Shown here: piece by piece, positions 1-64,000 of the stretch
Layout: the number at the start of each line of letters is the position of its first letter
Numbering within the stretch: the stretch's first letter is position 1
Origin: Micavibrio sp.
Lineage (GTDB): Bacteria > Pseudomonadota > Alphaproteobacteria > Micavibrionales > UBA9664
Direction: 5' to 3'
Length of the DNA stretch: 64,000 nucleotides
Assembly: GCA_002699085.1 (NCBI GenBank)
Contig: PAAR01000003.1
Location: forward strand, 1-64,000
Made by a program: the position numbers and the translations under genes
Notes under the pieces: generated by a model
What the model was told of the DNA's origin: nothing
The model's database searches: none
The model's input: the letters and a program-made list of their open reading frames with translations, nothing else

Positions 1-104
1 GACATGTCTCGCCATGTGTAAGCATATGTAACACCTAATTTAATCAGAGGTTTTACTCGGCTTAACGTTTGTGGTAGACATGTCATAACCAAAAGAAAGT
101 GACT

Positions 105-2558
105 ATGTCGAAAGAAACTGAAAAAAAAGCTGAAGATAAAAAAACTGATGAAAAAGCTGGAAAGAAAACACTCAGCTTGGGCGGTACTTTATCGTTGAAA
201 ACTGGCGGCAGCACACCAAATGCCCCTACCTCATTTGAAGTAAAAAAACGTCGTGTAGGCGGCAATACTGTAAGCAGCGGACCTGCAATTAAACCACAAG
301 AAAAATCTGCCCTAAGTGAAGCACAGCGTGAAGCACGCCTTCGTGCTTTAAAACAGGCACAAGAACAAGCAGACGAACAAAAAACTGAGTTACCAAAACC
401 ACAAGTTAAAAAACGTGAGGTTGAAGAAGAAAAACAGGATACAACTGAAACAACTTCAACCACACGCGCTAAACCTGTAGACGCACTGGCACAAGCAAAT
501 CTTAAACGTATGGAAGAAAGCGGTGTTGCAGGACGATCCACCTCAAGCCCTGCAGCACCTTCACGCACTTTTACTAAGGCTGATGCTGAAAAAGATGCTG
601 AAAAGAAAAAAGTCGATGATAAAGCACCTACCAAGCCACGTGGTGATGATCGACGTCGTAGCGGTAAAATCACCGTTACACAGGTTCTAAACCAAGACTA
701 CGAACGGGACAGAGGCCCTTCTCTAGCGGCACAACGTCGTGCCCGTGAGAAAGAACGTCTCAAGCAAGCTGGCCCAAAAGAAACAGTCAAACAATCACGT
801 GAAGTGGTCGTTCCAGAAGCTATCACTGTTCAAGAGCTATCTAACCGTATGGCTGAAAAATCTGGTGATGTTGTAAAAGCCTTGATGAAAATGGGTATGA
901 TGGCAACCATCAACCAAACAATTGATGCGGATACAGCCGAACTTCTCATTGAAGAATTTGGCCATACTATCAAACGTGTAACAGAAGCTGATATTGAGAT
1001 TGGCCTTGAAGGTGAAGTTGATTCCGAGGCAGATCTTATCGCAAGACCGCCTATCGTAACAATTATGGGGCATGTCGATCATGGTAAAACCTCACTTCTT
1101 GATGCCCTACGCCAAACAAATGTTGTCTCTGGTGAGGCCGGTGGTATCACGCAACATATTGGTGCTTATCAAGTTGAAGTTGGCAAAGACAAAGACAAAG
1201 TGACCTTCATTGACACACCTGGTCACGCTGCCTTTACACAGATGCGGGCTCGTGGTGCCAACATCACTGATATTGTTATCTTGGTTGTTGCCGCTAATGA
1301 TTCTGTCATGCCACAAACCATTGAGGCGATCAGTCATGCCAAAGCGGCTGAAGTGCCTTTAATTGTTGCTATTAACAAAATTGATTTGCCTGATGCCAAC
1401 CCACAAAAAGTCAAAAACGATCTTCTTCAACATGAAGTGATCGGTGAAGATATGGGCGGAGATACCATGATGGTTGAAGTCTCAGCAAAATCGAAAATGA
1501 ATTTAGATAAGCTACTTGAAGCTATTTTGCTCCAAGCCGAGGTTTTAGAACTTAAAGCCAATCCAAACCGCGAAGCGCGTGGCACGGTCGTTGAGGCTAA
1601 AATGGAAAAAGGCCGTGGCTCTGTCGCAACTGTTCTCGTTGATAATGGTACCCTTAAAAGCGGTGACATCTTTGTCGTTGGTGGTGAATGGGGTCGTGTT
1701 AGAAATCTATTCGATGACAAAGGCAAGCAAGTTGACAAAGCTGTCCCAGGGCAACCTGTTGAGGTTTTAGGTCTTCAAGGAACACCAGAAGCTGGTGATG
1801 AGCTGGTCGTTGTAAAAGATGAAGCACGTGCCCGTGCTATTGTTGATTATCGACGCCGTAAGAAACGTGATGTCGCAGCAGCTGCCTTAGGTGCTACAAC
1901 GATTGAGCAGATGATGGCTAATAATAAAAACGCCAAAAAAGAGCTACCTGTTCTTATTAAAGCAGATGTTCACGGCTCTATTGAAGCGATTACAGGCTCG
2001 TTGAATAAGATGATCGAAGATAATGAAGAATTAGCCGTACGTGTTATTTATTCAGGCGTTGGCGGTATCACTGAGAGCGATGTAACCCTTGCCCGTGCAT
2101 CTAATGCCTTTATCGTTGGTTTTAACGTGCGTGCAAATGCACAAGCTCGTGAATTAGCACAACGTGAAAGCGTCAATCTTCGTTATTACAACATCATTTA
2201 CAATGTCATTGATGACGTAAAAGAAGTGCTTTCTGGTATGCTTTCACCGAAAATTCGTGAAGAGCTTATTGGTTACGCCGAAATCCGTGAAGTCTTCAAC
2301 ATTACTAAAGTTGGTAAGATCGCAGGCTGTATGGTGACAAGTGGTACTGTTAAGAAGGGCAATAAAGTACGTCTATTGCGTGACGATGTTGTTATCCATG
2401 AGGGCACACTTAAAACCCTTAAACGCTTCAAAGACGAAGTCAAAGAAGTGCGTGAAGGTATGGAATGCGGTATGGCTTTTGAAAAATATGATGATATTAA
2501 AGCAGGCGATGTCATTGAATGCTCTGATATTATTGAAGAAGCACAAACAATAGCATAG
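105..2558 (+). CDS. infB: Translation initiation factor IF-2
   Basis: IF-2 is a GTPase that brings initiator fMet-tRNA to the 30S subunit and promotes 50S joining in the cytoplasm. The first 230 or so residues are a lysine/glutamate-rich linker, followed by an IF2 N-terminal module (about 235-290). The G domain starts near residue 317 with P-loop GHVDHGKT (about 322-329), then DTPGH (about 370) and NKID (about 424). The beta-barrel and C-terminal fMet-tRNA-binding domains follow; 817 residues is normal for the family. I chose ATG 105, which has AGAAAG about five bases upstream; an in-frame GTG at 99 is the alternative. The next gene, rbfA, follows after 11 bases, as in the usual nusA-infB-rbfA-truB operon. 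Identification is certain, the exact start less so. Confidence 0.98.
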
Positions 2559-2569
2559 AGCTTAATGCC

Positions 2570-2956
2570 ATGACGAAGAACCAGCTTTCATCAGAACGGT
2601 CTCAACGACAACTGCGTGTAGCGGAACAGATTAAGCATGTCTTAATTGATGCATTAAAGCGTAATAAATTTCACGACGAAGAATTACTTGAAGCTAATCT
2701 TTTTAGTGTGGCTGAGGTTCGTATTTCACCAGACCTTAAAAATGCGACAGCCTATACGACATCACTTAAAGGCGAAGAGCATGTTAAAAATTGCCTCAAA
2801 GCACTAAACCGTGCGTCAGGTTATTTCCAGAAAGAAATTGCCAACCAGCTATCTTTGAAATTCACACCACGCATCAAGTTTGTATCTGATAGCAGTGTTG
2901 GTAACGTTGATAGAATTGAAGAATTGCTTAGAAAAATTCACGAAGAAGAGAAATAA
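2570..2956 (+). CDS. rbfA: 30S ribosome-binding factor A
   Basis: RbfA is a small KH-fold protein that binds the 30S subunit and helps mature the 5' end of 16S rRNA. The 128-residue length fits. The opening RSQRQLRVAEQIKHVL, the segment ending RISPDLKNATAYTT, and the C-terminal FVSDSSVGNVDRIEELL are the conserved family blocks. It lies 11 bases after infB and 8 bases before truB, so the three are almost certainly cotranscribed. Nothing unusual is seen. Confidence 0.96.
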   Translation: MTKNQLSSERSQRQLRVAEQIKHVLIDALKRNKFHDEELLEANLFSVAEVRISPDLKNATAYTTSLKGEEHVKNCLKALNRASGYFQKEIANQLSLKFTPRIKFVSDSSVGNVDRIEELLRKIHEEEK

Positions 2957-2964
2957 GCAACACT

Positions 2965-3906
2965 ATGGCAAAGCGCAAAAAAGGCCAGCCGATACATGGT
3001 TGGGTAAATTTTTATAAACCAAAAGGCATGACCTCTACGCAAGCCGTAGGAAAAGTCCGTTGGATATTTAACGCACAAAAAGCAGGTCACGCAGGGACTT
3101 TAGACCCTTTGGCAGAAGGTATACTCCCTATTGCCCTCGGTGAAGCGACCAAAACAGTTTCATATATTCAAGATGCCATAAAAATCTATGCCTTTGATAT
3201 TATTTGGGGTGAAGCACGCTCTACTGAAGATGCAGAAGGTGATGTCACAGCAACCTCAGATCATCGCCCTTCTCAACAAGAACTATTAGATATTCTACCT
3301 GTTTTTACTGGCGATATCGAGCAAACACCGCCAGCCTACTCCGCTATTAAAATTGATGGCGAACGTGCCTATGATATTGCACGGCGAGGCGAAACACCTG
3401 AGATGAAATCTCGCCCTGCCTATATTGAATCCATAGAATGCAAGGCTCATTCCGAAGCTTTTACAAGTCTTGAAGTTATATGCGGCAAAGGTACTTATGT
3501 ACGTTCATTAGGCCGTGATATAGCGCTTAAATTAGGATCAGTTGCGTATATTGATAATTTACGCCGCTTACAGGTTGGGGCTTTTGATGAAGCAATGTCG
3601 ATTTCTCTGGACAAACTAGAAGAGATGCGGCATAACAACACCCATATTGAGGCTTTATTGCCCGTGGACGCTGGGTTAGACGACATTCCTTCCCTACCAC
3701 TTACGGATAACGAGGCTTCAATGGTGAAACGAGGGCAAGTGCTTTCTTTTGTTTCTAAAGCTGATAATCATCGATTAGACGGCATTCGAGACGAAGAAAA
3801 TCCACGTGACGCAGTCACAGTCCTTGCGCTTTGCAATGATAAACCCGTTGGTTTTGTTGATGTAGAGGGTATTTACGTGAAGCCGAAAAAGCTATTTAAC
3901 CTATAA
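2965..3906 (+). CDS. truB: tRNA pseudouridine(55) synthase
   Basis: TruB isomerises uridine 55 in the T-loop of tRNAs. The catalytic motif GTLDPLAEG is present with the catalytic aspartate at residue 47, preceded by the conserved YKPKGMTS and KAGHAG blocks. The family motif KGTYVRSLGRDIA is around residue 175. At 313 residues it has the usual catalytic core plus a C-terminal PUA-like extension. It follows rbfA by 8 bases and precedes rpsO by 16 bases, the standard operon order. Confidence 0.97.
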   Translation: MAKRKKGQPIHGWVNFYKPKGMTSTQAVGKVRWIFNAQKAGHAGTLDPLAEGILPIALGEATKTVSYIQDAIKIYAFDIIWGEARSTEDAEGDVTATSDHRPSQQELLDILPVFTGDIEQTPPAYSAIKIDGERAYDIARRGETPEMKSRPAYIESIECKAHSEAFTSLEVICGKGTYVRSLGRDIALKLGSVAYIDNLRRLQVGAFDEAMSISLDKLEEMRHNNTHIEALLPVDAGLDDIPSLPLTDNEASMVKRGQVLSFVSKADNHRLDGIRDEENPRDAVTVLALCNDKPVGFVDVEGIYVKPKKLFNL

Positions 3907-3922
3907 TTTAAAGGAGAAAAAG

Positions 3923-4192
3923 ATGTCGATAGCAAAAGAAACAAAAGCAAAGATTATTAAAGATAATCAAGCAGCAGCAAATGATACAGGTTCAGCAGAA
4001 GTGCAAATCGCCATTATGTCTGAGCGTATCTCACAATTGAGCACGCATATGCAACAGCACAAGAAAGACCTTTCAACACGTAATGGTCTTCTACGTCTTG
4101 TTGGTAAACGTCGTAAGCTTCTTGATTACTTAAAAGGTAAGAGCGTTGATCGTTACCAAGCAATTATCGAAAAACTCGGTATTCGTCGCTAA
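3923..4192 (+). CDS. rpsO: 30S ribosomal protein S15
   Basis: S15 binds the central domain of 16S rRNA and nucleates assembly of the 30S platform. The length of 89 residues is exact for the family, and the blocks GSAEVQIA, LSTHMQQHKKDLSTRNGL and RRKLLDYLK are diagnostic. A strong AAGGAG ribosome-binding site lies about six bases before the ATG. In many bacteria rpsO is immediately followed by pnp. Here a terminator, a secreted-protein gene and gpmA separate them by about 1.5 kb. Confidence 0.98.
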   Translation: MSIAKETKAKIIKDNQAAANDTGSAEVQIAIMSERISQLSTHMQQHKKDLSTRNGLLRLVGKRRKLLDYLKGKSVDRYQAIIEKLGIRR

Positions 4193-4210
4193 ACAATACA
4201 AAAATTTCAA

Positions 4211-4236
4211 AAGCCCTCTTCTTAGAGGGCTTTTTT
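4211..4236 (+). terminator. Intrinsic terminator after rpsO
   Basis: A perfect 9-bp stem (AAGCCCTCT with AGAGGGCTT, loop TCTT) is followed by a T-run, 19 bases after the rpsO stop. It likely ends the infB-rbfA-truB-rpsO transcript. Confidence 0.9.
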
Positions 4237-4277
4237 GTTTCATGGCAATTGTTAAGTCACTATGTTAAAATGAGTGC

Positions 4278-4796
4278 ATGAAACACATTATTCTTATTAT
4301 TTTTGGTCTATTACTATCATTTCCAGCTGGTGCCGTTATCCCTTCAGCACAACAGCTTTCATCACAATTACAGATGAACTGTCTGACACGACCAAATGGT
4401 AATGAATGCTTGCGTATCCTAAAAGAAACAACTGCTGAGATGGCGGTCACCTACTCTAAACAATTCGGACCAGCTGGCGATGTTACTGCGAGAGATCCTC
4501 AATATGCGGCTGATGCCAAACAATTTATTAGTGAATATTGTGGTCCTATTGTGAACACAAATCACTATCCACTCAAAACAGAACAAGATAAAATTTTCTT
4601 AATCACCGATGTCACCAATAATGTAGACCAGTGCTTAAAAGGTCTACGCGCCACAAAAGCCGAAGATAAAACAGGCCATGTCAAGATCGGTGAAGATTCA
4701 ATCACCGTACTTTATTATTACAATGTTTGTTTACGTGGAAATTTAGACCCTAAAGCTGCTGAAGAATGTAAATACATCGCAACCCAACAACGTTAA
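4278..4796 (+). CDS. Secreted protein of unknown function
   Basis: I do not recognise this 172-residue protein. It opens with a clear signal peptide (MKHIILIIFGLLLSFPAGA), so it is probably periplasmic. The mature part contains several spaced cysteines (in MNCLTRP, NECLRIL, EYCGPI, DQCLKG, NVCLRG and EECKYI), which suggests disulfide bonds, and it ends near ATQQR. It stands alone after the rpsO terminator and faces gpmA convergently, with a two-hairpin repeat between. No obvious ribosome-binding site is seen. It could be a lineage-specific envelope protein. Confidence 0.7.
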   Translation: MKHIILIIFGLLLSFPAGAVIPSAQQLSSQLQMNCLTRPNGNECLRILKETTAEMAVTYSKQFGPAGDVTARDPQYAADAKQFISEYCGPIVNTNHYPLKTEQDKIFLITDVTNNVDQCLKGLRATKAEDKTGHVKIGEDSITVLYYYNVCLRGNLDPKAAEECKYIATQQR

Positions 4797-4809
4797 TACC
4801 AAAAAAATT

Positions 4810-4861
4810 GTCATGCCTGCCCTGTGCGGGCATCCGGATCCCTGCATAAAGCGGGGATGAC
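4810..4861. repeat. Two-hairpin intergenic element, copy A
   Basis: The element starts GTCAT and ends ATGAC. It contains hairpin 1 (TGCCC with GGGCA), a central ATCCGGATC, and hairpin 2 (ATCCCTGC with GCGGGGAT, loop ATAAA). The same design recurs at 7822, 19606, 19967 (partial), 21497, 37610 and 50271. Here it sits between the convergent 3' ends of the secreted-protein gene and gpmA. Confidence 0.75.
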
Positions 4862-4862
4862 A

Positions 4863-5489
4863 CTATGACTCTAAAAAATAGCGCTTCAGAATTTTACCAT
4901 GGTCGAATTCAAACACGAGCGGTACACCTGTTGGTATTTCTGCGTCATTAATGGTATCGGGTGTTTCCACACCCAAAGTAATCAACATCGCACGGATCGA
5001 ATTACCATGTGCCCCAATCAAGATATTTTTACCTTCATTAATAAGTGGGCGAATATTTTTTTCAAAATATGGACCTGTCCTTTTTTCAACGACCATTTGT
5101 AGACTTTCGCCACCTGGTGGCGGTGTATCATAAGAACGGCGCCAAATACGTACCTGCTCTTTACCGTATTTTTCGGCGGTCTCTGCCTTATTTAGACCTT
5201 GAAGGTCACCATAGCCACGCTCACGCAAATCATCATGGCGTATAATCTTACCGTCAAATTTTGCGGTTAAGCCGCATTCTTTAAGCACAATATCTGTTGT
5301 TTCAATAGCACGTTTTTGTGTAGAGGTAAAAACCACATCAATATCAAAGTCGGCATGCTTTAAACGCTGCCCTGCTTCTTTAGCTTCTTGACGCCCTAAA
5401 TCCGTCAAATCAACATCAACAAAACCTGTAAAACGGTTCTCTAAATTCCACTGGCTCTGGCCATGACGTAATAAAACAAGATAATTCAT
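4863..5489 (-). CDS. gpmA: 2,3-bisphosphoglycerate-dependent phosphoglycerate mutase
   Basis: This enzyme interconverts 3- and 2-phosphoglycerate in glycolysis and gluconeogenesis through a phosphohistidine. The LLRHGQSQWN motif carries the catalytic His (residue 9 from the chosen start). RERGYGDLQGLNK and the second-histidine block GAHGNSIRAM are also present. The short 208-residue form is typical of alphaproteobacteria. I chose ATG 5489, with a GGGGAG ribosome-binding site about 11 bases upstream. A GTG at 5501 in the same frame would overlap that site. Confidence 0.95.
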   Translation of the reverse strand: MNYLVLLRHGQSQWNLENRFTGFVDVDLTDLGRQEAKEAGQRLKHADFDIDVVFTSTQKRAIETTDIVLKECGLTAKFDGKIIRHDDLRERGYGDLQGLNKAETAEKYGKEQVRIWRRSYDTPPPGGESLQMVVEKRTGPYFEKNIRPLINEGKNILIGAHGNSIRAMLITLGVETPDTINDAEIPTGVPLVFEFDHGKILKRYFLES

Positions 5490-5513
5490 GCTTGGGTACA
5501 CTCCCCTTTAAAG

Positions 5514-5542
5514 TTGACTTAATGGGTAAATACTGGCATAAC
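5514..5542 (+). promoter_or_regulatory. Possible sigma70-type promoter upstream of pnp
   Basis: TTGACT (5514-5519), a 17-base spacer and CATAAC (5537-5542) lie in the 188-base divergent gap between gpmA and pnp. If used, it would leave a leader of about 130 bases before pnp, which would fit the leader-based autoregulation known for pnp in other bacteria. The -10 match is only 4 of 6. Confidence 0.35.
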
Positions 5543-5677
5543 TTGCACAACTTTAAAAGGCCGGTAACACGGTTGACTATTAAGTACATAATCGGATGTA
5601 TTTTGTTGTCCACCGCAGTGTTAGCCTTTTGAAGTTTGTAGACTATATATAAACAAACTAAACGAAAGGATTGAACT

Positions 5678-7813
5678 ATGTTCAACGTATTCCGCAAAGA
5701 TATAGACTTTGCAGGCAAAACTGTCACTTTAGAGACAGGTAAAATCGCAAGACAGGCTGATGGCGCTGTTTTAGCAACAATGGGAGGCACGTCTGTTCTT
5801 TGTACAGTTGTCGCTGCCAAATCCGTAAAACCAGGTCAGGATTTCTTCCCTTTATCTGTTCACTATATTGAAAAATTTTATGCATCTGGCCGTATCCCAG
5901 GTGGCTATTTAAAGCGTGAAGGTCGTCCTTCAGACAATGAGACACTAACATCTCGTTTAATTGACCGCCCTATTCGTCCGCTTTTCCCTGAAAACTTCCT
6001 GAATGAAGTACAAGTTGTTTGTACTGTTGTATCACATGACCTTGTACATCCATCAGACGTTCTCGCCATGATCGGTACATCTGCAGCCCTTACACTTTCT
6101 GGCATTCCATTCATGGGTCCATTGGGTTGTGCACGTGTTGCCTATGTTGATGGTGACTATGTGATTAATCCTACAGCGGATGAAATGTCTATGTCAGACC
6201 TAGACCTTATGGTTGCTGGTACGACTGAGGGTGTTTTAATGGTTGAATCTGAAGCACAAGAGCTTTCTGAAGAAGTTATGCTTGGTGCTGTAATGACAGG
6301 TTGGAAAGCTTTCCAAGATGTTATTAAAGGTATTATTGAATTGGCAGAAATGGCAGCGAAAGAACCTTGGGATCTTATTGAACAAGACCCTTCTGTGACA
6401 AAACTTGCCGATGATCTTAAAAAGACATTCAAAGCTGACATCGAAAAAGCGTATAAAGTTCAAGTTAAACAAGAGCGCCAAGCCGCTCTTTCTGCCTTGA
6501 AAGATAAAGCTGTTGAGCAATTTGCGTCTGAAGATGAAGGCTCATTACTGACAAAAGAAACAGTTTTAGCAAAATTCAAAAAAGCTGAAGCGGACGTTGT
6601 TCGTGGTCAAGTTATTGACACTAAAAAGCGTATTGATGGCCGTACGACATCAGATATTCGTAAGATTGTTTGTGAAGTTGGCGTTTTACCAGAAGTGCAC
6701 GGCTCTGCTTTGTTCACACGTGGTGAAACACAGGCCTTAGTTGTGACAACACTCGGTACAGGTCAAGACGAACAAATGATTGATAGCCTCTACGGTACAG
6801 CACATGAGCGTTTCATGTTGCATTACAACTTCCCTCCTTATTCAGTCGGTGAAGCTGGTCGTATGGGCGGTGTTGGTCGTCGTGAAATTGGTCACGGTAA
6901 GTTGGCTTGGCGTGCAATTAACCCATTATTGCCACGTGGCGATGATTTCCCTTACACATTGCGTGTTGTATCTGAAATCACTGAGTCAAACGGTTCATCT
7001 TCAATGGCAACGGTTTGTGGTACATCTATGGCATTGATGAATGCTGGTATTGATCTACCTAAACCAGTAGCTGGTATTGCTATGGGTCTCATCAAAGAAG
7101 ACGATAAATTCGCTGTTCTTTCTGACATTTTAGGTGATGAAGATCACCTAGGTGACATGGACTTTAAAGTAGCAGGTACACAAGATGGTATTACGGCACT
7201 TCAAATGGATATTAAGATCACATCAATCACTGAAGAAATCATGCAGATTGCGCTTAAACAAGCAAAAGATGGTCGTATTCATATCCTTGGTGAAATGGCG
7301 AAAGCGATTACACAAAAAGGTGATTTAGCTGCTTCTGCACCACGTGTTGAAACAATGAAAATCGCAACGGATAAAATCCGTGAAGTCATTGGTACAGGTG
7401 GTAAAGTGATCCGTGAAATCTGTGAAACAACAGGCGCTAAACTAGACATTAACGACGAAGGCGTTGTTAAAATCTATGGCCCTGATGCTGAAACAATTGC
7501 AGCGGCGAAGAAAAAAGTCGTTGATATCGTTGCTGTACCAGAACCAGGTACGATCTATCACGGTAAAGTTGTAAAAATCATGGAATTTGGCGCTTTCGTT
7601 AATTTCCTTGGTAAAAGCGACGGTCTTGTGCACATTTCTGAGATCAAAAACGAACGTGTTGAAAACGTAAGTGATGAAGTTGAAGAAGGCCAAATGGTCT
7701 ATGTGAAACTTCTTGGTATTGACGATCGTGGTAAGTGCAAATTATCGATGAAAGTTGTTGACCAAGAAACTGGTGAAGAGCTTAACAAAGATAGCGACGA
7801 AGAAGCCGCTTAA
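5678..7813 (+). CDS. pnp: Polyribonucleotide nucleotidyltransferase (PNPase)
   Basis: PNPase degrades RNA 3' to 5' by phosphorolysis and works in the degradosome. The domain order is complete: RNase PH domain 1 (about 1-230), helical linker, RNase PH domain 2 (about 315-550) with [12 protein letters not shown], a KH domain with [10 protein letters not shown] (about 555-612), and an S1 domain with [18 protein letters not shown] (about 621-690). At 711 residues it is full length. A GAAAGGA ribosome-binding site precedes the ATG. The gene is followed by two hairpins that probably terminate it. Confidence 0.98.
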
Positions 7814-7821
7814 ATAGCAAT

Positions 7822-7881
7822 TGTAATCCCTGCCTAGGCAGGGATTCATAAAAAATATGGACCCCAGCTTCCGCTGGGGTT
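7822..7881. repeat. Two-hairpin element, copy B, downstream of pnp
   Basis: Hairpin 1 is a perfect palindrome (AATCCCTGCC with GGCAGGGATT, 7825-7846). Hairpin 2 is ACCCCAGC-TTCC-GCTGGGGT (7861-7880). The layout matches the other copies in this window. The second hairpin is followed by a T-rich run and doubles as the pnp terminator. Confidence 0.7.
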
Positions 7882-7887
7882 TCTTTT
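7861..7887 (+). terminator. Intrinsic terminator after pnp
   Basis: An 8-bp perfect stem (ACCCCAGC/GCTGGGGT, loop TTCC) is followed by TTCTTTTT, 48 bases after the pnp stop. Confidence 0.8.
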
Positions 7888-7908
7888 TAGATATAGTATA
7901 ATAACGAT

Positions 7909-8646
7909 ATGAAAAAACTGATCCTACCCAAATTAATTGCCCATCGAGGCGCTAGTGCCTATGCGCCAGAGAACACCCTTGCTGCTATACACACAGCAGC
8001 TGATATGGATGCCGCATGGGTGGAAATTGATGTAATACTTACAAAAGATAAAGTCCCTGTCATTTTCCATGATGATACATTAGAGCGTGTGACAACAGCA
8101 GACGGTAATATCACGGATATCACCTATCGAGAGCTAAAACAATTAGATGCAGGTGGTTGGTTTTCAGAAAGCTTCTACGGCGAGCCTGTCCCCACTCTCG
8201 AACATGCTTTGGATGTTATTATCGACCGTGATTTAGGGCTTAATTTAGAGATCAAGCCTTTTCCTGGACAAGAAGAAGAGACTGCCGAAGTCGCTCTTGA
8301 TATCCTTAGTCGTATTTGGGATGAAGATGACGCCCATAAACTGCTTATCAGCTCCTTTAAATCGGAATGCTTAGATGTTGCCCTTCACTACATGGAAGGC
8401 TTCCACAGGGGCTTATTACTCGCTGAAACACGCAAAGACTGGGAAGAAGTAGCTCAAGCGCTACAAGTGAGCACGATTAACATTGCAAACACACCAGAAC
8501 TTGCCAATGAATTCACCGTCAAAGCCTTTAAAGCCAAAGACTATCAAGTCCTTGCTTATACAATTGATGATCTTGATGAAGCCGAAAAGCTTTTTGAATA
8601 TGGCGTAGACGCCATTTTCAGCAATATGCCTGATCTATTAGACTAA
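7909..8646 (+). CDS. ugpQ: Glycerophosphodiester phosphodiesterase
   Basis: The enzyme hydrolyses glycerophosphodiesters to glycerol-3-phosphate and an alcohol. The family signature is clear: IAHRGASAYAPENTL near residue 10, then EIDVILTKD and VIFHDDTLER, LDAGGWFS, and NLEIKPF. At 245 residues with no signal peptide it looks cytoplasmic, of the UgpQ type. It stands alone and converges on fabI with no spacer beyond the stop codons. The substrate cannot be told from the sequence. Confidence 0.93.
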   Translation: MKKLILPKLIAHRGASAYAPENTLAAIHTAADMDAAWVEIDVILTKDKVPVIFHDDTLERVTTADGNITDITYRELKQLDAGGWFSESFYGEPVPTLEHALDVIIDRDLGLNLEIKPFPGQEEETAEVALDILSRIWDEDDAHKLLISSFKSECLDVALHYMEGFHRGLLLAETRKDWEEVAQALQVSTINIANTPELANEFTVKAFKAKDYQVLAYTIDDLDEAEKLFEYGVDAIFSNMPDLLD

Positions 8647-9432
8647 TTAATCAGGTTTTTTCATACCCACGACATTGAAACCACAATCCACATAGTGGAT
8701 TTCACCTGTGACGGCTGTCGATAGATCAGAGAGCAGATAAAGCGCCGTGCCCCCTACTTCTTCCAAAGTCACAGAACGACGCAATGGTGCTGTATCAATA
8801 TTATGCTTGAACGTTTGACGTGCATTGGCAATAGCAGAGCCCGCCAATGTCCGCATTGGACCTGCAGAGATCGCGTTCACACGGATGTTATCTGGGCCTA
8901 AATCAGCCGCCAGATATTTTGTTGATGTTTCAAGTGCGGCTTTAGCCACACCCATCACGTTGTAATTCGGCATAACACGCTGTGCACCAAGATAGGTAAG
9001 TGTTACAGCTGCACCACCCTTTTTCATTAAAGGTGCTGCATGACGCATAACGGATGTAAATGAATAACATGAGATATGCATGGTATTGAGGAAATTCTCT
9101 AGTGTTGTATCCACATATTTACCCTTTAGTTCTTCCTTATCGGAATAGGCCACAGCATGAACAACGAAATCAATCTCACCCCATACTTTTTCAAGCACTT
9201 TAAAGGTTTCAGCGATGGCCTCTTCATTCGACACATCACATTCAATCATCACTTCAGAGCCTAGAGAGCTCGCCAAAGGTTCTAAACGACGCAAAATAGA
9301 CTCACCCATATAGGTGAATGCAAGCTCAGCGCCATGGGCATGCAATGTCTGGGCAATACCCCACGCAATAGAGTGGTCATTTGCCACACCCATAATCAGG
9401 CCACGTTTGCCTTTCATCATTGTACTAACCAT
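8647..9432 (-). CDS. fabI: Enoyl-[acyl-carrier-protein] reductase (NADH)
   Basis: FabI carries out the last reduction of each fatty-acid elongation cycle. It is an SDR protein with the FabI-type cofactor motif GVANDHSIAWGIAQ near the N-terminus, the Y-x6-K pair in YNVMGVAK, and AISAGPMRTLA. I chose ATG 9432, placed nine bases after an AAGGG that lies in the last codons of fabB. A TTG at 9438 directly follows the fabB stop. The 261-residue length is normal. It is the last gene of fabA-fabB-fabI. FabI is the target of triclosan-type inhibitors in other bacteria. Confidence 0.97.
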   Translation of the reverse strand: MVSTMMKGKRGLIMGVANDHSIAWGIAQTLHAHGAELAFTYMGESILRRLEPLASSLGSEVMIECDVSNEEAIAETFKVLEKVWGEIDFVVHAVAYSDKEELKGKYVDTTLENFLNTMHISCYSFTSVMRHAAPLMKKGGAAVTLTYLGAQRVMPNYNVMGVAKAALETSTKYLAADLGPDNIRVNAISAGPMRTLAGSAIANARQTFKHNIDTAPLRRSVTLEEVGGTALYLLSDLSTAVTGEIHYVDCGFNVVGMKKPD

Positions 9433-9438
9433 ACTCAA

Positions 9439-10686
9439 CTACCCTTCATACTTTGAAAAAGCGAGGGAAGCATTCGTACCACCAAACCCAAAAGAGTTCG
9501 ACAAAACGTTTTTAATATCAACATTTTCGATTAATTTTTGAACAATTGGAAACTTCGCAGCGCCCTCATCCAGATTGACGATGTTGGCAGAGGCTGTAAT
9601 AAAGCGCTCTTTCATCATTAAAATAGAGTAAATGGCCTCTTGAACGCCTGTTGCGCCGAGAGAATGTCCTGTTAAAGATTTAGTTGAAGAAATCTTTGGA
9701 AGCGATTGATTTAATTTAGAAAACAACCGATCAATAGCATTCAATTCAGTAATGTCACCGGCTGGTGTAGACGTACCATGAGAATTGATATAATCAACAG
9801 GTCCTTTAACTGTTTTAAGCGCCATTTCCATGGCACGCTCTCCACCTTCACCGCTTGGTGCCACCATGTCATAGCCATCAGATGTTGCGCCGTAACCAGT
9901 TACTTCTGCATAAATCTTGGCACCACGAGCTTTAGCATGTTCTAATTCTTCTAAAACAAGAACACCGCCGCCCCCAGCAATAACAAAACCGTCACGGTCT
10001 GCATCATAGGCACGAGACGCTTTCTCAGGGGTATCATTATATTTGGACGACAAAGCCCCCATAGCATCAAACATTGACGACATAGACCAGTGAAGTTCCT
10101 CTGCACCACCAGCAAACATAACATCTTGCTTACCCCATTGAATCATTTCAACAGCATTACCAATACAATGTGCTGATGTTGCACAGGCTGATGAAATGGA
10201 GTAATTCACACCTTTAATCTTAAATGGTGTCGCCAAGCAAGCCGAGGTTGTAGAACCCATTGTTTTTGTAACAGCATATGGCCCAATGCGTTTTGTTGCA
10301 CCCGTTTCACGTAGTGTATCGACAGATTCAACGATTGTGCTTGTAGAGCCACCACCAGAACCAACAATTAAGCCTGCACGCTCATTAGAGACCTGATCTT
10401 CTGTTAAACCAGAATCGTCAATCGCATTTTTCATTGCTATGTAGTTGTAAGCCGCTGCATCACCCATAAAACGGCGTAATTTACGATCAATGAAGGCTTC
10501 AATATCAATTTTGGGCATACCGTGCACATGACTGCGGAAACCACGTTCAATGTGTTCTTGCGCTTTAACAATACCAGAAACACCATTTTTTAAAGAATGG
10601 ATAACATCGTCTAATGTATTACCAATACACGATACAATCCCCATACCCGTTACAACAACACGTCTTAAATTAACATTTTGTGTCAT
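9439..10686 (-). CDS. fabB: 3-oxoacyl-[acyl-carrier-protein] synthase I
   Basis: FabB condenses malonyl-ACP with acyl-ACP and is needed to elongate unsaturated acyl chains. It resembles FabB rather than FabF: the active-site block [16 protein letters not shown], then [35 protein letters not shown], and the two histidines in [11 protein letters not shown] and [11 protein letters not shown]. It has 415 residues. It starts only 3 bases after fabA, which fits paired use of FabA and FabB in the anaerobic unsaturated fatty-acid pathway. Confidence 0.97.
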
Positions 10687-10689
10687 AAT

Positions 10690-11211
10690 TTATGCTTCCT
10701 TTTTACTATTATCAAAAAGCCCGACTTTCATATCAGAGGCTTCATAGATTACTTTACCATCCGCTTCCAATACACCGTCCGCAACACCTAAGACAAGCTT
10801 ACGGTTAATCACGCGCTTGAAGGTAATTTTATATTTCACTAATTTTGTCGTTGGCAAGACCTGATCGGTAAATTTTAACTCACCAAGCCCCAATGCACGA
10901 CCAGACCCTGGCGCACCTAGCCATCCAAGGAAAAAGCCTGTTAACTGCCACATCGCATCCAAACCAAGACAACCTGGCATCACTGGATCACCTTTAAAGT
11001 GACAATCAAAAAACCATAGATCAGGTTTTACATCTAATTCGGCCTCAATATAGCCTTTACCGTGTTCACCACCTGTTTCTGATACATGCGTAATACGATC
11101 AAACATCAACATTGGGGGCAATGGTAATTGTGCATTCCCCGGACCAAATAATGTCCCTTCACCACAAGCGATTAGGTCGTCATATGTGTAACTAGATTTC
11201 TGCGTTGCCAT
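10690..11211 (-). CDS. fabA: 3-hydroxydecanoyl-[ACP] dehydratase/isomerase
   Basis: FabA dehydrates 3-hydroxydecanoyl-ACP and isomerises the product, which creates the double bond of unsaturated fatty acids. The catalytic blocks [24 protein letters not shown] and GLGELKF are the FabA signature. I chose ATG 11211 (protein starts [13 protein letters not shown]) because it aligns with the usual FabA N-terminus and has GAGAAAG just upstream. ATG 11250 or GTG 11253 would add 13-14 residues. It heads the fabA-fabB-fabI operon, a common alphaproteobacterial order. Confidence 0.96.
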
Positions 11212-11316
11212 ATACTCTTTCTCATTTTTTAGTTGCGTGTTTTGGCTCATCACCCTTTTATAAAGTTAGATAAGGTAGAGTTCAATAGCAAAGGGCGTTT
11301 ATCAACGAGAAAATGA

Positions 11317-12282
11317 CTAAGAAACCTGTCTTTTCTGATCTTGGTAGCGGAAGGCCTCAAGCAAGGCCATCATAGCCAGTGGTTTGGCAATTGCAGGCTC
11401 AATTTCAGGAAAATCACCACCACAGGCCACCGCAATCATACGTCCACTCGCTTTGGCAATCATTGCCCCAATATAAGATTCATCATCAATTTGAATGAAA
11501 TCTGTATATTTACGGATCAAAGGATTCGCTTCCTCTATCAGGTCCATCGGTGGATTAATCGGTGTATCATTGGCTGGCAAACCTTTGCGCCAATTCGCAG
11601 AGCCTTCTACACCAAGACGGAAAGATTCTTGTGTCATAATAAAGATCACCTGATCCATGCGCTCAATCGCTTCAATGGATTTGTCAGAGATATGCCCATA
11701 ATGACTACCAGCATACCACCCAGAGACAGCGCTCATTGCACTGATACAATCGCCCAATGTCCATTCTTCTTTAGCAATTTTTTCTTCAATAAGGATATCG
11801 CATAAATCCTGTGCAGCGAATTCAAAAGCCAAAGCAAGCTTTAAGCACTCATGGAACAATACAAAGCTTTCAGCACGACGCATATGATGCATTTCCCACA
11901 AGGTGAAATCATGCGCTAATAAATTAGACAGTGTTTTAAGGGCATCATGGACATCATCCCATTCTTCCATGGTGATCTCACGCGCAAAAGAACGTCCAAA
12001 CTCAATCTCACGGTCAAGGATATACACAGGCGGCAATGTCTTTGCCTTATCATCAAAATGTGGCAAAGAATCAATATTCAAGGCCTGCATTAAATCATCT
12101 TCAAAGCTTGCCATCATTTCGCCTGGCAGCTCATATTCAAGCAATAACTCACAGACCATACCCGCATAAATCTGGATCATACGCATCGTATCAATCCCCT
12201 TGCCTGGCTCCAGACAGAGATGTGCTACACGTGCATGCAACGCACGGATGCGCTCCGATAATGTTTCTTCGTTTTGTGTCAT
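11317..12282 (-). CDS. Uncharacterised cytoplasmic protein upstream of fabA
   Basis: I do not recognise this 321-residue protein. It has no signal peptide or membrane segment, is mostly helical by composition, and is acidic. Visible landmarks are EPGKGIDTMRMIQIYAGM near residue 30, LLAHDFTLWEMHHMRRAESF in the middle, and WYAGSHYGHISDKSIE further on. It is on the same strand as fabABI, 105 bases before the chosen fabA start, so cotranscription is possible. In other alphaproteobacteria a regulator (irr) often occupies this position, but no DNA-binding motif is visible here. Confidence 0.7.
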   Translation of the reverse strand: MTQNEETLSERIRALHARVAHLCLEPGKGIDTMRMIQIYAGMVCELLLEYELPGEMMASFEDDLMQALNIDSLPHFDDKAKTLPPVYILDREIEFGRSFAREITMEEWDDVHDALKTLSNLLAHDFTLWEMHHMRRAESFVLFHECLKLALAFEFAAQDLCDILIEEKIAKEEWTLGDCISAMSAVSGWYAGSHYGHISDKSIEAIERMDQVIFIMTQESFRLGVEGSANWRKGLPANDTPINPPMDLIEEANPLIRKYTDFIQIDDESYIGAMIAKASGRMIAVACGGDFPEIEPAIAKPLAMMALLEAFRYQDQKRQVS

Positions 12283-12353
12283 ATTCTTTGGCGAATGCCA
12301 AACCTGAGTTAGTTAAAATTGAATACAGACAAGAAATGCCTATAGAATCAAGC

Positions 12354-12863
12354 CTACTGGAACTTTTCTGATTCGTAAATGCCCCATAAATTCTTTTTCT
12401 CGATCCATCCCTTATAATTCAGTGCTTCCACTTTGCACCAATCATCAAAACAGCCCAAAAGCTCTACCGTTGCACCTTTTTCGACCAAACCGATTACTTT
12501 TGTATCTCTTTCTTTTTTCTTATAAAGCTGTGTATAAGGGTCTTGCAGAGCTATGGCAGTCCGTTTGCCAGAGAGTAAACCTTGGTGAACCCAACTCTCT
12601 GATCCTTCATAATCTTTAATTTTACGCCAAACATCAAACTCCTGAACAATTTCGACAGGTAGGTCTTTTTGCTGGTACACCCATTCAATAGGAAACCGCT
12701 TTCCTGGACCTTTGCGTGAGAAAATCTTATTTGACTTCAAAGAGACGAAGCGAGGGATTTGTAGCCCCGATGGATTAAACAACTCCTCTTGGGTTTGGGC
12801 GGCTGCTGGCTGCGCAAACAGAAAACAAGACAAAGCAAAAATGATGTGGTACATACGCTTCAT
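12354..12863 (-). CDS. Exported protein with bacterial SH3-like domains
   Basis: A signal peptide (MKRMYHIIFALSCFLFAQPAAA) precedes two SH3-like repeats. The first carries SNKIFSRKGPGKRFPIEWVY and EFDVWRKIKDYEGSESWVHQGLLSGKRT. The second carries KVIGLVEKGATVELLGCFDDWCKVE and YKGWIEKKNLWG. This is the COG3807-type periplasmic SH3 family of alphaproteobacteria, thought to bind cell-wall or protein ligands; its exact role is unknown. Its ATG overlaps the dusA ATG on the other strand by two bases (CATG, 12861-12864). An in-frame ATG at 12854 is an alternative start. No clear ribosome-binding site is seen at either. Confidence 0.85.
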   Translation of the reverse strand: MKRMYHIIFALSCFLFAQPAAAQTQEELFNPSGLQIPRFVSLKSNKIFSRKGPGKRFPIEWVYQQKDLPVEIVQEFDVWRKIKDYEGSESWVHQGLLSGKRTAIALQDPYTQLYKKKERDTKVIGLVEKGATVELLGCFDDWCKVEALNYKGWIEKKNLWGIYESEKFQ

Positions 12864-13842
12864 GGCTAAAATGACAAATTATCCTTATAAATTCAGTGTT
12901 GCCCCTATGATGGACTGGACAGACCGTCATTGTCGATACTTTCATCGTCTTTTATCCCCAAATGCCTATCTATATACAGAAATGATTACCGCAAAAGCCA
13001 TTATTCATGGGGATAAAGATCGTCTTCTTGGATTCAATGCATTTGAGAAACCGCTTGCGCTACAATTAGGCGGATCAGACCCCCAAGAGCTCGCAAAAGC
13101 TGCAAAAATAGGCGAATCATATGGCTATGACGAGATTAATTTAAATTGTGGCTGTCCCAGTGACCGTGTACAAAGTGGCATGTTTGGCGCCTGTTTAATG
13201 GCCGAACCTGTTCTCGTTGCTAATTGTGTCAAAGCCATGCAAGACGCTGTGAGCGTCCCTGTGACGGTTAAGTGCCGCATCGGCATAGATGATAGCGAAG
13301 ACTTTGCTTTTTTAGACAGATTCGTCAAAACAATCGCCGATATTGGCTGTGGCACTTTCATTATCCACGCCCGTAAAGCATGGCTTCAAGGCCTTAGTCC
13401 AAAACAAAACCGTGAAGTCCCACCTTTAGATTACGACATTGTGAAACAAATCAAAGACAAGTACTCAGACCTTGTAATAGGTGTAAATGGCGGCATTAAG
13501 ACATTAGAAGACGTCAAATCCCATCTTAAAAATTTTGATTCAGTGATGATTGGCCGTGAAGTCTATCAAAATCCGCTTTTCCTCGTTGCGCTAGAACAAG
13601 CAATATTCAACAAAGACTGGGCAATTAATGAGCACGATATGTTGACACAAATGGGTCACTATGCAGAACAACAACACAAAGACTATGGTACACCACTTAA
13701 ATCTATATCACGTCATATGACAGGCCTTTTTGCAGGGCAACATGGCGCACGTTACTGGCGTCAACAATTAGCAGAGCGCGCTCACAAGGATGACGTTCCT
13801 TTCACCTTGTTTACCGACATTTATAACGAGATACAGCAATAA
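12862..13842 (+). CDS. dusA: tRNA-dihydrouridine synthase A
   Basis: DusA is a FMN enzyme that reduces uridines (U20/U20a) in the tRNA D-loop. FSVAPMMDWTDRHCRYF near the start, EINLNCGCPSDRVQ, the catalytic cysteine in GMFGACLM (residue 111), and TFIIHARKAWLQGLSPKQNREVPPL are DusA hallmarks. The FMN-phosphate block is VIGVNGGI and MIGREVYQNP. At 326 residues it is full length. The ATG at 12862 shares bases with the divergent SH3 gene start; ATG 12871 is the alternative. Neither has a good ribosome-binding site, so the transcript may be leaderless or use a weak site inside the SH3 gene. Confidence 0.94.
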   Translation: MAKMTNYPYKFSVAPMMDWTDRHCRYFHRLLSPNAYLYTEMITAKAIIHGDKDRLLGFNAFEKPLALQLGGSDPQELAKAAKIGESYGYDEINLNCGCPSDRVQSGMFGACLMAEPVLVANCVKAMQDAVSVPVTVKCRIGIDDSEDFAFLDRFVKTIADIGCGTFIIHARKAWLQGLSPKQNREVPPLDYDIVKQIKDKYSDLVIGVNGGIKTLEDVKSHLKNFDSVMIGREVYQNPLFLVALEQAIFNKDWAINEHDMLTQMGHYAEQQHKDYGTPLKSISRHMTGLFAGQHGARYWRQQLAERAHKDDVPFTLFTDIYNEIQQ

Positions 13843-13884
13843 GCCACGAACTATCTTGCAAATCATGTGATTTTTTGAAATTCC

Positions 13885-14535
13885 ATGCTATATTTTGTGA
13901 ATGCAACTGATTCTGCGAACAGATTTGACACAATAATGGGCTGGCAAAAACTAGACAGAGATAAGACAAAACAAGTCATTGCCAAGGTGATGGATCAGTC
14001 TAATACGGTTCTTTTTAACCCCCTCACCTCTGAAGCCGAATGTCAAAGCCTGCCCTTTTATCGCTCCATGTTACATTACCGCATCACAAATTACGCCTCT
14101 CTCCCTAGTTTCCGCATGGAATATTTAGGTGACGGTGACAGCTTCTTCCTTTTTGATGGGCTGGCTGACACTATTTACAAAGTAAATGAACGGGCTTCTT
14201 TATCGCTTAAAATGGATAGTGTTGTGCCTTATCTGCGTTTTTTCTTACAGAATGTAAATGTTGAAGAAGGAGAAGTCTTTTTAGTTGAAGACACAGCCAA
14301 GTTAGAGTTTATGGAATCGCTAGATTTTGCCCAAAAAGAACACATTGAGCAAAACTTCAAAAAACCAACCGCCACCTATGAACCAACGCTTTCAGCTTTT
14401 ATTATTAATTGTACGCTATACTTTATGGGTGTGTTAATGCACACATCTGTAAGAGTTGATATGGACGGTGTTGTCAGCATTCTCGACCAGACCATGTTGA
14501 TGCAGGCTGGTTTAGGCCTTAACATTCACGGATAA
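13885..14535 (+). CDS. Uncharacterised 216-residue protein
   Basis: I cannot assign a family. The protein has no signal peptide. A central block reads YRITNYASLPSFRMEYLGDG followed by FFLFDGLADTIYKVNE. A hydrophobic stretch near residue 173 (AFIINCTLYFMGVLMH) is too short and polar to be a confident membrane helix. It lies 42 bases after dusA on the same strand and 17 bases before the next unknown gene, so the three could be one transcript. The pair 13885 and 14553 probably acts together, but that is inference from spacing only. Confidence 0.65.
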   Translation: MLYFVNATDSANRFDTIMGWQKLDRDKTKQVIAKVMDQSNTVLFNPLTSEAECQSLPFYRSMLHYRITNYASLPSFRMEYLGDGDSFFLFDGLADTIYKVNERASLSLKMDSVVPYLRFFLQNVNVEEGEVFLVEDTAKLEFMESLDFAQKEHIEQNFKKPTATYEPTLSAFIINCTLYFMGVLMHTSVRVDMDGVVSILDQTMLMQAGLGLNIHG

Positions 14536-14552
14536 TAGTAAAAAGAGATTTT

Positions 14553-15110
14553 ATGAGCAGTGACATTCGCAAATCCCCTGTCGATATTTTAAATGCCGCT
14601 TTTTCGCCTAAAAATGATGGTGAACGCAGCACAAGCCAAGGCTACGACCACCCCCATAGCGATACTATTATCACAGGGGCAAAACGAATCCTTAGTTATA
14701 CTGCCACAGGTCAAGAACTGCTTAATTTTGCTGAAGAACACAATATCAAAATTAAAGTACTTAAAGACAATAAGCAATCAGGCTATATCCCAAGCAGTGA
14801 CCTAGCAATCATCACTTGCCCAGCCAATCAGACAAAGGTAACCCCAGCCACAGTGCTTAATTTCATTCAAGCAGTGAGAGAAGCCGAGCAGGAATTAAGC
14901 GGTTTAAAACGTCCCACAGGTCGTACAACAAAGGACGAATATGTTCGTATCAGTTTGGAAAAGCATGAAGATATACTTGTAACGCAGTTTTACTGCTCTT
15001 TTGAACTATGGCAAAATCGTCAAATTGAGGATCTTCTGAACGAAATGCGCAAAGAAAGAAAAGAGTATATTGATGAGTTTGTTAACCATATGTTAACCAA
15101 TCAAAGTTAA
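14553..15110 (+). CDS. Uncharacterised 185-residue protein
   Basis: Function unknown. The first 40 residues are polar and probably disordered. A folded part follows with GAKRILSYTATGQELLNFAEEHNIKIKV, then DLAIITCPANQTKVTPATVLNFIQAVREAEQEL, and a helical tail. The pattern (a helix ending in a 'resident in old age' hydrophobic turn, then an alanine/glutamate-rich helix) recalls small putative zinc-independent peptidase-like domains, but no HExxH is present and I do not assign it. The last codons contain a perfect TTAA-N7-TTAAC sequence that may serve the next small gene. Confidence 0.65.
   Translation: MSSDIRKSPVDILNAAFSPKNDGERSTSQGYDHPHSDTIITGAKRILSYTATGQELLNFAEEHNIKIKVLKDNKQSGYIPSSDLAIITCPANQTKVTPATVLNFIQAVREAEQELSGLKRPTGRTTKDEYVRISLEKHEDILVTQFYCSFELWQNRQIEDLLNEMRKERKEYIDEFVNHMLTNQS
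15082..15097 (+). promoter_or_regulatory. CtrA-like box (TTAA-N7-TTAAC)
   Basis: TTAA, seven bases and TTAAC match the full consensus for the alphaproteobacterial cell-cycle regulator CtrA. A third GTTAAC follows at 15106-15111. The box sits 46 bases before the start of a 51-codon gene. In sequence this AT-rich one or two such matches per 64 kb are expected by chance, so position is the main support. Confidence 0.4.
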
Positions 15111-15142
15111 CATAAGACTGTGAGAGCATAAGGGTACAAATT

Positions 15143-15298
15143 ATGAATGCGTTTTTAATAAGAAAAAGTCCTGATAAAGCAGTAGCTTGGATTAAGGCAC
15201 CTATAGCGTCTATTGATGCGGGCTATGATGGATTACAGAGAACCATGCCTACAAATAGCCATGTAAAAAACGAAGGCCCAAGAGCAACTTTAGGCTAA
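15143..15298 (+). CDS. Small protein of 51 residues, unknown function
   Basis: An AAGGG lies eight bases before ATG 15143, and a strong terminator follows 23 bases after the stop. That combination of ribosome-binding site, short ORF and terminator supports a real small gene. The peptide starts MNAFLIRKSPDKAVAWIKAP and ends in a polar glycine/proline-rich tail (NEGPRATLG). It has no membrane segment. A CtrA-like box lies just upstream. No family is recognised. Confidence 0.55.
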   Translation: MNAFLIRKSPDKAVAWIKAPIASIDAGYDGLQRTMPTNSHVKNEGPRATLG

Positions 15299-15321
15299 AG
15301 TTCAATATTTAATAAATTCTT

Positions 15322-15360
15322 AAAAGCTCTCCTGTTTTTATTGACAGGGGAGCTTTTTCT
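15322..15360 (+). terminator. Intrinsic terminator after the 51-residue ORF
   Basis: AAGCTCTCCTGT pairs with ACAGGGGAGCTT (12 bp, one G-U), extended by A-T pairs at the base. The loop is TTTTATTG and a T-run follows. Confidence 0.88.
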
Positions 15361-15404
15361 ATGATTAGCTATACATAGATATAAAAAAACTAGAGAGAGA
15401 TACA

Positions 15405-15539
15405 ATGAATACTAGAAAAGGCATTGCAGTTCCTAAAAAAGACAAACAAGCAATTGAAGAGAACTTCATGAAAATGCTTGGTTTCGGTGCTGTTGTTTTG
15501 ATCTCTGCAGACATGGCGTCTACACCAGAACCTAAATAA
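15405..15539 (+). CDS. Small protein of 44 residues, unknown function
   Basis: The ORF has an AGAGAGA ribosome-binding site a few bases before the ATG. It reads MNTRKGIAVPKKDKQ, then a helix (AIEENFMKMLG), a short hydrophobic run (FGAVVLISADM) and a polar end (STPEPK). It lies between a terminator and the convergent 3' end of sufA, five bases away. It shares the opening MN and a similar size with the 51-residue gene just upstream, but I see no real sequence similarity. No family is recognised. Confidence 0.45.
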   Translation: MNTRKGIAVPKKDKQAIEENFMKMLGFGAVVLISADMASTPEPK

Positions 15540-15544
15540 CTACC

Positions 15545-15889
15545 CTACTTTATTGTGAAACTTTCACCGCAGCCGCAAGAGCCTGTGGCCATGGGATTAT
15601 TGAATTTAAAGCCTGGGGCTAATTTATCCGATGTATCATAGTCAATCTCTGTCCCCAATAAATACATGGTGGCAGCCATATCCACATACACAACACGCCC
15701 ATTATTCAGGGTTACAGGCTCGTAACCTTCTTGCTCATCTTGCATAAAATCCATTTTATACGACAGACCAGAGCAGCCCTTACTTGGTACGGTTAGCATA
15801 ATACCCACAGCACCCTTAGCCTGCTCCATATTCATGAGGCGCTCTATATGTGCTTCTGCGGCTTCTGTGAATGTTACTATCTGTGGCAT
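15545..15889 (-). CDS. sufA: A-type iron-sulfur carrier of the SUF operon
   Basis: A-type carriers accept [Fe-S] clusters from the SufBCD scaffold and pass them to apo-enzymes. The three conserved cysteines are present: KGCSG near residue 38 and CGCG in the C-terminal GSCGCGESF. The 114-residue length fits. As last gene of the suf operon it is most likely SufA; ErpA or IscA type cannot be excluded from sequence alone. Confidence 0.92.
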   Translation of the reverse strand: MPQIVTFTEAAEAHIERLMNMEQAKGAVGIMLTVPSKGCSGLSYKMDFMQDEQEGYEPVTLNNGRVVYVDMAATMYLLGTEIDYDTSDKLAPGFKFNNPMATGSCGCGESFTIK

Positions 15890-15904
15890 AGTTAATAATA
15901 TTAC

Positions 15905-16303
15905 CTAAAACATGTTTAATTCAAGCTTTGCCGTCTCAGCCATCATATCTGGTGTCCAAGGCGGATCAAAAACCAGCTCAACATCGACAGCATTAACGCC
16001 TTCAACTTTAAAGATAGCACCCTGTATCCAACCCGGCATCTCACCCGCCACAGGACAGCCTGGGCTAGTTAAGGTCATTTGCACAAAGACATCATTCTTT
16101 TCATTAATATCAATCTTATAGAGCAAGCCTAGCTCAAAAACATTTACAGGAATCTCAGGGTCATAAACCTCACGAATTTCCTTCATAATAGCAGCAGCCA
16201 ATGGATGTTCACGATCGACTTCCGTATAAGGCGGCTCAGCCATAGAATCATATTGATCTCCGACTGCGTTTTTGACCATTTCTTTATCTGCTACGTGTTT
16301 CAT
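15905..16303 (-). CDS. sufT: SUF system protein SufT (DUF59/MIP18)
   Basis: SufT proteins carry a DUF59 domain and help mature Fe-S proteins. The family blocks DPEIPVNVFELGLLY, TLTSPGCPVAGEMP and FDPPWTPDMM are all present, including the conserved cysteine in PGCP. At 132 residues the domain has a short N-terminal extension. Its start overlaps the end of sufS by four bases, which suggests translational coupling, and sufA follows 15 bases after the stop. Confidence 0.94.
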   Translation of the reverse strand: MKHVADKEMVKNAVGDQYDSMAEPPYTEVDREHPLAAAIMKEIREVYDPEIPVNVFELGLLYKIDINEKNDVFVQMTLTSPGCPVAGEMPGWIQGAIFKVEGVNAVDVELVFDPPWTPDMMAETAKLELNMF

Positions 16304-17541
16304 CCGAGTAATTTCTTTGCTTTTTTTAAGGCTTCAATCAATTTATCACAATCTTCAATTGTATTATATAGACCAAAAGACGCGCGCACTGTGCTATCTG
16401 TGTTCAATGCCTGCATCAGCGGCATGCAGCAATGATGCCCCGTTCTTACCGCTACACCGCACTGATCGAGGATCATACCAACATCTGATGAATGTGCGCC
16501 ATCAATATTAAACGAGATAATCGCCGCTTTTTCCGCCACATCACCATAGAGCGTGATACCACCCAGATCTTTCATCGCTTTAACTGTATATTCAAGCAGC
16601 GTTTTCTCATGGTCAGCGATTGCCGTAGCACCGATAGATTGCACATAGTCAATCGCTGCACCCAAACCAATCACCTCAACAATAGCAGGTGTTCCAGCCT
16701 CAAACCGTGCTGGCGCTGCCTTAAATGTCGTCCCATCTTCAAATGACACCGTTTCAATCATATCTCCGCCCCCTTGATAAGGCGGCATGGCATTCAACAA
16801 TGCTTGTTTACCGTATAAAACCCCCACACCCGATGGGCCATAGAGTTTATGCCCTGTGAAGGTGTAAAAATCACAGTCTAAATCTTGCACATTGACCGAT
16901 CCATGCACTACGGCTTGCGAACCATCCACAAGTGTTGTGATTGCTGGGTTAAGCGTTTTAGCGGCTATAACAATATCTTTAACAGGGTTAATGATTCCAA
17001 GCGCATTAGACACCTGCACCAAGCTCAATAATTTCGTATTTTTAGTAATGAGCGTAGAAAGACTATCCAAATCCAAAGTACCATCACTTTTTAGCTCAAT
17101 AACTTTAATTCTAAAGCCGATCTCTTTTTGCAATAACTGCCACGGCACGATATTGGCGTGATGCTCCATACGTGTAAGGACGATATCATCACCCTCGGTA
17201 AGGTTTTGACGTGCCCAGCTAGAGGCTACAAGATTTATGGCTTCTGTCGTATTACGGGTAAAGATGATCTCATTATCAGATTTAGCACCGATAAAGGCCT
17301 GAACCTTAGGACGCACAGCCTCAAACGCCGCTGTTGTTTCTTGTGAAAATGCATAAAGACCACGGTGGATATTGGCGTAATGATTTGTCATCGCATCATT
17401 CATCGCATCAATCACGCATTGCGGCTTCTGCGCAGATGCACCTGTATCCAAATAGACAAACGGCTGCCCATTCATCTCTTGCGAGAAGATCGGAAAATCG
17501 TCCTTATAACGACGCTGTTTTTTTAATTCTGTGACAGCCAT
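16300..17541 (-). CDS. sufS: Cysteine desulfurase SufS
   Basis: SufS is a PLP enzyme that takes sulfur from cysteine for Fe-S cluster assembly. YLDTGASAQKP at the N-terminus, the PLP lysine in FTGHKLYGPSGVG (about residue 230) and the active-site cysteine in RTGHHCCMP (about 370) identify a group II desulfurase. The 413-residue length is typical. It overlaps sufD upstream by 19 bases and sufT downstream by 4. No sufE or sufU partner is visible in the operon, so the sulfur acceptor must be encoded elsewhere. Confidence 0.96.
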   Translation of the reverse strand: MAVTELKKQRRYKDDFPIFSQEMNGQPFVYLDTGASAQKPQCVIDAMNDAMTNHYANIHRGLYAFSQETTAAFEAVRPKVQAFIGAKSDNEIIFTRNTTEAINLVASSWARQNLTEGDDIVLTRMEHHANIVPWQLLQKEIGFRIKVIELKSDGTLDLDSLSTLITKNTKLLSLVQVSNALGIINPVKDIVIAAKTLNPAITTLVDGSQAVVHGSVNVQDLDCDFYTFTGHKLYGPSGVGVLYGKQALLNAMPPYQGGGDMIETVSFEDGTTFKAAPARFEAGTPAIVEVIGLGAAIDYVQSIGATAIADHEKTLLEYTVKAMKDLGGITLYGDVAEKAAIISFNIDGAHSSDVGMILDQCGVAVRTGHHCCMPLMQALNTDSTVRASFGLYNTIEDCDKLIEALKKAKKLLG

Positions 17542-18470
17542 TTTCTTATTGTATTCTCTATAGTTAACTTACTCTTTTCATCTAATATCTTATCAACTGC
17601 TTGCTGCAAAAACGCTTCAATCAATAGCATCCTCGCTTCATTTTCTGGAATACCCCGAGAGCGCATATAAAATAACGCCATATCGTCAATCTGTCCTGTT
17701 GTCGCCCCGTGCGAGCATATCACATCATCCGCATAAATTTCCAATTCTGGTTTGGTATTCATCTCCGCCCGCTCAGATAGTAATATCGTTTTACAAAGCT
17801 GCTGTGCGTCCGTTTTTTGCGCAGGCTTTGCAACATGTACCTTACCTTGAAATACCCCTTTTGCGCGCCCTGACAAGACATTGCGGAAGAATTGTTGCGA
17901 TGTGCTATGTGGTGCGAGGTGATTAATCGTAATTGTTGTATCACCTAACTGAATATCCTCAAGGATAGAGATACCACTAAAACTGACATGAGCGCCCTCA
18001 CCTATAATATCGGCGTTAATTTGCTGGCGCGATAAAGACCCACCCTTTGTTAAAGTGAACCCTTCATACGACCCGTTTTGATCCACAGAGATATCCACCA
18101 TATTCGTTAAAACAGCGGCCTTATCATCATCTTGCACGATCATGTGGATCAATTTTGCGCCTTTTTTGACCTCAATCTGGGTCTGCATATTTTTCCAATA
18201 TGCTCCTTGGCCTGTATGGTGCTCGGTTAGAACGAGTTCAGCCCCTTCTTCTACAACGATCTTCAGTACAGGCGTATGTAGTATGCCTTCCCTACCTTCC
18301 CACAGGATATCCTCGACTTGTCCACCATCTTGTCCACAGCTTCTGTGGATAACTCTTTCCTCTGTTGCGGCTGGCACTAAATTATTCGGCACAGCCTTGA
18401 GCAAAGGCGTGTATTTCCACGTCTCTTCTTTTTGTGTCGGTAAATGATTAATATCAAGCGCTTGAGGCAT
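17523..18470 (-). CDS. sufD: SufD, Fe-S scaffold subunit
   Basis: SufD pairs with SufB and the ATPase SufC to form the SufBC2D scaffold. The N-terminal KEETWKYTPL and the C-terminal block DDVICSHGATTGQIDDMALFYMRSRGIPENEA are the SufBD core signature, including the histidine implicated in iron handling. At 315 residues it is shorter than E. coli SufD (423), which is common in alphaproteobacteria. It is packed between sufC (3 bases) and sufS (overlap). Confidence 0.95.
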   Translation of the reverse strand: MPQALDINHLPTQKEETWKYTPLLKAVPNNLVPAATEERVIHRSCGQDGGQVEDILWEGREGILHTPVLKIVVEEGAELVLTEHHTGQGAYWKNMQTQIEVKKGAKLIHMIVQDDDKAAVLTNMVDISVDQNGSYEGFTLTKGGSLSRQQINADIIGEGAHVSFSGISILEDIQLGDTTITINHLAPHSTSQQFFRNVLSGRAKGVFQGKVHVAKPAQKTDAQQLCKTILLSERAEMNTKPELEIYADDVICSHGATTGQIDDMALFYMRSRGIPENEARMLLIEAFLQQAVDKILDEKSKLTIENTIRKWLSQN

Positions 18471-18473
18471 TGG

Positions 18474-19223
18474 TTAAGCAACCTCTTTCAAGAAATCAGC
18501 ATAGCCTTTTTCTTCCAAGGCTTTGGCCAGCTCTGGCCCACCTGTTTTAATGATACGGCCATGCGCTAGAATATGCACGACATCAGGCACGATATAATCC
18601 AACAAACGCTGGTAATGGGTAATCACAAGGAATGAACGCTCTGGGCTACGTAGCGCATTCACACCATCCGCCACGACTTTAAGTGCATCAATATCCAAGC
18701 CAGAATCCGTTTCATCCAGCACGGCAAATTTAGGCTCTAGCAATGCCATTTGCAAAACTTCCATGCGCTTTTTCTCACCACCAGAAAAACCAACATTCAG
18801 CGGGCGTTTAACCATCTCATCAGAAACACCAAGCATCGCTAGCTTTTCTTTCATAAGCTTCAGAAAGCCAAGAGAATCCAATTCATCCTGTCCACGTGCT
18901 TTACGTACCGCATTAACCGCCGTTTTTAGAAATGTCGTTGTCTGCACCCCCGGAATTTCAACAGGGTATTGAAAGGCCAAGAACAACCCTAATGCGGCAC
19001 GCTCTTCTGGCTCCATCTCAATAATATTTTGGCCATCAAACAGCGCCTCACCGCCTGTAACCTCATAATTATCTCGTCCAGCCAATGTGTAAGACAATGT
19101 TGATTTTCCCGACCCGTTCGGCCCCATAATGGCGTGAACCTCACCCTTAGGCACTTCAAGGCTCAAGCCTTTCAGGATTTCTTTGCCATGCACTTCTGCG
19201 TGTAAATTATTTATTTTTATCAT
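18474..19223 (-). CDS. sufC: SufC, Fe-S assembly ATPase
   Basis: SufC is the ABC-type ATPase of the SufBC2D complex. Walker A GPNGSGKST, signature FSGGEKKRMEVLQ, Walker B FAVLDETDSGLD and the switch histidine in ITHYQ are intact. I chose ATG 19223 (MIKINNLHAEV), which matches the usual SufC start. The reading frame is open for 15 more codons upstream, overlapping the preceding gene. In most genomes sufC directly follows sufB; here about 800 bp of other sequence lies between them. Confidence 0.96.
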   Translation of the reverse strand: MIKINNLHAEVHGKEILKGLSLEVPKGEVHAIMGPNGSGKSTLSYTLAGRDNYEVTGGEALFDGQNIIEMEPEERAALGLFLAFQYPVEIPGVQTTTFLKTAVNAVRKARGQDELDSLGFLKLMKEKLAMLGVSDEMVKRPLNVGFSGGEKKRMEVLQMALLEPKFAVLDETDSGLDIDALKVVADGVNALRSPERSFLVITHYQRLLDYIVPDVVHILAHGRIIKTGGPELAKALEEKGYADFLKEVA

Positions 19224-19231
19224 TTTAGTAG

Positions 19232-19573
19232 TTATTCCATATCTTTGTAGCCATATATAAATTTCCAAATCTTTGATACTTCACCACTAGTTTCTCTTAC
19301 TTTCCAACCATCTTCTATAGCCATATTTTTTTTACTTTCGTAGTCTATTGTAAAAAAATGAGGATCTTCAGACAATACATCGACCGTACAACTAACAATT
19401 TTACTGCTTAAATCATATGAAATTTTATTTACTACAAATCGCTGACCAGATTTATCATAAATATACATTCCTATAATAGGAGCAATAGGAAGTTTTATTT
19501 GTTTTTCAGCCCAGCACCCTAATTCTATTTCCTCAAAATTTCTAAATATATGCCAGTAAAGTTTAACTTTCAT
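19232..19573 (-). CDS. Uncharacterised protein inserted between sufB and sufC
   Basis: This 113-residue protein is not recognised. It is rich in beta-type and aromatic residues (LYWHIFRNFEEIEL, GMYIYDKSGQRFVV, HFFTIDYE) and its region is visibly more AT-rich than the suf genes around it. ATG 19573 has an AGGG site about ten bases upstream. It ends 8 bases before sufC, so its ribosomes could feed sufC translation. It may have arrived with the GIY-YIG gene upstream or may simply be a local gene; both are inference. Confidence 0.55.
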   Translation of the reverse strand: MKVKLYWHIFRNFEEIELGCWAEKQIKLPIAPIIGMYIYDKSGQRFVVNKISYDLSSKIVSCTVDVLSEDPHFFTIDYESKKNMAIEDGWKVRETSGEVSKIWKFIYGYKDME

Positions 19574-19605
19574 CACCAAGCACCCTCTTGTCACAAGTAA
19601 CTTTC

Positions 19606-19664
19606 GTCATTGCACGGCTATGTCCGTGCAATCCATAGATCACACGTATAAAGCGTGTGATGAC
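19606..19664. repeat. Two-hairpin element, copy C, 3' side of the GIY-YIG gene
   Basis: GTCAT at one end and ATGAC at the other enclose hairpin 1 (ATTGCACGG with CCGTGCAAT) and hairpin 2 (ATCACACGT with GCGTGTGAT, loop ATAAA). It follows the same plan as copy A at 4810 but with different, still fully paired, stem bases. It lies 13 bases beyond the stop of the GIY-YIG gene. Confidence 0.8.
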
Positions 19665-19677
19665 GTTCCTGCAATTG

Positions 19678-19971
19678 TTATTTACAAATTTCTTCATATA
19701 AATCATTCCAATTTGGATTTAGGTCTTCAATTAAATTTAACTTCCATTGCCGGGGATAACGTCTTAGCTTCTTTTCCCAAGCAATTGCGTTTTCTGCTGT
19801 CTCACAATGTTTATACCACACAAGATTTTTCACGGCATATTTTTCCGTAAAACCTTTGGTTATATTGTTTTTATGCTCCCATATTCTTTTTTTAAGATCG
19901 GATGTCATGCCTTTATAAATTGTGCCATTCTTTTGACTAGCCAACATATAAACATAGAAATCTTTAGTCAT
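19678..19971 (-). CDS. GIY-YIG family endonuclease
   Basis: This small (97-residue) single-domain GIY-YIG protein resembles the UPF0213/YhbQ-like family. The GIY-like YVYMLASQ and YIG-like GTIYKGMTSDLKKRIWEHK blocks carry the catalytic Tyr and Arg. The catalytic glutamate is probably in AIAWEKKLRRYPRQWK. Such proteins are nucleases with mostly unknown targets. The gene is bracketed by two repeat elements (19606-19664 and 19967-20009). Its own start codon falls inside the GTCAT end of the second. This bracketed unit sits between sufB and sufC and looks like an insertion. Confidence 0.9.
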   Translation of the reverse strand: MTKDFYVYMLASQKNGTIYKGMTSDLKKRIWEHKNNITKGFTEKYAVKNLVWYKHCETAENAIAWEKKLRRYPRQWKLNLIEDLNPNWNDLYEEICK

Positions 19972-20009
19972 TTTATCCTCTGGATCACACGCATAAAGCG
20001 TGTGATGAC
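19967..20009. repeat. Two-hairpin element, partial copy D, 5' side of the GIY-YIG gene
   Basis: GTCAT at 19967-19971, then ATCC and GATC, then the complete second hairpin (ATCACACGC with GCGTGTGAT, loop ATAAA) ending ATGAC. Hairpin 1 is reduced to TTT. Hairpin 2 differs from copy C by one base in 27. It overlaps the GIY-YIG start codon and ends eight bases before the sufB stop. Confidence 0.78.
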
Positions 20010-20016
20010 GTTAAAT

Positions 20017-21486
20017 TTAACCCACCGAACCTTCTAAACTAATCGCCACGAGTTTTTGTGCCTCAACAGCAAACTCCATTGGCAAGTGCTGTAAAACCTC
20101 ACGGGCAAAACCATTAACGATGAGTGCCAATGCCTCTTCCTCGCCAATACCACGCTGGCGGCAATAAAACAGCTGATCCTCGGATACTTTCGAGGTAGTG
20201 GCTTCGTGCTCTAATTGCGCCGAATGGTTACGGCTTTCGATATACGGCACTGTGTGCGCACCGCAATTATCCCCAATCAGCAAGCTATCACATTGCGTGA
20301 AATTACGTGCGCCTTCCGCCCGAGGCATCATACGCACCAACCCACGATAGGTATTATTTGATTTACCCGCCGAGATCCCTTTTGAGATAATGCGGCTCTT
20401 TGTCCCTGGGGCCATATGGATCATTTTCGTCCCTGTATCAGCCTGTTGATGGCCATTAGTGATGGCGACAGAGTAAAACTCTCCAACGCTATCTTCACCT
20501 TTAAGAATACAGCTAGGATATTTCCATGTAATCGCCGAGCCTGTCTCGACTTGCGTCCAACTGACCTTTGAACGAGCCCCTTCACAGATCGCCCGTTTTG
20601 TCACGAAGTTATAAATACCGCCCTTACCTGTTTCAGGATCACCCGGATACCAGTTTTGCACGGTTGAATATTTAATTTCGGCATCCTCATGAGCGATCAA
20701 CTCAACCACCGCCGCATGCATTTGATTTTCATCACGCATTGGGGCTGTACAGCCTTCAAGGTAAGACACATAAGATTTTTTGTCGGCAATAATCAGTGTA
20801 CGCTCAAACTGGCCTGTATTTTCGGCGTTAATGCGGAAATAGGTAGAAAGCTCCATCGGACAACGCACACCTTCAGGGATATAAACAAACGACCCATCGG
20901 TAAACACCGCCGCATTTAAACAGGCATGTTTGTTATCGGCATAAGGCACCACAGAGCCAAGATATTTCTTAATCAGTTCAGGGTGGTTTTGAATAGCCTC
21001 TGAAATTGAACAAAAGATAACCCCTGCTTTTTCAAGCTCTGCACGAAAAGTTGTTGCCACAGACACCGAGTCAAAAACAGCATCAACGGCATATTTACCC
21101 GACCCTTCAACACCTGCCAAAAACGCTTGCTCTTTAAGCGGTATCCCTAATTTCTCATAGGTTTCCAAAATCCGTGGATCAACCTCATCCAAGCTTTTGG
21201 GCTTATCTTTTTTTGGTGCTGCATAGTAATAAGCATCTTGGTAATCTAAGGGTGTGATATTGAGCTTCGCCCAATTTGGCTCTGGCATTTTCAACCAATG
21301 TGCATAAGCCTTAAGGCGATATTCTAACATCCATTCTGGTTCATTCTTTTTGGCAGAGATCAGGCGAATGATATCTTCATTCAACCCCTTCGGAGCGAAA
21401 TCCATTTCGATATCTGTTGCGAAGCCGGCCTCATATTTACCCGCCAACTCACGTACTTTTTCTATGGTTTCATTTGTTGCTGCCAT
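20017..21486 (-). CDS. sufB: SufB, Fe-S scaffold subunit
   Basis: SufB is the main cluster-building subunit of SufBC2D. The 489-residue length, the N-terminal [18 protein letters not shown], the core [19 protein letters not shown] and [42 protein letters not shown], and the C-terminal [22 protein letters not shown] are all SufB signatures. It is the first suf gene in this operon; no iscR-type regulator precedes it. A two-hairpin repeat lies just upstream of its start. Confidence 0.97.
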
Positions 21487-21496
21487 ATTAAAATCT

Positions 21497-21565
21497 GTAT
21501 TCCCTGCGCAGGCAGGGATCTTCTTTCCTTTATTACATGAGACCCCTGCCTTCGCAGGGGATGCA
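21497..21565. repeat. Two-hairpin element, copy E, upstream of sufB
   Basis: Hairpin 1 (TCCCTGC with GCAGGGA) and hairpin 2 (CCCCTGC-CTTC-GCAGGGG) are separated by about 22 bases. The left end is GTATT and the right end GGGATGC. It lies between the sufB start and the divergent small membrane protein gene, in a position where it would be in the leader of the suf transcript or in its promoter. Confidence 0.7.
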
Positions 21566-21636
21566 CTAGGGATGTTGTGCCTGAAAACGCAGGATTTATC
21601 AAGAAAAATAGGACTTTTTGCGAAGATTTAAAGTCT

Positions 21637-21665
21637 TTGACACTTTAATATTATTACGTTAAATA
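21637..21665 (+). promoter_or_regulatory. Possible sigma70-type promoter of the small membrane protein gene
   Basis: A perfect TTGACA at 21637-21642 is followed after 17 bases by TAAATA (21660-21665), about 29 bases before the ATG at 21694. The -35 box is exact and the -10 box is weak. Confidence 0.45.
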
Positions 21666-21693
21666 TATTCGATAATTGATACGGAGATTAAAA

Positions 21694-22005
21694 ATGGACA
21701 TCAATTTAGTACAGGAATTCATTCAAGGCGCAGGACAAAGCCTAACAAGCGAAAGTATGGTTTGGCGCATAGCTGGAGGTTTGGTTGCCGTTGCGCTTAC
21801 AAATAGCAAAAAAGCTGGATTAGGTACTTTTGGCGCCCTAACCGTTCTTAATGCTATTCCCATGCTTGCGATCTTTGCCCTAAATGCAAATGGCGTAACG
21901 AACATACAACCCGTAGAAGGCCTGACAGATGTAAATACATTAGGCTGGGGAGTATCGAATCTTGTCCTTGGCGGTGCTTGTTTGGGGCTAGCACTGAAAA
22001 AATAA
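21694..22005 (+). CDS. Small membrane protein of unknown function
   Basis: The 103-residue protein has about three hydrophobic segments: around residues 19-35 (MVWRIAGGLVAVALT), 42-67 (GTFGALTVLNAIPMLAIFAL) and 84-102 (GWGVSNLVLGGACLGLAL). I chose ATG 21694, with a CGGAG site eight bases upstream; an earlier in-frame start exists at 21676. It stands alone, divergent from sufB and convergent with prfC. No family is recognised. Confidence 0.65.
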   Translation: MDINLVQEFIQGAGQSLTSESMVWRIAGGLVAVALTNSKKAGLGTFGALTVLNAIPMLAIFALNANGVTNIQPVEGLTDVNTLGWGVSNLVLGGACLGLALKK

Positions 22006-22022
22006 AAAAACTTCAGTCGACT

Positions 22023-23588
22023 TTACTTCGTTGCGGTAAATTTGATATCAGGGTTTTTATCCTGCGCATCCTGCAAATGCCACGCATTACGTGCTAAAAA
22101 GACAGGGTCTTCATCATGGTCATCACCCAATGAGGCTTGATTGCTATCGACAAAAGCTTTTAATTTTTGCGGACTATCTGAAGTTAGCCAACGGGCTGTA
22201 TATAGACTTGTTGGCTCAAATTTTACAGGGATATTATATTCTGTGCGAATACGATCAGCCAGCACTTCAAACTGAAGTGCCCCCACAACCCCGACGATCC
22301 AATCAGAACCCACTTTAGGACGGAACACACGGGCAGCGCCCTCTTCTGCTAATTCAATTAACGCCTTACCCAAATGCTTAGCTTTCATCGGGTCAAGCGG
22401 TGCAGCACGTTGCATATATTCAGGGGCGAAGCTTGGGATACCCGAAAACTCTAAAATCTCACCTTCGGTTAAGGCATCACCAATACGCAAATTCCCATGG
22501 TTTGGGATACCAATAATATCACCCGCATAGGCTGTTTCGGCAATTTCACGATCCTGCGCAAAAAACATCAATGGGTTATGCATCGGCATTTGCTTATTAG
22601 AACGTGCATGGAAAAGCTTCATACCCTTTTTAAACTCACCAGAACAAATACGAGCAAAGGCAATACGGTCACGGTGCTTAGGATCCATATTGGCTTGGAT
22701 TTTAAAGACAAAGCTGGAGACTTTTTTCTCTGTTGGCTCGACTGAACGTTCTTTAGTCGGTTGGGCACGTGGCGTTGGCGCGACATCCCTGATACCATCC
22801 AGCAGTTCTCTAACACCAAAGTTATTCACGGCAGAACCAGCAAAAACAGGCGTTCTATGGCCTTCTTGGTATTCTTTTATATCAAATTTCGGATAAACCC
22901 CACGGATCATCTCAACATCTTCACGTAGTTTTTCAGCTAAATGTTGTGGCAGTAATTCATCAATTTTTGGATCATCAATTCCCTTACATGAGATGCCACC
23001 ATCGGTTGATTTACGCTCCATCAACACGAGACTATCGTCACGTAAGTTATAACAACCTTTAAAATCACGACCCATACCTATCGGCCAACTGGCTGGACTT
23101 ACTTCTAACTGAAGCTCTTGCTCAACTTCATCCAGAATTTCGAGCATATCACGACCGTCACGATCCATTTTATTAATGAAGGTGATGATCGGAATATTAC
23201 GCATCCGACATACTTCAAACAATTTACGTGTCTGGCTCTCAATACCTTTGGCGCAGTCAAGCACCATAATGGCACTATCAACGGCAGTCAGTGTACGATA
23301 TGTATCTTCCGAAAAATCTTCGTGACCTGGCGTATCGAGAAGATTAAAAATATGATTATCATAGTGGAACGTCATAACCGATGTACCGACAGAAATACCC
23401 CGTTCTTGCTCAACCTTCATCCAGTCTGAGCGTGCACGACGTCTCTCGCCTTTGGCTTTCACTTCTCCAGCAAGCTGGATCGCACCACCAAATAACAGCA
23501 GTTTTTCTGTCAATGTCGTCTTCCCCGCATCAGGGTGTGCGATAATTGCAAAAGTACGGCGTTTCTGAATTTCTGTCTCAATCGTCAT
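22023..23588 (-). CDS. prfC: Peptide chain release factor 3
   Basis: RF3 is a GTPase that ejects RF1 or RF2 from the ribosome after peptide release. The N-terminal AHPDAGKTTLTEKLLLFGGAI, SDWMKVEQERGISV, DTPGHEDFSEDTYR and INKMDRDGRD are RF3-specific G-domain blocks. QMPMHNPLMFFAQDRE and GALQFEVLADRI are found in the later domains. The 521-residue length is normal. It is the first gene on the minus strand here, with DUF1491 and fur further upstream on the same strand. Confidence 0.97.
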   Translation of the reverse strand: MTIETEIQKRRTFAIIAHPDAGKTTLTEKLLLFGGAIQLAGEVKAKGERRRARSDWMKVEQERGISVGTSVMTFHYDNHIFNLLDTPGHEDFSEDTYRTLTAVDSAIMVLDCAKGIESQTRKLFEVCRMRNIPIITFINKMDRDGRDMLEILDEVEQELQLEVSPASWPIGMGRDFKGCYNLRDDSLVLMERKSTDGGISCKGIDDPKIDELLPQHLAEKLREDVEMIRGVYPKFDIKEYQEGHRTPVFAGSAVNNFGVRELLDGIRDVAPTPRAQPTKERSVEPTEKKVSSFVFKIQANMDPKHRDRIAFARICSGEFKKGMKLFHARSNKQMPMHNPLMFFAQDREIAETAYAGDIIGIPNHGNLRIGDALTEGEILEFSGIPSFAPEYMQRAAPLDPMKAKHLGKALIELAEEGAARVFRPKVGSDWIVGVVGALQFEVLADRIRTEYNIPVKFEPTSLYTARWLTSDSPQKLKAFVDSNQASLGDDHDEDPVFLARNAWHLQDAQDKNPDIKFTATK

Positions 23589-23609
23589 GGAAGTGTTTTA
23601 GTGCGTTGC

Positions 23610-23939
23610 TTAGCCTAGGTCAAAAGGATTTTGCAAACTGGCGTCTTCAATCTCAATAATCCATTGGTCTGGGTCTATATTTTTAGATTGTGTGATATAG
23701 CTATCGGCATCTGCATCTGCAACGATGTCCGCACCTAACACATTAAACCATGTGAGATTATCATCCATATCACGCATTTGTGAGAGCAGTTTACACTGAC
23801 CCTTTGTATCTGAAACTTTAAGTAAGATCGTGCCTGTATGCGGGTCACCACGTTGTGGCACATAGAAAAACACGCCACTTTCAGTACATTTTTTTAAAAC
23901 AGCATCAATTTGGATATGAACAGGCAGACGATCTGACAT
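23610..23939 (-). CDS. DUF1491 family protein
   Basis: DUF1491 proteins are small (about 110 residues), nearly restricted to alphaproteobacteria, and of unknown function. The family features visible here are the N-terminal QIDAVLKKCTESGVFFYVPQRGDPHTGTILLKV, then ADADADSYI and DPDQWIIEIED near the end. I chose ATG 23939; a TTG directly before it is also open. It begins three bases after the fur stop and is probably cotranscribed with it. Confidence 0.85.
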   Translation of the reverse strand: MSDRLPVHIQIDAVLKKCTESGVFFYVPQRGDPHTGTILLKVSDTKGQCKLLSQMRDMDDNLTWFNVLGADIVADADADSYITQSKNIDPDQWIIEIEDASLQNPFDLG

Positions 23940-23942
23940 CAA

Positions 23943-24353
23943 TTAGTCTTTGATTTTACGGCCATAAAGTTCAAGATTATGATCTATCAGCTCATAGCCC
24001 AATTCTTCAGCAATTTTTTCTTTCAATGCCTCAAGTTCAACATTCGTAAACTCAATCACATCGCCTGAATCAACATCAATCATATGATGATGGTGATCTG
24101 TATTCGTTTCAAATCGGGCAAAACCTTCTTTAAACTCATGTTTTGTAACGAGATTTAACTCATCCAACGTATTTACCGTACGATAAACAGTCGCCATAGA
24201 AACAGAAGGATCAACAGCCTTCACACGTGCATAAATTTCATCAACAGATGGATGATCTTCTGCTTCGACCAATACTTTAAGAATTGTTTTACGGGGACCA
24301 GTCATTTTCAGACCAGATTTGGAACAGGCTGTTTCTAGCTCTTGAAGTTTCAT
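23943..24353 (-). CDS. fur: Fur-family metal-dependent repressor
   Basis: Fur-type regulators bind operators when loaded with Fe(II) or Mn(II). The winged helix (MTGPRKTILKVLVEAEDHPSVDEIYARVK, then VSMATVYRTVNTLDELNLV) and the metal-binding HHHHMIDVDSGDVIEF and C-terminal LYGRK are present. The CxxC that usually follows the histidine cluster is replaced by V-D-V-D-S, as in the Fur/Mur branch of alphaproteobacteria. Iron or manganese specificity cannot be decided. The 136-residue length is normal. Confidence 0.93.
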   Translation of the reverse strand: MKLQELETACSKSGLKMTGPRKTILKVLVEAEDHPSVDEIYARVKAVDPSVSMATVYRTVNTLDELNLVTKHEFKEGFARFETNTDHHHHMIDVDSGDVIEFTNVELEALKEKIAEELGYELIDHNLELYGRKIKD

Positions 24354-24390
24354 AGAGAAAGTTTAGAACCAAGCCCAATGAAGGGCAAGC

Positions 24391-25899
24391 TTAAAATGTC
24401 ATATCTTGCCCGGGTTTAATGACACGATCCACAGGAAAACAACAGGTTACTTTTGTTCCCTTTCCTTCTTCGGATTCCAGGCTTAAGCTACCGCCATGCA
24501 ACTCCATCATCACACGTGCCAGTGGCAGGCCAAGGCCTGTACCCTGCCCTCTATTATGGCGAGGATCAGAGACCTGCCCAAATGGCTCAAGCACGGCTTG
24601 ATGTTGCTCAATGGGTATACCAATCCCTTCATCTTCAACAGTAATGATAATCTCATCATTAAGGTAAGCGGCACTTAAAAAGATATTTTTGCCAGCTGGT
24701 GTAAATTTAATAGAGTTAGAAATCAAATTCATTAAAATTTGTCGGATAAGACGCTCATCACCTTTGAGGCGTGGCATATTATCTGCGACATCAATAACCA
24801 TTGTCAGTTTAGAACTCACTAGCTTTGAATCCATCATGCGGCGGATTGTGTGAATAAGCGATGTTGGATCAATAACACGCTCATCAAGCTCGAAACGCCC
24901 TGCCTCAATTTTTGCCATATCTAACACATCATTGATAATGGCGAGCAAATGCTTGGCAGAAACGAACACATCTTCCAGATATTCCTTATACCGCTCATTA
25001 CCCAAAGGCCCGAACAATTCATTCATCATCATGTCGGAAAAACCAATAATGGCGTTAAGCGGTGTCCGTAATTCATGACTCATATTGGCCAAGAAATCTG
25101 ACTTGGCTTTATTGGCGGTATCGGCCTCATCTTTGGCCTTGATAAGATGCTCTTCCATCGCCTTGCGGTCTGAAATATCAATAAAGGCCATCATTTGGAA
25201 ACGGCGCTTTTGTGTCATCTCCAGCATTGCAGAGGTCACAAGGACATCAGAACATAATGTCTCGCCGTCTTTTTCACGAGAAAGACGCATTTCTAAAGCA
25301 CCTGTATTTCTACCTTTAATAACCTGTTGGTGCACCTCTACCGCTTCATCGGCAAATTCTTTACAAAAAATTGTCGTGAAATCTTCACCGATTAATTCCT
25401 GCGCTTCCCAATGATAATTCTCTAAAAAGCTATCATTCACCCGCACAATACGACGGTGATGATCCATCACGATCATACCAACACCAATGGTCTGAAAAAT
25501 TGAGCTAAATAAGATTTGCGCATCGTCACGCTCTTGTTTTAACGCTGAATAATTTCTTGGGTTCGGATAAATTGTGATTTCTACGAGGTTTTTACCATTT
25601 TCTTGCTCTAAGCGGGCGAGCGCAAAATTATAAAACCTGACATCACCAACACTTGTTCGTTTGACTTCAACAACATCAATCTCTTTCTCACCGGCAAAGC
25701 ATTGGTCTAAGGACTCCGTCAATTCAGGCTCATCTTTTATCCAGACAAGATCAGTCAGGACTTTAGGATTTTTTACATCACTATATTTTATGAAAGCTTC
25801 ATTGAATTTAACGAACACATAATCATCACCTTCCTTTTTAAGAAGAAAGCGCATATATGGCGATTTATCAAAAAATGCTTGTGGTTCTATATCAGTCAA
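24391..25899 (-). CDS. PAS-domain sensor histidine kinase
   Basis: The protein has no membrane segment, so it is probably cytoplasmic. The first 120 residues form a PAS-like region (FDKSPYMRFLLKKEGDDYVFVKFNEAF). A second PAS domain follows at about 125-245 (FSSIFQTIGVGMIVMDHHRRIVRVND). A short coiled link leads to the HisKA box with phospho-accepting His275 (FLANMSHELRTPLNAIIGFS). The ATPase domain has N-box NLISNSIKFTPAG, G1 VEDEGIGIP and G2 GQGTGLGLPLA. No receiver or response regulator is adjacent. The same kinase core is seen at 60603. The signal is unknown. Confidence 0.93.
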   Translation of the reverse strand: MTDIEPQAFFDKSPYMRFLLKKEGDDYVFVKFNEAFIKYSDVKNPKVLTDLVWIKDEPELTESLDQCFAGEKEIDVVEVKRTSVGDVRFYNFALARLEQENGKNLVEITIYPNPRNYSALKQERDDAQILFSSIFQTIGVGMIVMDHHRRIVRVNDSFLENYHWEAQELIGEDFTTIFCKEFADEAVEVHQQVIKGRNTGALEMRLSREKDGETLCSDVLVTSAMLEMTQKRRFQMMAFIDISDRKAMEEHLIKAKDEADTANKAKSDFLANMSHELRTPLNAIIGFSDMMMNELFGPLGNERYKEYLEDVFVSAKHLLAIINDVLDMAKIEAGRFELDERVIDPTSLIHTIRRMMDSKLVSSKLTMVIDVADNMPRLKGDERLIRQILMNLISNSIKFTPAGKNIFLSAAYLNDEIIITVEDEGIGIPIEQHQAVLEPFGQVSDPRHNRGQGTGLGLPLARVMMELHGGSLSLESEEGKGTKVTCCFPVDRVIKPGQDMTF

Positions 25900-25969
25900 A
25901 CTTACTCTACCCTTAATCGCATACTATATCACGAGATGTAGACAAAAAGGGTAAATTTTTGATTAAGGC

Positions 25970-27178
25970 CTAAGCAGCCATTTTGATTTTTGTGACTTCA
26001 CCACGCCAAACCATTTCAAGAGCGTCCAAACTATTATCAGCAATGGCTTCACGCACCTCCCGCATCAGGCGTGTCATCGTAGCAATATTATGCAATGATA
26101 ATATGTGCATTGCTAAGGCTTCATTGGCACGAATGAGATGATTTAAATATCCACGAGAAAATTGTGAATAATAACAGTCTTGCGTTTCATCAAGGGGCGT
26201 TGGGTCGTTCTTAAACTGTGCATTACGCAAATTTATACGTTCTCTTGGTTCACCTTTGACCAAAGCCCAACCGTGACGGGCAATACGTGTAGGAATAACG
26301 CAATCAAATGTATCGATACCGTATCTAACACCTGCAAATATATCTCGGATCATGCCTATCCCTAGTAAATGCACGGGACGCTCTTCTGGTACATTGTGCA
26401 TACACCATGACACTACCTCATCATAAATCTGGTCAATCGTTACACCGAGTGACCCGCCAATCGCCGTGCCGAAGAATGGATGACTTGAGACAAATTCAGC
26501 ACTTTGTAAGCGCAAGTCTTCATAAACGCCCCCCTGCACAATACCGTATAAACCTTGTGTCCCGTTATTTAGCTCTTTAAATTTCTCTAATGAACGCAAT
26601 TCCCAGCGGTGGCTCATCTCCATTGATTTCGCTGAGTATTCACGATCTAAATGATAAGGTGGGCATTCATCAAGCGGCATAATTAAATCTGCGCCAAGCT
26701 TATGCTGCACATCCATGGCACGCTCAGGACTAAGCATTTGTTTTGTACCATCTGTATAAGAGCGGAAAATAGCCCCCTCTTCGGTGATTTTCTCAAGCAT
26801 TTTAGGCTTAGCCTCATTACGACGACCTTTAATCTCATCCGCTACTGTGCCTTCACCCATGGCAAAGATTTGGAAACCACCACTATCTGTTAGCATTGGG
26901 CCATCCCAGCCAATAAATTTATGAAGACCACCCATTTCAGCCACCAAATCAGCCCCAGGCTGCAACATCATGTGATAGGTATTGCTTAAAATAATTTGCG
27001 CACCTGCTTCTTTAACTTCACGGGGCGTTGCACAGCGTATAGCCCCTTTCGTACCGCAGAAAATATAGTTAGGCGTTTCAATAACACCATGCGGCGTATG
27101 TATCTTACCTAAACGCGCCCTTGAATCGGGTGCTTTTTTTAAAATTTCAAAAGAATGGTTAGGGTACAAATTCGTCAT
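25970..27178 (-). CDS. tgt: Queuine tRNA-ribosyltransferase with a degenerate zinc site
   Basis: Tgt swaps guanine 34 of GUN tRNAs for a queuosine precursor. The substrate block MLTDSGGFQIFAMGEG, GIVQGGVYEDLR, GIDTFDCVIPTRIARHG (with the nucleophile Asp) and LSLHN (the zinc histidine) are present. The canonical zinc motif CxCxxC is not: at the matching place the protein has Q-D-C-Y-Y-S, keeping only the middle cysteine, and one residue is missing just after. The length is 402 residues, a little longer than usual. It lies downstream of rpmB but behind a terminator. Confidence 0.93.
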   Translation of the reverse strand: MTNLYPNHSFEILKKAPDSRARLGKIHTPHGVIETPNYIFCGTKGAIRCATPREVKEAGAQIILSNTYHMMLQPGADLVAEMGGLHKFIGWDGPMLTDSGGFQIFAMGEGTVADEIKGRRNEAKPKMLEKITEEGAIFRSYTDGTKQMLSPERAMDVQHKLGADLIMPLDECPPYHLDREYSAKSMEMSHRWELRSLEKFKELNNGTQGLYGIVQGGVYEDLRLQSAEFVSSHPFFGTAIGGSLGVTIDQIYDEVVSWCMHNVPEERPVHLLGIGMIRDIFAGVRYGIDTFDCVIPTRIARHGWALVKGEPRERINLRNAQFKNDPTPLDETQDCYYSQFSRGYLNHLIRANEALAMHILSLHNIATMTRLMREVREAIADNSLDALEMVWRGEVTKIKMAA

Positions 27179-27194
27179 TTTTCCTCTAAATCAT

Positions 27195-27223
27195 AAAAAA
27201 ACCCGCAATATGCGGGCTTTTTC
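27195..27223 (-). terminator. Intrinsic terminator after rpmB
   Basis: CCCGCA-ATA-TGCGGG (27202-27216) is flanked by A-runs and T-runs on both sides, so it could act in both directions. It is 20 bases after the rpmB stop and ends that transcript on the minus strand. Confidence 0.8.
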
Positions 27224-27242
27224 AAATTACTATATCGAAGCC

Positions 27243-27536
27243 TTATGCTGCCTTATCTGCGGTGCCTGCTTCAATTTCTTTACGTACTTTACGAAGCTCT
27301 GGGCTAAGTTTTGTTGGTGCTTTTGACATCACATAGCCGTCAAGACCACCATTATGTTCAATTGTACGGATACCTGCTGTTGTAACTTTTAGTTTGAAAA
27401 ACTTAGAAAGTTTTTCGCTGTAAAGACGAACAACCTGTAAATTCGGCATAAAACGACGCTTTGTTTTATTTTGCGCGTGAGAAACATTATTCCCTACAAG
27501 TGGCTTTTTTCCTGTTACTACACATTCTTTTGTCAT
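27243..27536 (-). CDS. rpmB: 50S ribosomal protein L28
   Basis: L28 is a large-subunit protein. MTKECVVTGKKPLVGNNVSHAQNKTKRRFMPNLQ is the standard N-terminus and VTTAGIRTIEHNGGLDGYV the second block. The 97-residue length is the alphaproteobacterial form. No zinc-binding cysteine pair is present. It is a single gene followed by its own terminator; the tgt gene downstream probably has a separate promoter. Confidence 0.97.
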   Translation of the reverse strand: MTKECVVTGKKPLVGNNVSHAQNKTKRRFMPNLQVVRLYSEKLSKFFKLKVTTAGIRTIEHNGGLDGYVMSKAPTKLSPELRKVRKEIEAGTADKAA

Positions 27537-27605
27537 GGCTAAATCCTTTAAATCTTATCTTTAGAGGTGAATGTTTAAGGGATTGATCGAAAAAGGTCAA
27601 GCTTT

Positions 27606-28565
27606 TTATACGACCAATAAAATGCAGGCAAAGAGCGTAAACACAAGCATTACACTAAAGGTAAAAATAAATATTTTCGGATGCGCAGCGGTTAATTGCG
27701 CCGAGCTCCCTTTTTCACCAACCCACTCATTCTTATAACTTTGACCGTCCAAAGATTTAACAGGGCCACCCAGTGTCGTTGATGAAGCATAGCTGAGTAT
27801 ATGCAATGGTATACCACCCAAACCGTAGACTGGTGCGTCTTTTAAAAACATTAAAGATTTCAATGCCTTCTTAAATTTAAGGCCCGGCACAAATAAAGAG
27901 CAAAGAACAAGAAAGCACCCAGCAATAGCGTCAGGCACAAGATTCATAATACGTGCCACAACATTGGGAATTAGCGCAAAGCCAAGATGATTATCATAAC
28001 GATTAGTATAGAATGAGCACACCTGAGTCGCTGTATAAAATAGCAATCCTGCCACGCCACCAAACCAAAACCATAATATCGGCGACACAAGGCCTCTTGC
28101 ATATATAATTGTTGCAAGCCCTGTTACCTTACGAATACGCCCAGAAAAATCTTGTGAGGCTAAATCCAGCCCCACCGCACGGCCAAAGTGATTAAGCCTT
28201 TTATGGCCTATATTCACAAAAGAGAGCGGCAAAGATAATGTAGAAATAGAGAGACTCAACAACACAGCTTGAAAAACTATAACTGTTCCTTCAGACAATG
28301 CCGCATGTTCTATCCCAGCAACAACGAAATACACCACCACAGCTAAAGCCAATACACATATATATGTTAAAAACCCACGGAAAATAACGTCTTGCTTTGA
28401 ACGCCCTTGCCTGTTGAGCTTCTGTTCTGCGGCTTGTGTAAAGCTTTTAAAAACGTACCAAACAGGTGGAATAATAGTATTTACGAAAAATTGCGTCACA
28501 AGTCCTATGACAACACTAAACATAATCGCTAAAGAGATTATTAATATCATTACAATAAGATACAC
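27606..28565 (-). CDS. CobD/CbiB-like membrane protein
   Basis: CobD/CbiB (adenosylcobinamide-phosphate synthase) is a membrane enzyme late in cobalamin synthesis. This 319-residue protein shows the family layout. An N-terminal helix is followed by RAVGLDLASQDFSGRIRKV, then the segment GLVSPILWFWFGGVAGLLFY with the NRYDNHLGFA block and N-V-x-x-R-I-M-N-L-V-P. A C-terminal TLGGPVKSLDGQSY resembles the GGP loop. Sequence identity to classic CobD appears low. No other cobalamin gene is in the window. It may have another substrate. Confidence 0.6.
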   Translation of the reverse strand: MYLIVMILIISLAIMFSVVIGLVTQFFVNTIIPPVWYVFKSFTQAAEQKLNRQGRSKQDVIFRGFLTYICVLALAVVVYFVVAGIEHAALSEGTVIVFQAVLLSLSISTLSLPLSFVNIGHKRLNHFGRAVGLDLASQDFSGRIRKVTGLATIIYARGLVSPILWFWFGGVAGLLFYTATQVCSFYTNRYDNHLGFALIPNVVARIMNLVPDAIAGCFLVLCSLFVPGLKFKKALKSLMFLKDAPVYGLGGIPLHILSYASSTTLGGPVKSLDGQSYKNEWVGEKGSSAQLTAAHPKIFIFTFSVMLVFTLFACILLVV

Positions 28566-28613
28566 GTAATAGAACTAAATATCACGGCATTTTGTGCTAT
28601 ATTATAGTTGTGC

Positions 28614-28634
28614 GTTGCGATATAGTAATGCAAC
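28614..28634 (+). promoter_or_regulatory. Inverted repeat upstream of phaZ
   Basis: GTTGC and GCAAC flank 11 bases, with a TATATTATA sequence (possible -10) about ten bases further upstream. It is a candidate operator for a regulator of PHB mobilisation such as PhaR, which binds GC-containing inverted sites in other bacteria. The assignment is speculative. Confidence 0.3.
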
Positions 28635-28655
28635 TGAATAAAGGGAAGAATATTT

Positions 28656-30020
28656 ATGTTATACCACATGCATGATCTGTTTAATGCTAGCCTAACACCT
28701 GCTCGTACGACAGCAGAAGCCATCAAATCATTTTGGGACAGTCCATATATGCCTGAGGTTCTTAAACCTTATGGACGCTCCATAGCAGCTGGCGCTGAAG
28801 TCTTTGAGCGTGCGACACGTAAATTTGGGAAACCTCAGTTTGGCTTAGACCATACAACAATTGACGGCAAAAAAGTTGCTGTGACAGAAAAGACAGTCAA
28901 AGAACTACCTTTTTGTAGCCTTTTAAATTTCTCACGCAAAACAGATCGTAAAGACCCGAAAGTATTAGTGGTTGCCCCTATTTCAGGTCATTACGCCACA
29001 CTTTTGCGAGGTACTGTTGAAGCCCTCCTGCCACATCACGATGTCTATATTACTGATTGGATGGATGTGCGTTTAGTTCCTTTAAGTGAAGGCAAATTTA
29101 ATTTAGACAGCTTCATAGAATATTTAATTAATTTCATTCGTGAATTAGGGCCAGACATTCACGTTATCGCCGTATGCCAGCCTGCGCCAGCCGTACTTGC
29201 AACAACAGCCCTTCTTGCTGGATGGGATGACAAAAACCAACCTTTATCAATCACATTAATGGGTGGACCAATTGATCCACGTATTTCAAAAACAGCTGTA
29301 ACAGAAATCGCTGAACAAAAGCCGCTGAGTTGGTTTGAACGCAACGTCATCACCTCAGTGCCTTGGTATTACCCTGGTTCAGGTCGTTCTGTTTACCCTG
29401 GATTTATTCAATTAGGCGGTTTCATGTCAATGAATCTGGATCTGCATATGGGATCATCATTACAATTTTATCAGCACCTCGTCCAAGGTGATGGCGAATC
29501 CGCTGACAAACACAGAAAATTTTATGATGAATATATGGCGGTTATGGATTTACCTGCTGAATTTTACCTACAAACGGTCAAAGAGATATTCCAGACATAC
29601 GCCCTACCACGCGGTGTTATGAAATGGCGTGACCCTGAAACAGATAAATTACATGACGTTGATACAACCAAAATAAAGAAAACGGCGATTTTGACGATTG
29701 AAGGTGAAAAAGACGATATTTCAGCCCTTGGTCAAACACTAGCGGCACATGATATCACGCCTAATTTGCCCGCAAACAAACATTTCCATTACATGCAAAA
29801 AGATGTTGGGCATTACGGTATCTTTAACGGCTCTCGCTGGCGCAAACATATTATGCCACGTGTCCGTCACTTTATCCGCTCACAAGACCCTAAAAAAGCA
29901 GTCGTACCTGCGGCAGACCTTAAGCCAACAGGTAACCCCGCTCCAGAGAAATGGGACCATGATAGGCATTTCACAGAAGCGATGCGTGCTTATAAAAAGC
30001 AGTTTCCTGACAAGGCATAA
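28656..30020 (+). CDS. phaZ: Intracellular polyhydroxybutyrate depolymerase
   Basis: This enzyme breaks down stored PHB granules inside the cell. Hallmarks are the lead region DLFNASLTPARTTAEAIKSFWDSPYMP, LVVAPISGHYATLLRGTVEALLPHHDVYITDWMD, the nucleophile cysteine in IAVCQPAPAVLATTA (residue 174, in place of the classic lipase-box serine), MGGPIDPR, and the catalytic histidine in KDVGHYGIFNG. The 454-residue length is typical of the class. GGGAAG seven bases before the ATG gives a good ribosome-binding site. It pairs functionally with phaCAB at 46.6-49.6 kb. Confidence 0.94.
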   Translation: MLYHMHDLFNASLTPARTTAEAIKSFWDSPYMPEVLKPYGRSIAAGAEVFERATRKFGKPQFGLDHTTIDGKKVAVTEKTVKELPFCSLLNFSRKTDRKDPKVLVVAPISGHYATLLRGTVEALLPHHDVYITDWMDVRLVPLSEGKFNLDSFIEYLINFIRELGPDIHVIAVCQPAPAVLATTALLAGWDDKNQPLSITLMGGPIDPRISKTAVTEIAEQKPLSWFERNVITSVPWYYPGSGRSVYPGFIQLGGFMSMNLDLHMGSSLQFYQHLVQGDGESADKHRKFYDEYMAVMDLPAEFYLQTVKEIFQTYALPRGVMKWRDPETDKLHDVDTTKIKKTAILTIEGEKDDISALGQTLAAHDITPNLPANKHFHYMQKDVGHYGIFNGSRWRKHIMPRVRHFIRSQDPKKAVVPAADLKPTGNPAPEKWDHDRHFTEAMRAYKKQFPDKA

Positions 30021-30078
30021 AACAAACATTGCTTTCCATAATAGCATTGTGGCATAATCATTCCCAATTGAGGGAAAG

Positions 30079-31032
30079 ATGTCAGAACAAACCGCTACTG
30101 TTTTAAAATGTAAATTTCAACCGGCAGGAGAATGTTTCAATGGCCAGTTCAAGCAGCGTTTCGCTAAACATCTGCAACAATTTATAGCGTCTTATCAAAC
30201 CTTAACAGAGATACAAAAATCTATTCCTTCAGCAAGGAAAGCACAGATCGCCAATCGAGCCCAGCTAGACGACGCTATATTATCAGCTGAAAAGAGAGAG
30301 CGCTTAGAAGAAAATATAAGGTTTTCAGAGCAAATACTTATCCAGACACATGACAACCTTGTACGTGCAGCTGAAAAATGCCTTTTGTCTCTTTACTTCA
30401 TTGCCGCCCAGAAACATAAAAATGAAGCGATAGACATGACCATACGCACAACAGCCATGTCTGAAAAAGACCAAGTCATTGCAAAAAGGCTTAAAGTTGA
30501 AGAATTTATCGATACAGATAAACATCATTTACGCTATGTAGTTCCAACACTTCTAGCAATACTTCGATTAGAATTCTCACCTGACACAATCCAAAACAGA
30601 GCCTATGGATGGGTAGACAACACAGATACCCTAGAAGCTTGCGGGGATGTTTTTCACACCGAGATTGATGAAGAGCAACTTAAAATCAGATTAGAGCGAA
30701 ACTTTAGGCATGCATTTCACATTGAATTAAGCTGGCTTGACGATGATTTTACGCCTAAAGAAATACCACTAACGATCAATGGCAAAAGATTTACGCCACC
30801 AGATATCGTGGCGCTACTTATCCATACGAACCATATTCAAAATTATTTCCCTGATAATTACGAAAAATATAAGGAATGGTTAGCAAAACAACCGGCTGAT
30901 TTATTAGAAAATGCCGATACTTATATTAGAGAGATTACCCATTTTACAAATCAAGAAATGGTATCCACTTTCGCTGAAAATCGTATCGTCACAAGAAGAG
31001 GCCATCTTGCATCCCTAAGACTTGGCAGCTAA
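30079..31032 (+). CDS. Uncharacterised 317-residue protein
   Basis: I do not recognise a family. The protein is soluble, charged and probably helical in its first half (RAQLDDAILSAEKRERLEENIRFSEQ). A middle section contains TAMSEKDQVIAKRLKVEEFID. The end has HTNHIQNYFPDNYEKYKEWL. A GGGAAAG ribosome-binding site precedes the ATG. It is between phaZ and the YgjP-type peptidase on one strand, with 58- and 9-base gaps, so it may be read with either. Confidence 0.65.
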   Translation: MSEQTATVLKCKFQPAGECFNGQFKQRFAKHLQQFIASYQTLTEIQKSIPSARKAQIANRAQLDDAILSAEKRERLEENIRFSEQILIQTHDNLVRAAEKCLLSLYFIAAQKHKNEAIDMTIRTTAMSEKDQVIAKRLKVEEFIDTDKHHLRYVVPTLLAILRLEFSPDTIQNRAYGWVDNTDTLEACGDVFHTEIDEEQLKIRLERNFRHAFHIELSWLDDDFTPKEIPLTINGKRFTPPDIVALLIHTNHIQNYFPDNYEKYKEWLAKQPADLLENADTYIREITHFTNQEMVSTFAENRIVTRRGHLASLRLGS

Positions 31033-31041
31033 TCTAACTGC

Positions 31042-31731
31042 ATGACCCAGTGGCAAGACTACATTTCTATAAAAAAGAGCAAACAAGCTCGACGCTACTC
31101 ATTGAGACTCAATCATAAACTACGCCGTATTGATTTGGTGGTACCACATCGCTCTTCTGAAACACGAGCGCTTGCCTTTGCTGCACAATATCAAGACTGG
31201 ATAGAAGATAAAATTGCCGCTCTGCCCTGTGCCATTCCTTTTGCCCAAGGTGAGACGATACCGCTGTTTGATATACCGCATCGCATAAATATTCAATATG
31301 AGGAGGCGCGTAAATCAACGAAGATAACTCTTCAGAATGGTATAATTCACGTCATTACAAACCAAACAGACCCCTCTTTACGCATTGAACGTTATTTAAA
31401 AAAATATGCCAAGGACGTACTCACCACTATGGTACACGAAAAAGCAATGTTACTCGGCAAACGTGTCAATCAAGTCAATATAAGGGACACATCCTCTCGC
31501 TGGGGCAGCTGCTCATGCGAAGGTAATATTGCACTATCATGGCGGCTAATGTTTGCACCGATTGAAACCACTGACTATGTCATTGCCCATGAAGTTGCGC
31601 ATTTGAAGCATCTCGATCACAGCCCCAAATTTTGGAAACTCTGCGAGAGCCTTTCAGATGACTATAAAATCGGTAAAAAATGGATTAAAGATCAAGGCCA
31701 TACGCTGATGCGCTACGGCACAGCCATTTAG
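31042..31731 (+). CDS. YgjP-like M48-type metallopeptidase
   Basis: The zinc motif HEVAHLKHLDHSPKFW near residue 190 and the upstream RWGSC block (SRWGSCSCEGNIALSWRLMFAP) define the YgjP/DUF45 family of putative zinc peptidases. The N-terminal part is a beta-rich domain seen in the family. It has 229 residues and is cytoplasmic. The stop overlaps the end of the convergent ruvX gene by four bases. The substrate is unknown. Confidence 0.9.
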   Translation: MTQWQDYISIKKSKQARRYSLRLNHKLRRIDLVVPHRSSETRALAFAAQYQDWIEDKIAALPCAIPFAQGETIPLFDIPHRINIQYEEARKSTKITLQNGIIHVITNQTDPSLRIERYLKKYAKDVLTTMVHEKAMLLGKRVNQVNIRDTSSRWGSCSCEGNIALSWRLMFAPIETTDYVIAHEVAHLKHLDHSPKFWKLCESLSDDYKIGKKWIKDQGHTLMRYGTAI

Positions 31732-32213
31732 AAGCAATCCAACGCACCTTGCAAAATATTTTGTGCGGCCATTTTATCAATCACCTCTCCACGGCGCTTA
31801 CGGTTCATATCAACTTGCTCTATTAAAAAATCCTGTGCAGCAGCAGTTGATAAACGTTCATCATAAAAAGCAATCCAAGGGTCATCACCAAACAAACCTG
31901 TTTGTTTAATATTGAGCGCATAGTCTTTGACCGAGTCACAACGAGGACCTTCTGTGCCATCCATATTCAACGGATAGCCAATGATAAAGCCTTTCACCTC
32001 ATACTCATCGTAAATCTCTTTTAGGCGTTTTACATCAATGCTAAATTTCTTACGCTCAATAACCTCAATAGCAGAGGCAATATGTTGCATTGGGTCAGAA
32101 ATTGCCACACCCGTCCGCTTTGTACCTTGGTCTAAACCTAATAGGCGACCTTCACGAGGTTTTTTATCTAAAATATCCTTTAATAATCCAATTGGCATCT
32201 TGCATTCTGTCAT
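31728..32213 (-). CDS. ruvX: Putative pre-16S rRNA nuclease / Holliday junction resolvase YqgF
   Basis: RuvX (YqgF) is an RNase H-fold protein implicated in 16S rRNA processing. LLGLDQGTKRTGVAISDPM holds the first catalytic aspartate. GYPLNMDGTEGPRCDSVKDYA, YDERLSTAAA and EVIDKMAAQNIL complete the family pattern. It has 161 residues with a short N-terminal extension before the conserved start; ATG 32198 is an alternative. It diverges from gatC across a 23-base gap, so both promoters overlap or lie inside neighbouring genes. Confidence 0.94.
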   Translation of the reverse strand: MTECKMPIGLLKDILDKKPREGRLLGLDQGTKRTGVAISDPMQHIASAIEVIERKKFSIDVKRLKEIYDEYEVKGFIIGYPLNMDGTEGPRCDSVKDYALNIKQTGLFGDDPWIAFYDERLSTAAAQDFLIEQVDMNRKRRGEVIDKMAAQNILQGALDCF

Positions 32214-32236
32214 AGTTGGTTTTAGTAATAAAGTCT

Positions 32237-32527
32237 ATGTCCAAGATATCAAAAGAAGAAGCAAAGCGCATCGCTAAACTGGCTCGTATTGCGGTTACCG
32301 ATGAAGAAGCTGAAAAAATAGGTCCTGATCTATCCAACATCCTTGGTTGGATTGAGCAACTTGCTGAACTTAACACTGATAATGTTGAGCCTTTAGCCAA
32401 TGTTGCCAATATTGATCTCAAGAAACGTAAAGACGAAGTCACCGATGGTGATATGCAACAAGATGTGCTGGCTAATGCGCCTGAAAGCATGGAAGGTTTC
32501 TTTGTTGTCCCTAAGGTTGTGGAGTAA
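32237..32527 (+). CDS. gatC: Aspartyl/glutamyl-tRNA amidotransferase subunit C
   Basis: GatC is the small subunit that ties GatA and GatB together. The helical ISKEEAKRIAKLARIAVTDEEAEKIGPDLSNILGWIEQL, then VEPLANVANIDLKKRKDEVTDG, matches the family. I chose ATG 32237 (96 residues) over a TTG at 32216 because it gives the usual N-terminus. It is followed by gatA after six bases. Confidence 0.95.
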   Translation: MSKISKEEAKRIAKLARIAVTDEEAEKIGPDLSNILGWIEQLAELNTDNVEPLANVANIDLKKRKDEVTDGDMQQDVLANAPESMEGFFVVPKVVE

Positions 32528-32533
32528 AAATAG

Positions 32534-34015
32534 ATGTCATTAACAGATCTCACCATTAAAGGCGCTCTTGAGGGCCTGAAGAAAAAAGAATTTACAGCCG
32601 TGGAGTTAAACCAAGCGCATATTGATGCTATGGCTAAACACAAAGACTTGAACTGCTATATCACTGAAACGGCCGGTCATGCACTCACTCAAGCAGCCGA
32701 AAGTGATAAAAGATACGCCTCAGGTAATACATTAAAACTTGACGGTATCCCATTGGGAATAAAGGATATTTACTGTACAAAAGGTATTAGAACAACAGTC
32801 GCTTCACGCATCTTAGAAAACTTTGTACCAACCTATGAATCAACTGTGACAAGCCAACTTTTTGCCGCAGGCGCAACGTGCCTAGGTAAATTGAACCTCG
32901 ATGAATTTGCAATGGGTTGCTCGAACGAAACGAGTTATTTCGGCAATGTTATCAGTCCTTGGAAGAGCAAATCCGAGCCAAACAAGCAACTCGTACCTGG
33001 TGGCTCAAGCGGTGGTTCAGCCGCTGCTGTTGCGGCACGCCTGTGCATGGGTGCGACTGGTACAGATACAGGTGGCTCTATTCGTCAACCAGCGGCTCTG
33101 ACAGGCATTGTGGGCATGAAACCAACCTATGGCCGTTGCTCTCGCTGGGGTATTGTGGCGTTTGCGTCATCACTAGACCAAGCGGGTATGTTTGCTCGCA
33201 CAGTCGAAGATACAGCCCTTTTAATGAATCATGCCTGTGGACATGATGAAAAGGACAGCACTTCTTCGCCACGTGAAGTACCTGATTTCACGCAAAGCGT
33301 TGGGCAATCTATTAAAGGTCTTAAAGTCGGCATCCCTGATGAATACCGCATCGACGGCCTTCCAGAAGAAATCACCGCAGAATGGGACAAAGGTATTGAG
33401 TGGTTAAAGTCCGAAGGTGCTGAAATAGTTCGTATCAGCTTACCACACACCAAATACGCCCTACCCACCTATTACATCATTAATCCAGCCGAAGCCTCTT
33501 CTAACCTCGCCCGTTATGATGGGGTGCGATACGGATTACGTGTTGATGAGGGTGGAAACCTCAATGATATGTACGAAAAAACACGTGCAGCAGGCTTTGG
33601 TCCAGAAGTACGTCGTCGTATCATGGTTGGGACTTATGCGCTATCAGCAGGTTATTACGATGCCTACTATGTGAAGGCACAAAAAACCCGCCGTTTGATC
33701 CTACAAGATTTTGAAAAGGCCTATGAGAAATGTGATTTCATCTTAACACCGCCTGCGCCATCAGCAGCTTTTGGTATTGGCGAGCAAATTGATGACCCTA
33801 TTCAAATGTATTTGAACGATGTTTTCACAGTAACAGTGAACCTTGCAGGTCTTCCAGGGCTTACAGTACCAACAAGCCTGAATAGCGATGGTCGTCCTTT
33901 GGGCCTACAGCTGATCGGTCGTAGCTTTGATGAAGAAACGCTTTTCCGTGCAGGCGCTGCTATTGAAAAATGTGCCAACTTTAAAGCCCACCCATTTAAA
34001 GGAGATGCCGCATGA
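32534..34015 (+). CDS. gatA: Aspartyl/glutamyl-tRNA amidotransferase subunit A
   Basis: GatA releases ammonia from glutamine, which GatB uses to convert Glu-tRNA(Gln) or Asp-tRNA(Asn). The amidase triad is visible: the lysine in LGIKDIY (about residue 78) and the cis-serine and serine in the [12 protein letters not shown] and [12 protein letters not shown] blocks. It has 493 residues. It overlaps gatB by the four bases ATGA. No glutaminyl-tRNA synthetase gene is in the window, in keeping with use of this pathway. Confidence 0.97.
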
Positions 34016-35463
34016 GTAATCTAATTAAAGGCAACACAGGCGAATGGGAAATGGTAATCGGACTTGAGGTTCACGCCCAAGTAACAGCCCAGTCAAAACT
34101 ATTTTCTGGCGCTGCTACTGAATTCGGTGCTGAACCTAACACACAAGTCTCACTTGTTGATGCGGCGATGCCTGGTATGTTGCCTGTTATTAATGAATAT
34201 TGTATCGAGCAGGCTGTCCGCACAGGCTTAGGCATGAATGCTAAGATCAATTTGCATTCAGTATTCGAGCGTAAAAACTATTTTTACGCCGATTTACCAC
34301 AAGGCTATCAGATTTCACAATATCTACACCCTGTTGTTGGACTTGGTGAGATTGAAATTGACATGGAAGACGGCTCAACACGCAAGATTGGCGTAACACG
34401 TCTCCATTTAGAGCAAGATGCGGGTAAATCTATCCATGACCAACACCCGACGAAATCTTTTGTTGATTTAAACCGCTCAGGCTGTGCCTTAATGGAGATT
34501 GTATCTGAACCAGATATGCGCTCACCAGAGGAAGCGGCGGCCTATTTGAATAAGCTACGTATGATCCTGCGTTACCTAGGCACGTGTGACGGCAATATGG
34601 AAGAAGGCTCTATGCGCTGTGACGTGAACTTATCACTACGTCGCCCAGGTGAAGAATATGGAACACGGACAGAGACAAAGAATGTAAACTCTATTCGAGC
34701 CGTGATGATGTCGATTGAATATGAAACGCAGCGTCAAATGGAAGTGCTGGAGAGCGGCGGCCAAGTCGTTCAAGAAACACGCCTTTGGGATCCGAATAAG
34801 CTGGAAACACGTTCTATGCGCTCAAAAGAGGATGCGCATGATTATCGTTATTTCCCCTGCCCTGATCTTTTGCCATTGGAGTTCGACCAAGCCTATGTTG
34901 ATAAGATTAAAGCAACATTGCCTGAACTACCTGACCAGAAGAAACACCGCTTCACACAGGAATTTGGTTTAAGCCTGTATGATGCTTCTGTTCTAATTGC
35001 AGAACAAAATCGTGCCTTCTATTTTGAAGAAGCCGCCAAAGGTAATGACCCTAAATTAACTGCCAACTGGGTTATCAATGAACTTCTAGGTGCTTTAAAT
35101 AAAGCAGGACTAGATCTTTCTGAAAGCCCCGTTAATGCGAAACAATTAGGCCAACTAGTAGCACGTATATCTGACAATACGATCTCAGGTAAAATTGCCA
35201 AAGATGTCTTTGCTATTATGGTTGAGACTTCACAAGACCCTGATACGATCATTGAAGAAAAAGGCTTAAAGCAGGTCACAGATACTGGTGCTATTGAAAA
35301 AATCGTTGATGAAGTGATTGCGGAAAACCCAAAGATGGTGGAAGAGTACCGTAGTGGTAAAGATAAGCTTTTCGGCTTCTTTGTTGGTCAAGTGATGAAA
35401 AAATCAGGCGGCAAAATCAATCCTGCTGCGGCCAATGAACTTTTAAAGAAAAAACTGGCATGA
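34012..35463 (+). CDS. gatB: Aspartyl/glutamyl-tRNA amidotransferase subunit B
   Basis: GatB binds the misacylated tRNA and performs the kinase and amidation steps. [10 protein letters not shown] near the start, [49 protein letters not shown] and RCDVNLSLR are GatB signatures. The C-terminal YqeY-like tail ends with NELLKKKLA. It has 483 residues. The next gene begins within its stop codon (ATGA). Confidence 0.97.
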
Positions 35464-35996
35464 AAAACCTCTTTTGGGGTATAGTATCATCCATGAATAA
35501 AGGTTTAATAGCAGCAACAGCAATTGGATTAGCGACACTCTCATTTCCGCAAGCGGCAGATGCGCAGCAGCAAAGCCGTCGTTATGGCGAAAGAAGCTAT
35601 TCGCAACCTTCATATGAGCGCCGGCCTGACAGCCAAGTCAGAGCCTGCGAACTAGAGCCTCAAACAGCTTATTTCCTTCGTACCGGAGATCTAACGGTAC
35701 GTATTGATGGTTATGACCAAGCTTTTAACTTCATGCGCCCAATTTGGGGTGGCTATGAAAATGATTTTTCAACTCGTCGCATGCAACAAGGTCTTGAGAT
35801 TATTGAAAAAGTTAGACGGATGGAATATCGCGGCATCTACCCCGCTACAAACCCTCAAGAAACTTATAATATTGAAAAAGACATTCAAGAGCGTCTTCGT
35901 GCTCAAAATTGCGGTTATACATACTCGCCTTATCCACGTGATGACAGATATGGCCGCCGTGGGTATAACAACCAAGACGGTTACCACCCTCATTAA
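35460..35996 (+). CDS. Small exported arginine/tyrosine-rich protein
   Basis: It is an exported protein of unknown function. It starts at an ATGA overlap with gatB; a second ATG at 35493 gives the cleaner signal peptide [25 protein letters not shown]. The mature part has a short folded core with two cysteines ([19 protein letters not shown] and RAQNCGYTY) framing [21 protein letters not shown]. The tail is rich in Arg, Tyr, Gly and Asp ([16 protein letters not shown]) and looks disordered. The operon position with gatCAB may be accidental. Confidence 0.65.
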
Positions 35997-36008
35997 TAAT
36001 CAAAACAA

Positions 36009-36809
36009 CTAAAACACTGTATCATCAAAGATAATTTCCAAGCCATCATAGGCTGGCGCATAGCCGTCTGGCGTCTCATTGAGGATTGTTTGATAATCCA
36101 TTCCCTTACCCATAGCCGTCAAATAAACCTGTTCTGCACCGATAACTTTATTATATTCAACGATCTTCTCGAACGTGCAATGCACACGATCATTCATACT
36201 TTTATAGGCAGCACAATCAACAACCCATGTTTTAATACCTTTTAGCGCCTCTACAGATTCAGGCAGCATACGCGCCATATCAGTGGTATAGGCAAAATCA
36301 CCAAACCGAAAACCGCTCGCTGTTACTGTTTCATGGTCAAGCGGCACGAGTGTGAACTTAAAGCCTGCCACTTCATGTTGCTTATAATAATCTGTTTCTT
36401 CCCAAAAATGTGCCTGCAAATACTGTACGTAAAGATCAGGACGACTTGGCTTAAACAAAAAGTTAAATCGTTCAACAATTTCATCCATCGTTTCACGACT
36501 ACCATAAGTTGGTATCACTGTTTTGTTTAGCTCAGCCAGCCATCTCAACTCATCAATCCCTGCTATATGATCGGCATGAGCATGTGTATAAAGAACAGCA
36601 TCGGGGCAAGACAAATCAGTACTATTAAACTGCATCTTAAACTCAGGCCCTGTATCAATAATGAGATTCTTACCACCATCTGTAATAGCGACACAGCAGC
36701 GTGTACGACGATTTCTTAGCTCATTAGGATCACACTTACCCCAATCATTGCCAATAGCGGGCACGCCCGCTGAATTACCACAACCTAATATAACCGCTTT
36801 TTTATTCAT
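36009..36809 (-). CDS. MBL-fold hydrolase (PhnP-like)
   Basis: It belongs to the metallo-beta-lactamase fold and the PhnP/RNase Z-like group of phosphodiesterases. The first zinc motif is THAHADHIAGIDEL (about residues 77-90), with LGCGNSAGVPAIG at the N-terminus and LVPLDHE for the third ligand. A CRTRCC-like RNRRTRCCVAI segment is present. The gene is the last of the tatD-metG-holB-tmk run and starts inside the tatD stop (4-base overlap). In other alphaproteobacteria an MBL gene sits beside tatD in the same way. The substrate is unknown. Confidence 0.88.
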   Translation of the reverse strand: MNKKAVILGCGNSAGVPAIGNDWGKCDPNELRNRRTRCCVAITDGGKNLIIDTGPEFKMQFNSTDLSCPDAVLYTHAHADHIAGIDELRWLAELNKTVIPTYGSRETMDEIVERFNFLFKPSRPDLYVQYLQAHFWEETDYYKQHEVAGFKFTLVPLDHETVTASGFRFGDFAYTTDMARMLPESVEALKGIKTWVVDCAAYKSMNDRVHCTFEKIVEYNKVIGAEQVYLTAMGKGMDYQTILNETPDGYAPAYDGLEIIFDDTVF

Positions 36810-37594
36810 TTTTTTGCTTTGGTGAATAATCTAAAAAAATTATCAGAGGTAATCTGCGCCATTTCTTGCATAGAAACACCGTGCAAATCGGCCAGTACCT
36901 GACATGTATGACTAATAAGGGCAGGTTCATTATCCTTACCACGATGCGGTACAGGTGCCAGAAACGGCGCATCTGTTTCAATCAACAATCTATCCAGCGG
37001 CACGTCTTTTGCTGTATCACGTAAATCTTGCGATTTTTTAAAGGTCAGAATACCTGAGAATGATACATAAAAGCCAAATTCAACGGCTTCCATGGCTAGT
37101 TCACGCTTCGATGAGAAACAATGCAACAGTCCTTTAAGGCGTGTACCACGCCCCTCCTCACGGATAATACGCATGGTGTCAGCTTCGGCATCACGGGAAT
37201 GGACGATGATTGGCAGATCAGCCTCAATACAAGCCTGCAGATGTTTACGAAACGAAGCGATTTGTTCATCTTTTGGCGAGTGCATATAGTGATAATCCAA
37301 ACCAGACTCGCCTATACCAATAACTTTTGGGTGATTGGTTAGATTAACGATATCTTGTTTTGTATAAGCTTTTTCTTCATCCAGTGCGGCTTCATGCGGA
37401 TGTGTCCCTATGGTTGCCCAGACATTGCCGTGGCGAGACGCTATATCAATCAATGTGTCTTTTTCTTTGTGTATTTCACAGCAAATAGTCAGCATATGCG
37501 ACACACTAGCCGCCTTTGCCCGTGTAATAATCTCATCAGGTGAGCCTAAGCCCTCACGCTCGTGATTAAGATGACAATGTGAATCAACAAACAT
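36806..37594 (-). CDS. tatD: TatD-family hydrolase
   Basis: TatD-type metal-dependent deoxyribonucleases are amidohydrolase-fold enzymes. FVDSHCHLNHEREG, GTHPHEA, GIGESGLDYHYMHSPKDEQIASFRKHLQ, IVHSRDAE, LLHCFSS and LIETDAPFLAPVPHRGKDNEPA are in the family order. The 262-residue length is normal. It is downstream of metG, separated by a two-hairpin repeat, and overlaps the MBL gene by four bases. Confidence 0.95.
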   Translation of the reverse strand: MFVDSHCHLNHEREGLGSPDEIITRAKAASVSHMLTICCEIHKEKDTLIDIASRHGNVWATIGTHPHEAALDEEKAYTKQDIVNLTNHPKVIGIGESGLDYHYMHSPKDEQIASFRKHLQACIEADLPIIVHSRDAEADTMRIIREEGRGTRLKGLLHCFSSKRELAMEAVEFGFYVSFSGILTFKKSQDLRDTAKDVPLDRLLIETDAPFLAPVPHRGKDNEPALISHTCQVLADLHGVSMQEMAQITSDNFFRLFTKAKK

Positions 37595-37609
37595 TTCTTA
37601 CTTTCCTGC

Positions 37610-37673
37610 TTTTCCCGTGAAAACGGGAATCTTTTTGCTATTCTTATAAGATCCCTGCCTTCGCAGGGAATAC
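37610..37673. repeat. Two-hairpin element, copy F, between tatD and metG
   Basis: Hairpin 1 is TTCCCGT-GAAA-ACGGGAA (37612-37629). Hairpin 2 is TCCCTGC-CTTC-GCAGGGA (37652-37669), with 22 bases between. It lies inside an otherwise tightly packed operon, between the metG stop and the tatD start, where it might moderate read-through. Confidence 0.72.
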
Positions 37674-37679
37674 AGTTTA

Positions 37680-39248
37680 CTATGCGGCCTTTTCTTCTAG
37701 CTCCAAACGTGGAAACACCCCTTGCGGAACTGGTAATTCAGTGCCGACTTTTAATGCATGCTCTTTTGTTAAACATGTAAAATCACGTGCCTTTTCAGTA
37801 ACTGCAACTTGATCTAAAATTTTAGACGCTGAGTCAGGCATAACAGGCTGAACTAATATACCTAAACAGCGAATGGTTTCAGCCAGCACATACAACACTG
37901 TTTCCATACGTGTAAAATCTGTTTTCTTGAGTGTCCACGGGGCTTGTGCATCAATATACCCATTGGCAGCATTCACTAAACGAAAAATCTCTTGTAGTGC
38001 TTCATGGAATTTAAATTGATCGAGACCGGCACGGACGCTCTCAATAACACCATATGCATCGTTCAGCACAGCTAAATCTTCTTCATTAAAATCAGCATGA
38101 TGAGGCACTTTACCCTCACAATTTTTAGCAATCATCGACAAGGTACGTTGCGCCAAATTACCCAAACCATTGGCCAAATCACTATTGATACGATTAACAG
38201 AATTTTCATGTGAGAAATTACCATCATTACCAAATGGTATTTCACGCAATAGCACAAAGCGTGCTCCATCGACACCATAACGGCTAATCAACTCTTCTGG
38301 GGTAATCACATTACCCACAGATTTAGACATTTTCTGGCCTTCAACGGTTAACCAACCGTGGGCAAACACAGTCTTTGGCAAGGGTAGCTTTGCCGCCATT
38401 AGAAAGGCCGGCCAATAGACACAGTGGAAACGTGTAATTTCCTTACCCACCATATGAAACGCATTATTCCAAAACCCTTGGAATTCTTCACTGCTCGTAT
38501 CTGGATAGCCAAGTGCTGTTAAATAGTTAGTAAGTGCGTCAATCCAGACATACATGACGTGTTTTTCATTGCCAGGCACAGGCACACCCCAATCAAAGGT
38601 CGTACGAGAGATCGACAAATCACGTAAACCGCCCTTCACAAAAGACATCACCTCATTACGACGTGATGCGGGCTGAATAAATTCAGGATGTTCTTCATAA
38701 TAAGCCAACAATTTATCTGTATACTCAGAGAGCTTGAAGAAATAGCTTTCTTCTTCCACCCATTTACATTCAGCACCAGAGTCTGCAGCAATCATTGTGT
38801 CTTTATCAGGCCCTGCAATCAGCTCATCTAATGTATAATACGCTTCATCTCTGACAGCATACCACCCTGCATATTTATCTAAGTATATTTCCCCTGCTTC
38901 TTCTAATTTTTGCCACAAGGCTTGCGCTGCTTTTTTGTGCCGTTCTTCGGTTGTCCGTATAAAATCATCATTAGAGATATTCATTGGCGCTAAAGCGCCT
39001 TCAAACATCGCCGCTACTTCATCCGTAAAGGCTTGCGGACTAACGCCCTTAGCTTCTGCCGCTTGTTTCACTTTCAGACCATGCTCATCTGTGCCTGTTA
39101 GAAATTTTACCTTATAGCCATCAAGACGTTTAAAACGGGCCAATACATCGCAAGCAATATTCGTATAAGAGGAACCAATGTGTGGCGCCCCATTCACATA
39201 GTAAATCGGTGTCGTAATGTAGTAATATTTATCTTTTTTGTCAGTCAT
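37680..39248 (-). CDS. metG: Methionyl-tRNA synthetase
   Basis: MetG charges tRNA(Met). The class I HIGH motif appears as APHIGSSYTNIACD near residue 20 and the KMSKS motif as KMSKSVGNVITPEEL near 305. The length is 522 residues and there is no C-terminal tRNA-binding (EMAP-like) domain, the compact alphaproteobacterial form. It overlaps the holB end by eight bases and precedes tatD after a repeat. Confidence 0.97.
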   Translation of the reverse strand: MTDKKDKYYYITTPIYYVNGAPHIGSSYTNIACDVLARFKRLDGYKVKFLTGTDEHGLKVKQAAEAKGVSPQAFTDEVAAMFEGALAPMNISNDDFIRTTEERHKKAAQALWQKLEEAGEIYLDKYAGWYAVRDEAYYTLDELIAGPDKDTMIAADSGAECKWVEEESYFFKLSEYTDKLLAYYEEHPEFIQPASRRNEVMSFVKGGLRDLSISRTTFDWGVPVPGNEKHVMYVWIDALTNYLTALGYPDTSSEEFQGFWNNAFHMVGKEITRFHCVYWPAFLMAAKLPLPKTVFAHGWLTVEGQKMSKSVGNVITPEELISRYGVDGARFVLLREIPFGNDGNFSHENSVNRINSDLANGLGNLAQRTLSMIAKNCEGKVPHHADFNEEDLAVLNDAYGVIESVRAGLDQFKFHEALQEIFRLVNAANGYIDAQAPWTLKKTDFTRMETVLYVLAETIRCLGILVQPVMPDSASKILDQVAVTEKARDFTCLTKEHALKVGTELPVPQGVFPRLELEEKAA

Positions 39249-40419
39249 CTTGCCTATTTCCCATTAAAATCTCAAAACCTTCTTGCACGAGGTAGCGACG
39301 GTCTAAATAGGCACGTTGCCCTTCCTCGAAATGCACTCGCAACCTATCATAATTACTCACAAAATACTGTAAGTCATGCTCATTAAAGTAATTTTCCAAT
39401 ACCGCACTTTGCTGATAGCTTTTCAACGCTGTAAACAGCAATGAGTCATAAAATGATTTATGCATCGCTTTCAACCTGACAAGCTCTGCAGCGATCTTTG
39501 TCATTAACATCACAAAAAATGGAAAGCTATCATCCTTTTTCTTCATACTAAGAAATTCAGACAATTTCATCGCTTCAATACGGTTAAGCCCCGTGGACTC
39601 ATCGAAGCAATCAAAAACAGAAGCAGATATTTCCATATCTTCTTGTTCTGCCAATTCAACGGCTGAGCCAATACTCCCCTCACTCAAACAATGAATAAGG
39701 GCTTTGTTATGAATATCTAAACCAGAACGAGATAATAGCTCATCTAAATTTTCTTGAGAGAGCGGTTTAAACGGCATCACACGTAAGCGAGATTTAATCG
39801 TTGGCAAAAAATGTCCCATACGGTGTGCCACTAATATAATCAGTGCTTTATGGGGGGGCTCCTCTAATACTTTTAGTAAAGCATTTTGTGCTTGGCTTGT
39901 CATCAAATCAGCATCATCAATAATACAAATCCGCCAACCGCCCATTGCTGCTGTCGAATGCATAAATTTTGAAATTTCTCGGATAGCATCAACAGAGATA
40001 GTCGTTTTTTGAGCACCTGTTCTTTCATCTACTGGAGCCTCTACAATCAATAAATCAGGATGACCTAAGCTTGACACCTTACGTGCCGCATCACTTTCCG
40101 CTGGCACATTAAAATTCTCGGCCTTAAGGGCTTCACCACCAAATAAACTATCAGTTGCATTTTCACCGTCATGGAACAAGAACTTGGCCAAACGATACGC
40201 AAAACTTGCTTTACCTATCCCTTTCGTTCCAGTCAAAGCTATCCCGTGCGGCAATTTATCTTGATTATAAAGAGATAATATAAGCTGCTCTTGCTCATCA
40301 TGGCCGAGTACATTTTGTACCTGTGGCGGTGTTAGTAGACCTTCGGAAACAGCTGTATAAGGCAAGCCTCCCCCTAAATCACCATCTAAGTCATCATCAA
40401 ACTCTAATTCATCAAACAT
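39241..40419 (-). CDS. holB: DNA polymerase III subunit delta'
   Basis: The delta' subunit belongs to the clamp-loader complex. GLLTPPQVQNVLGHDEQEQLILSLYNQDKLPHGIALTGTKGIGKASFAY carries a P-loop-like GTKGIGKAS. Later blocks are IIDDADLMTSQAQNALLKVLEEPP and LIILVAHRMGHFLPTIKSRL, the usual sensor-1 and arginine-finger region of AAA+ clamp loaders. It has 392 residues and is located between tmk and metG as in related genomes. Confidence 0.93.
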   Translation of the reverse strand: MFDELEFDDDLDGDLGGGLPYTAVSEGLLTPPQVQNVLGHDEQEQLILSLYNQDKLPHGIALTGTKGIGKASFAYRLAKFLFHDGENATDSLFGGEALKAENFNVPAESDAARKVSSLGHPDLLIVEAPVDERTGAQKTTISVDAIREISKFMHSTAAMGGWRICIIDDADLMTSQAQNALLKVLEEPPHKALIILVAHRMGHFLPTIKSRLRVMPFKPLSQENLDELLSRSGLDIHNKALIHCLSEGSIGSAVELAEQEDMEISASVFDCFDESTGLNRIEAMKLSEFLSMKKKDDSFPFFVMLMTKIAAELVRLKAMHKSFYDSLLFTALKSYQQSAVLENYFNEHDLQYFVSNYDRLRVHFEEGQRAYLDRRYLVQEGFEILMGNRQDD

Positions 40420-40421
40420 GG

Positions 40422-41045
40422 TTAAATACGTTCAGTTACATTTTGTAAGATTTGTGCCGCAATTGCCTCAATAGATTGATTCGCATCAATCACAACGCAA
40501 CGATCTGAATTTTCTCTAGCAATATCCAAATAGCCTGTACGCAGACTATTGTGGAAGTCGAATTTTTTATCTTCAAATGTATCACGGCTTGGATCTCTTT
40601 TACCAATACGTGCCAAACCGACGCTCGGATCAATATCAAAGATAAACGTTAGATCAGGTTCAAAATCACCAATACATTCTTGTTTAATCGATTCAATTTT
40701 GTCTAAACCCAAACCACCAGCAACACCTTGGTAAACACGCGTTGAATCGGTAAAGCGATCTGTAATAACGATCTTGCCAGCCGCCAGTGACGGCTCAATC
40801 AATGAGACCAGATGCAATCGACGTGTGGTAAAGACAAGAAAAGCTTGAGCGATAACATCCCAATGCTGACCTTTGTGATCGATAAAACACTGCCATAATG
40901 CTTCCGCATCAACTGTACCACCAGGCTCTCTTGTTGTCACAATGGCAAAGCCTTTAGCCTGCAGGGCATCTTTTAATAAGCCAATTTGTGTAGATTTACC
41001 TGCGCCTTCGCCGCCTTCAAAGCTAATGCAAATGCCTCTGCCCAT
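40422..41045 (-). CDS. tmk: Thymidylate kinase
   Basis: Tmk phosphorylates dTMP to dTDP. The P-loop FEGGEGAGKSTQIGLL, the substrate block TTREPGGT and the DRFTDSTRVYQGVAGG motif identify it. The 207-residue length is normal. It starts directly after the dacA stop and ends two bases before the holB start. The tmk-holB pairing is common. Confidence 0.96.
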   Translation of the reverse strand: MGRGICISFEGGEGAGKSTQIGLLKDALQAKGFAIVTTREPGGTVDAEALWQCFIDHKGQHWDVIAQAFLVFTTRRLHLVSLIEPSLAAGKIVITDRFTDSTRVYQGVAGGLGLDKIESIKQECIGDFEPDLTFIFDIDPSVGLARIGKRDPSRDTFEDKKFDFHNSLRTGYLDIARENSDRCVVIDANQSIEAIAAQILQNVTERI

Positions 41046-42185
41046 CTACACACCACCTGATAAGCGATAACCTAAACCAGCAAAAAAGCGGACGATAACA
41101 TTAGATTTTTTAATAGGTGCCATCGCCACAAGTGGTGTCTCGGCTTTTTGACCATCACCAAAAGTAACTGTTAAAGTACCCAATTCATCACCTGCTTTAA
41201 TAGGTGCAATGATTGGTTCTTTGTAACTAACATCAATCTTTGTAGCACTCTTGTTCAATTTAGGCATTGTTACGACAAAATCTTTGGCAACAGAAAGCGG
41301 CACTATCTTACGATTACCGTAAAGCACCTTTGCATCTGCTATGACTTGATTTGATGCTAGTAATGTTTCATTGTCAAAGCCGTTTAACGCCCAAGACATA
41401 ACAGAAGCTGTTTCTTTAGCACGGGCAACATTCGATTCCATGCCATTCATTACCATGATAACGCGGCGATCATTCTTTGTACCAGACGCCATTAAGCCAT
41501 AACCACCGATTTCTGTGTGGCCAGTTTTAAGTCCATCTACATTCAAATCTGTACGAAACAATAACGGATTACGATTGCGCTGATTAATTTTATTGTACTC
41601 AAAAGAATGGATACTGAAATATTTATAGAATTCAGGGAAATCTCTAATAACATGCTCAGCCAATAATTCTAAATCAGCCGCTGATGAATAATGATCTGGA
41701 TCTGGCCAGCCACTAGCATTCACAAAATGCGAATGCGTTAAGCCTATTTCTTCCGCCTTTGCATTCATCGCCTGCGCAAAAGCCTCTTCAGAACCTGCCA
41801 AACCTTCTGCCAACACTATTGTTGCATCATTACCAGATTGAATAATAACACCTTTAATAAGGTCTTCAACTTTAACGCTATCGCCGACCTTAACAAACAT
41901 TTTTGAGCCACCCATCGCCCATGCTTTTTCGCTCACATGAAATGTATCACTCAGCTTGATATCGCCTTTTTCAAGCGCATCAAAAACCATATACATAGTC
42001 ATAACCTTACTCATTGAAGAGGTTGGCATTTTTTGACGTGGATTTCTTTCATACAGAACTTGCCCAGTCTCTGCGTCTTTCACAATCATTTGCTTTGCTG
42101 TCAAATCTGAAAATGGGTCAGCAGCAAAAGCATTTGTTGCAAAACATAAAATAACAATAAATAGAAAACGTTTTAAAACGGTCAT
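41046..42185 (-). CDS. dacA: D-alanyl-D-alanine carboxypeptidase (PBP5-type)
   Basis: A low-molecular-weight penicillin-binding protein that trims peptidoglycan pentapeptides. A signal peptide (MTVLKRFLFIVILCFATNAFA) precedes the active-site SxxK (TSSMSKVMTMYM), SxN as SGND, and KTG in DGLKTGHTEIGGYGLMAS. The C-terminal beta-rich domain follows, and the protein ends with a short amphipathic stretch that could anchor it to the membrane. It has 379 residues. rlpA and mltB are just upstream, so the operon has a cell-wall theme. Confidence 0.94.
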   Translation of the reverse strand: MTVLKRFLFIVILCFATNAFAADPFSDLTAKQMIVKDAETGQVLYERNPRQKMPTSSMSKVMTMYMVFDALEKGDIKLSDTFHVSEKAWAMGGSKMFVKVGDSVKVEDLIKGVIIQSGNDATIVLAEGLAGSEEAFAQAMNAKAEEIGLTHSHFVNASGWPDPDHYSSAADLELLAEHVIRDFPEFYKYFSIHSFEYNKINQRNRNPLLFRTDLNVDGLKTGHTEIGGYGLMASGTKNDRRVIMVMNGMESNVARAKETASVMSWALNGFDNETLLASNQVIADAKVLYGNRKIVPLSVAKDFVVTMPKLNKSATKIDVSYKEPIIAPIKAGDELGTLTVTFGDGQKAETPLVAMAPIKKSNVIVRFFAGLGYRLSGGV

Positions 42186-42212
42186 AAGAGTCTCAAATCA
42201 GCTAATTTTGGG

Positions 42213-43130
42213 TTAATCTACAACAATCATAGCGGTTTGATACCCGAGGTCAACCACGCTTTTGAGAGTTTGGTCGGCTGTTGCCACATCCATCAAAGGA
42301 CCGACACGCACGCGATAAAATGTTCCATTTGAACCTGTTACATTTTTAATAACAACATTCGTGTATTGGCGTGCCAACCTAGCTTTGAGCGCTTGAGCGT
42401 TCTCTGGGTTAGAAAAAGCCCCTAATTGTACAAAAATATTCGTAGGCGCTACAGGCACGTTACGCACACGCACTGTTTGAAGTTTTGATACGTCAGGTCC
42501 CATTGCGGCAGTTTGAATATAACCATGATCTATCGTCATACTAATCGGCAATTTACCATCTCTGTTATACGCAATTTCGGCACCCCTTGTATCTAAACCT
42601 TGGCGAGCAGCCTCTGCCAGAATACGACTTTCTTCTTCTAAAACATCGACACGTACTTTTGCAGTGCCTTTATTTTTATAGCCTAGCAATTCTGCTGCAC
42701 GTTCAGACACATCCAGCACACGTCCTCGTGCAAAAGGTCCACGGTCATTAACACGCACAACAAGCGAGCGGCCATTTTCGAGGTTCGTCACACGGACTAA
42801 TGAAGGCATCTGCAATGTTCTATGAGCCGCCGTCAAATCGTATTTATTAAAAATTTCACCATTCGCTGTCCGCTTGCCATGAAAGCCTGGACCATACCAG
42901 CTTGAAATACCTTGCTCTGAATGAGTAAATTTTTCTGTTGGCGTATAAACTTTTCCTTCTATTTTATAAGGATTTCCGACTTTGTAATTACCTTCAGCAG
43001 GCTGCACCACAGAACGTTTATTGCCCGGTAAATTCTTGATAGTATGGGCGGCTAATTGCGTTTGCGCACATCCTGCAAGACTGAGCCCAAAACTCAACAT
43101 CATTGCCATGATAAAAAATTGTCGTATCAC
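42213..43130 (-). CDS. rlpA: RlpA lipoprotein with septal SPOR domain
   Basis: RlpA proteins are lytic transglycosylase-like septal lipoproteins. A lipobox (LSLAGCAQ) ends the signal peptide. The double-psi beta-barrel (ISSWYGPGFHGKRTANGEIFNKYDLTAAHRTLQMPS and VRVNDRGPFARGRVLDVS) follows, and a C-terminal SPOR domain (FVQLGAFSNPENAQALKARL, VRVGPLMD) would target it to denuded glycan at the division site. It has 305 residues and overlaps mltB by four bases. Confidence 0.95.
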   Translation of the reverse strand: MIRQFFIMAMMLSFGLSLAGCAQTQLAAHTIKNLPGNKRSVVQPAEGNYKVGNPYKIEGKVYTPTEKFTHSEQGISSWYGPGFHGKRTANGEIFNKYDLTAAHRTLQMPSLVRVTNLENGRSLVVRVNDRGPFARGRVLDVSERAAELLGYKNKGTAKVRVDVLEEESRILAEAARQGLDTRGAEIAYNRDGKLPISMTIDHGYIQTAAMGPDVSKLQTVRVRNVPVAPTNIFVQLGAFSNPENAQALKARLARQYTNVVIKNVTGSNGTFYRVRVGPLMDVATADQTLKSVVDLGYQTAMIVVD

Positions 43131-44131
43131 TGGTTATAAGCCTCTTCTTGCTCTTGGCTATCACCTTGGGCAATAGCATCAGCCAATAACCCAACGGTCG
43201 TGGCGAAATATGTTGATCTATTCCACTTCAGAATAACATCATAATTTGAGTAAACCAAATACGTCTCACCAGAAAGTCCATCTGGGGCGACAATATAAGC
43301 TTCTAAACGCTTATTTGCCGATAAATTATGGCCATTTAATGTCTTTACACCAAGTTTTTGCCAATAGGCAATAGGACGACGATACTCTTTACCCACCATT
43401 GTCGCAGGAATACCTTGTGGCAATTTTACACGCTGTCCCCATCCTTGATTATGCTGCCAACCACTTTGACGCAGATAGTTCGCTGTTGATGCAAAAACAT
43501 CGTCCAGATCTTTCCAAATATCACGCTTCCCATCGCCGTCTCCGTCCACGGCATAGGCACGAAAACTAGACGGCATAAATTGATTTTGCCCCATCGCCCC
43601 CGCCCAAGAGCCTTTCATTTCATCTAATGTGATGTGCTTTTCATCCAAAATTTTTAATGCCTCAACTAGTTCTTTTTGAAAAAACTCACGACGGCGTCCT
43701 TCATAGGCCATAGTAGCTAAAGCATCTATAATGCCTGTACCACCCGTAAAACCGCCGTAATTTGTTTCAATACCCCAAAGAGCGACAATATATTGTGGCT
43801 CAACCCCATATATATTGGCAAAATGATTAAGCTGCACCCGATGTTGCTTATACATCAAGCGCCCTTTATCAATACGATCTTGTGATAGAATCTTTGGCTT
43901 ATATTCCGCATAAAGCGTTTTCTTTTCTGGTTGCGCTCGGTCAAGCTCAATCGTTCTTGGCTTAAAAGTCGCCGATTGTAGCGCCATCGATATGGTTAAA
44001 TCAGACACACCTTGAGAACGAGCATCAGCAGCAACCTCTTTTAAAAAAGAGCGAAATCCCTCTTCTGTATAAGCGTTGGCCGCCGAAAAGGGTAAAAATA
44101 GAGCAATCAAAATCATCAAAATATAAGGCAT
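43127..44131 (-). CDS. mltB: Lytic murein transglycosylase, MltB type
   Basis: It cleaves peptidoglycan glycan strands with formation of anhydromuropeptides. A signal peptide ends at AANA. The catalytic glutamate sits in LWGIETNYGGFTGGTGIIDALATMA, and the SLT_2-type blocks AGAMGQNQFMPSSFRAYAVDGDGDGKRDIW and YLRQSGWQHNQGWG follow. It has 334 residues. It heads the run that includes rlpA, dacA, tmk, holB, metG and tatD, all on the minus strand with overlaps or short gaps. Confidence 0.94.
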   Translation of the reverse strand: MPYILMILIALFLPFSAANAYTEEGFRSFLKEVAADARSQGVSDLTISMALQSATFKPRTIELDRAQPEKKTLYAEYKPKILSQDRIDKGRLMYKQHRVQLNHFANIYGVEPQYIVALWGIETNYGGFTGGTGIIDALATMAYEGRRREFFQKELVEALKILDEKHITLDEMKGSWAGAMGQNQFMPSSFRAYAVDGDGDGKRDIWKDLDDVFASTANYLRQSGWQHNQGWGQRVKLPQGIPATMVGKEYRRPIAYWQKLGVKTLNGHNLSANKRLEAYIVAPDGLSGETYLVYSNYDVILKWNRSTYFATTVGLLADAIAQGDSQEQEEAYNQ

Positions 44132-44187
44132 TTCTTCATGCTATATGACCCGCCTAACCGATCAAGCAAAAACGTCATGTTTATGAG

Positions 44188-44217
44188 TTGACTTTACCTG
44201 CCAAATTATGCGATATA
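44188..44217 (+). promoter_or_regulatory. Possible promoter of tRNA-Ser(UGA)
   Basis: TTGACT (44188-44193), 18 bases and GATATA (44212-44217), about 26 bases before the mature tRNA. The -35 box is good and the -10 box weak. Confidence 0.4.
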
Positions 44218-44242
44218 CCAATCTCAACCTGTTTAAAAATAC

Positions 44243-44332
44243 GGACAGATGGCAGAGTGGTTGAATGCACTAGTCTTGAAAACTAGCGTGGGCGCAAGTC
44301 TACCCAGGGTTCGAATCCCTGTCTGTCCGCCA
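44243..44332 (+). tRNA. tRNA-Ser(UGA)
   Basis: The acceptor stem GGACAGA pairs with TCTGTCC, followed by discriminator G and encoded CCA. The anticodon loop CTTGAAA gives anticodon UGA. A long variable arm (GTGGGCGCAAGTCTAC) and the T-arm AGGGTTCGAATCCCT complete a class II tRNA of 90 bases. Confidence 0.96.
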
Positions 44333-44340
44333 CTTAACAA

Positions 44341-44369
44341 AAAACCCGCTCTTCAGCGGGTTTTGTTTT
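44341..44369 (+). terminator. Intrinsic terminator after tRNA-Ser(UGA)
   Basis: AAAACCCGCT-CTTC-AGCGGGTTTT is a perfect 10-bp stem followed by GTTTTT, eight bases after the tRNA. Confidence 0.9.
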
Positions 44370-44388
44370 TCTCTATTTGCTAATCTTA

Positions 44389-44862
44389 TTAAACAGCCCG
44401 CAAAACAGGACAATAATCAATCTTTCCATCTGCTTGGATTATTGGATTGTCCTGAAGCGATATAAACACCATTGTTTCAGGACTTTTATTCCTGACATCA
44501 TGTATTACGCTTGATTGAAATAAGACTTCGCTAGCTGGGCCTATTTTAAGCCTGAAAGGACCGACATGCGCTGTACCACGACCAAACAGAACAGTGATTT
44601 CAGCCGTAGCGTGCTCGTGAAAATGTTCTCCTAAAGACGCTCCCGCATCAAGAATAAACACGTCTACATGCTGCGCCTGCTTAGGCATGGTTTCTGCTAT
44701 ACCGTCATTATACATCAACGTAATAACTTTTTTACCTTGCTCTTCTTCAAGCACGGTAAAAGTTGAAAAACAACGCCCTAGTAAAAGACCATATTCTCCA
44801 TTAAGAATACGGTCCCTATTTGCATTAAATGCATCTGATATATCTTTAATAATAGTTTCCAT
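44389..44862 (-). CDS. Cupin-domain protein
   Basis: This 157-residue single cupin carries the first motif HVDVFILDAGASLGEHFHEHATAEITVLFGRG with the expected histidine pair and glutamate. A second half reads FRLKIGPASEVLFQSSVIHDVRNKSPETMVFISL with a histidine. It is probably a metal-binding beta-barrel enzyme or sensor of unknown substrate. I chose ATG 44862; a TTG at 44871 is also open. It faces fumC divergently across a gap of 86 bases. Confidence 0.8.
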   Translation of the reverse strand: METIIKDISDAFNANRDRILNGEYGLLLGRCFSTFTVLEEEQGKKVITLMYNDGIAETMPKQAQHVDVFILDAGASLGEHFHEHATAEITVLFGRGTAHVGPFRLKIGPASEVLFQSSVIHDVRNKSPETMVFISLQDNPIIQADGKIDYCPVLRAV

Positions 44863-44948
44863 AGTTCTCAATATCCATTCTTTAGCAAATTGTCAAACAC
44901 TCTTGCCCTTTTTTGTAGGGTGCGTAGGATAGATAAAAAAGGATTAAT

Positions 44949-46373
44949 ATGATGGCGCAATCAATGGAGAAAAAAGATATGACCAATACACGCATTGAAA
45001 CAGATTCACTGGGCGAAGTAGCCGTTGAGAACAGCCGTTATTGGGGCGCACAAACCCAACGTTCATTAGAGAATTTTAAAATTGGTGGGATTAAACAACC
45101 AGAATCGCTTATCCGTGCCTTAGGCTTACAAAAGAAAGCGGCTGCGTTGACTAATATGGAACTAGGTGTCCTTTCAAAAGAATTGGGCGAAGCCATCGTT
45201 AAGGCCGCTGATGAAGTGATTGATAACACATTGATGGATCATTTCCCGCTGGTGGTTTTCCAAACTGGTTCAGGCACTCAAAGCAATATGAATGCCAATG
45301 AAGTGATTTCTAACCGTGCGATTGAAATGCTCGGTGGCGAGATTGGCTCTAAAAAACCAGTACACCCAAATGACCATGTGAATATGGGACAAAGCTCAAA
45401 TGACACATTCCCAACGGCTATGTCTATCGCTTGTGCTGTGGAGGTTCACAAATCCCTACTCCCTGCTTTAACACATCTACACAAAGCCTTGGATGCAAAA
45501 GCCAAAGCTTTTAAAGACATTGTAAAAATTGGCCGCACCCATTTACAAGATGCAACGCCTATGACCTTAGGCCAAGAGTTTTCTGGTTACACGCAACAAG
45601 TGGCTTACGGCATTGAGCGTATAAAGTCTTGCCTGCCACGCTTAATGGAACTGGCGCAAGGCGGTACAGCTGTGGGTACAGGCATTAACTCTCGTGTTGG
45701 CTTTGCTGAGAAATTTGCAGCACAAGTCGCTAAAATCACTGGCCTTCCTTTCATCACTGCGCCTAATAAATTTGAATCATTAGCGGCCCATGACGCCATG
45801 GTCGAATTATCAGGTGCCTTAAACACAATTGCCACATCGCTGATGAAAATTGCCAATGATATTCGCTTACTTGGCTCTGGCCCTCGAAGCGGACTAGGAG
45901 AATTGAGTCTTCCCGCTAATGAACCAGGTTCATCGATTATGCCAGGGAAAGTAAATCCCACACAATGCGAAGCGTTAACACAAGTCTGTGCACAAGTGAT
46001 GGGTAATAATGTGGCGGTCAGTGTCGGTAATTCACATGGTCATTTAGAGCTTAATGTCTTCAAGCCCATGATGGTTTATAATGTGCTGATGTCTATTCGT
46101 TTGATCGCTGATGGCTGCGTCTCATTTACAGATAATTGCGTTGTCGGTATCGAACCTAACCGCGAACGCATCACGCAATTAATGAATGAAAGCTTGATGT
46201 TAGTGACAGCGCTCAATCCACATATTGGCTATGATAATGCCGCTAAAATCGCCAAAAAAGCACATCAAGACGGTACAACATTAAAAGAAGCTGGTGCTGC
46301 GCTTGGCCTGATGAATGAAGAGCAATTCAAAGAATGGATCAAACCAGAAGATATGGTCAAACCTAGTGCTTAA
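44949..46373 (+). CDS. fumC: Fumarate hydratase class II
   Basis: FumC interconverts fumarate and malate in the TCA cycle without an Fe-S cluster. NRYWGAQTQ-like [53 protein letters not shown], and the signature loop [16 protein letters not shown] are present. There are two credible starts: ATG 44949 after AAGGA, and ATG 44979 after GGAG, the latter aligning with the E. coli FumC start. It is a tetramer of about 464 residues. The RHH gene follows two bases after the stop. Confidence 0.97.
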
Positions 46374-46375
46374 TC

Positions 46376-46591
46376 ATGGCTGTCATTAAACGCTCCGTCA
46401 ATATTATGGGTCATGCGACGAGCGTGACCTTGGAACAGGAATTCTGGAATAGTTTAAAAGCCATTGCTAAAAGTAAGAAACAACCTATCCGTAATATTAT
46501 CTTTGATATCGACAAGACCAAACCACTAGACAGCAACCTATCCAGTGCAATTAGGCTTTATGTCCTGAAATATTATCAAGATAAGGCTTAA
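46376..46591 (+). CDS. Ribbon-helix-helix domain protein (RHH_4 type)
   Basis: A 71-residue protein with a probable ribbon (KRSVNIMGHATSVTLEQEFW) and helix-turn-helix-like helices (LKAIAKSKKQPIRNIIFDIDKT and LSSAIRLYVLKYY). The RHH_4 family is small, often linked to fumC in alphaproteobacteria, and is of unknown role although the fold usually binds DNA. It starts two bases after fumC and its end overlaps the end of the convergent phaB gene by four bases. Confidence 0.82.
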   Translation: MAVIKRSVNIMGHATSVTLEQEFWNSLKAIAKSKKQPIRNIIFDIDKTKPLDSNLSSAIRLYVLKYYQDKA

Positions 46592-47337
46592 GCGGCCATA
46601 TACTGACCACCATTAACGGTCATTGTTGCACCTGTTATAAAGCCTGCGTCTTCAGAGGCCAAATATGCCACCATACCAGCGATTTCTTCGGGCTTACCCA
46701 AACGTCCTACTGGAATTGAGCGCACAATAGATTCTAAAATTTCATGCGGCATATCAGCCGTCATATCTGTATTAATGTAGCCTGGACAAATAGCATTTAC
46801 GGTGATACCTCGGCCTGCGCTTTCAAGCGCCAAGGCTTTTGTAAAACCGAGCATCCCTGCTTTAGCTGCCGAGTAATTCGCCTGACCAAGTTGGCCCTTT
46901 TGACCATTAATCGAGCTGATGTTAATAACACGGCCAAAACGTGTTTCACGCATACTGGGCACGACATGACGGCACATATTATAAAGCGAGTTTAGATTGG
47001 TATCGATCACAGACTGCCAGCTATCAAGGGCTGATTTGTGCAACATACCATCACGCGTAATGCCTGCATTATTAACAAGAATATCGATTTTCTTATGCGC
47101 CTTTAGGATTTTCTCAACAGCTTTTTCACAAGCATCGAAATCAGTTACATCAACCTTCATGGCCTTTGCGCCAGTTTCAAGCTCAAAATCCTTGGCCGCC
47201 TTATCATTACCACCATAAAAAGCAAAGACTTTGCAGCCTTGTTTAATCAGTGATTCAGAAATTGATTTACCAATACCTCTTGTACCGCCTGTAACGATGG
47301 CGATTTTTTGCTCAACATTCTTTATAGTTTTTTCCAC
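46588..47337 (-). CDS. phaB: Acetoacetyl-CoA reductase
   Basis: PhaB reduces acetoacetyl-CoA to (R)-3-hydroxybutyryl-CoA with NADPH. It is an SDR protein with TGGTRGIG, NNAGITRDGMLHK, the serine in INISSINGQKGQLGQANYSAAKAG with the catalytic Tyr and Lys, and CPGYINTDMT. The PhaB-type insertion pattern is typical. It overlaps phaA by 16 bases and forms the phaC-phaA-phaB operon on the minus strand. Confidence 0.95.
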   Translation of the reverse strand: MEKTIKNVEQKIAIVTGGTRGIGKSISESLIKQGCKVFAFYGGNDKAAKDFELETGAKAMKVDVTDFDACEKAVEKILKAHKKIDILVNNAGITRDGMLHKSALDSWQSVIDTNLNSLYNMCRHVVPSMRETRFGRVINISSINGQKGQLGQANYSAAKAGMLGFTKALALESAGRGITVNAICPGYINTDMTADMPHEILESIVRSIPVGRLGKPEEIAGMVAYLASEDAGFITGATMTVNGGQYMAA

Positions 47338-48530
47338 GTTTTTCCTTCAGTTCTTTCTACACACATTGCTATACCCATGCCGCCGCCAATACATAGCGTC
47401 GCCAAACCTTTTTTGCTATCCCGACGTGCCATTTCATGCAGGAGTGTGGTCAATATTCTTGCACCTGACGCACCAATTGGGTGACCGAGAGCAATAGCCC
47501 CGCCATTCACATTTACTTTTGCTGGATCTAGTTTTAACTCTTTCAAGACACAACATGCTTGTGCAGCAAAGGCCTCATTTGATTCAACAAGATCAAGATC
47601 AGATACATCCCATTCAGCTTTTGATAACGCCTTACGAGATGCGGGAATTGGTCCTGTCCCCATAATCGCAGGATCAACACCTGCTGTTGCCCATGAAGCA
47701 ATCTGCGCAAAAGGTGTTAGCCCACGTTTTTCAGCCTCACTCGCCCGCATCAAGACAAGAGCTGCGGCACCATCATTAATGCCTGACGCATTACCTGCTG
47801 TGACTGTACCGTCTTTTTTAAAAGCGGCACGTAACTTACCGAGAGTCTCGGCTGTTGTCCCTGCACGAATAAATTCATCCTCTTGGAATGTCACTTCTTC
47901 TTTGCGGGTCACGACAGTATAGGGTGATATTTCATCTCTAAACCTGCCTGCCTTTTGTGCCACCTCAGCACGTTGTTGAGATTGTGCTGAAAAAGCATCC
48001 TGATCGTCACGGCTTAGAGAAAATTTATCGGCAATATTTTCAGCCGTAATACCCATGTGGTAATCATTAAACACATCCCATAAACCATCTTTAATCATTG
48101 TATCGACAAACGACATATCACCAAATTTAACGCCATTACGAAGATGTGCCGCATGCGGTGATAGACTCATATTTTCTTGACCACCCGCCACAACGATATC
48201 CGCATCACCTGCTAAGATTGCTTGCATACCCATAGCCACAGCACGTAGACCAGAGCCACATACTTGATTAATCGTTAGTGCCGTTTTTTCTTGAGGGATA
48301 CCCGCAGCAATAAGTGATTGTCTTGCAGGGTTTTGCCCTACGCCAGCGGTCAGCACTTGACCCAAAATAACATCATCAACATCGGAAGGCTTTAATTTTG
48401 CATCATCAAGCACAGCCTTAATAACATGAGCGCCTAATTTATGCGCTGGCTCATTGGCTAGTGTGCCCGAAAAATTCCCAATAGCCGTTCTTTTTGCTGC
48501 AACAATTACGATAGGGTCTGAGTGTGACAT
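47322..48530 (-). CDS. phaA: Acetyl-CoA acetyltransferase
   Basis: PhaA condenses two acetyl-CoA to acetoacetyl-CoA, the first step of PHB synthesis. The thiolase cysteines and histidine are in NQVCGSGLRAV, GGAIALGHPIGASGARIL and LCIGGGMGIAM. A very strong AGGAGG lies four bases before the ATG. It has 402 residues. The gene follows the PhaC-like gene by 25 bases. Confidence 0.96.
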   Translation of the reverse strand: MSHSDPIVIVAAKRTAIGNFSGTLANEPAHKLGAHVIKAVLDDAKLKPSDVDDVILGQVLTAGVGQNPARQSLIAAGIPQEKTALTINQVCGSGLRAVAMGMQAILAGDADIVVAGGQENMSLSPHAAHLRNGVKFGDMSFVDTMIKDGLWDVFNDYHMGITAENIADKFSLSRDDQDAFSAQSQQRAEVAQKAGRFRDEISPYTVVTRKEEVTFQEDEFIRAGTTAETLGKLRAAFKKDGTVTAGNASGINDGAAALVLMRASEAEKRGLTPFAQIASWATAGVDPAIMGTGPIPASRKALSKAEWDVSDLDLVESNEAFAAQACCVLKELKLDPAKVNVNGGAIALGHPIGASGARILTTLLHEMARRDSKKGLATLCIGGGMGIAMCVERTEGKTWKKL

Positions 48531-48555
48531 AGTACCTCCTGAGTTGATTTATAAT

Positions 48556-49626
48556 CTACGTGGCTTTGATCCAATTTACAATCGGTTTCCAGACATTTTC
48601 TTTAGCTTTCGTACTTCCCATTAAACCTATATGCCCAAGTTCTGGGGTCAAGCGCTCACTATGTTTTAACAGTACATTTAAAGCCTCTGCACTCTCTGGT
48701 GAAACTAATTTGTCTTTTTGTGGAATCACACACAGGCTTTTATTTTTTATCTTTTTTGGGTCAATAGTTTCACCGCAGCATTGCCACTGATTTACAGCTG
48801 TCAGATTATCAATATACCATTCTTTCAGGCAGCTCTCAAAAACACCCCAACCAAGATTGCGTCCATCATTGAGCCAATCCTCTATCGCCACAAATAGTTT
48901 TGTTTTTAAACTATCTTCATTGAGATCAATATTAATGTATTTCATAACCGTATCTTCTGGTTCTATTGACCCAAAGAATGATTGCAACATATCGACAGGT
49001 ACATAGGTAGATGCCACACGCATTGCCAAAGACTGCGCCCATATGTTTTGTGCCGTTAATCTTATGTTTTTATCTGTCTTCTCAAAATCCCAAGGCGTTG
49101 CCATAAAGATATATTTCAAATGGTCAAACTGAACCCCTGCTTTTTGTGCGGCAGCAAGCAACATAACGCCGCCCATACAATAACCAAGGGCAACATCATC
49201 CTCTTCTTTTAACAACGCAGCCATCGCTGGTATTAAATAGGTTTCAATGCATTCTGATAGCGTTGCCTGTGACGGGTCAAACACATCACCCCAATCAAAC
49301 AATAAAGGCTCTAAACCTTGGTCATTTAAATATTGAAAAAAAGAATACTCTGGTAATAAATCCAAAATAGAATGACGATTAATAAGAGATGGTATGAGCA
49401 AAATACGCTTTTTACTTTTATTCGATTTTTGTGCAGCATAGACTTTTACATCCCCTTTTGCCCATACCACCGTATAATCGCCAGTGTTCTTTGCAGAAAC
49501 TGGTTGCCTAAAGTATTCCCCTACTTTTTGTACATACAAAGAAAACAAGCTCATATCTTGCCGTGATGCAGCAATTTTACTGGCATTTGCAAGGTGTAAC
49601 CATAAAGGTCTGGGGCCGTAACGCAT
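48556..49626 (-). CDS. phaC: PHB synthase-like protein, short form
   Basis: An alpha/beta-hydrolase of the PHA-synthase family. The nucleophile is a cysteine in the modified lipase box GYCMGG (residue 150), and IPSLINRHSILDLLPEYSFFQYLND, DWGD, CVIPQKDKLVSPE (Asp) and GHIGLMG (His) complete the triad pattern. At 356 residues it is the size of class III PhaC subunits, much shorter than class I (about 590). Class III enzymes need a PhaE partner, and none is seen here. The order phaC-phaA-phaB and the divergent phaR support the assignment. It may be PhaC with a partner elsewhere. Confidence 0.78.
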   Translation of the reverse strand: MRYGPRPLWLHLANASKIAASRQDMSLFSLYVQKVGEYFRQPVSAKNTGDYTVVWAKGDVKVYAAQKSNKSKKRILLIPSLINRHSILDLLPEYSFFQYLNDQGLEPLLFDWGDVFDPSQATLSECIETYLIPAMAALLKEEDDVALGYCMGGVMLLAAAQKAGVQFDHLKYIFMATPWDFEKTDKNIRLTAQNIWAQSLAMRVASTYVPVDMLQSFFGSIEPEDTVMKYINIDLNEDSLKTKLFVAIEDWLNDGRNLGWGVFESCLKEWYIDNLTAVNQWQCCGETIDPKKIKNKSLCVIPQKDKLVSPESAEALNVLLKHSERLTPELGHIGLMGSTKAKENVWKPIVNWIKAT

Positions 49627-49705
49627 TTTTTTTAGTTTTCTTCCAGCTGTTTTTGTGCATAAATAAAACTAGATAATTAGCGTTTTAGCAAGGGGATGTG
49701 ACTAA

Positions 49706-50263
49706 ATGGCTCGAAAATACGATAAAATTACTGTTAAAAAATATGCAAATCGTCGCTTATATGACACTAGCAAGAGCAGTTACATTACATTAAATGATAT
49801 TTCAGAAATGATCCGTGATGGATTAGATTTCGTTGTTGTTGATGCAAAAACGAATGAAGATTTAACACACACAGTTCTCGCACAAATCGTTTTAGACCAA
49901 GAGTCACAAAAACCACAAATGTTCCCTACCGAATTCATGCGTAAAATTATTGGCTTATATGGTCAAGGCACTCAAAGTTTTGTACCTGAATATCTGACCC
50001 ATGCGATGGATAGTTTTCTAAAGAACCAAGAACAGCTTCAAAAGCAATTTGCACAACCTTTTAGCAATATGGGTAAAATGGGCGGCATGATGCCTGATGC
50101 AGAAAAACTGGCAGAAATAAACCGCCAAAACATGGCAATGTTTGAGAATGCTATGCAGATGTTTAGCCCTTTTGCTGCAACGGAAGAAACACCAGAGCAA
50201 AAAGATCAGAAAATCGCTGACCTTGAAAAACAGCTTAAAGACCTAAAAGACAAACAGTCTTAA
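49706..50263 (+). CDS. phaR: Polyhydroxyalkanoate synthesis repressor
   Basis: PhaR binds PHB and controls phasin and PHB genes. The N-terminal DNA-binding domain (KYDKITVKKYANRRLYDTSKSSYITLNDISEMIRDG) and the PHB-accumulation domain (IVLDQE..., MRKIIGLYGQGTQSFVPEYL) are typical. The Met/Gln-rich middle and coiled tail (KIADLEKQLKDLKDK) follow. It has 185 residues. It diverges from phaC with a gap of 79 bases, where its own or phaC's operator may lie. Confidence 0.93.
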   Translation: MARKYDKITVKKYANRRLYDTSKSSYITLNDISEMIRDGLDFVVVDAKTNEDLTHTVLAQIVLDQESQKPQMFPTEFMRKIIGLYGQGTQSFVPEYLTHAMDSFLKNQEQLQKQFAQPFSNMGKMGGMMPDAEKLAEINRQNMAMFENAMQMFSPFAATEETPEQKDQKIADLEKQLKDLKDKQS

Positions 50264-50270
50264 AAAAATC

Positions 50271-50342
50271 GTCACCCCGTACTTGATACAGGATCCAGCT
50301 TAAAATCAAAACTTTATGGATCCCAGCTTTCGCTGGGATTAC
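50271..50342. repeat. Two-hairpin element, copy G, after phaR
   Basis: GTCACCCCG and a loose partner GGATCC form the first hairpin. After about 20 bases a perfect second hairpin follows (ATCCCAGC-TTTC-GCTGGGAT, 50320-50339) with a TTAC end. It separates the convergent ends of phaR and the large exported protein. Confidence 0.7.
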
Positions 50343-50357
50343 AAAGTAGAGTGTTTT

Positions 50358-52583
50358 TTATGAATTATTTCTTGCAATGCGGTCTCTCACGCTCATTGCT
50401 TGTGAGAAATTATCCGCCATTGTTTCAAGAGCTATTGTGATGAACTGACCATCCTTATATAAGAAATATAATGAGGCCACCGCATCACCATTTGGCCCAT
50501 CCACGCAAGCAATATCATAGGCCGTACCATTATCACTAGGCATTGCATCAAAAGCGCCTTGGCAATTTTGTCTGGTACGCTCTATATATGCCTTCATTAA
50601 TGTATCAAAAGCTTGTGCAGATGGAGCGTTTGTCACTTCAGCTGTGCCAAAAATACGGCCATCTTGCCATTGGTACACGCTAAAACCTGGCTTAGACGCT
50701 GATGCCAATTGTGTCATAGAGCTATAACCATTGATTTGCGCCTCACGTAGCAACGCCAAAATTTGTTGCTGTGTATCTGTTGCCGGCACAGCTTTATTTG
50801 TCATCGACATAATTGGTGTTGCCTTCACTGTAGTGACCGGCTCTGCTTTAACTGCAGCGGCCGCCAATTTTGTTTCTCTTGCTGGCGCAGAAACAGTTTT
50901 AACACCTGTGTCAAAACGTGCAGGTGGACGAATACCCCGAGGTGCCGCATTGGCCGTTTCAATAACCATTGAATCATTAGACGTTGTGACAACTGAATTT
51001 GGCTCTTCAACTAATGCTCTGGCAGGTATTGGCTCAATCTCAACAACTCCAGCACGTGCCTCTTTCAACAATTGACCAAGGCGGCGATTTTCCAATTCAG
51101 CTTGTGTATAGCGTTTTTTCAAACGTGATAACTCATATTCAGCCGCCGAGGCTGACATAGGGTCGGATGATTGAGCGGCTTTCAATTGACGGTTTTCAGC
51201 CTCCAAAGACGCTAAACGTGTCTGCAGGCTATTAAGATTATCTGTGTACACACCAGATGCTTTTGTAAGTGCCTGCGGTTTGTTTTGTGCAATGTCATTA
51301 AGCGTTGAACGCAGACGAGCATTTTCTTGTCTTAATGTTTCAACTTCCGCTGTATTCATTTGCGGAGCTGGGCGTGATCTTAATGAAGCAACCTCTTGTT
51401 GGGCAGATGCCAATGCCTTTTTCTGCTCTTCAATTTGCACCATCATATTCTTTTCATTCGTCTGCATACGAGCAAGTGCTGAAGCAAGATCAAGATATTC
51501 ACGGCCATTCTCTTCTGCCTCTACTTTACCACGTAAAATACGGTTTTCACGGCTCATCGTATCTAAACGATCTGTTAACTCACGCACCGCATTATTATCA
51601 ACTGATGCTAATGTTGTGTTCTCAAACTGGCGACGTTCAGATTCTAGCGCCCGAGAAAGACGTATGTTTTCTTCTCTTAACTCATCAACATTATTTGATG
51701 TAGACATCATTGAACGACTATCGTAAGCAGGTGCTCTTGGCGCAACAGCCTGAACTGCCGTCACCTCTTCAGCTATCGGCGCCATTGCTTTTGGTACATA
51801 TCTTTCCGCCACCGCTTGTGGTTTTACAGCACCTTCTTCTTTACGCAATTCCCTCGCAGAAACCGATGGGCGCGCCTTAAGGGTAGAATTTGTTAATGGC
51901 AGTGGTGTTGTATCTTGTGTTTTAGCGGCTATTGGCTTTGGCAAAGCGATATCTTTCGGTGCTGGCTTAGTCTCATCATAAGCCATGAAATCAGGAATAG
52001 CCCCTCTTGTTGTCTTTGTTGGCATAGGTGCCGCAGCTACTTCTTGTACAGGTGCCGCCTCTGCTTGTGGAACACGCGCTCCTATAGGCGCAAGGGATGC
52101 AATACATTTTTCCAAACTATTGAGACCTTGATCGATACCGACAAGCGGTAATTCGATATCATTTGAATTCACCCGTAAGGCAGCATAACTATTCTTTTTA
52201 ATCGCATTAAAAAACTGAACATCTTCGCCCAACTTTAATACGAAAGCTTTATCCGTCACAGGCTTTACATCAAAGCTGCTCAAATAATCATTCCCTGATG
52301 CCAAGTTAACGGCATAGGTTGAAGATGTATCTAACCCAAGGCCACCTGACTCAACCGCCACGGACGTTTCATTTAGATTATTGCGGGCAATGGTAATAAT
52401 TGTGTCACCTGTATAACGACGCGCCATAGCACAAAACGGGTCTGATGATGTCTGTGCTTGATTAAACGAAGAGATAATCCAGTCTGTTTCTGGAGCAAAT
52501 ATCTTTGCTTGCGCAGATATAGCGCCACCTACTGTCAAAAGGGCGGCAAAGGAAACGGCTGAAATAATTTTATGTAGACGCAT
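50358..52583 (-). CDS. Large exported coiled-coil protein, unknown function
   Basis: A 741-residue exported protein with the signal peptide MRLHKIISAVSFAALLTVGGAISAQA. Domains: a cysteine-bounded N-terminal module (about 30-165), a Pro/Ala-rich linker, a long coiled coil (about 300-500, with repeats such as ELREENIRLSRALESERRQF), a second low-complexity linker, and a C-terminal globular domain (about 600-741) with NCQGAFDAMP and IACVDGPNGD. The N-terminal module resembles that of the next gene. The architecture suggests a periplasmic spacer or scaffold. No family name is known to me. Confidence 0.7.
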   Translation of the reverse strand: MRLHKIISAVSFAALLTVGGAISAQAKIFAPETDWIISSFNQAQTSSDPFCAMARRYTGDTIITIARNNLNETSVAVESGGLGLDTSSTYAVNLASGNDYLSSFDVKPVTDKAFVLKLGEDVQFFNAIKKNSYAALRVNSNDIELPLVGIDQGLNSLEKCIASLAPIGARVPQAEAAPVQEVAAAPMPTKTTRGAIPDFMAYDETKPAPKDIALPKPIAAKTQDTTPLPLTNSTLKARPSVSARELRKEEGAVKPQAVAERYVPKAMAPIAEEVTAVQAVAPRAPAYDSRSMMSTSNNVDELREENIRLSRALESERRQFENTTLASVDNNAVRELTDRLDTMSRENRILRGKVEAEENGREYLDLASALARMQTNEKNMMVQIEEQKKALASAQQEVASLRSRPAPQMNTAEVETLRQENARLRSTLNDIAQNKPQALTKASGVYTDNLNSLQTRLASLEAENRQLKAAQSSDPMSASAAEYELSRLKKRYTQAELENRRLGQLLKEARAGVVEIEPIPARALVEEPNSVVTTSNDSMVIETANAAPRGIRPPARFDTGVKTVSAPARETKLAAAAVKAEPVTTVKATPIMSMTNKAVPATDTQQQILALLREAQINGYSSMTQLASASKPGFSVYQWQDGRIFGTAEVTNAPSAQAFDTLMKAYIERTRQNCQGAFDAMPSDNGTAYDIACVDGPNGDAVASLYFLYKDGQFITIALETMADNFSQAMSVRDRIARNNS

Positions 52584-52670
52584 GGTTAAGACCTATTTTA
52601 AAAAGCGATTCATATTCAATGCCTTATAGCATAAGAGTTTCACCCAGATTTGCAAAGCCTAATGTTTGGC

Positions 52671-54068
52671 TTATGTCTTTTCAGCCTTTGTAACGATCAA
52701 GGTGATTTCACCCGTATTCGGGTCTGCGTTTAACTGCGCCACGGGACGCTCTGGACTATCTTTAAATTGATCTAACACGGCTTGAACTGCACCCGCATAA
52801 GAAGCTTTATCTTTATATTCCTGCTTTACATTGTATTCCATCGGTGCTTTCCATACTAATGTCACACCTGCTTTTTCAGACCAATTTTTTAATAGCGTTT
52901 GTAAGTTCATACCATCAAGTGCTCGCCACTCTTGTACCGCTTTTTGGTCAACGGGTACTGTATCTTTAATGCGTGCATCCATATCTAAACCTGTGGTTTT
53001 TAAAAGCTTAGCTACAGCTTCTTCAAACGGCTCGAGTGAAGTCACATCTTCATTTAACTTAGGGTCAACATTAGCTTGCCATTTAACCTTAACACCCTGC
53101 TGGTCTGACCAGCGAGCAATAACATCTGATAAACGCTCGCCCTTTTTCGCTTCCCATATTTTAGGCGCCGTATCCTTTTTAACAATTTCTTTTGGCGCAT
53201 CAGTGACAATCGGTGTTGCAGTTGGCTTCATTTTACCGAGTAGTAATTCTTCAGCTTCTTTTTGAGCAGCGTTACGCTTTCTTTCTTCATCCGTAATTTC
53301 ACCTGTTAATTCAGGTGCTTTTGCACGGACAACTGTTACAGTTTCCTCATCAACGATCGGAATAAGTGGATAAAGAACGTCTTCTTTTTCCACAATTTTT
53401 TCTTCAACTGCCTTTGTCTGCTCAGACGCCTCATCTGCTTTTTTGGTGACAGGTTTCTTTTTAGGCATTGGGTTATTTATATCTGCCATTAAAGAGTCTT
53501 TTAACGCCAAGCGCTCTTCTTCTGTTTGGAAGATACAGCCATTAATATTTTTCAACACTTCACTTAATCCTGTAAGCGCAAAGCGGAATTCCGCCTCTTC
53601 AGTTTTCACAATAATGCTATTTGTCGTATATGCTTCAAAACCTTCAGTCTCAAGAGGTTTTGTCAGATTAAACCGAATAGACGATGTGCTTACCGCTAAA
53701 CCACGAACCTCCGCTGGTGCGCCATTAATCATAAGAATAAACGGGTAGAGCTGACCTTCGGCAAATACAGGCTGTGCAAAATCAATGATAAAAGCTTTTA
53801 TATATTCATTATCCTCACTGACTTGGATAGCAAAGCCATTATTATAGACATTGGAAAAAATACAGCTATCGCCGAATTCAGGACCAACCTCACCATAATG
53901 CCACACTTCGACAGGGATCAAATCAAAGTTATTCTCTAAGGTATCTCCTTTAACACTAACTTCTTTACTTTCTTCTGAGATGACAGTGTCAGATGCAACT
54001 TCTTGTGCCTGCACCACAATTGGCAAAGACAAAAAAATTGAAAAAAGAATCAGTAAAAGCTTATTCAT
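52671..54068 (-). CDS. Exported protein with two TcpQ-like domains
   Basis: The signal peptide ends at VQAQ. An N-terminal module (about 50-190) runs from WHYGEVGPEFGDSCIF to NINGCIF and resembles the one in the downstream 741-residue protein. A Lys/Glu/Pro-rich linker leads to two tandem repeats (about 310-375 and 378-460): WEAKKGERLSDVIARWSDQQGVKVKW and WRALDGMNLQTLLKNWSEKAGVTLVW. These look like the TcpQ C-terminal domain that docks pilus or secretin parts. It has 465 residues and lies between prfB and the 741-residue gene. Confidence 0.7.
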   Translation of the reverse strand: MNKLLLILFSIFLSLPIVVQAQEVASDTVISEESKEVSVKGDTLENNFDLIPVEVWHYGEVGPEFGDSCIFSNVYNNGFAIQVSEDNEYIKAFIIDFAQPVFAEGQLYPFILMINGAPAEVRGLAVSTSSIRFNLTKPLETEGFEAYTTNSIIVKTEEAEFRFALTGLSEVLKNINGCIFQTEEERLALKDSLMADINNPMPKKKPVTKKADEASEQTKAVEEKIVEKEDVLYPLIPIVDEETVTVVRAKAPELTGEITDEERKRNAAQKEAEELLLGKMKPTATPIVTDAPKEIVKKDTAPKIWEAKKGERLSDVIARWSDQQGVKVKWQANVDPKLNEDVTSLEPFEEAVAKLLKTTGLDMDARIKDTVPVDQKAVQEWRALDGMNLQTLLKNWSEKAGVTLVWKAPMEYNVKQEYKDKASYAGAVQAVLDQFKDSPERPVAQLNADPNTGEITLIVTKAEKT

Positions 54069-54077
54069 GTCGATACA

Positions 54078-55194
54078 TTACGCTGTGTTTTGTTTTTTCT
54101 CAAGACCATGTGCAAGCGCAGCCGATAAAAACATGTCGATATCCCCATCTAAAACACCTTGGGTATTAGAAGTCTCTACTTCTGTCCGCAAATCTTTAAC
54201 CATTTGGTATGGATGTAACACATATGAGCGTATTTGATGCCCCCAGCCAATATCGGTTTTATTCTCGTAAGACTCGCTCTCAGCCGCTAAACGTTCGTTC
54301 ATTTCCTTCTCATACAGCTTCGCTTTCAACATCTGCATTGCTGTATCCTTATTCTGATGTTGAGAACGCTGGTTTTGACAAGCCACAACAATATTGGTTG
54401 GCAAATGCGTAATACGCACAGCTGAATCCGTTGTATTAACATGCTGCCCACCTGCCCCGCTTGAACGATAAGTATCGATTTTCAGATCTTTTTCTTCAAT
54501 AACAATATCGATTTCATCATCAATCACTGGTGTGACAGACACTGACGCAAAACTTGTATGACGCTTAGCATTAGAATCAAAAGGTGAAATCCGCACTAAA
54601 CGATGCACCCCCGTTTCAGATTTCAACCAGCCATAGGCGTTTAAGCCTGTAATTTGAACTGTGCAAGACTTAATACCAGCCTCTTCACCATCGCTCATCT
54701 CAATGATTTCTTTTTTAAATCCTTGGCGCTCTGCGTATCTTAGATACATACGCAACAATATATTCGCCCAATCTTGTGATTCTGTACCACCTGCCCCAGC
54801 ATTTATTTGTAAATACGCATCGTTACGATCAACTTCTCCTGACAAAAGACTCTCCAGCTCTAAACGAGCCGATTTCTCTTGCAATGAGACCAGTCCTTTT
54901 TCAGCCTCTTTTATGAATTCCGCATCATTTTCTGCCTCACCCATTTCAGCCATTTCAACGTAATCTTTTAAATTACGCTGCATCTCATTCACGGAAGCAA
55001 CCATCGCATCCAGTGAATTACGTTCTTGCATGATTTTTTGGGCTTTTGTTTGGTCAGACCACAGATTGGGGTCTTCAGAAAGAGCGTTTAATTCGTCAAG
55101 ACGTGCAAGAGCCACATCCCAGTCAAAGATGCCTCCTTAGCAACCCCATGGACTGCTCGATCTCTGACACTAATTTTTGTAGCTCCGCTTTCAT
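54078..55194 (-). CDS. prfB: Peptide chain release factor 2 with programmed +1 frameshift
   Basis: RF2 reads UAA and UGA stops. Translation starts at ATG 55194 ([23 protein letters not shown]), reaches TGA at 55125-55123, and continues in the +1 frame as [13 protein letters not shown]. The slip site is the classic CTT TGA C with AGGAGG three bases before CTT, exactly as in E. coli. After shifting, the product is 371 residues with the stop-recognition SPF ([11 protein letters not shown]) and the catalytic GGQ ([14 protein letters not shown]). It is autoregulated: low RF2 favours the shift. A simple annotation starting at 55115 would miss the first 26 residues. Confidence 0.96.
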
Positions 55195-55232
55195 AGGGTT
55201 TATCTAAGGAATTTTTATTGAAAAAACAAGGT

Positions 55233-55646
55233 TTAATAACAACTTGCCCAAACAGTGTAGCCTTTTGCATCTTTAATATAATGCCCTAACCTATCTTTTG
55301 ATCTTTTAATAATGAGCGGTTGATTAATTTTTGTATAACACTCAAACATCGTCAAACTCATGGCCTTTAAAGTAAAAAACACCCGATAATCACGATAGAA
55401 AGGACCAGTTGTACAGGCTTTAGCTGACTGACCCGGCTCTAATCTAAACTCTGAGCGGTGCCGATTGCCTGTCATAGGATGACGGGCAGTTTCAACAAAG
55501 CCAAAAACCGTACGCTCTTCCTCGTTTTTAATATCCAAGCATGCCGGTTCCTTGATAAGGTAGTCTTCCAGCTTATTCTGCGCCTCTGCACCTTTAAAAG
55601 GGAACAAAAGAAAGAGACAAATAATAATGTATTTCACCGTTTTCAT
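55233..55646 (-). CDS. Small exported cysteine-containing protein, unknown
   Basis: I chose ATG 55646 because AAAGGA sits seven bases upstream and a signal peptide (MKTVKYIIICLFLLFPFKGAEA) follows immediately. The mature protein of about 115 residues has four cysteines (PACLDI, KACTTG, FECYTK and ASCY), which suggests disulfides. Family unknown. It is on the same strand as prfB, 38 bases upstream of its start, so the prfB promoter may be inside or upstream of it. Confidence 0.65.
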   Translation of the reverse strand: MKTVKYIIICLFLLFPFKGAEAQNKLEDYLIKEPACLDIKNEEERTVFGFVETARHPMTGNRHRSEFRLEPGQSAKACTTGPFYRDYRVFFTLKAMSLTMFECYTKINQPLIIKRSKDRLGHYIKDAKGYTVWASCY

Positions 55647-55762
55647 GACTTCGTCCTTTACAAAGGCGTGGTTTTTGTTGATAAATGATTGCAAATAATA
55701 AATATTATTGTAAGCAAAATTTAAACTACTTACTAATTATAGCAGATAGCCAGGAGCATAAA

Positions 55763-56692
55763 ATGCGTTTTAACAAAATTCTTCTCACCCTAACAATGGT
55801 TCTAGGCCTTGCCGCTTGTACCAATGTCTCAAGCCTCAATGATGTGACAGCGCTTAATAACACTCAGGCTGTAGGCTCTCCATTCACGCGTCAATTGACC
55901 GAAGAATATAGAACATTCGCTAATTTCCAACTCAATCAAGACAAGGACTACGAAGATGCCATACACTTTGCACGTAAAGGTGTTGCCGCTGCCACTGGTC
56001 AAATTGTTATGCCTGAGCCTTTAGATGATTGGGATCTTACAACATCGCAAACGATTGAATTAGGTGATGCCCGTGCACGCTTGATTCATGTATTTGAAAT
56101 GGGGTCTATCGCCCAATTACCTGAACTATCAGCTGTTGCACAAGCACGTTTTGACTGCTGGGTTGAAGCAGAAGAAGAAGTTTTAGATAATCCAAACCCT
56201 TACATTATCCCATGTAAGTCACAATTCTTTGATGCTCTTGCTCAATTAGAAGCACGCACACAACAATTGGCTCCTCCAATGCCTCCAGTCGCTGCTGCGC
56301 CTGCTTTCCCTGCGCCGATTGAACCAGTAGATAATTATTCAGATCAACCAGTCGCTTTAGCTGATGCTGTTTACCTTGTCTTCTTTGATTTTGACAAATC
56401 ACTTATCACGTCAGGTGCACAAGATGTCATCAACACAGTTTCTGGTGAAATTAACAGCCGTAACTTAAATGGCATTAATATCGTCGGACATACAGATAGC
56501 TCTGGTTCAGATGCGTATAACCGTGCTCTTGGTATGCGCCGTGCCAATGCCGTTCGTACAGCACTGGTTAAACTTGGTGTACCAGCAAATATGATTACAA
56601 CATCATCTAAAGGTGAAGCAGAACTGCTTGTCCCAACAGGTGACAATGTGAAAGAACCAGCTAACCGTCGTGCAACTATTACATTTGAGTAA
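55763..56692 (+). CDS. OmpA-family lipoprotein
   Basis: The protein is a lipoprotein (lipobox LGLAACTN) with a C-terminal OmpA-like peptidoglycan-binding domain (VFFDFDKSLITSGAQDVI, IVGHTDSSGSDAYNRALGMRRANAVRTAL, NRRATITFE). The N-terminal half is a helical region with RQLTEEYRTFANFQLNQDKDYEDAIHFARKG, resembling other alphaproteobacterial OmpA lipoproteins of unknown role. I chose ATG 55763, with AGGAG seven bases upstream. It is followed by a strong intrinsic terminator that overlaps the trkH start. Confidence 0.88.
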   Translation: MRFNKILLTLTMVLGLAACTNVSSLNDVTALNNTQAVGSPFTRQLTEEYRTFANFQLNQDKDYEDAIHFARKGVAAATGQIVMPEPLDDWDLTTSQTIELGDARARLIHVFEMGSIAQLPELSAVAQARFDCWVEAEEEVLDNPNPYIIPCKSQFFDALAQLEARTQQLAPPMPPVAAAPAFPAPIEPVDNYSDQPVALADAVYLVFFDFDKSLITSGAQDVINTVSGEINSRNLNGINIVGHTDSSGSDAYNRALGMRRANAVRTALVKLGVPANMITTSSKGEAELLVPTGDNVKEPANRRATITFE

Positions 56693-56728
56693 TATCAACG
56701 ATTAACATTCTTTCATAAACAGATTAAG

Positions 56729-56763
56729 ATGGGCCTGTGATTAGTTTCAGGCCCATTTTTTTT
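56729..56763 (+). terminator. Intrinsic terminator overlapping the trkH start
   Basis: ATGGGCCTG (56729-56737) pairs perfectly with CAGGCCCAT (56748-56756), nine base pairs with a 10-base loop, followed by eight Ts. It is a canonical terminator for the OmpA-like gene, yet the trkH GTG start (56737) is in the stem and loop. Confidence 0.85.
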
Positions 56764-58188
56764 ATTGTCGGTGTTTTAATGTGTATCCTTTCAATAGCGA
56801 TGCTCATCCCCATGACAATTGATGTTCTCTACGGAAATGATGACTGGTCTGTTTTTTTGATTTCTGCAATTTTTCTTGGTTTTCCAAGTCTTTTGACTGT
56901 CATTGTTACGCATCGAGAACGTATCTATACAAAATTAACACAGCAACAAGCTTTTCTTATGACTGTGCTTTGTTGGGTTATTATTCCAATTGCCGCCGCT
57001 GTACCATTTTATTTTAGTGGTTTAAATATAAGTTTAATCGATTCTGTTTTTGAATCTGTCTCAGGCATTTCAACTACGGGAGCAACGATTATTACAGGAT
57101 TAGACTTTACTGCGCCTGGAATACTTATTTGGCGCTCTATTTTGCAATGGCTGGGCGGCGTCGGTGTGTTAATCATGGCCTTAACTATTCTGCCTTTCTT
57201 GAAAATTGGTGGTATGGAGCTGTTCAAGATGGAAGCTTTAGAGAATGAGAAAGCAATTCCACAAGCGACACAACTAGCCGTTAACATTGTGTACATCTAT
57301 ATAGCCCTGACATTTATTTGCTATCAAAGTTATGTGTATGTTGGTCTTGAACCATTTGATGCCATCAATCATGCAATGACAACGATTGCAACTGGCGGCT
57401 ACAGTACAAAAGATGCTTCTATCGGACATTTTGCTGGATACGGCCCTTCTTTTGTTGCTGTTATTTTTATGATTATGGGTGGCTTACCATTTATTTATTA
57501 TTTAAAGATTGTTCGCGGCAATCTGTCTATCATATTTAAAGACAGCCAAGTAAAATGGTTTTTAGCCATTATAGGTATTTGTATCGGATTAAGCTTTCTT
57601 CATGCTTGGCTCAATGTTGGATATCATGCACTTGATGCCCTCAAATATTCTTCACTAAGTGTTGTCTCACTGATTACGGGCACAGGCTATGCCAATGTTA
57701 ATTATATGACATGGGGACCCTTCTTTGCTGTCTTTTCATTCTTTTTTATGATGATTGGCGGCTGCGCAGGGTCAACCACATGTGGGATAAAAGTATTCCG
57801 TTTCCAAATATTGACCTCAATCACACTCTCACAACTTCGTTCCGCTTTAATTCCTCATGGCGTATTTACACCGCGTTATTTAGGTAAAAAAATCTCTCAC
57901 CCTGTCGCCGTCTCTGTAATGAGTTTTTTCTTTTTATATGCTTCGAGTTTTTTAGTCTTAGCTGTCTTACTTAGTTGGACAGGCTTAGATTTTATCACTT
58001 CTATGTCTGGAGCAGCTACAGCCATTTCAAACGTAGGACCTGGGCTTGGCCCAATCATTGGGCCAGCGGGTAATTTTGCCCCCTTACCCGATCTATCAAA
58101 AGTGATTATGTGCGTTGGTATGATTCTAGGTCGCCTAGAATTATTTACAGTATTAGTTCTGTTAAGCCCTACGTTTTGGAAAAAATAA
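56737..58188 (+). CDS. trkH: TrkH-family potassium uptake channel
   Basis: TrkH is the membrane subunit of the Trk potassium transporter, gated by the cytoplasmic TrkA. The N-terminal membrane loop (VISFRPIFFIVGVLM), selectivity-filter-type loops (SGISTTGATIITG, TTIATGGYSTKDAS, SLITGTGYANVNY, ISNVGPGLGP) and GGCAGSTTCGIKVFR are in the family order. It has 483 residues with about ten helices. GTG 56737 aligns with TrkH N-termini; ATG 56779 is the alternative and would remove part of the first helix. No trkA is in the window. Confidence 0.93.
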   Translation: MISFRPIFFIVGVLMCILSIAMLIPMTIDVLYGNDDWSVFLISAIFLGFPSLLTVIVTHRERIYTKLTQQQAFLMTVLCWVIIPIAAAVPFYFSGLNISLIDSVFESVSGISTTGATIITGLDFTAPGILIWRSILQWLGGVGVLIMALTILPFLKIGGMELFKMEALENEKAIPQATQLAVNIVYIYIALTFICYQSYVYVGLEPFDAINHAMTTIATGGYSTKDASIGHFAGYGPSFVAVIFMIMGGLPFIYYLKIVRGNLSIIFKDSQVKWFLAIIGICIGLSFLHAWLNVGYHALDALKYSSLSVVSLITGTGYANVNYMTWGPFFAVFSFFFMMIGGCAGSTTCGIKVFRFQILTSITLSQLRSALIPHGVFTPRYLGKKISHPVAVSVMSFFFLYASSFLVLAVLLSWTGLDFITSMSGAATAISNVGPGLGPIIGPAGNFAPLPDLSKVIMCVGMILGRLELFTVLVLLSPTFWKK

Positions 58189-58201
58189 GCGGTATTATTT
58201 T

Positions 58202-59008
58202 TTATTGCAAAGGCATTGGCGACGATGCGGCAGGTAAGTCCTCAGTCTGAATAGCTGTATCTGAAGAAGATGCTGTTGGCGCAATTAGTGGCTGTGGGTT
58301 TAGCTGCTCAAAGTAGCCATCACTATTGTCAATCTGTCCATTATAAACTTTTGACGACGATTCTGGCGTATCAAACCCTCTATTCATTTGCATGGGATCT
58401 GGTTGATTAGGGGATATTAATTTAAAATTATCACCTAAGCTTTGAACCAAGCCTTTATCCATCTCAGTGATGGCTTCTTCAATAAAAGCCAAATACGCCG
58501 TCTCTAAAGCCGCAATTGATAATGAACGATTAAACTCACGTGACTTGGTATAGCGCATAGTCGTTTTAATACGCTCTTGCCCCATATTATCTTTAAGGAC
58601 AATCTTAACACGGTAATTAACAGTATACTCCTCTTTTTCATCCAACTTCATCGCTGACATAATTTTAAATTCCGACGCAACACGTTTGTAAGGCAATGTT
58701 GCTTCTTCAATCGTAAACTCCAAAGTGCCTGTTTCATAACCGCCATCGGCCATGAAACGATTACCGAGATAATTCTTCATCGCTTTAGCAGGAGATGTCG
58801 TAAAATATAAAGACTTATCATCCGTTACATCGCCCATAGCATTGTTACGATCAATGATATTAATTTTCTCAACTAGTAACGCTAATTTATTCATATGAGC
58901 GAATGTCAGTTGCGCCTGAGGCTGTCCCGCTGGATCTGGAATAACCGTGCAAGCAGACAATGTTGTGAAAGCCAGTATTATAAATAATTTTTTCAATATC
59001 ATTTTCAT
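58202..59008 (-). CDS. Lipoprotein of unknown function
   Basis: A lipobox (LSACTVIP) ends a signal sequence MKMILKKLFIILAFTT. The mature part has LTFAHMNKLALLVEKINIIDRNNAM, then KNYLGNRFMADGG, and a helical region (SLSIAALETAYLAFIEEAITEMDKGLVQSL). It ends in a Pro/Ser-rich tail. It resembles small conserved lipoproteins near hslO in related bacteria, but I assign no function. The start overlaps the hslO stop by four bases, so the two are probably one transcript. Confidence 0.75.
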   Translation of the reverse strand: MKMILKKLFIILAFTTLSACTVIPDPAGQPQAQLTFAHMNKLALLVEKINIIDRNNAMGDVTDDKSLYFTTSPAKAMKNYLGNRFMADGGYETGTLEFTIEEATLPYKRVASEFKIMSAMKLDEKEEYTVNYRVKIVLKDNMGQERIKTTMRYTKSREFNRSLSIAALETAYLAFIEEAITEMDKGLVQSLGDNFKLISPNQPDPMQMNRGFDTPESSSKVYNGQIDNSDGYFEQLNPQPLIAPTASSSDTAIQTEDLPAASSPMPLQ

Positions 59009-59991
59009 GACAGTTTTTCCTTTTTCTTTAAAATCTTATCAAGCGCAAAATCATATGTTTGAGAACAAAACTCACACGTCATATGAATCATCTTATCCTC
59101 TTTTGCCGCATTGCGTAACTCTTCTTCAGATAATGCCAAAATAACAGATTCGGATCGTTCCAAAGAGCATCGACACTTTTTTTGTATCGCAAGCGGTGTG
59201 AACACTCTTACACCCTCTTCATGAAACAACCGCATTAATAAGTTATTACCGTCTAGTGATGGAGACAAAAACTCTTCCGCCGTACATGTCTCCAAAAGGA
59301 TATTAGCCCGCTGCCAATCCTCCTCCATATCCTGACTATCTTCTTTAAAGTCTATTGTTTTGCGGTCCGCTTTATCAAGGTGCTCTCCATGTTCTGGTAA
59401 ATGTTGTAACATGATAGCGCCAGCCCGCCAGCCCGATTTTTTATTGTTAGGTGGCATGCCTATCGCCATTTTAAGGCCAGTGCCAATCTGTTCTGATTGT
59501 GCAAAATAATGCTCAATGCTTTCTAACAAACTCTCACCTTCTAAAGAGACAATACCCTGATAACGTTCGGTATTCTCTCCTTGATCCACCGTGAACGCTA
59601 AATAGCCCTTGCCGACTAATTGCTCAAAAGATGGCTCCTTTTTTTTCAGCGCTAATAACCTCTCTTCCGAAAATGTTGCACAAGCGCGCACATGCCCCTG
59701 TGTAGTGACATCAGCCACAACCATTGTCACAGGGCCGTCGCTACTCATTTGCAATGTGAAGACACCTTCATATTTTAACATTGAGGATAAAAGTAAAGCC
59801 AATGTCGTTGTTTCAGCCACAAGCTTAGATACAATTAAAGGATAATCATGGGCCCCTAAAATATCATCTAGCACAGGACCTAAACGTACCAATCTGCCTC
59901 GCAAAGAAGAGCTCTCTAATTGGAATGGTTGCACGACGTCATCATTTACCATGTCATTTGCAACAACATCATCAAATTTTATAACATTCAT
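59005..59991 (-). CDS. hslO: Redox-regulated chaperone Hsp33
   Basis: Hsp33 is a cytoplasmic holdase activated by oxidation. The four zinc cysteines are in CRCSLERSE and CEFCSQTYDF near the C-terminus. The N-terminal FQLESSSLRGRLVRLG and LTLALLLSSMLKYEG-like TTLALLLSSMLKYEGVFTLQMSSDGP are typical. It has 328 residues. It overlaps the downstream lipoprotein gene and diverges from recX. Confidence 0.95.
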   Translation of the reverse strand: MNVIKFDDVVANDMVNDDVVQPFQLESSSLRGRLVRLGPVLDDILGAHDYPLIVSKLVAETTTLALLLSSMLKYEGVFTLQMSSDGPVTMVVADVTTQGHVRACATFSEERLLALKKKEPSFEQLVGKGYLAFTVDQGENTERYQGIVSLEGESLLESIEHYFAQSEQIGTGLKMAIGMPPNNKKSGWRAGAIMLQHLPEHGEHLDKADRKTIDFKEDSQDMEEDWQRANILLETCTAEEFLSPSLDGNNLLMRLFHEEGVRVFTPLAIQKKCRCSLERSESVILALSEEELRNAAKEDKMIHMTCEFCSQTYDFALDKILKKKEKLS

Positions 59992-60067
59992 AATTCTTAT
60001 ATTTTGTTTTATAGTGTTAATAGAAACAACAACATGGCTGTTTCACAACGCAAAATCAAGGTTACAA

Positions 60068-60619
60068 ATGGCTAAAGCCAAAACGATCACACAGAACAAC
60101 ATTGAAAATATGGGACTTTATTATTTAGAACGTTTCTCAACCACCAAAGCCCATTTCAAGAAAGTAATGATTGAGAAAATAAAACGCCGCTGTAAACGCC
60201 AAGAAATTGAGTTTGTGGCAGAATTTATAAAGCTGCTCGATACTGTTGCCGATAAATTTGAGACACTCGGCTACCTTAATGACATAGCCTATACCGAGAG
60301 TATTGTCCGTATGGGATACCAAAGCGGCAAATCCAGCCGTAAAATTACAGCCAAATTACTCAGCAAAGGTATAGAAAACGACTTTATCGCACGAGCATTA
60401 ACAAATTACACCACAAAAGATAACACCCCTGCTAATCCAGATTTACACGCAGGTGTCATTTACATGCGAAAGAAAAAATTAGGCTGCTTTGACAATGACA
60501 ACAAAATAACAACAGATAAGGCATTGCAGCGCCTCGCTTATGCTGGCTTTTCCTATGATATAGCAAAGAGACTTTTAGAAATGGACAAAGAGGAAGCAGA
60601 GACTATTTTTTATCAGTAA
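60068..60619 (+). CDS. recX: RecX-family regulatory protein
   Basis: RecX proteins inhibit RecA. The 183-residue protein has a short N-terminal extension, then repeated three-helix RecX modules: ENMGLYYLERFSTTKAHFKKVMIEKIKRRCK and LGYLNDIAYTESIVRMGYQSGKSSRKITAKLLSKGI, and a third near the C-terminus. I chose ATG 60068 (AAGG site six bases upstream); the frame is open further back into hslO. Its 3' end overlaps the end of the convergent kinase by 17 bases. recA is not in the window. Confidence 0.88.
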   Translation: MAKAKTITQNNIENMGLYYLERFSTTKAHFKKVMIEKIKRRCKRQEIEFVAEFIKLLDTVADKFETLGYLNDIAYTESIVRMGYQSGKSSRKITAKLLSKGIENDFIARALTNYTTKDNTPANPDLHAGVIYMRKKKLGCFDNDNKITTDKALQRLAYAGFSYDIAKRLLEMDKEEAETIFYQ

Positions 60620-63257
60620 ACTTTACAATATTGTGACCTGCCTTTTCCAAAGCATCGGCATCACGTTCCTCTTTAGTACGGCGTTGTGTCGCTACACGTT
60701 TTGCAGGGAACACCATTGAGACTGTTGTTCCTTTGCCTTTCTCTGATTGGATATCTAAACGTCCACCATGCAATTTTAGCAAAGACGTAACAAGTGTTAG
60801 CCCTAAGCCTGTGCCTGAATTTGCCCGTGCATGAGCTGAATCAATCTGGCCAAATGGCATCAATGCCTTTTTAATTTCATCTTCAGACATGCCCACACCC
60901 GTATCCGTTACATTAATACGCAAATTATGTTCATCGTCCAGTTCATGCGATAAAATAATGTGTCCACCGTCATCTGTAAATTTAACGGCATTACTCAATA
61001 AATTCAAAATCATTTGTTTAATCGCCAATTCCTCACCTATCAATTGAGGTGTTGACTCATCAATCAGGTTTTCAATGACTAAATGACTTGTTTCTGCTTT
61101 AGGCATCACAAGTGCTGTACAAGATTGAACAGCATTGGCCAAGTTCACGACACTTTCATTAAGTTGGCGGTCGCCTGCTTCAATTTTAGAAACATCCAGA
61201 ATTTCATTTATTACTTTTAATAATTTACGACCACTGGAATAGATATCTAAGGCATATTCATTATATTCTTTCTGGCCAACTGGACCAAAAACTTCATTCT
61301 TAATAATCTCAGAAAAACCAATAATAGCATTCAATGGAGTCCGTAATTCATGGCTCATATTTGCCAAGAACTCTGACTTCGCTCTATTGGCCAAGTCAGA
61401 TTCAACCTTTGCTTCTTTAAGGGCAGTTTCAGCCTTCTTACGCTGAGAAATATCTTCCATGATACCTTCAAAATATAGCACATGGCCCTCATCATCTTTA
61501 ACGATACGTGCAGATTCACTAACCCATATCTCGTATCCATCTTTATGGCGCAACTGCACTTCATAACTGTTAAAACCCTTATTTCTAAGCAACATTTTAT
61601 CAAGTGTTTTTCTGTCCTCTTCATGGACATATAACTGCCCTGTAAAGTCAGTTACTTCCTGCATTAGATCGTATGGGTTGTCGTAACCTAGAATTTTGGC
61701 CATTGCAGCATTGGCTGAAATAAATTGTCCTTCTGGCGTAATCTGGAAGATCCCCGCTGTTGAATTCTCAACGATGTCTCTGTACTTTTTCTCTGCCACA
61801 GCCAAGGCCATCTCGGCCTGACGACGCTCTTCAATATCGACAATTGTTCCTACCACTAAAGATTCTTTGTTTTTATCTTTTTTCAACACAGATAAAGACA
61901 TCTCAACTTCTCTGAATGTACCGTTCAATGTTTTGATTTTTGTAAAGAGACGCTCATCTTTACTTTTACCATCCAATACGCGCATAAAGGCCTTTTTGGT
62001 TTCTGCCTTATCTTTTGAATGCAACATATCCAATAGTGATTTGCCAATCATACGTGAGCTTTCCAGCCCCGTAATTGAATGCCAACTTTCATTAAGGAAG
62101 ATAATTTCACCATCCTCTTTCGCTTCAAAAATAATATCACTTACCGAGTTAATCACCGACAAATGCTCTTCTTCACTAGATTTCAATGTCTGATAAAGTC
62201 TCTCACGCTCAGAAATTTGTTTATTAAGTTCTTGGTTCTTTTCTGCCAACACTTTATTCATCAACGACAACTTCACGGATTGCATATGATTGTTTCTGAC
62301 ATACATTGTCCCAATGACTGTCAAAACAGCCCCGAACATCAACATCAGATAAGGAATAAGAGACATAAAAGTATTACGTGCATTGCCCGAAATCTCAATT
62401 CCTAGCTCCAATGGCACTTGTGCAAAATCCTGCTCAAAACGCTGCGTATAGCTATCCTTCGCCGTAATCACAGTATTACTATTTGCAACATCTTGCATTT
62501 TCTTATCGAAAAACATTAAAACTGTTTTGTCTTTTGTGAGTAATACAAAAGAGGCAATTTCTTTCCACTGCGTTAGCTCATCAAAATTGAGAATACGAGA
62601 TAATTTTGTCTGATAGATAACGAGATACTCAACATTTCGAGGATTTTTAATAACATCAGAAAAAACCAAATACTTTTCACGAGATAGCACCGTTTCATCC
62701 TCTTGAGACTTTGTCACAATTTGTGGCAATAACTTAGGATGAAGGATAAGACCTGATTTACCGCTGCGTCTTTCAAGCATAGTTTTTATCGTCTGGGCAT
62801 CAAAAAGAGGCAATGTTTCACCAGAGACTTTACTTTCAGGACTCTGGTGTAAATAGGTTAAAGAACTCAAATCGTTCATTGGCGCATAAAGCACTGAATC
62901 AAAGCTTTTCAAGCTCTTGTCGAGTAAAGCATGATTAGTCGATATTTTTTCTTTAGAAAAATTATCTTCCACTTCTATTAAAGCCGAACTTGCCTCAATA
63001 GACCGCTCAACATCATAAAAACTATCTAAAACAAAATTTTTAAAATGGTTTGTTAATGTTGCCACTTCATCTTTACGCATTTCATTAATAAAGACGGCCA
63101 GAATAGCAAAAGCTGTTCCTGTTAAAATAAAACCATTTAACAATACCATTAAGAATGTAAGATTTGCGCCTAAAGGTCCCTGCTTACGCTCAACTTTTGG
63201 CGTAACATCATTGGCATTAGATGCCTCAGAAAGCTTTATTTCAGCGTCTTTTTGCAT
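60603..63257 (-). CDS. Membrane-bound hybrid-less sensor histidine kinase with PAS domains
   Basis: The 884-residue protein has two transmembrane segments (about 29-55 and 299-325) around a large extracytoplasmic sensor region. A coiled coil follows, then PAS 1 (about 360-480: VINSVSDIIFEAKEDGEIIFLNES), PAS 2 (about 490-615: IVENSTAGIFQITPEGQFISANAAMAKILG) and the HisKA with His636 (FLANMSHELRTPLNAIIGFSE). The ATPase domain has NLLSNAVKFTDDG, VTDTGVGM and GTGLGLTLV. No receiver domain is attached. The kinase core closely resembles the soluble one at 24391. Its signal and partner are unknown. Confidence 0.93.
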   Translation of the reverse strand: MQKDAEIKLSEASNANDVTPKVERKQGPLGANLTFLMVLLNGFILTGTAFAILAVFINEMRKDEVATLTNHFKNFVLDSFYDVERSIEASSALIEVEDNFSKEKISTNHALLDKSLKSFDSVLYAPMNDLSSLTYLHQSPESKVSGETLPLFDAQTIKTMLERRSGKSGLILHPKLLPQIVTKSQEDETVLSREKYLVFSDVIKNPRNVEYLVIYQTKLSRILNFDELTQWKEIASFVLLTKDKTVLMFFDKKMQDVANSNTVITAKDSYTQRFEQDFAQVPLELGIEISGNARNTFMSLIPYLMLMFGAVLTVIGTMYVRNNHMQSVKLSLMNKVLAEKNQELNKQISERERLYQTLKSSEEEHLSVINSVSDIIFEAKEDGEIIFLNESWHSITGLESSRMIGKSLLDMLHSKDKAETKKAFMRVLDGKSKDERLFTKIKTLNGTFREVEMSLSVLKKDKNKESLVVGTIVDIEERRQAEMALAVAEKKYRDIVENSTAGIFQITPEGQFISANAAMAKILGYDNPYDLMQEVTDFTGQLYVHEEDRKTLDKMLLRNKGFNSYEVQLRHKDGYEIWVSESARIVKDDEGHVLYFEGIMEDISQRKKAETALKEAKVESDLANRAKSEFLANMSHELRTPLNAIIGFSEIIKNEVFGPVGQKEYNEYALDIYSSGRKLLKVINEILDVSKIEAGDRQLNESVVNLANAVQSCTALVMPKAETSHLVIENLIDESTPQLIGEELAIKQMILNLLSNAVKFTDDGGHIILSHELDDEHNLRINVTDTGVGMSEDEIKKALMPFGQIDSAHARANSGTGLGLTLVTSLLKLHGGRLDIQSEKGKGTTVSMVFPAKRVATQRRTKEERDADALEKAGHNIVKFTDKK

Positions 63258-63436
63258 GACACGTGGTCGAACCCCTTTTTCTCACAATCCTCACTATTAC
63301 ACAGAGTTATTAACGAAAGATTACTAATTTTAACCCAAATAGTTAGAATTATAAAGAAATACAAATAAACACAAAAATCGGCTTGATTAAGAACACGTAA
63401 AGCTGTTAAGTATGGCTTACTATATTGCTTTTATAC

Positions 63437-63530
63437 GGTGACGTGGCTGAGAGGCTGAAGGCGGCGGTTTGCTAAACCGTTATAGGTTTTTAAAAGCCTA
63501 TCGAGGGTTCGAATCCCTCCGTCACCGCCA
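63437..63530 (+). tRNA. tRNA-Ser(GCU)
   Basis: The acceptor stem GGTGACG pairs with CGTCACC, discriminator G and encoded CCA follow. The anticodon loop TTGCTAA gives GCU. The long variable arm (ATAGGTTTTTAAAAGCCTAT) and T-arm AGGGTTCGAATCCCT are complete. It is a class II tRNA of 94 bases. The last 20 bases (63512-63531) are repeated exactly at 63691-63710. Confidence 0.96.
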
Positions 63531-63540
63531 TTAAAACTAA

Positions 63541-63568
63541 AACCCGCCCTCGTGGCGGTTTTTGTTTT
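63541..63568 (+). terminator. Probable terminator after tRNA-Ser(GCU)
   Basis: CCGCC-CTCGT-GGCGG with flanking A's and a T-run (63559-63563, then TTTT after a G). The stem is short (5 bp), so confidence is moderate. Confidence 0.65.
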
Positions 63569-63571
63569 AAA

Positions 63572-63612
63572 TTGTTGTGGGATTTGAACCCGATAAAAGG
63601 GTTCGACAACAA
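63572..63612. repeat. Bulged hairpin with T-arm-like sequence
   Basis: TTGTTGT pairs with ACAACAA and GAACCC with GGGTTC (loop GATAAAA), with seven unpaired bases on the left and one on the right. The minus strand reads GGGTTCAAATCCC, like a tRNA T-arm, but no other tRNA parts are present. It lies between the tRNA-Ser and its duplicate 3' end. Confidence 0.55.
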
Positions 63613-63690
63613 GCCATTCTTAAGAGCGAGCGAACGTGTACGCGAGCATTATAAATAAAGCATGGCGCAGACGCGGCGAGTAAACGAGCC

Positions 63691-63710
63691 AATCCCTCCG
63701 TCACCGCCAT
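63691..63710 (+). repeat. 20-bp duplicate of the tRNA-Ser(GCU) 3' end (att-like)
   Basis: An exact copy of 63512-63531, including CCA. Such copies of a tRNA 3' end are the usual mark of integrase-mediated insertion or of its remnant. The sequence between (63571-63690) is unlike the rest of the window, with several GCGAGC/CGAGC repeats and higher G+C. Confidence 0.6.
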
Positions 63711-63726
63711 AACTTTTTTATTCTTA

Positions 63727-64000
63727 TTATTTTTTATCCGCTGCTAAAGCATTCACAGCTTGTTCGAGAGCCTCTATGCGTAACTTAAGATCAGCATTTT
63801 CAGCCTGTGACTTCTTAAGACTTTCATTTTCAGCCTTGAGCTCTTTAATAGCCTCAATCATTGGGGCAACTAGACCATTATAATTAACGGTTAGATAGTC
63901 ATTGCCGTCCTCATCTTCTGAGTGCAAAACCAGTTCAGGGAATACGGCTTGTACGTCTTGGGCGATAACCCCTAATTGTTTGTTAGCGCCACGGGCTTCT
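63727..64000 (-). CDS. C-terminus of a peptidase-S74 (intramolecular chaperone) protein, cut by the window edge
   Basis: Reading from the right edge, the visible 90 residues include QLGVIAQDVQAVFPELVL, DYLTVNYNGLVAPMIEAIKELKAENESLKKS and a coiled-coil end. This is the hallmark of the S74 self-cleaving chaperone domain found at the ends of phage tail fibres, endosialidases and some bacterial surface proteins. The catalytic serine lies further upstream, outside the window. The gene begins beyond 64000. Its position next to an att-like repeat suggests phage or island origin, but a host surface protein is equally possible. Confidence 0.85.
   Translation of the reverse strand, partial: EARGANKQLGVIAQDVQAVFPELVLHSEDEDGNDYLTVNYNGLVAPMIEAIKELKAENESLKKSQAENADLKLRIEALEQAVNALAADKK

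Follow-up and report, generated by a model that had tools for sequence, protein, structure and literature searches.

A GIY-YIG nuclease gene bracketed by CGTC REP hairpins, a candidate two-part mobile unit

We analyzed a window of 64,000 nucleotides from Micavibrio sp. (contig PAAR01000003.1, positions 1 to 64,000), in which a gene for a 97-residue GIY-YIG nuclease is bracketed by palindromic repeats (REPs) inside the suf operon. The nuclease probably mobilises its cognate REPs, in a two-part system that resembles REP/RAYT with an Slx1-like GIY-YIG enzyme replacing the HUH transposase, and it is the best candidate yet for the missing partner of the CGTC REPs. The linkage of gene and repeats, the pairing of each nuclease lineage with a cognate stem and the turnover of the units are supported by the sequences compared below.

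The bracketing of the gene by repeat elements between sufB and sufC, as given in the original prediction, was confirmed, and the unit was delimited from tag to tag (Table 1). In gene orientation it reads CGTC-REP, ~10 bp, gene, CGTC-REP and inverted REP-GACG, with both outer tags pointing outward. The downstream element (19605-19665) is a head-to-head REP dimer, CGTC...GACG, with the stems ATTGCACGG and ATCACACG. Hairpins on either side of the gene had been described as nearly identical, and the two CACACG hairpins (19636-19665 versus 19982-20010) indeed show 1 difference in 30 bases. The second element, placed earlier at 19967-20009, is present as a single REP beginning at 19982 rather than as a dimer from 19967, and it ends ~10 bp ahead of the nuclease ATG. 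The position of this ATG within the GTCAT end of one copy proved to be a coincidence, because only a protein starting MTK, as this one does, gives ATGAC, and relatives that share the unit layout start MEK or MNK and have no such overlap. A comparable layout was found at four loci of relatives (L015, L016, L018 and L020), and the simplest layout among relatives is REP, gene, inverted REP. The ORF that separates the unit from sufC had no Pfam or NCBIfam match.

Table 1. Positions of the candidate unit and its neighbors in the window.
Feature	Position	Strand	Remarks
Whole candidate mobile unit, 406 bp	19605..20010	.	REP dimer - GIY-YIG gene - REP, CGTC tag to GACG tag
GIY-YIG nuclease gene, 97 aa, Slx1/UPF0213-like	19678..19971	-	Pfam GIY-YIG; conserved catalytic residues
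Upstream CGTC REP, tag outward	19982..20010	-	Gene orientation CGTCATCACACG-CTTTATG-CGTGTGATCC
Downstream REP dimer, inner half, stem ATCACACG	19636..19665	-	Direct repeat of upstream REP
Downstream REP dimer, outer half, stem ATTGCACGG, tag outward	19605..19634	+	CGTCATTGCACGG..CCGTGCAATCC
sufB, upstream neighbor, insertion context	20017..21486	-	
sufC, insertion context	18474..19223	-	
120-aa ORF separating unit from sufC	19232-19594		

The elements match the CGTC REPs, which are defined by an unpaired CGTC (or TGTC) tag, an 8-9 bp AT-initial stem, a short loop and a CCA-like tail, and which comprise CGTC-1 to -4, including Neisseria dRS3 and Rickettsia RPE-4/RPE-6 (PMC3733652). In the window, CGTC stands at 19605-19608 and GACG at 19662-19665 and 20007-20010, and stem, loop and tail are seen in ATTGCACGG..CCGTGCAATCCA and ATCACACG..CGTGTGATCCA, the loops being slightly longer than the published 4-5 bases. 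Tag, AT-initial stem, short loop, CCA-like tail and head-to-head dimers are thus common to both. In the survey of Di Nocera et al. (2013), transposase genes were examined and no RAYT or other transposase adjoined the CGTC REPs; no dedicated enzyme was found and the route of spread was left open (PMC3733652), whereas the window elements have a cognate nuclease attached. Family and pattern searches of the genome of the window located the exact window stem only at the unit and not as many dispersed copies, while up to 56 copies were present in a relative (G101). The original view of the nuclease as mobiliser of dispersed elements therefore does not hold for the present state of this stem in its own genome, where a few dispersed copies exist of another stem type, which has a nuclease of its own. 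Elsewhere in the window, a REP dimer of the GCCCGC-CCG family lies at 4809-4861 (TGTCATGCCTGCC..GCGGGCATCCGGATCCCTGC..GCGGGGATGACA), for which the cognate nuclease in this genome would be at L001/L009, and palindromic repeats with CCCTGC/CCCAGC stems and GTAAT/GTATT tags instead of GTCAT lie at 21490-21570, 37646-37674, 7823-7880 and 50290-50342.

The 97-residue protein is encoded by an intact gene, matches Pfam GIY-YIG (E=4.9e-13) and has hallmarks of the Slx1-like/UPF0213 group, being a minimal GIY-YIG domain that stands alone and carries Tyr, Tyr, Arg and Glu as catalytic residues. Among aligned relatives Y8, Y19, G21 and R29 are invariant and E66 is nearly so. N85 is also invariant; the Slx1-like/UPF0213 group is characterised by the lack of the C-terminal Asn of the UvrC/homing lineage (UvrC/I-TevI), to which N85 may or may not be equivalent in structure. 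The structure model (pLDDT 93) has 1zg2 / UPF0213 BH0048 and Slx1-Slx4 as the nearest solved structures. No domain of an HUH tyrosine transposase (IS200/IS605 type) was found in the protein, which has only the GIY-YIG domain, and no relatives of the nuclease were found in phage records. The dN/dS values between close nuclease pairs (mostly 0.02-0.2, and 0.4 for one pair) show, at the level of sequence, a nuclease under selection.

REPs flank related nuclease genes far more often than other genes. The genome of the window holds seven GIY-YIG matches, UvrC included, and two others besides the window gene (L001 and L002) are also bracketed by inverted REPs with other stems, GTCATGCCCGC and GTCATTGCGAGC; since these stems differ from that of the window unit, they suggested that each nuclease has a stem of its own. 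Within the order, a nuclease relative was detected in 81 of 142 genomes (E<=1e-8), with up to seven per genome. Near 93 order-level nuclease genes, 91 strict REP half-elements fell within 100 bp (41 upstream, 50 downstream), compared with about 0-3 per 100-bp bin at more than 300 bp from these genes and 11 half-elements in 274 kb of dinucleotide-shuffled loci. The tags pointed outward in 33 versus 8 cases upstream and in 33 versus 17 downstream. Loci missed by the strict detector had mostly imperfect REPs by eye, which sorted by protein clade. The same flanking pattern was given by a named scan of 80 loci from Alpha-, Beta-, Gamma- and Deltaproteobacteria, Nitrospirae, Bipolaricaulota, Omnitrophota, Verrucomicrobia, Dehalococcoidia and CPR lineages, and in a phylum-wide sample the nuclease was present in 117 of 398 genomes (E<=1e-10), with REPs at 22 of the 29 loci examined.

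The survey for GIY-YIG genes near the element that had been proposed as a check thus found frequent flanking by cognate stems. By one criterion applied to all sets, strict REPs stood on both sides of 74 of 150 nuclease genes, a sample that leans to those matching the window protein best, versus 2 of 639 other genes taken from 40 stretches (mostly 20 kb) of two complete congeners (odds ratio 310, p ~1e-58). Only 1 of 30 SufB control loci was flanked on both sides, and this was the window itself. About half of the nuclease loci fail this strict test, many of them with imperfect hairpins by eye. Nuclease genes without elements, named in advance as evidence against the proposal, were found in part: 28 of the 150 loci were unlabelled, and several of these are clearly flanked by eye.

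Some individual loci are of separate interest. In Neisseria gonorrhoeae (L324, NZ_CP119142.1 1880219-1883485), an array of GTCATTCCCGC..GCGGGAATCC repeats, consistent with the dRS3 type, surrounds a GIY-YIG relative for which the record carries no annotation. On a Planktothrix agardhii plasmid (L331, NZ_LR882964.1), a relative flanked by repeats of the GTCATTCTGAG..GAATCTC type has an MmeI-type restriction enzyme gene on one side and the DISARM gene drmA on the other. Two genes, L004 (G000:C8:66429-66632) and L006 (G000:C8:57958-58173), belong to another GIY-YIG subfamily with the C-terminus GSGHAFAKKRFW / ASGRAFAKKRL; they lie directly 3' of tRNA-Asp(GTC) and tRNA-Val(TAC) among different palindromes (TTCGC..GCGAA) and may represent another pairing of repeat and nuclease, one aimed at tRNA 3' ends.

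The stem type follows the nuclease. Left and right REPs of one locus matched each other with a score of 23.6, against a permutation maximum of 12.4. Over 11,121 gene pairs with unrelated distant flanks, protein identity correlated with flank REP similarity (r=0.40), compared with at most 0.10 in 500 permutations and r=-0.03 for windows 600-720 bp away. When 12 REP types were placed on the protein tree, 32 changes were required versus a mean of 80.6 and a minimum of 74 for shuffled labels, and one clade each was marked by the window type, by the GCCCGC-CCG type and by the TTGCGAG type; the tree is a quick one of few columns with labels from patterns of our own making, and its single branches are unreliable. 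The data support the pairing of each nuclease lineage with its own stem family even where no genomic context is shared. The gene is accordingly flanked by cognate palindromes whose stem type co-varies with the enzyme, as in a REPtron.

The same association was seen between whole genomes. The window-type stem occurs in 16 of the 142 order-level genomes, 15 of them with the nuclease family, and the GCCCGC-CCG type in 38, of which 35 have the family; part of these counts comes from the flanking copies. The common GTCATTCCCGCG stem was, in the phylum sample, associated with the nuclease (>=5 copies, Fisher p=1.7e-6). REP-rich genomes with only UvrC-type GIY-YIG proteins also occur (G178 with 69 copies, G479 with 20, G194 and G306), so that elements without the nuclease, likewise named beforehand as contrary evidence, exist in part, and these can be relics. 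REPs are known to outlive their RAYT. By analogy the REPs without a nuclease resemble such survivors, a state that is also predicted if the nuclease is a passenger.

Comparison of close relatives revealed turnover. Two complete congeners, G048 and G047 (about 90% identical), differ at two sites at the level of whole units: at L048, G048 has an insert that starts at CGTC just past a stop codon and that G047 lacks, and between sufC and sufD, where G047 shows a plain junction, G048 has a 499-bp unit. Neither empty site in G047 holds a REP. The congeners also differ in whether they have several of the solo REP dimers, 68-70 bp long; dimers belonging to the L048 family match the REPs around the L048 nuclease at 91-96%, and next to many polymorphic dimers a stretch of 5-30 bp fails to align, so that insertion edges are exact only in some cases. 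On Sphingobium plasmids, the site between fnrL and a response-regulator gene was found in three states: occupied by REP-GIY-REP (MM7A, TYG46 and MM15), reduced to a single palindrome, CGTCACCCCGGGTCAAGCCCGGGGTGACG in TYG64 and a close variant in TYG74, and element-free (TYG72 and TYG65). The scar fits gene loss between two short CCCCGGG repeats and could have arisen with no need of the nuclease. No clear target-site duplications were seen at the G047/G048 and Sphingobium sites. These alignments show turnover of units with ends at the tags, the direction (gain or loss) not always being fixed by them. Sites with and without the unit, as anticipated, were therefore obtained from relatives; for the window unit there was no clean empty site in the genus- and family-level sample of only two genomes, the congener G001 having other genes between sufB and sufC. 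No near-identical plasmids were found for a Rhizobium unit, and a Shinella site without the unit was too diverged for its edges to be read. In Legionella sp. PATHC038, seven near-identical GIY-YIG genes (L107, L114, L115, L116, L120, L134 and L138) lie downstream of a transposase gene. They were rejected as an active multi-copy unit and excluded as evidence of mobility, since the copies ride in an apparent IS5-like DDE element (called by eye from the transposase end), and the nuclease there looks like a passenger of the insertion sequence.

The location of the unit raises the question of whether the nuclease is a conserved, vertically inherited SUF accessory gene that happened to gather REPs. 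A relative lies within 1.1 kb downstream of sufB in 16 of the 131 order-level genomes with sufB, and Azospirillum lipoferum, one of the species in which CGTC REPs were described (PMC3733652), has the arrangement sufB-[REP dimer]-GIY-[REP dimer]-sufC on plasmid AZO_p3. Against this, most relatives lie elsewhere, the congener G001 has no nuclease at sufB-sufC, in genus g35 the sufB-sufC site varies between occupied, degenerate and empty states, and nuclease relationships do not follow genus boundaries. We consider vertical inheritance in the operon very improbable and rejected it as a sole explanation. The adjacency of sufB and sufC assumed in the original prediction does not apply in this order, in which the two genes are often not adjacent and the variable gap holds varied small ORFs. 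The sufB-adjacent nucleases come from several lineages with several REP types, and to judge from these sequences the gap looks like a hotspot, or the target preference of one clade, rather than a case of simple inheritance.

Of the rival explanations, the strongest still standing is a stem-specific nuclease of the passenger or homing kind, that is, a free-standing homing-type GIY-YIG gene that inserts in or beside REPs as safe sites while the REPs are moved otherwise. GIY-YIG is a classic homing nuclease fold (PMC1564403), the layout REP-gene-inverted REP is that of a REP dimer with a gene in its center, and REPs persist in genomes without the nuclease. However, the two whole-unit empty sites contain no REP, the 2013 survey offers no RAYT or other transposase beside CGTC REPs (PMC3733652), and across phyla, among unrelated neighbors, the stem type goes with the nuclease clade. 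A passenger fits this last match only if it is strictly stem-specific, in which case it is already a REP nuclease; overall we regard this explanation as unlikely. Very improbable, in our judgment, is a regulatory or structural association in which the REPs act as hairpins that stabilise the transcript or as attenuators that hold a risky nuclease in check, with no mobility. REPs are often transcribed and near gene ends (PMC3733652), but ordinary genes have them on both sides in just the 2 control cases above, congeners differ in the presence of units and of solo dimers, and cognate stems recur at unrelated loci in different phyla.

Mobilisation of cognate REPs by the nuclease is thus the reading that we favor. 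The originally proposed likeness to REP/RAYT, with a GIY-YIG enzyme in place, survived the survey, cognate-stem and empty-site comparisons, while nuclease loci without REPs and REPs without the nuclease each occur in part. The autonomous form would be a ~97-codon Slx1-like GIY-YIG gene between CGTC REP hairpins with tags outward, and solo REPs and 68-70-bp REP dimers would be non-autonomous forms, each nuclease lineage working on its own stem family. Slx1 cuts DNA at branch points, and for this reason the foot of a hairpin or cruciform is proposed as the target. The REPs may extrude such structures in single-stranded or supercoiled DNA; we infer that the nuclease would recognise its cognate stem as a branched structure, in the manner of Slx1, and cut at the unpaired CGTC foot. 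We know of no strand-transfer chemistry in a hydrolytic nuclease, so the host would have to provide the joining step: its replication and repair functions may join the REP-bounded piece, whether freed or copied, at intergenic sites.

A broader proposal is more tentative, and we hold it as possible rather than probable: the CGTC REPs overall (including Neisseria dRS3 and the common GTCATTCCCGC, GTCATTGCGAG and GTCATTCTGAG types) may be non-autonomous members of an unrecognised class of minimal elements, whose sole protein is a hydrolytic GIY-YIG nuclease and in which hairpin-bounded DNA moves with no transposase, recombinase or reverse transcriptase. We found no prior link of GIY-YIG proteins to CGTC REPs in the literature within our scope, which excluded preprints and most subscription journals. 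CGTC REPs are widespread, and a cognate enzyme for each stem family would make their spread a simple question of cleavage and excision. If such a cognate enzyme is at work, systems of the REP kind evolved at least two times around nucleases that are unrelated, and a role is found for the many small proteins whose only annotation is 'GIY-YIG nuclease family protein'; if active, the ~400 bp unit would be among the smallest autonomous mobile elements.

Among known systems, the REP/RAYT (TnpA-REP) REPtrons/REPINs are the closest in organization. Both have short palindromes with an unpaired tetranucleotide tag, mostly in inverted dimers, which flank a single nuclease-type gene; both have several stem families, each with a cognate enzyme, and solo dimers dispersed in the same genome. 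They differ in the tag (GTAG there, CGTC here), in the enzyme (an HUH tyrosine transposase there, a 97-aa GIY-YIG nuclease here) and in that the GIY-YIG genes are multi-copy and patchy. The unit would work like REP/RAYT, and it is not a member, because the HUH transposase is absent. Prokaryotic Slx1-like/UPF0213 proteins share the minimal stand-alone GIY-YIG domain, and in the portion of the source consulted this group is described as ancestral and mainly vertical, with repeats or mobility not mentioned there (PMC1564403). Free-standing GIY-YIG homing endonucleases and Penelope elements likewise use a GIY-YIG nuclease as a mobility enzyme, whereas the window unit has no intron, added DNA-binding modules or reverse transcriptase, and its ends are REP hairpins.
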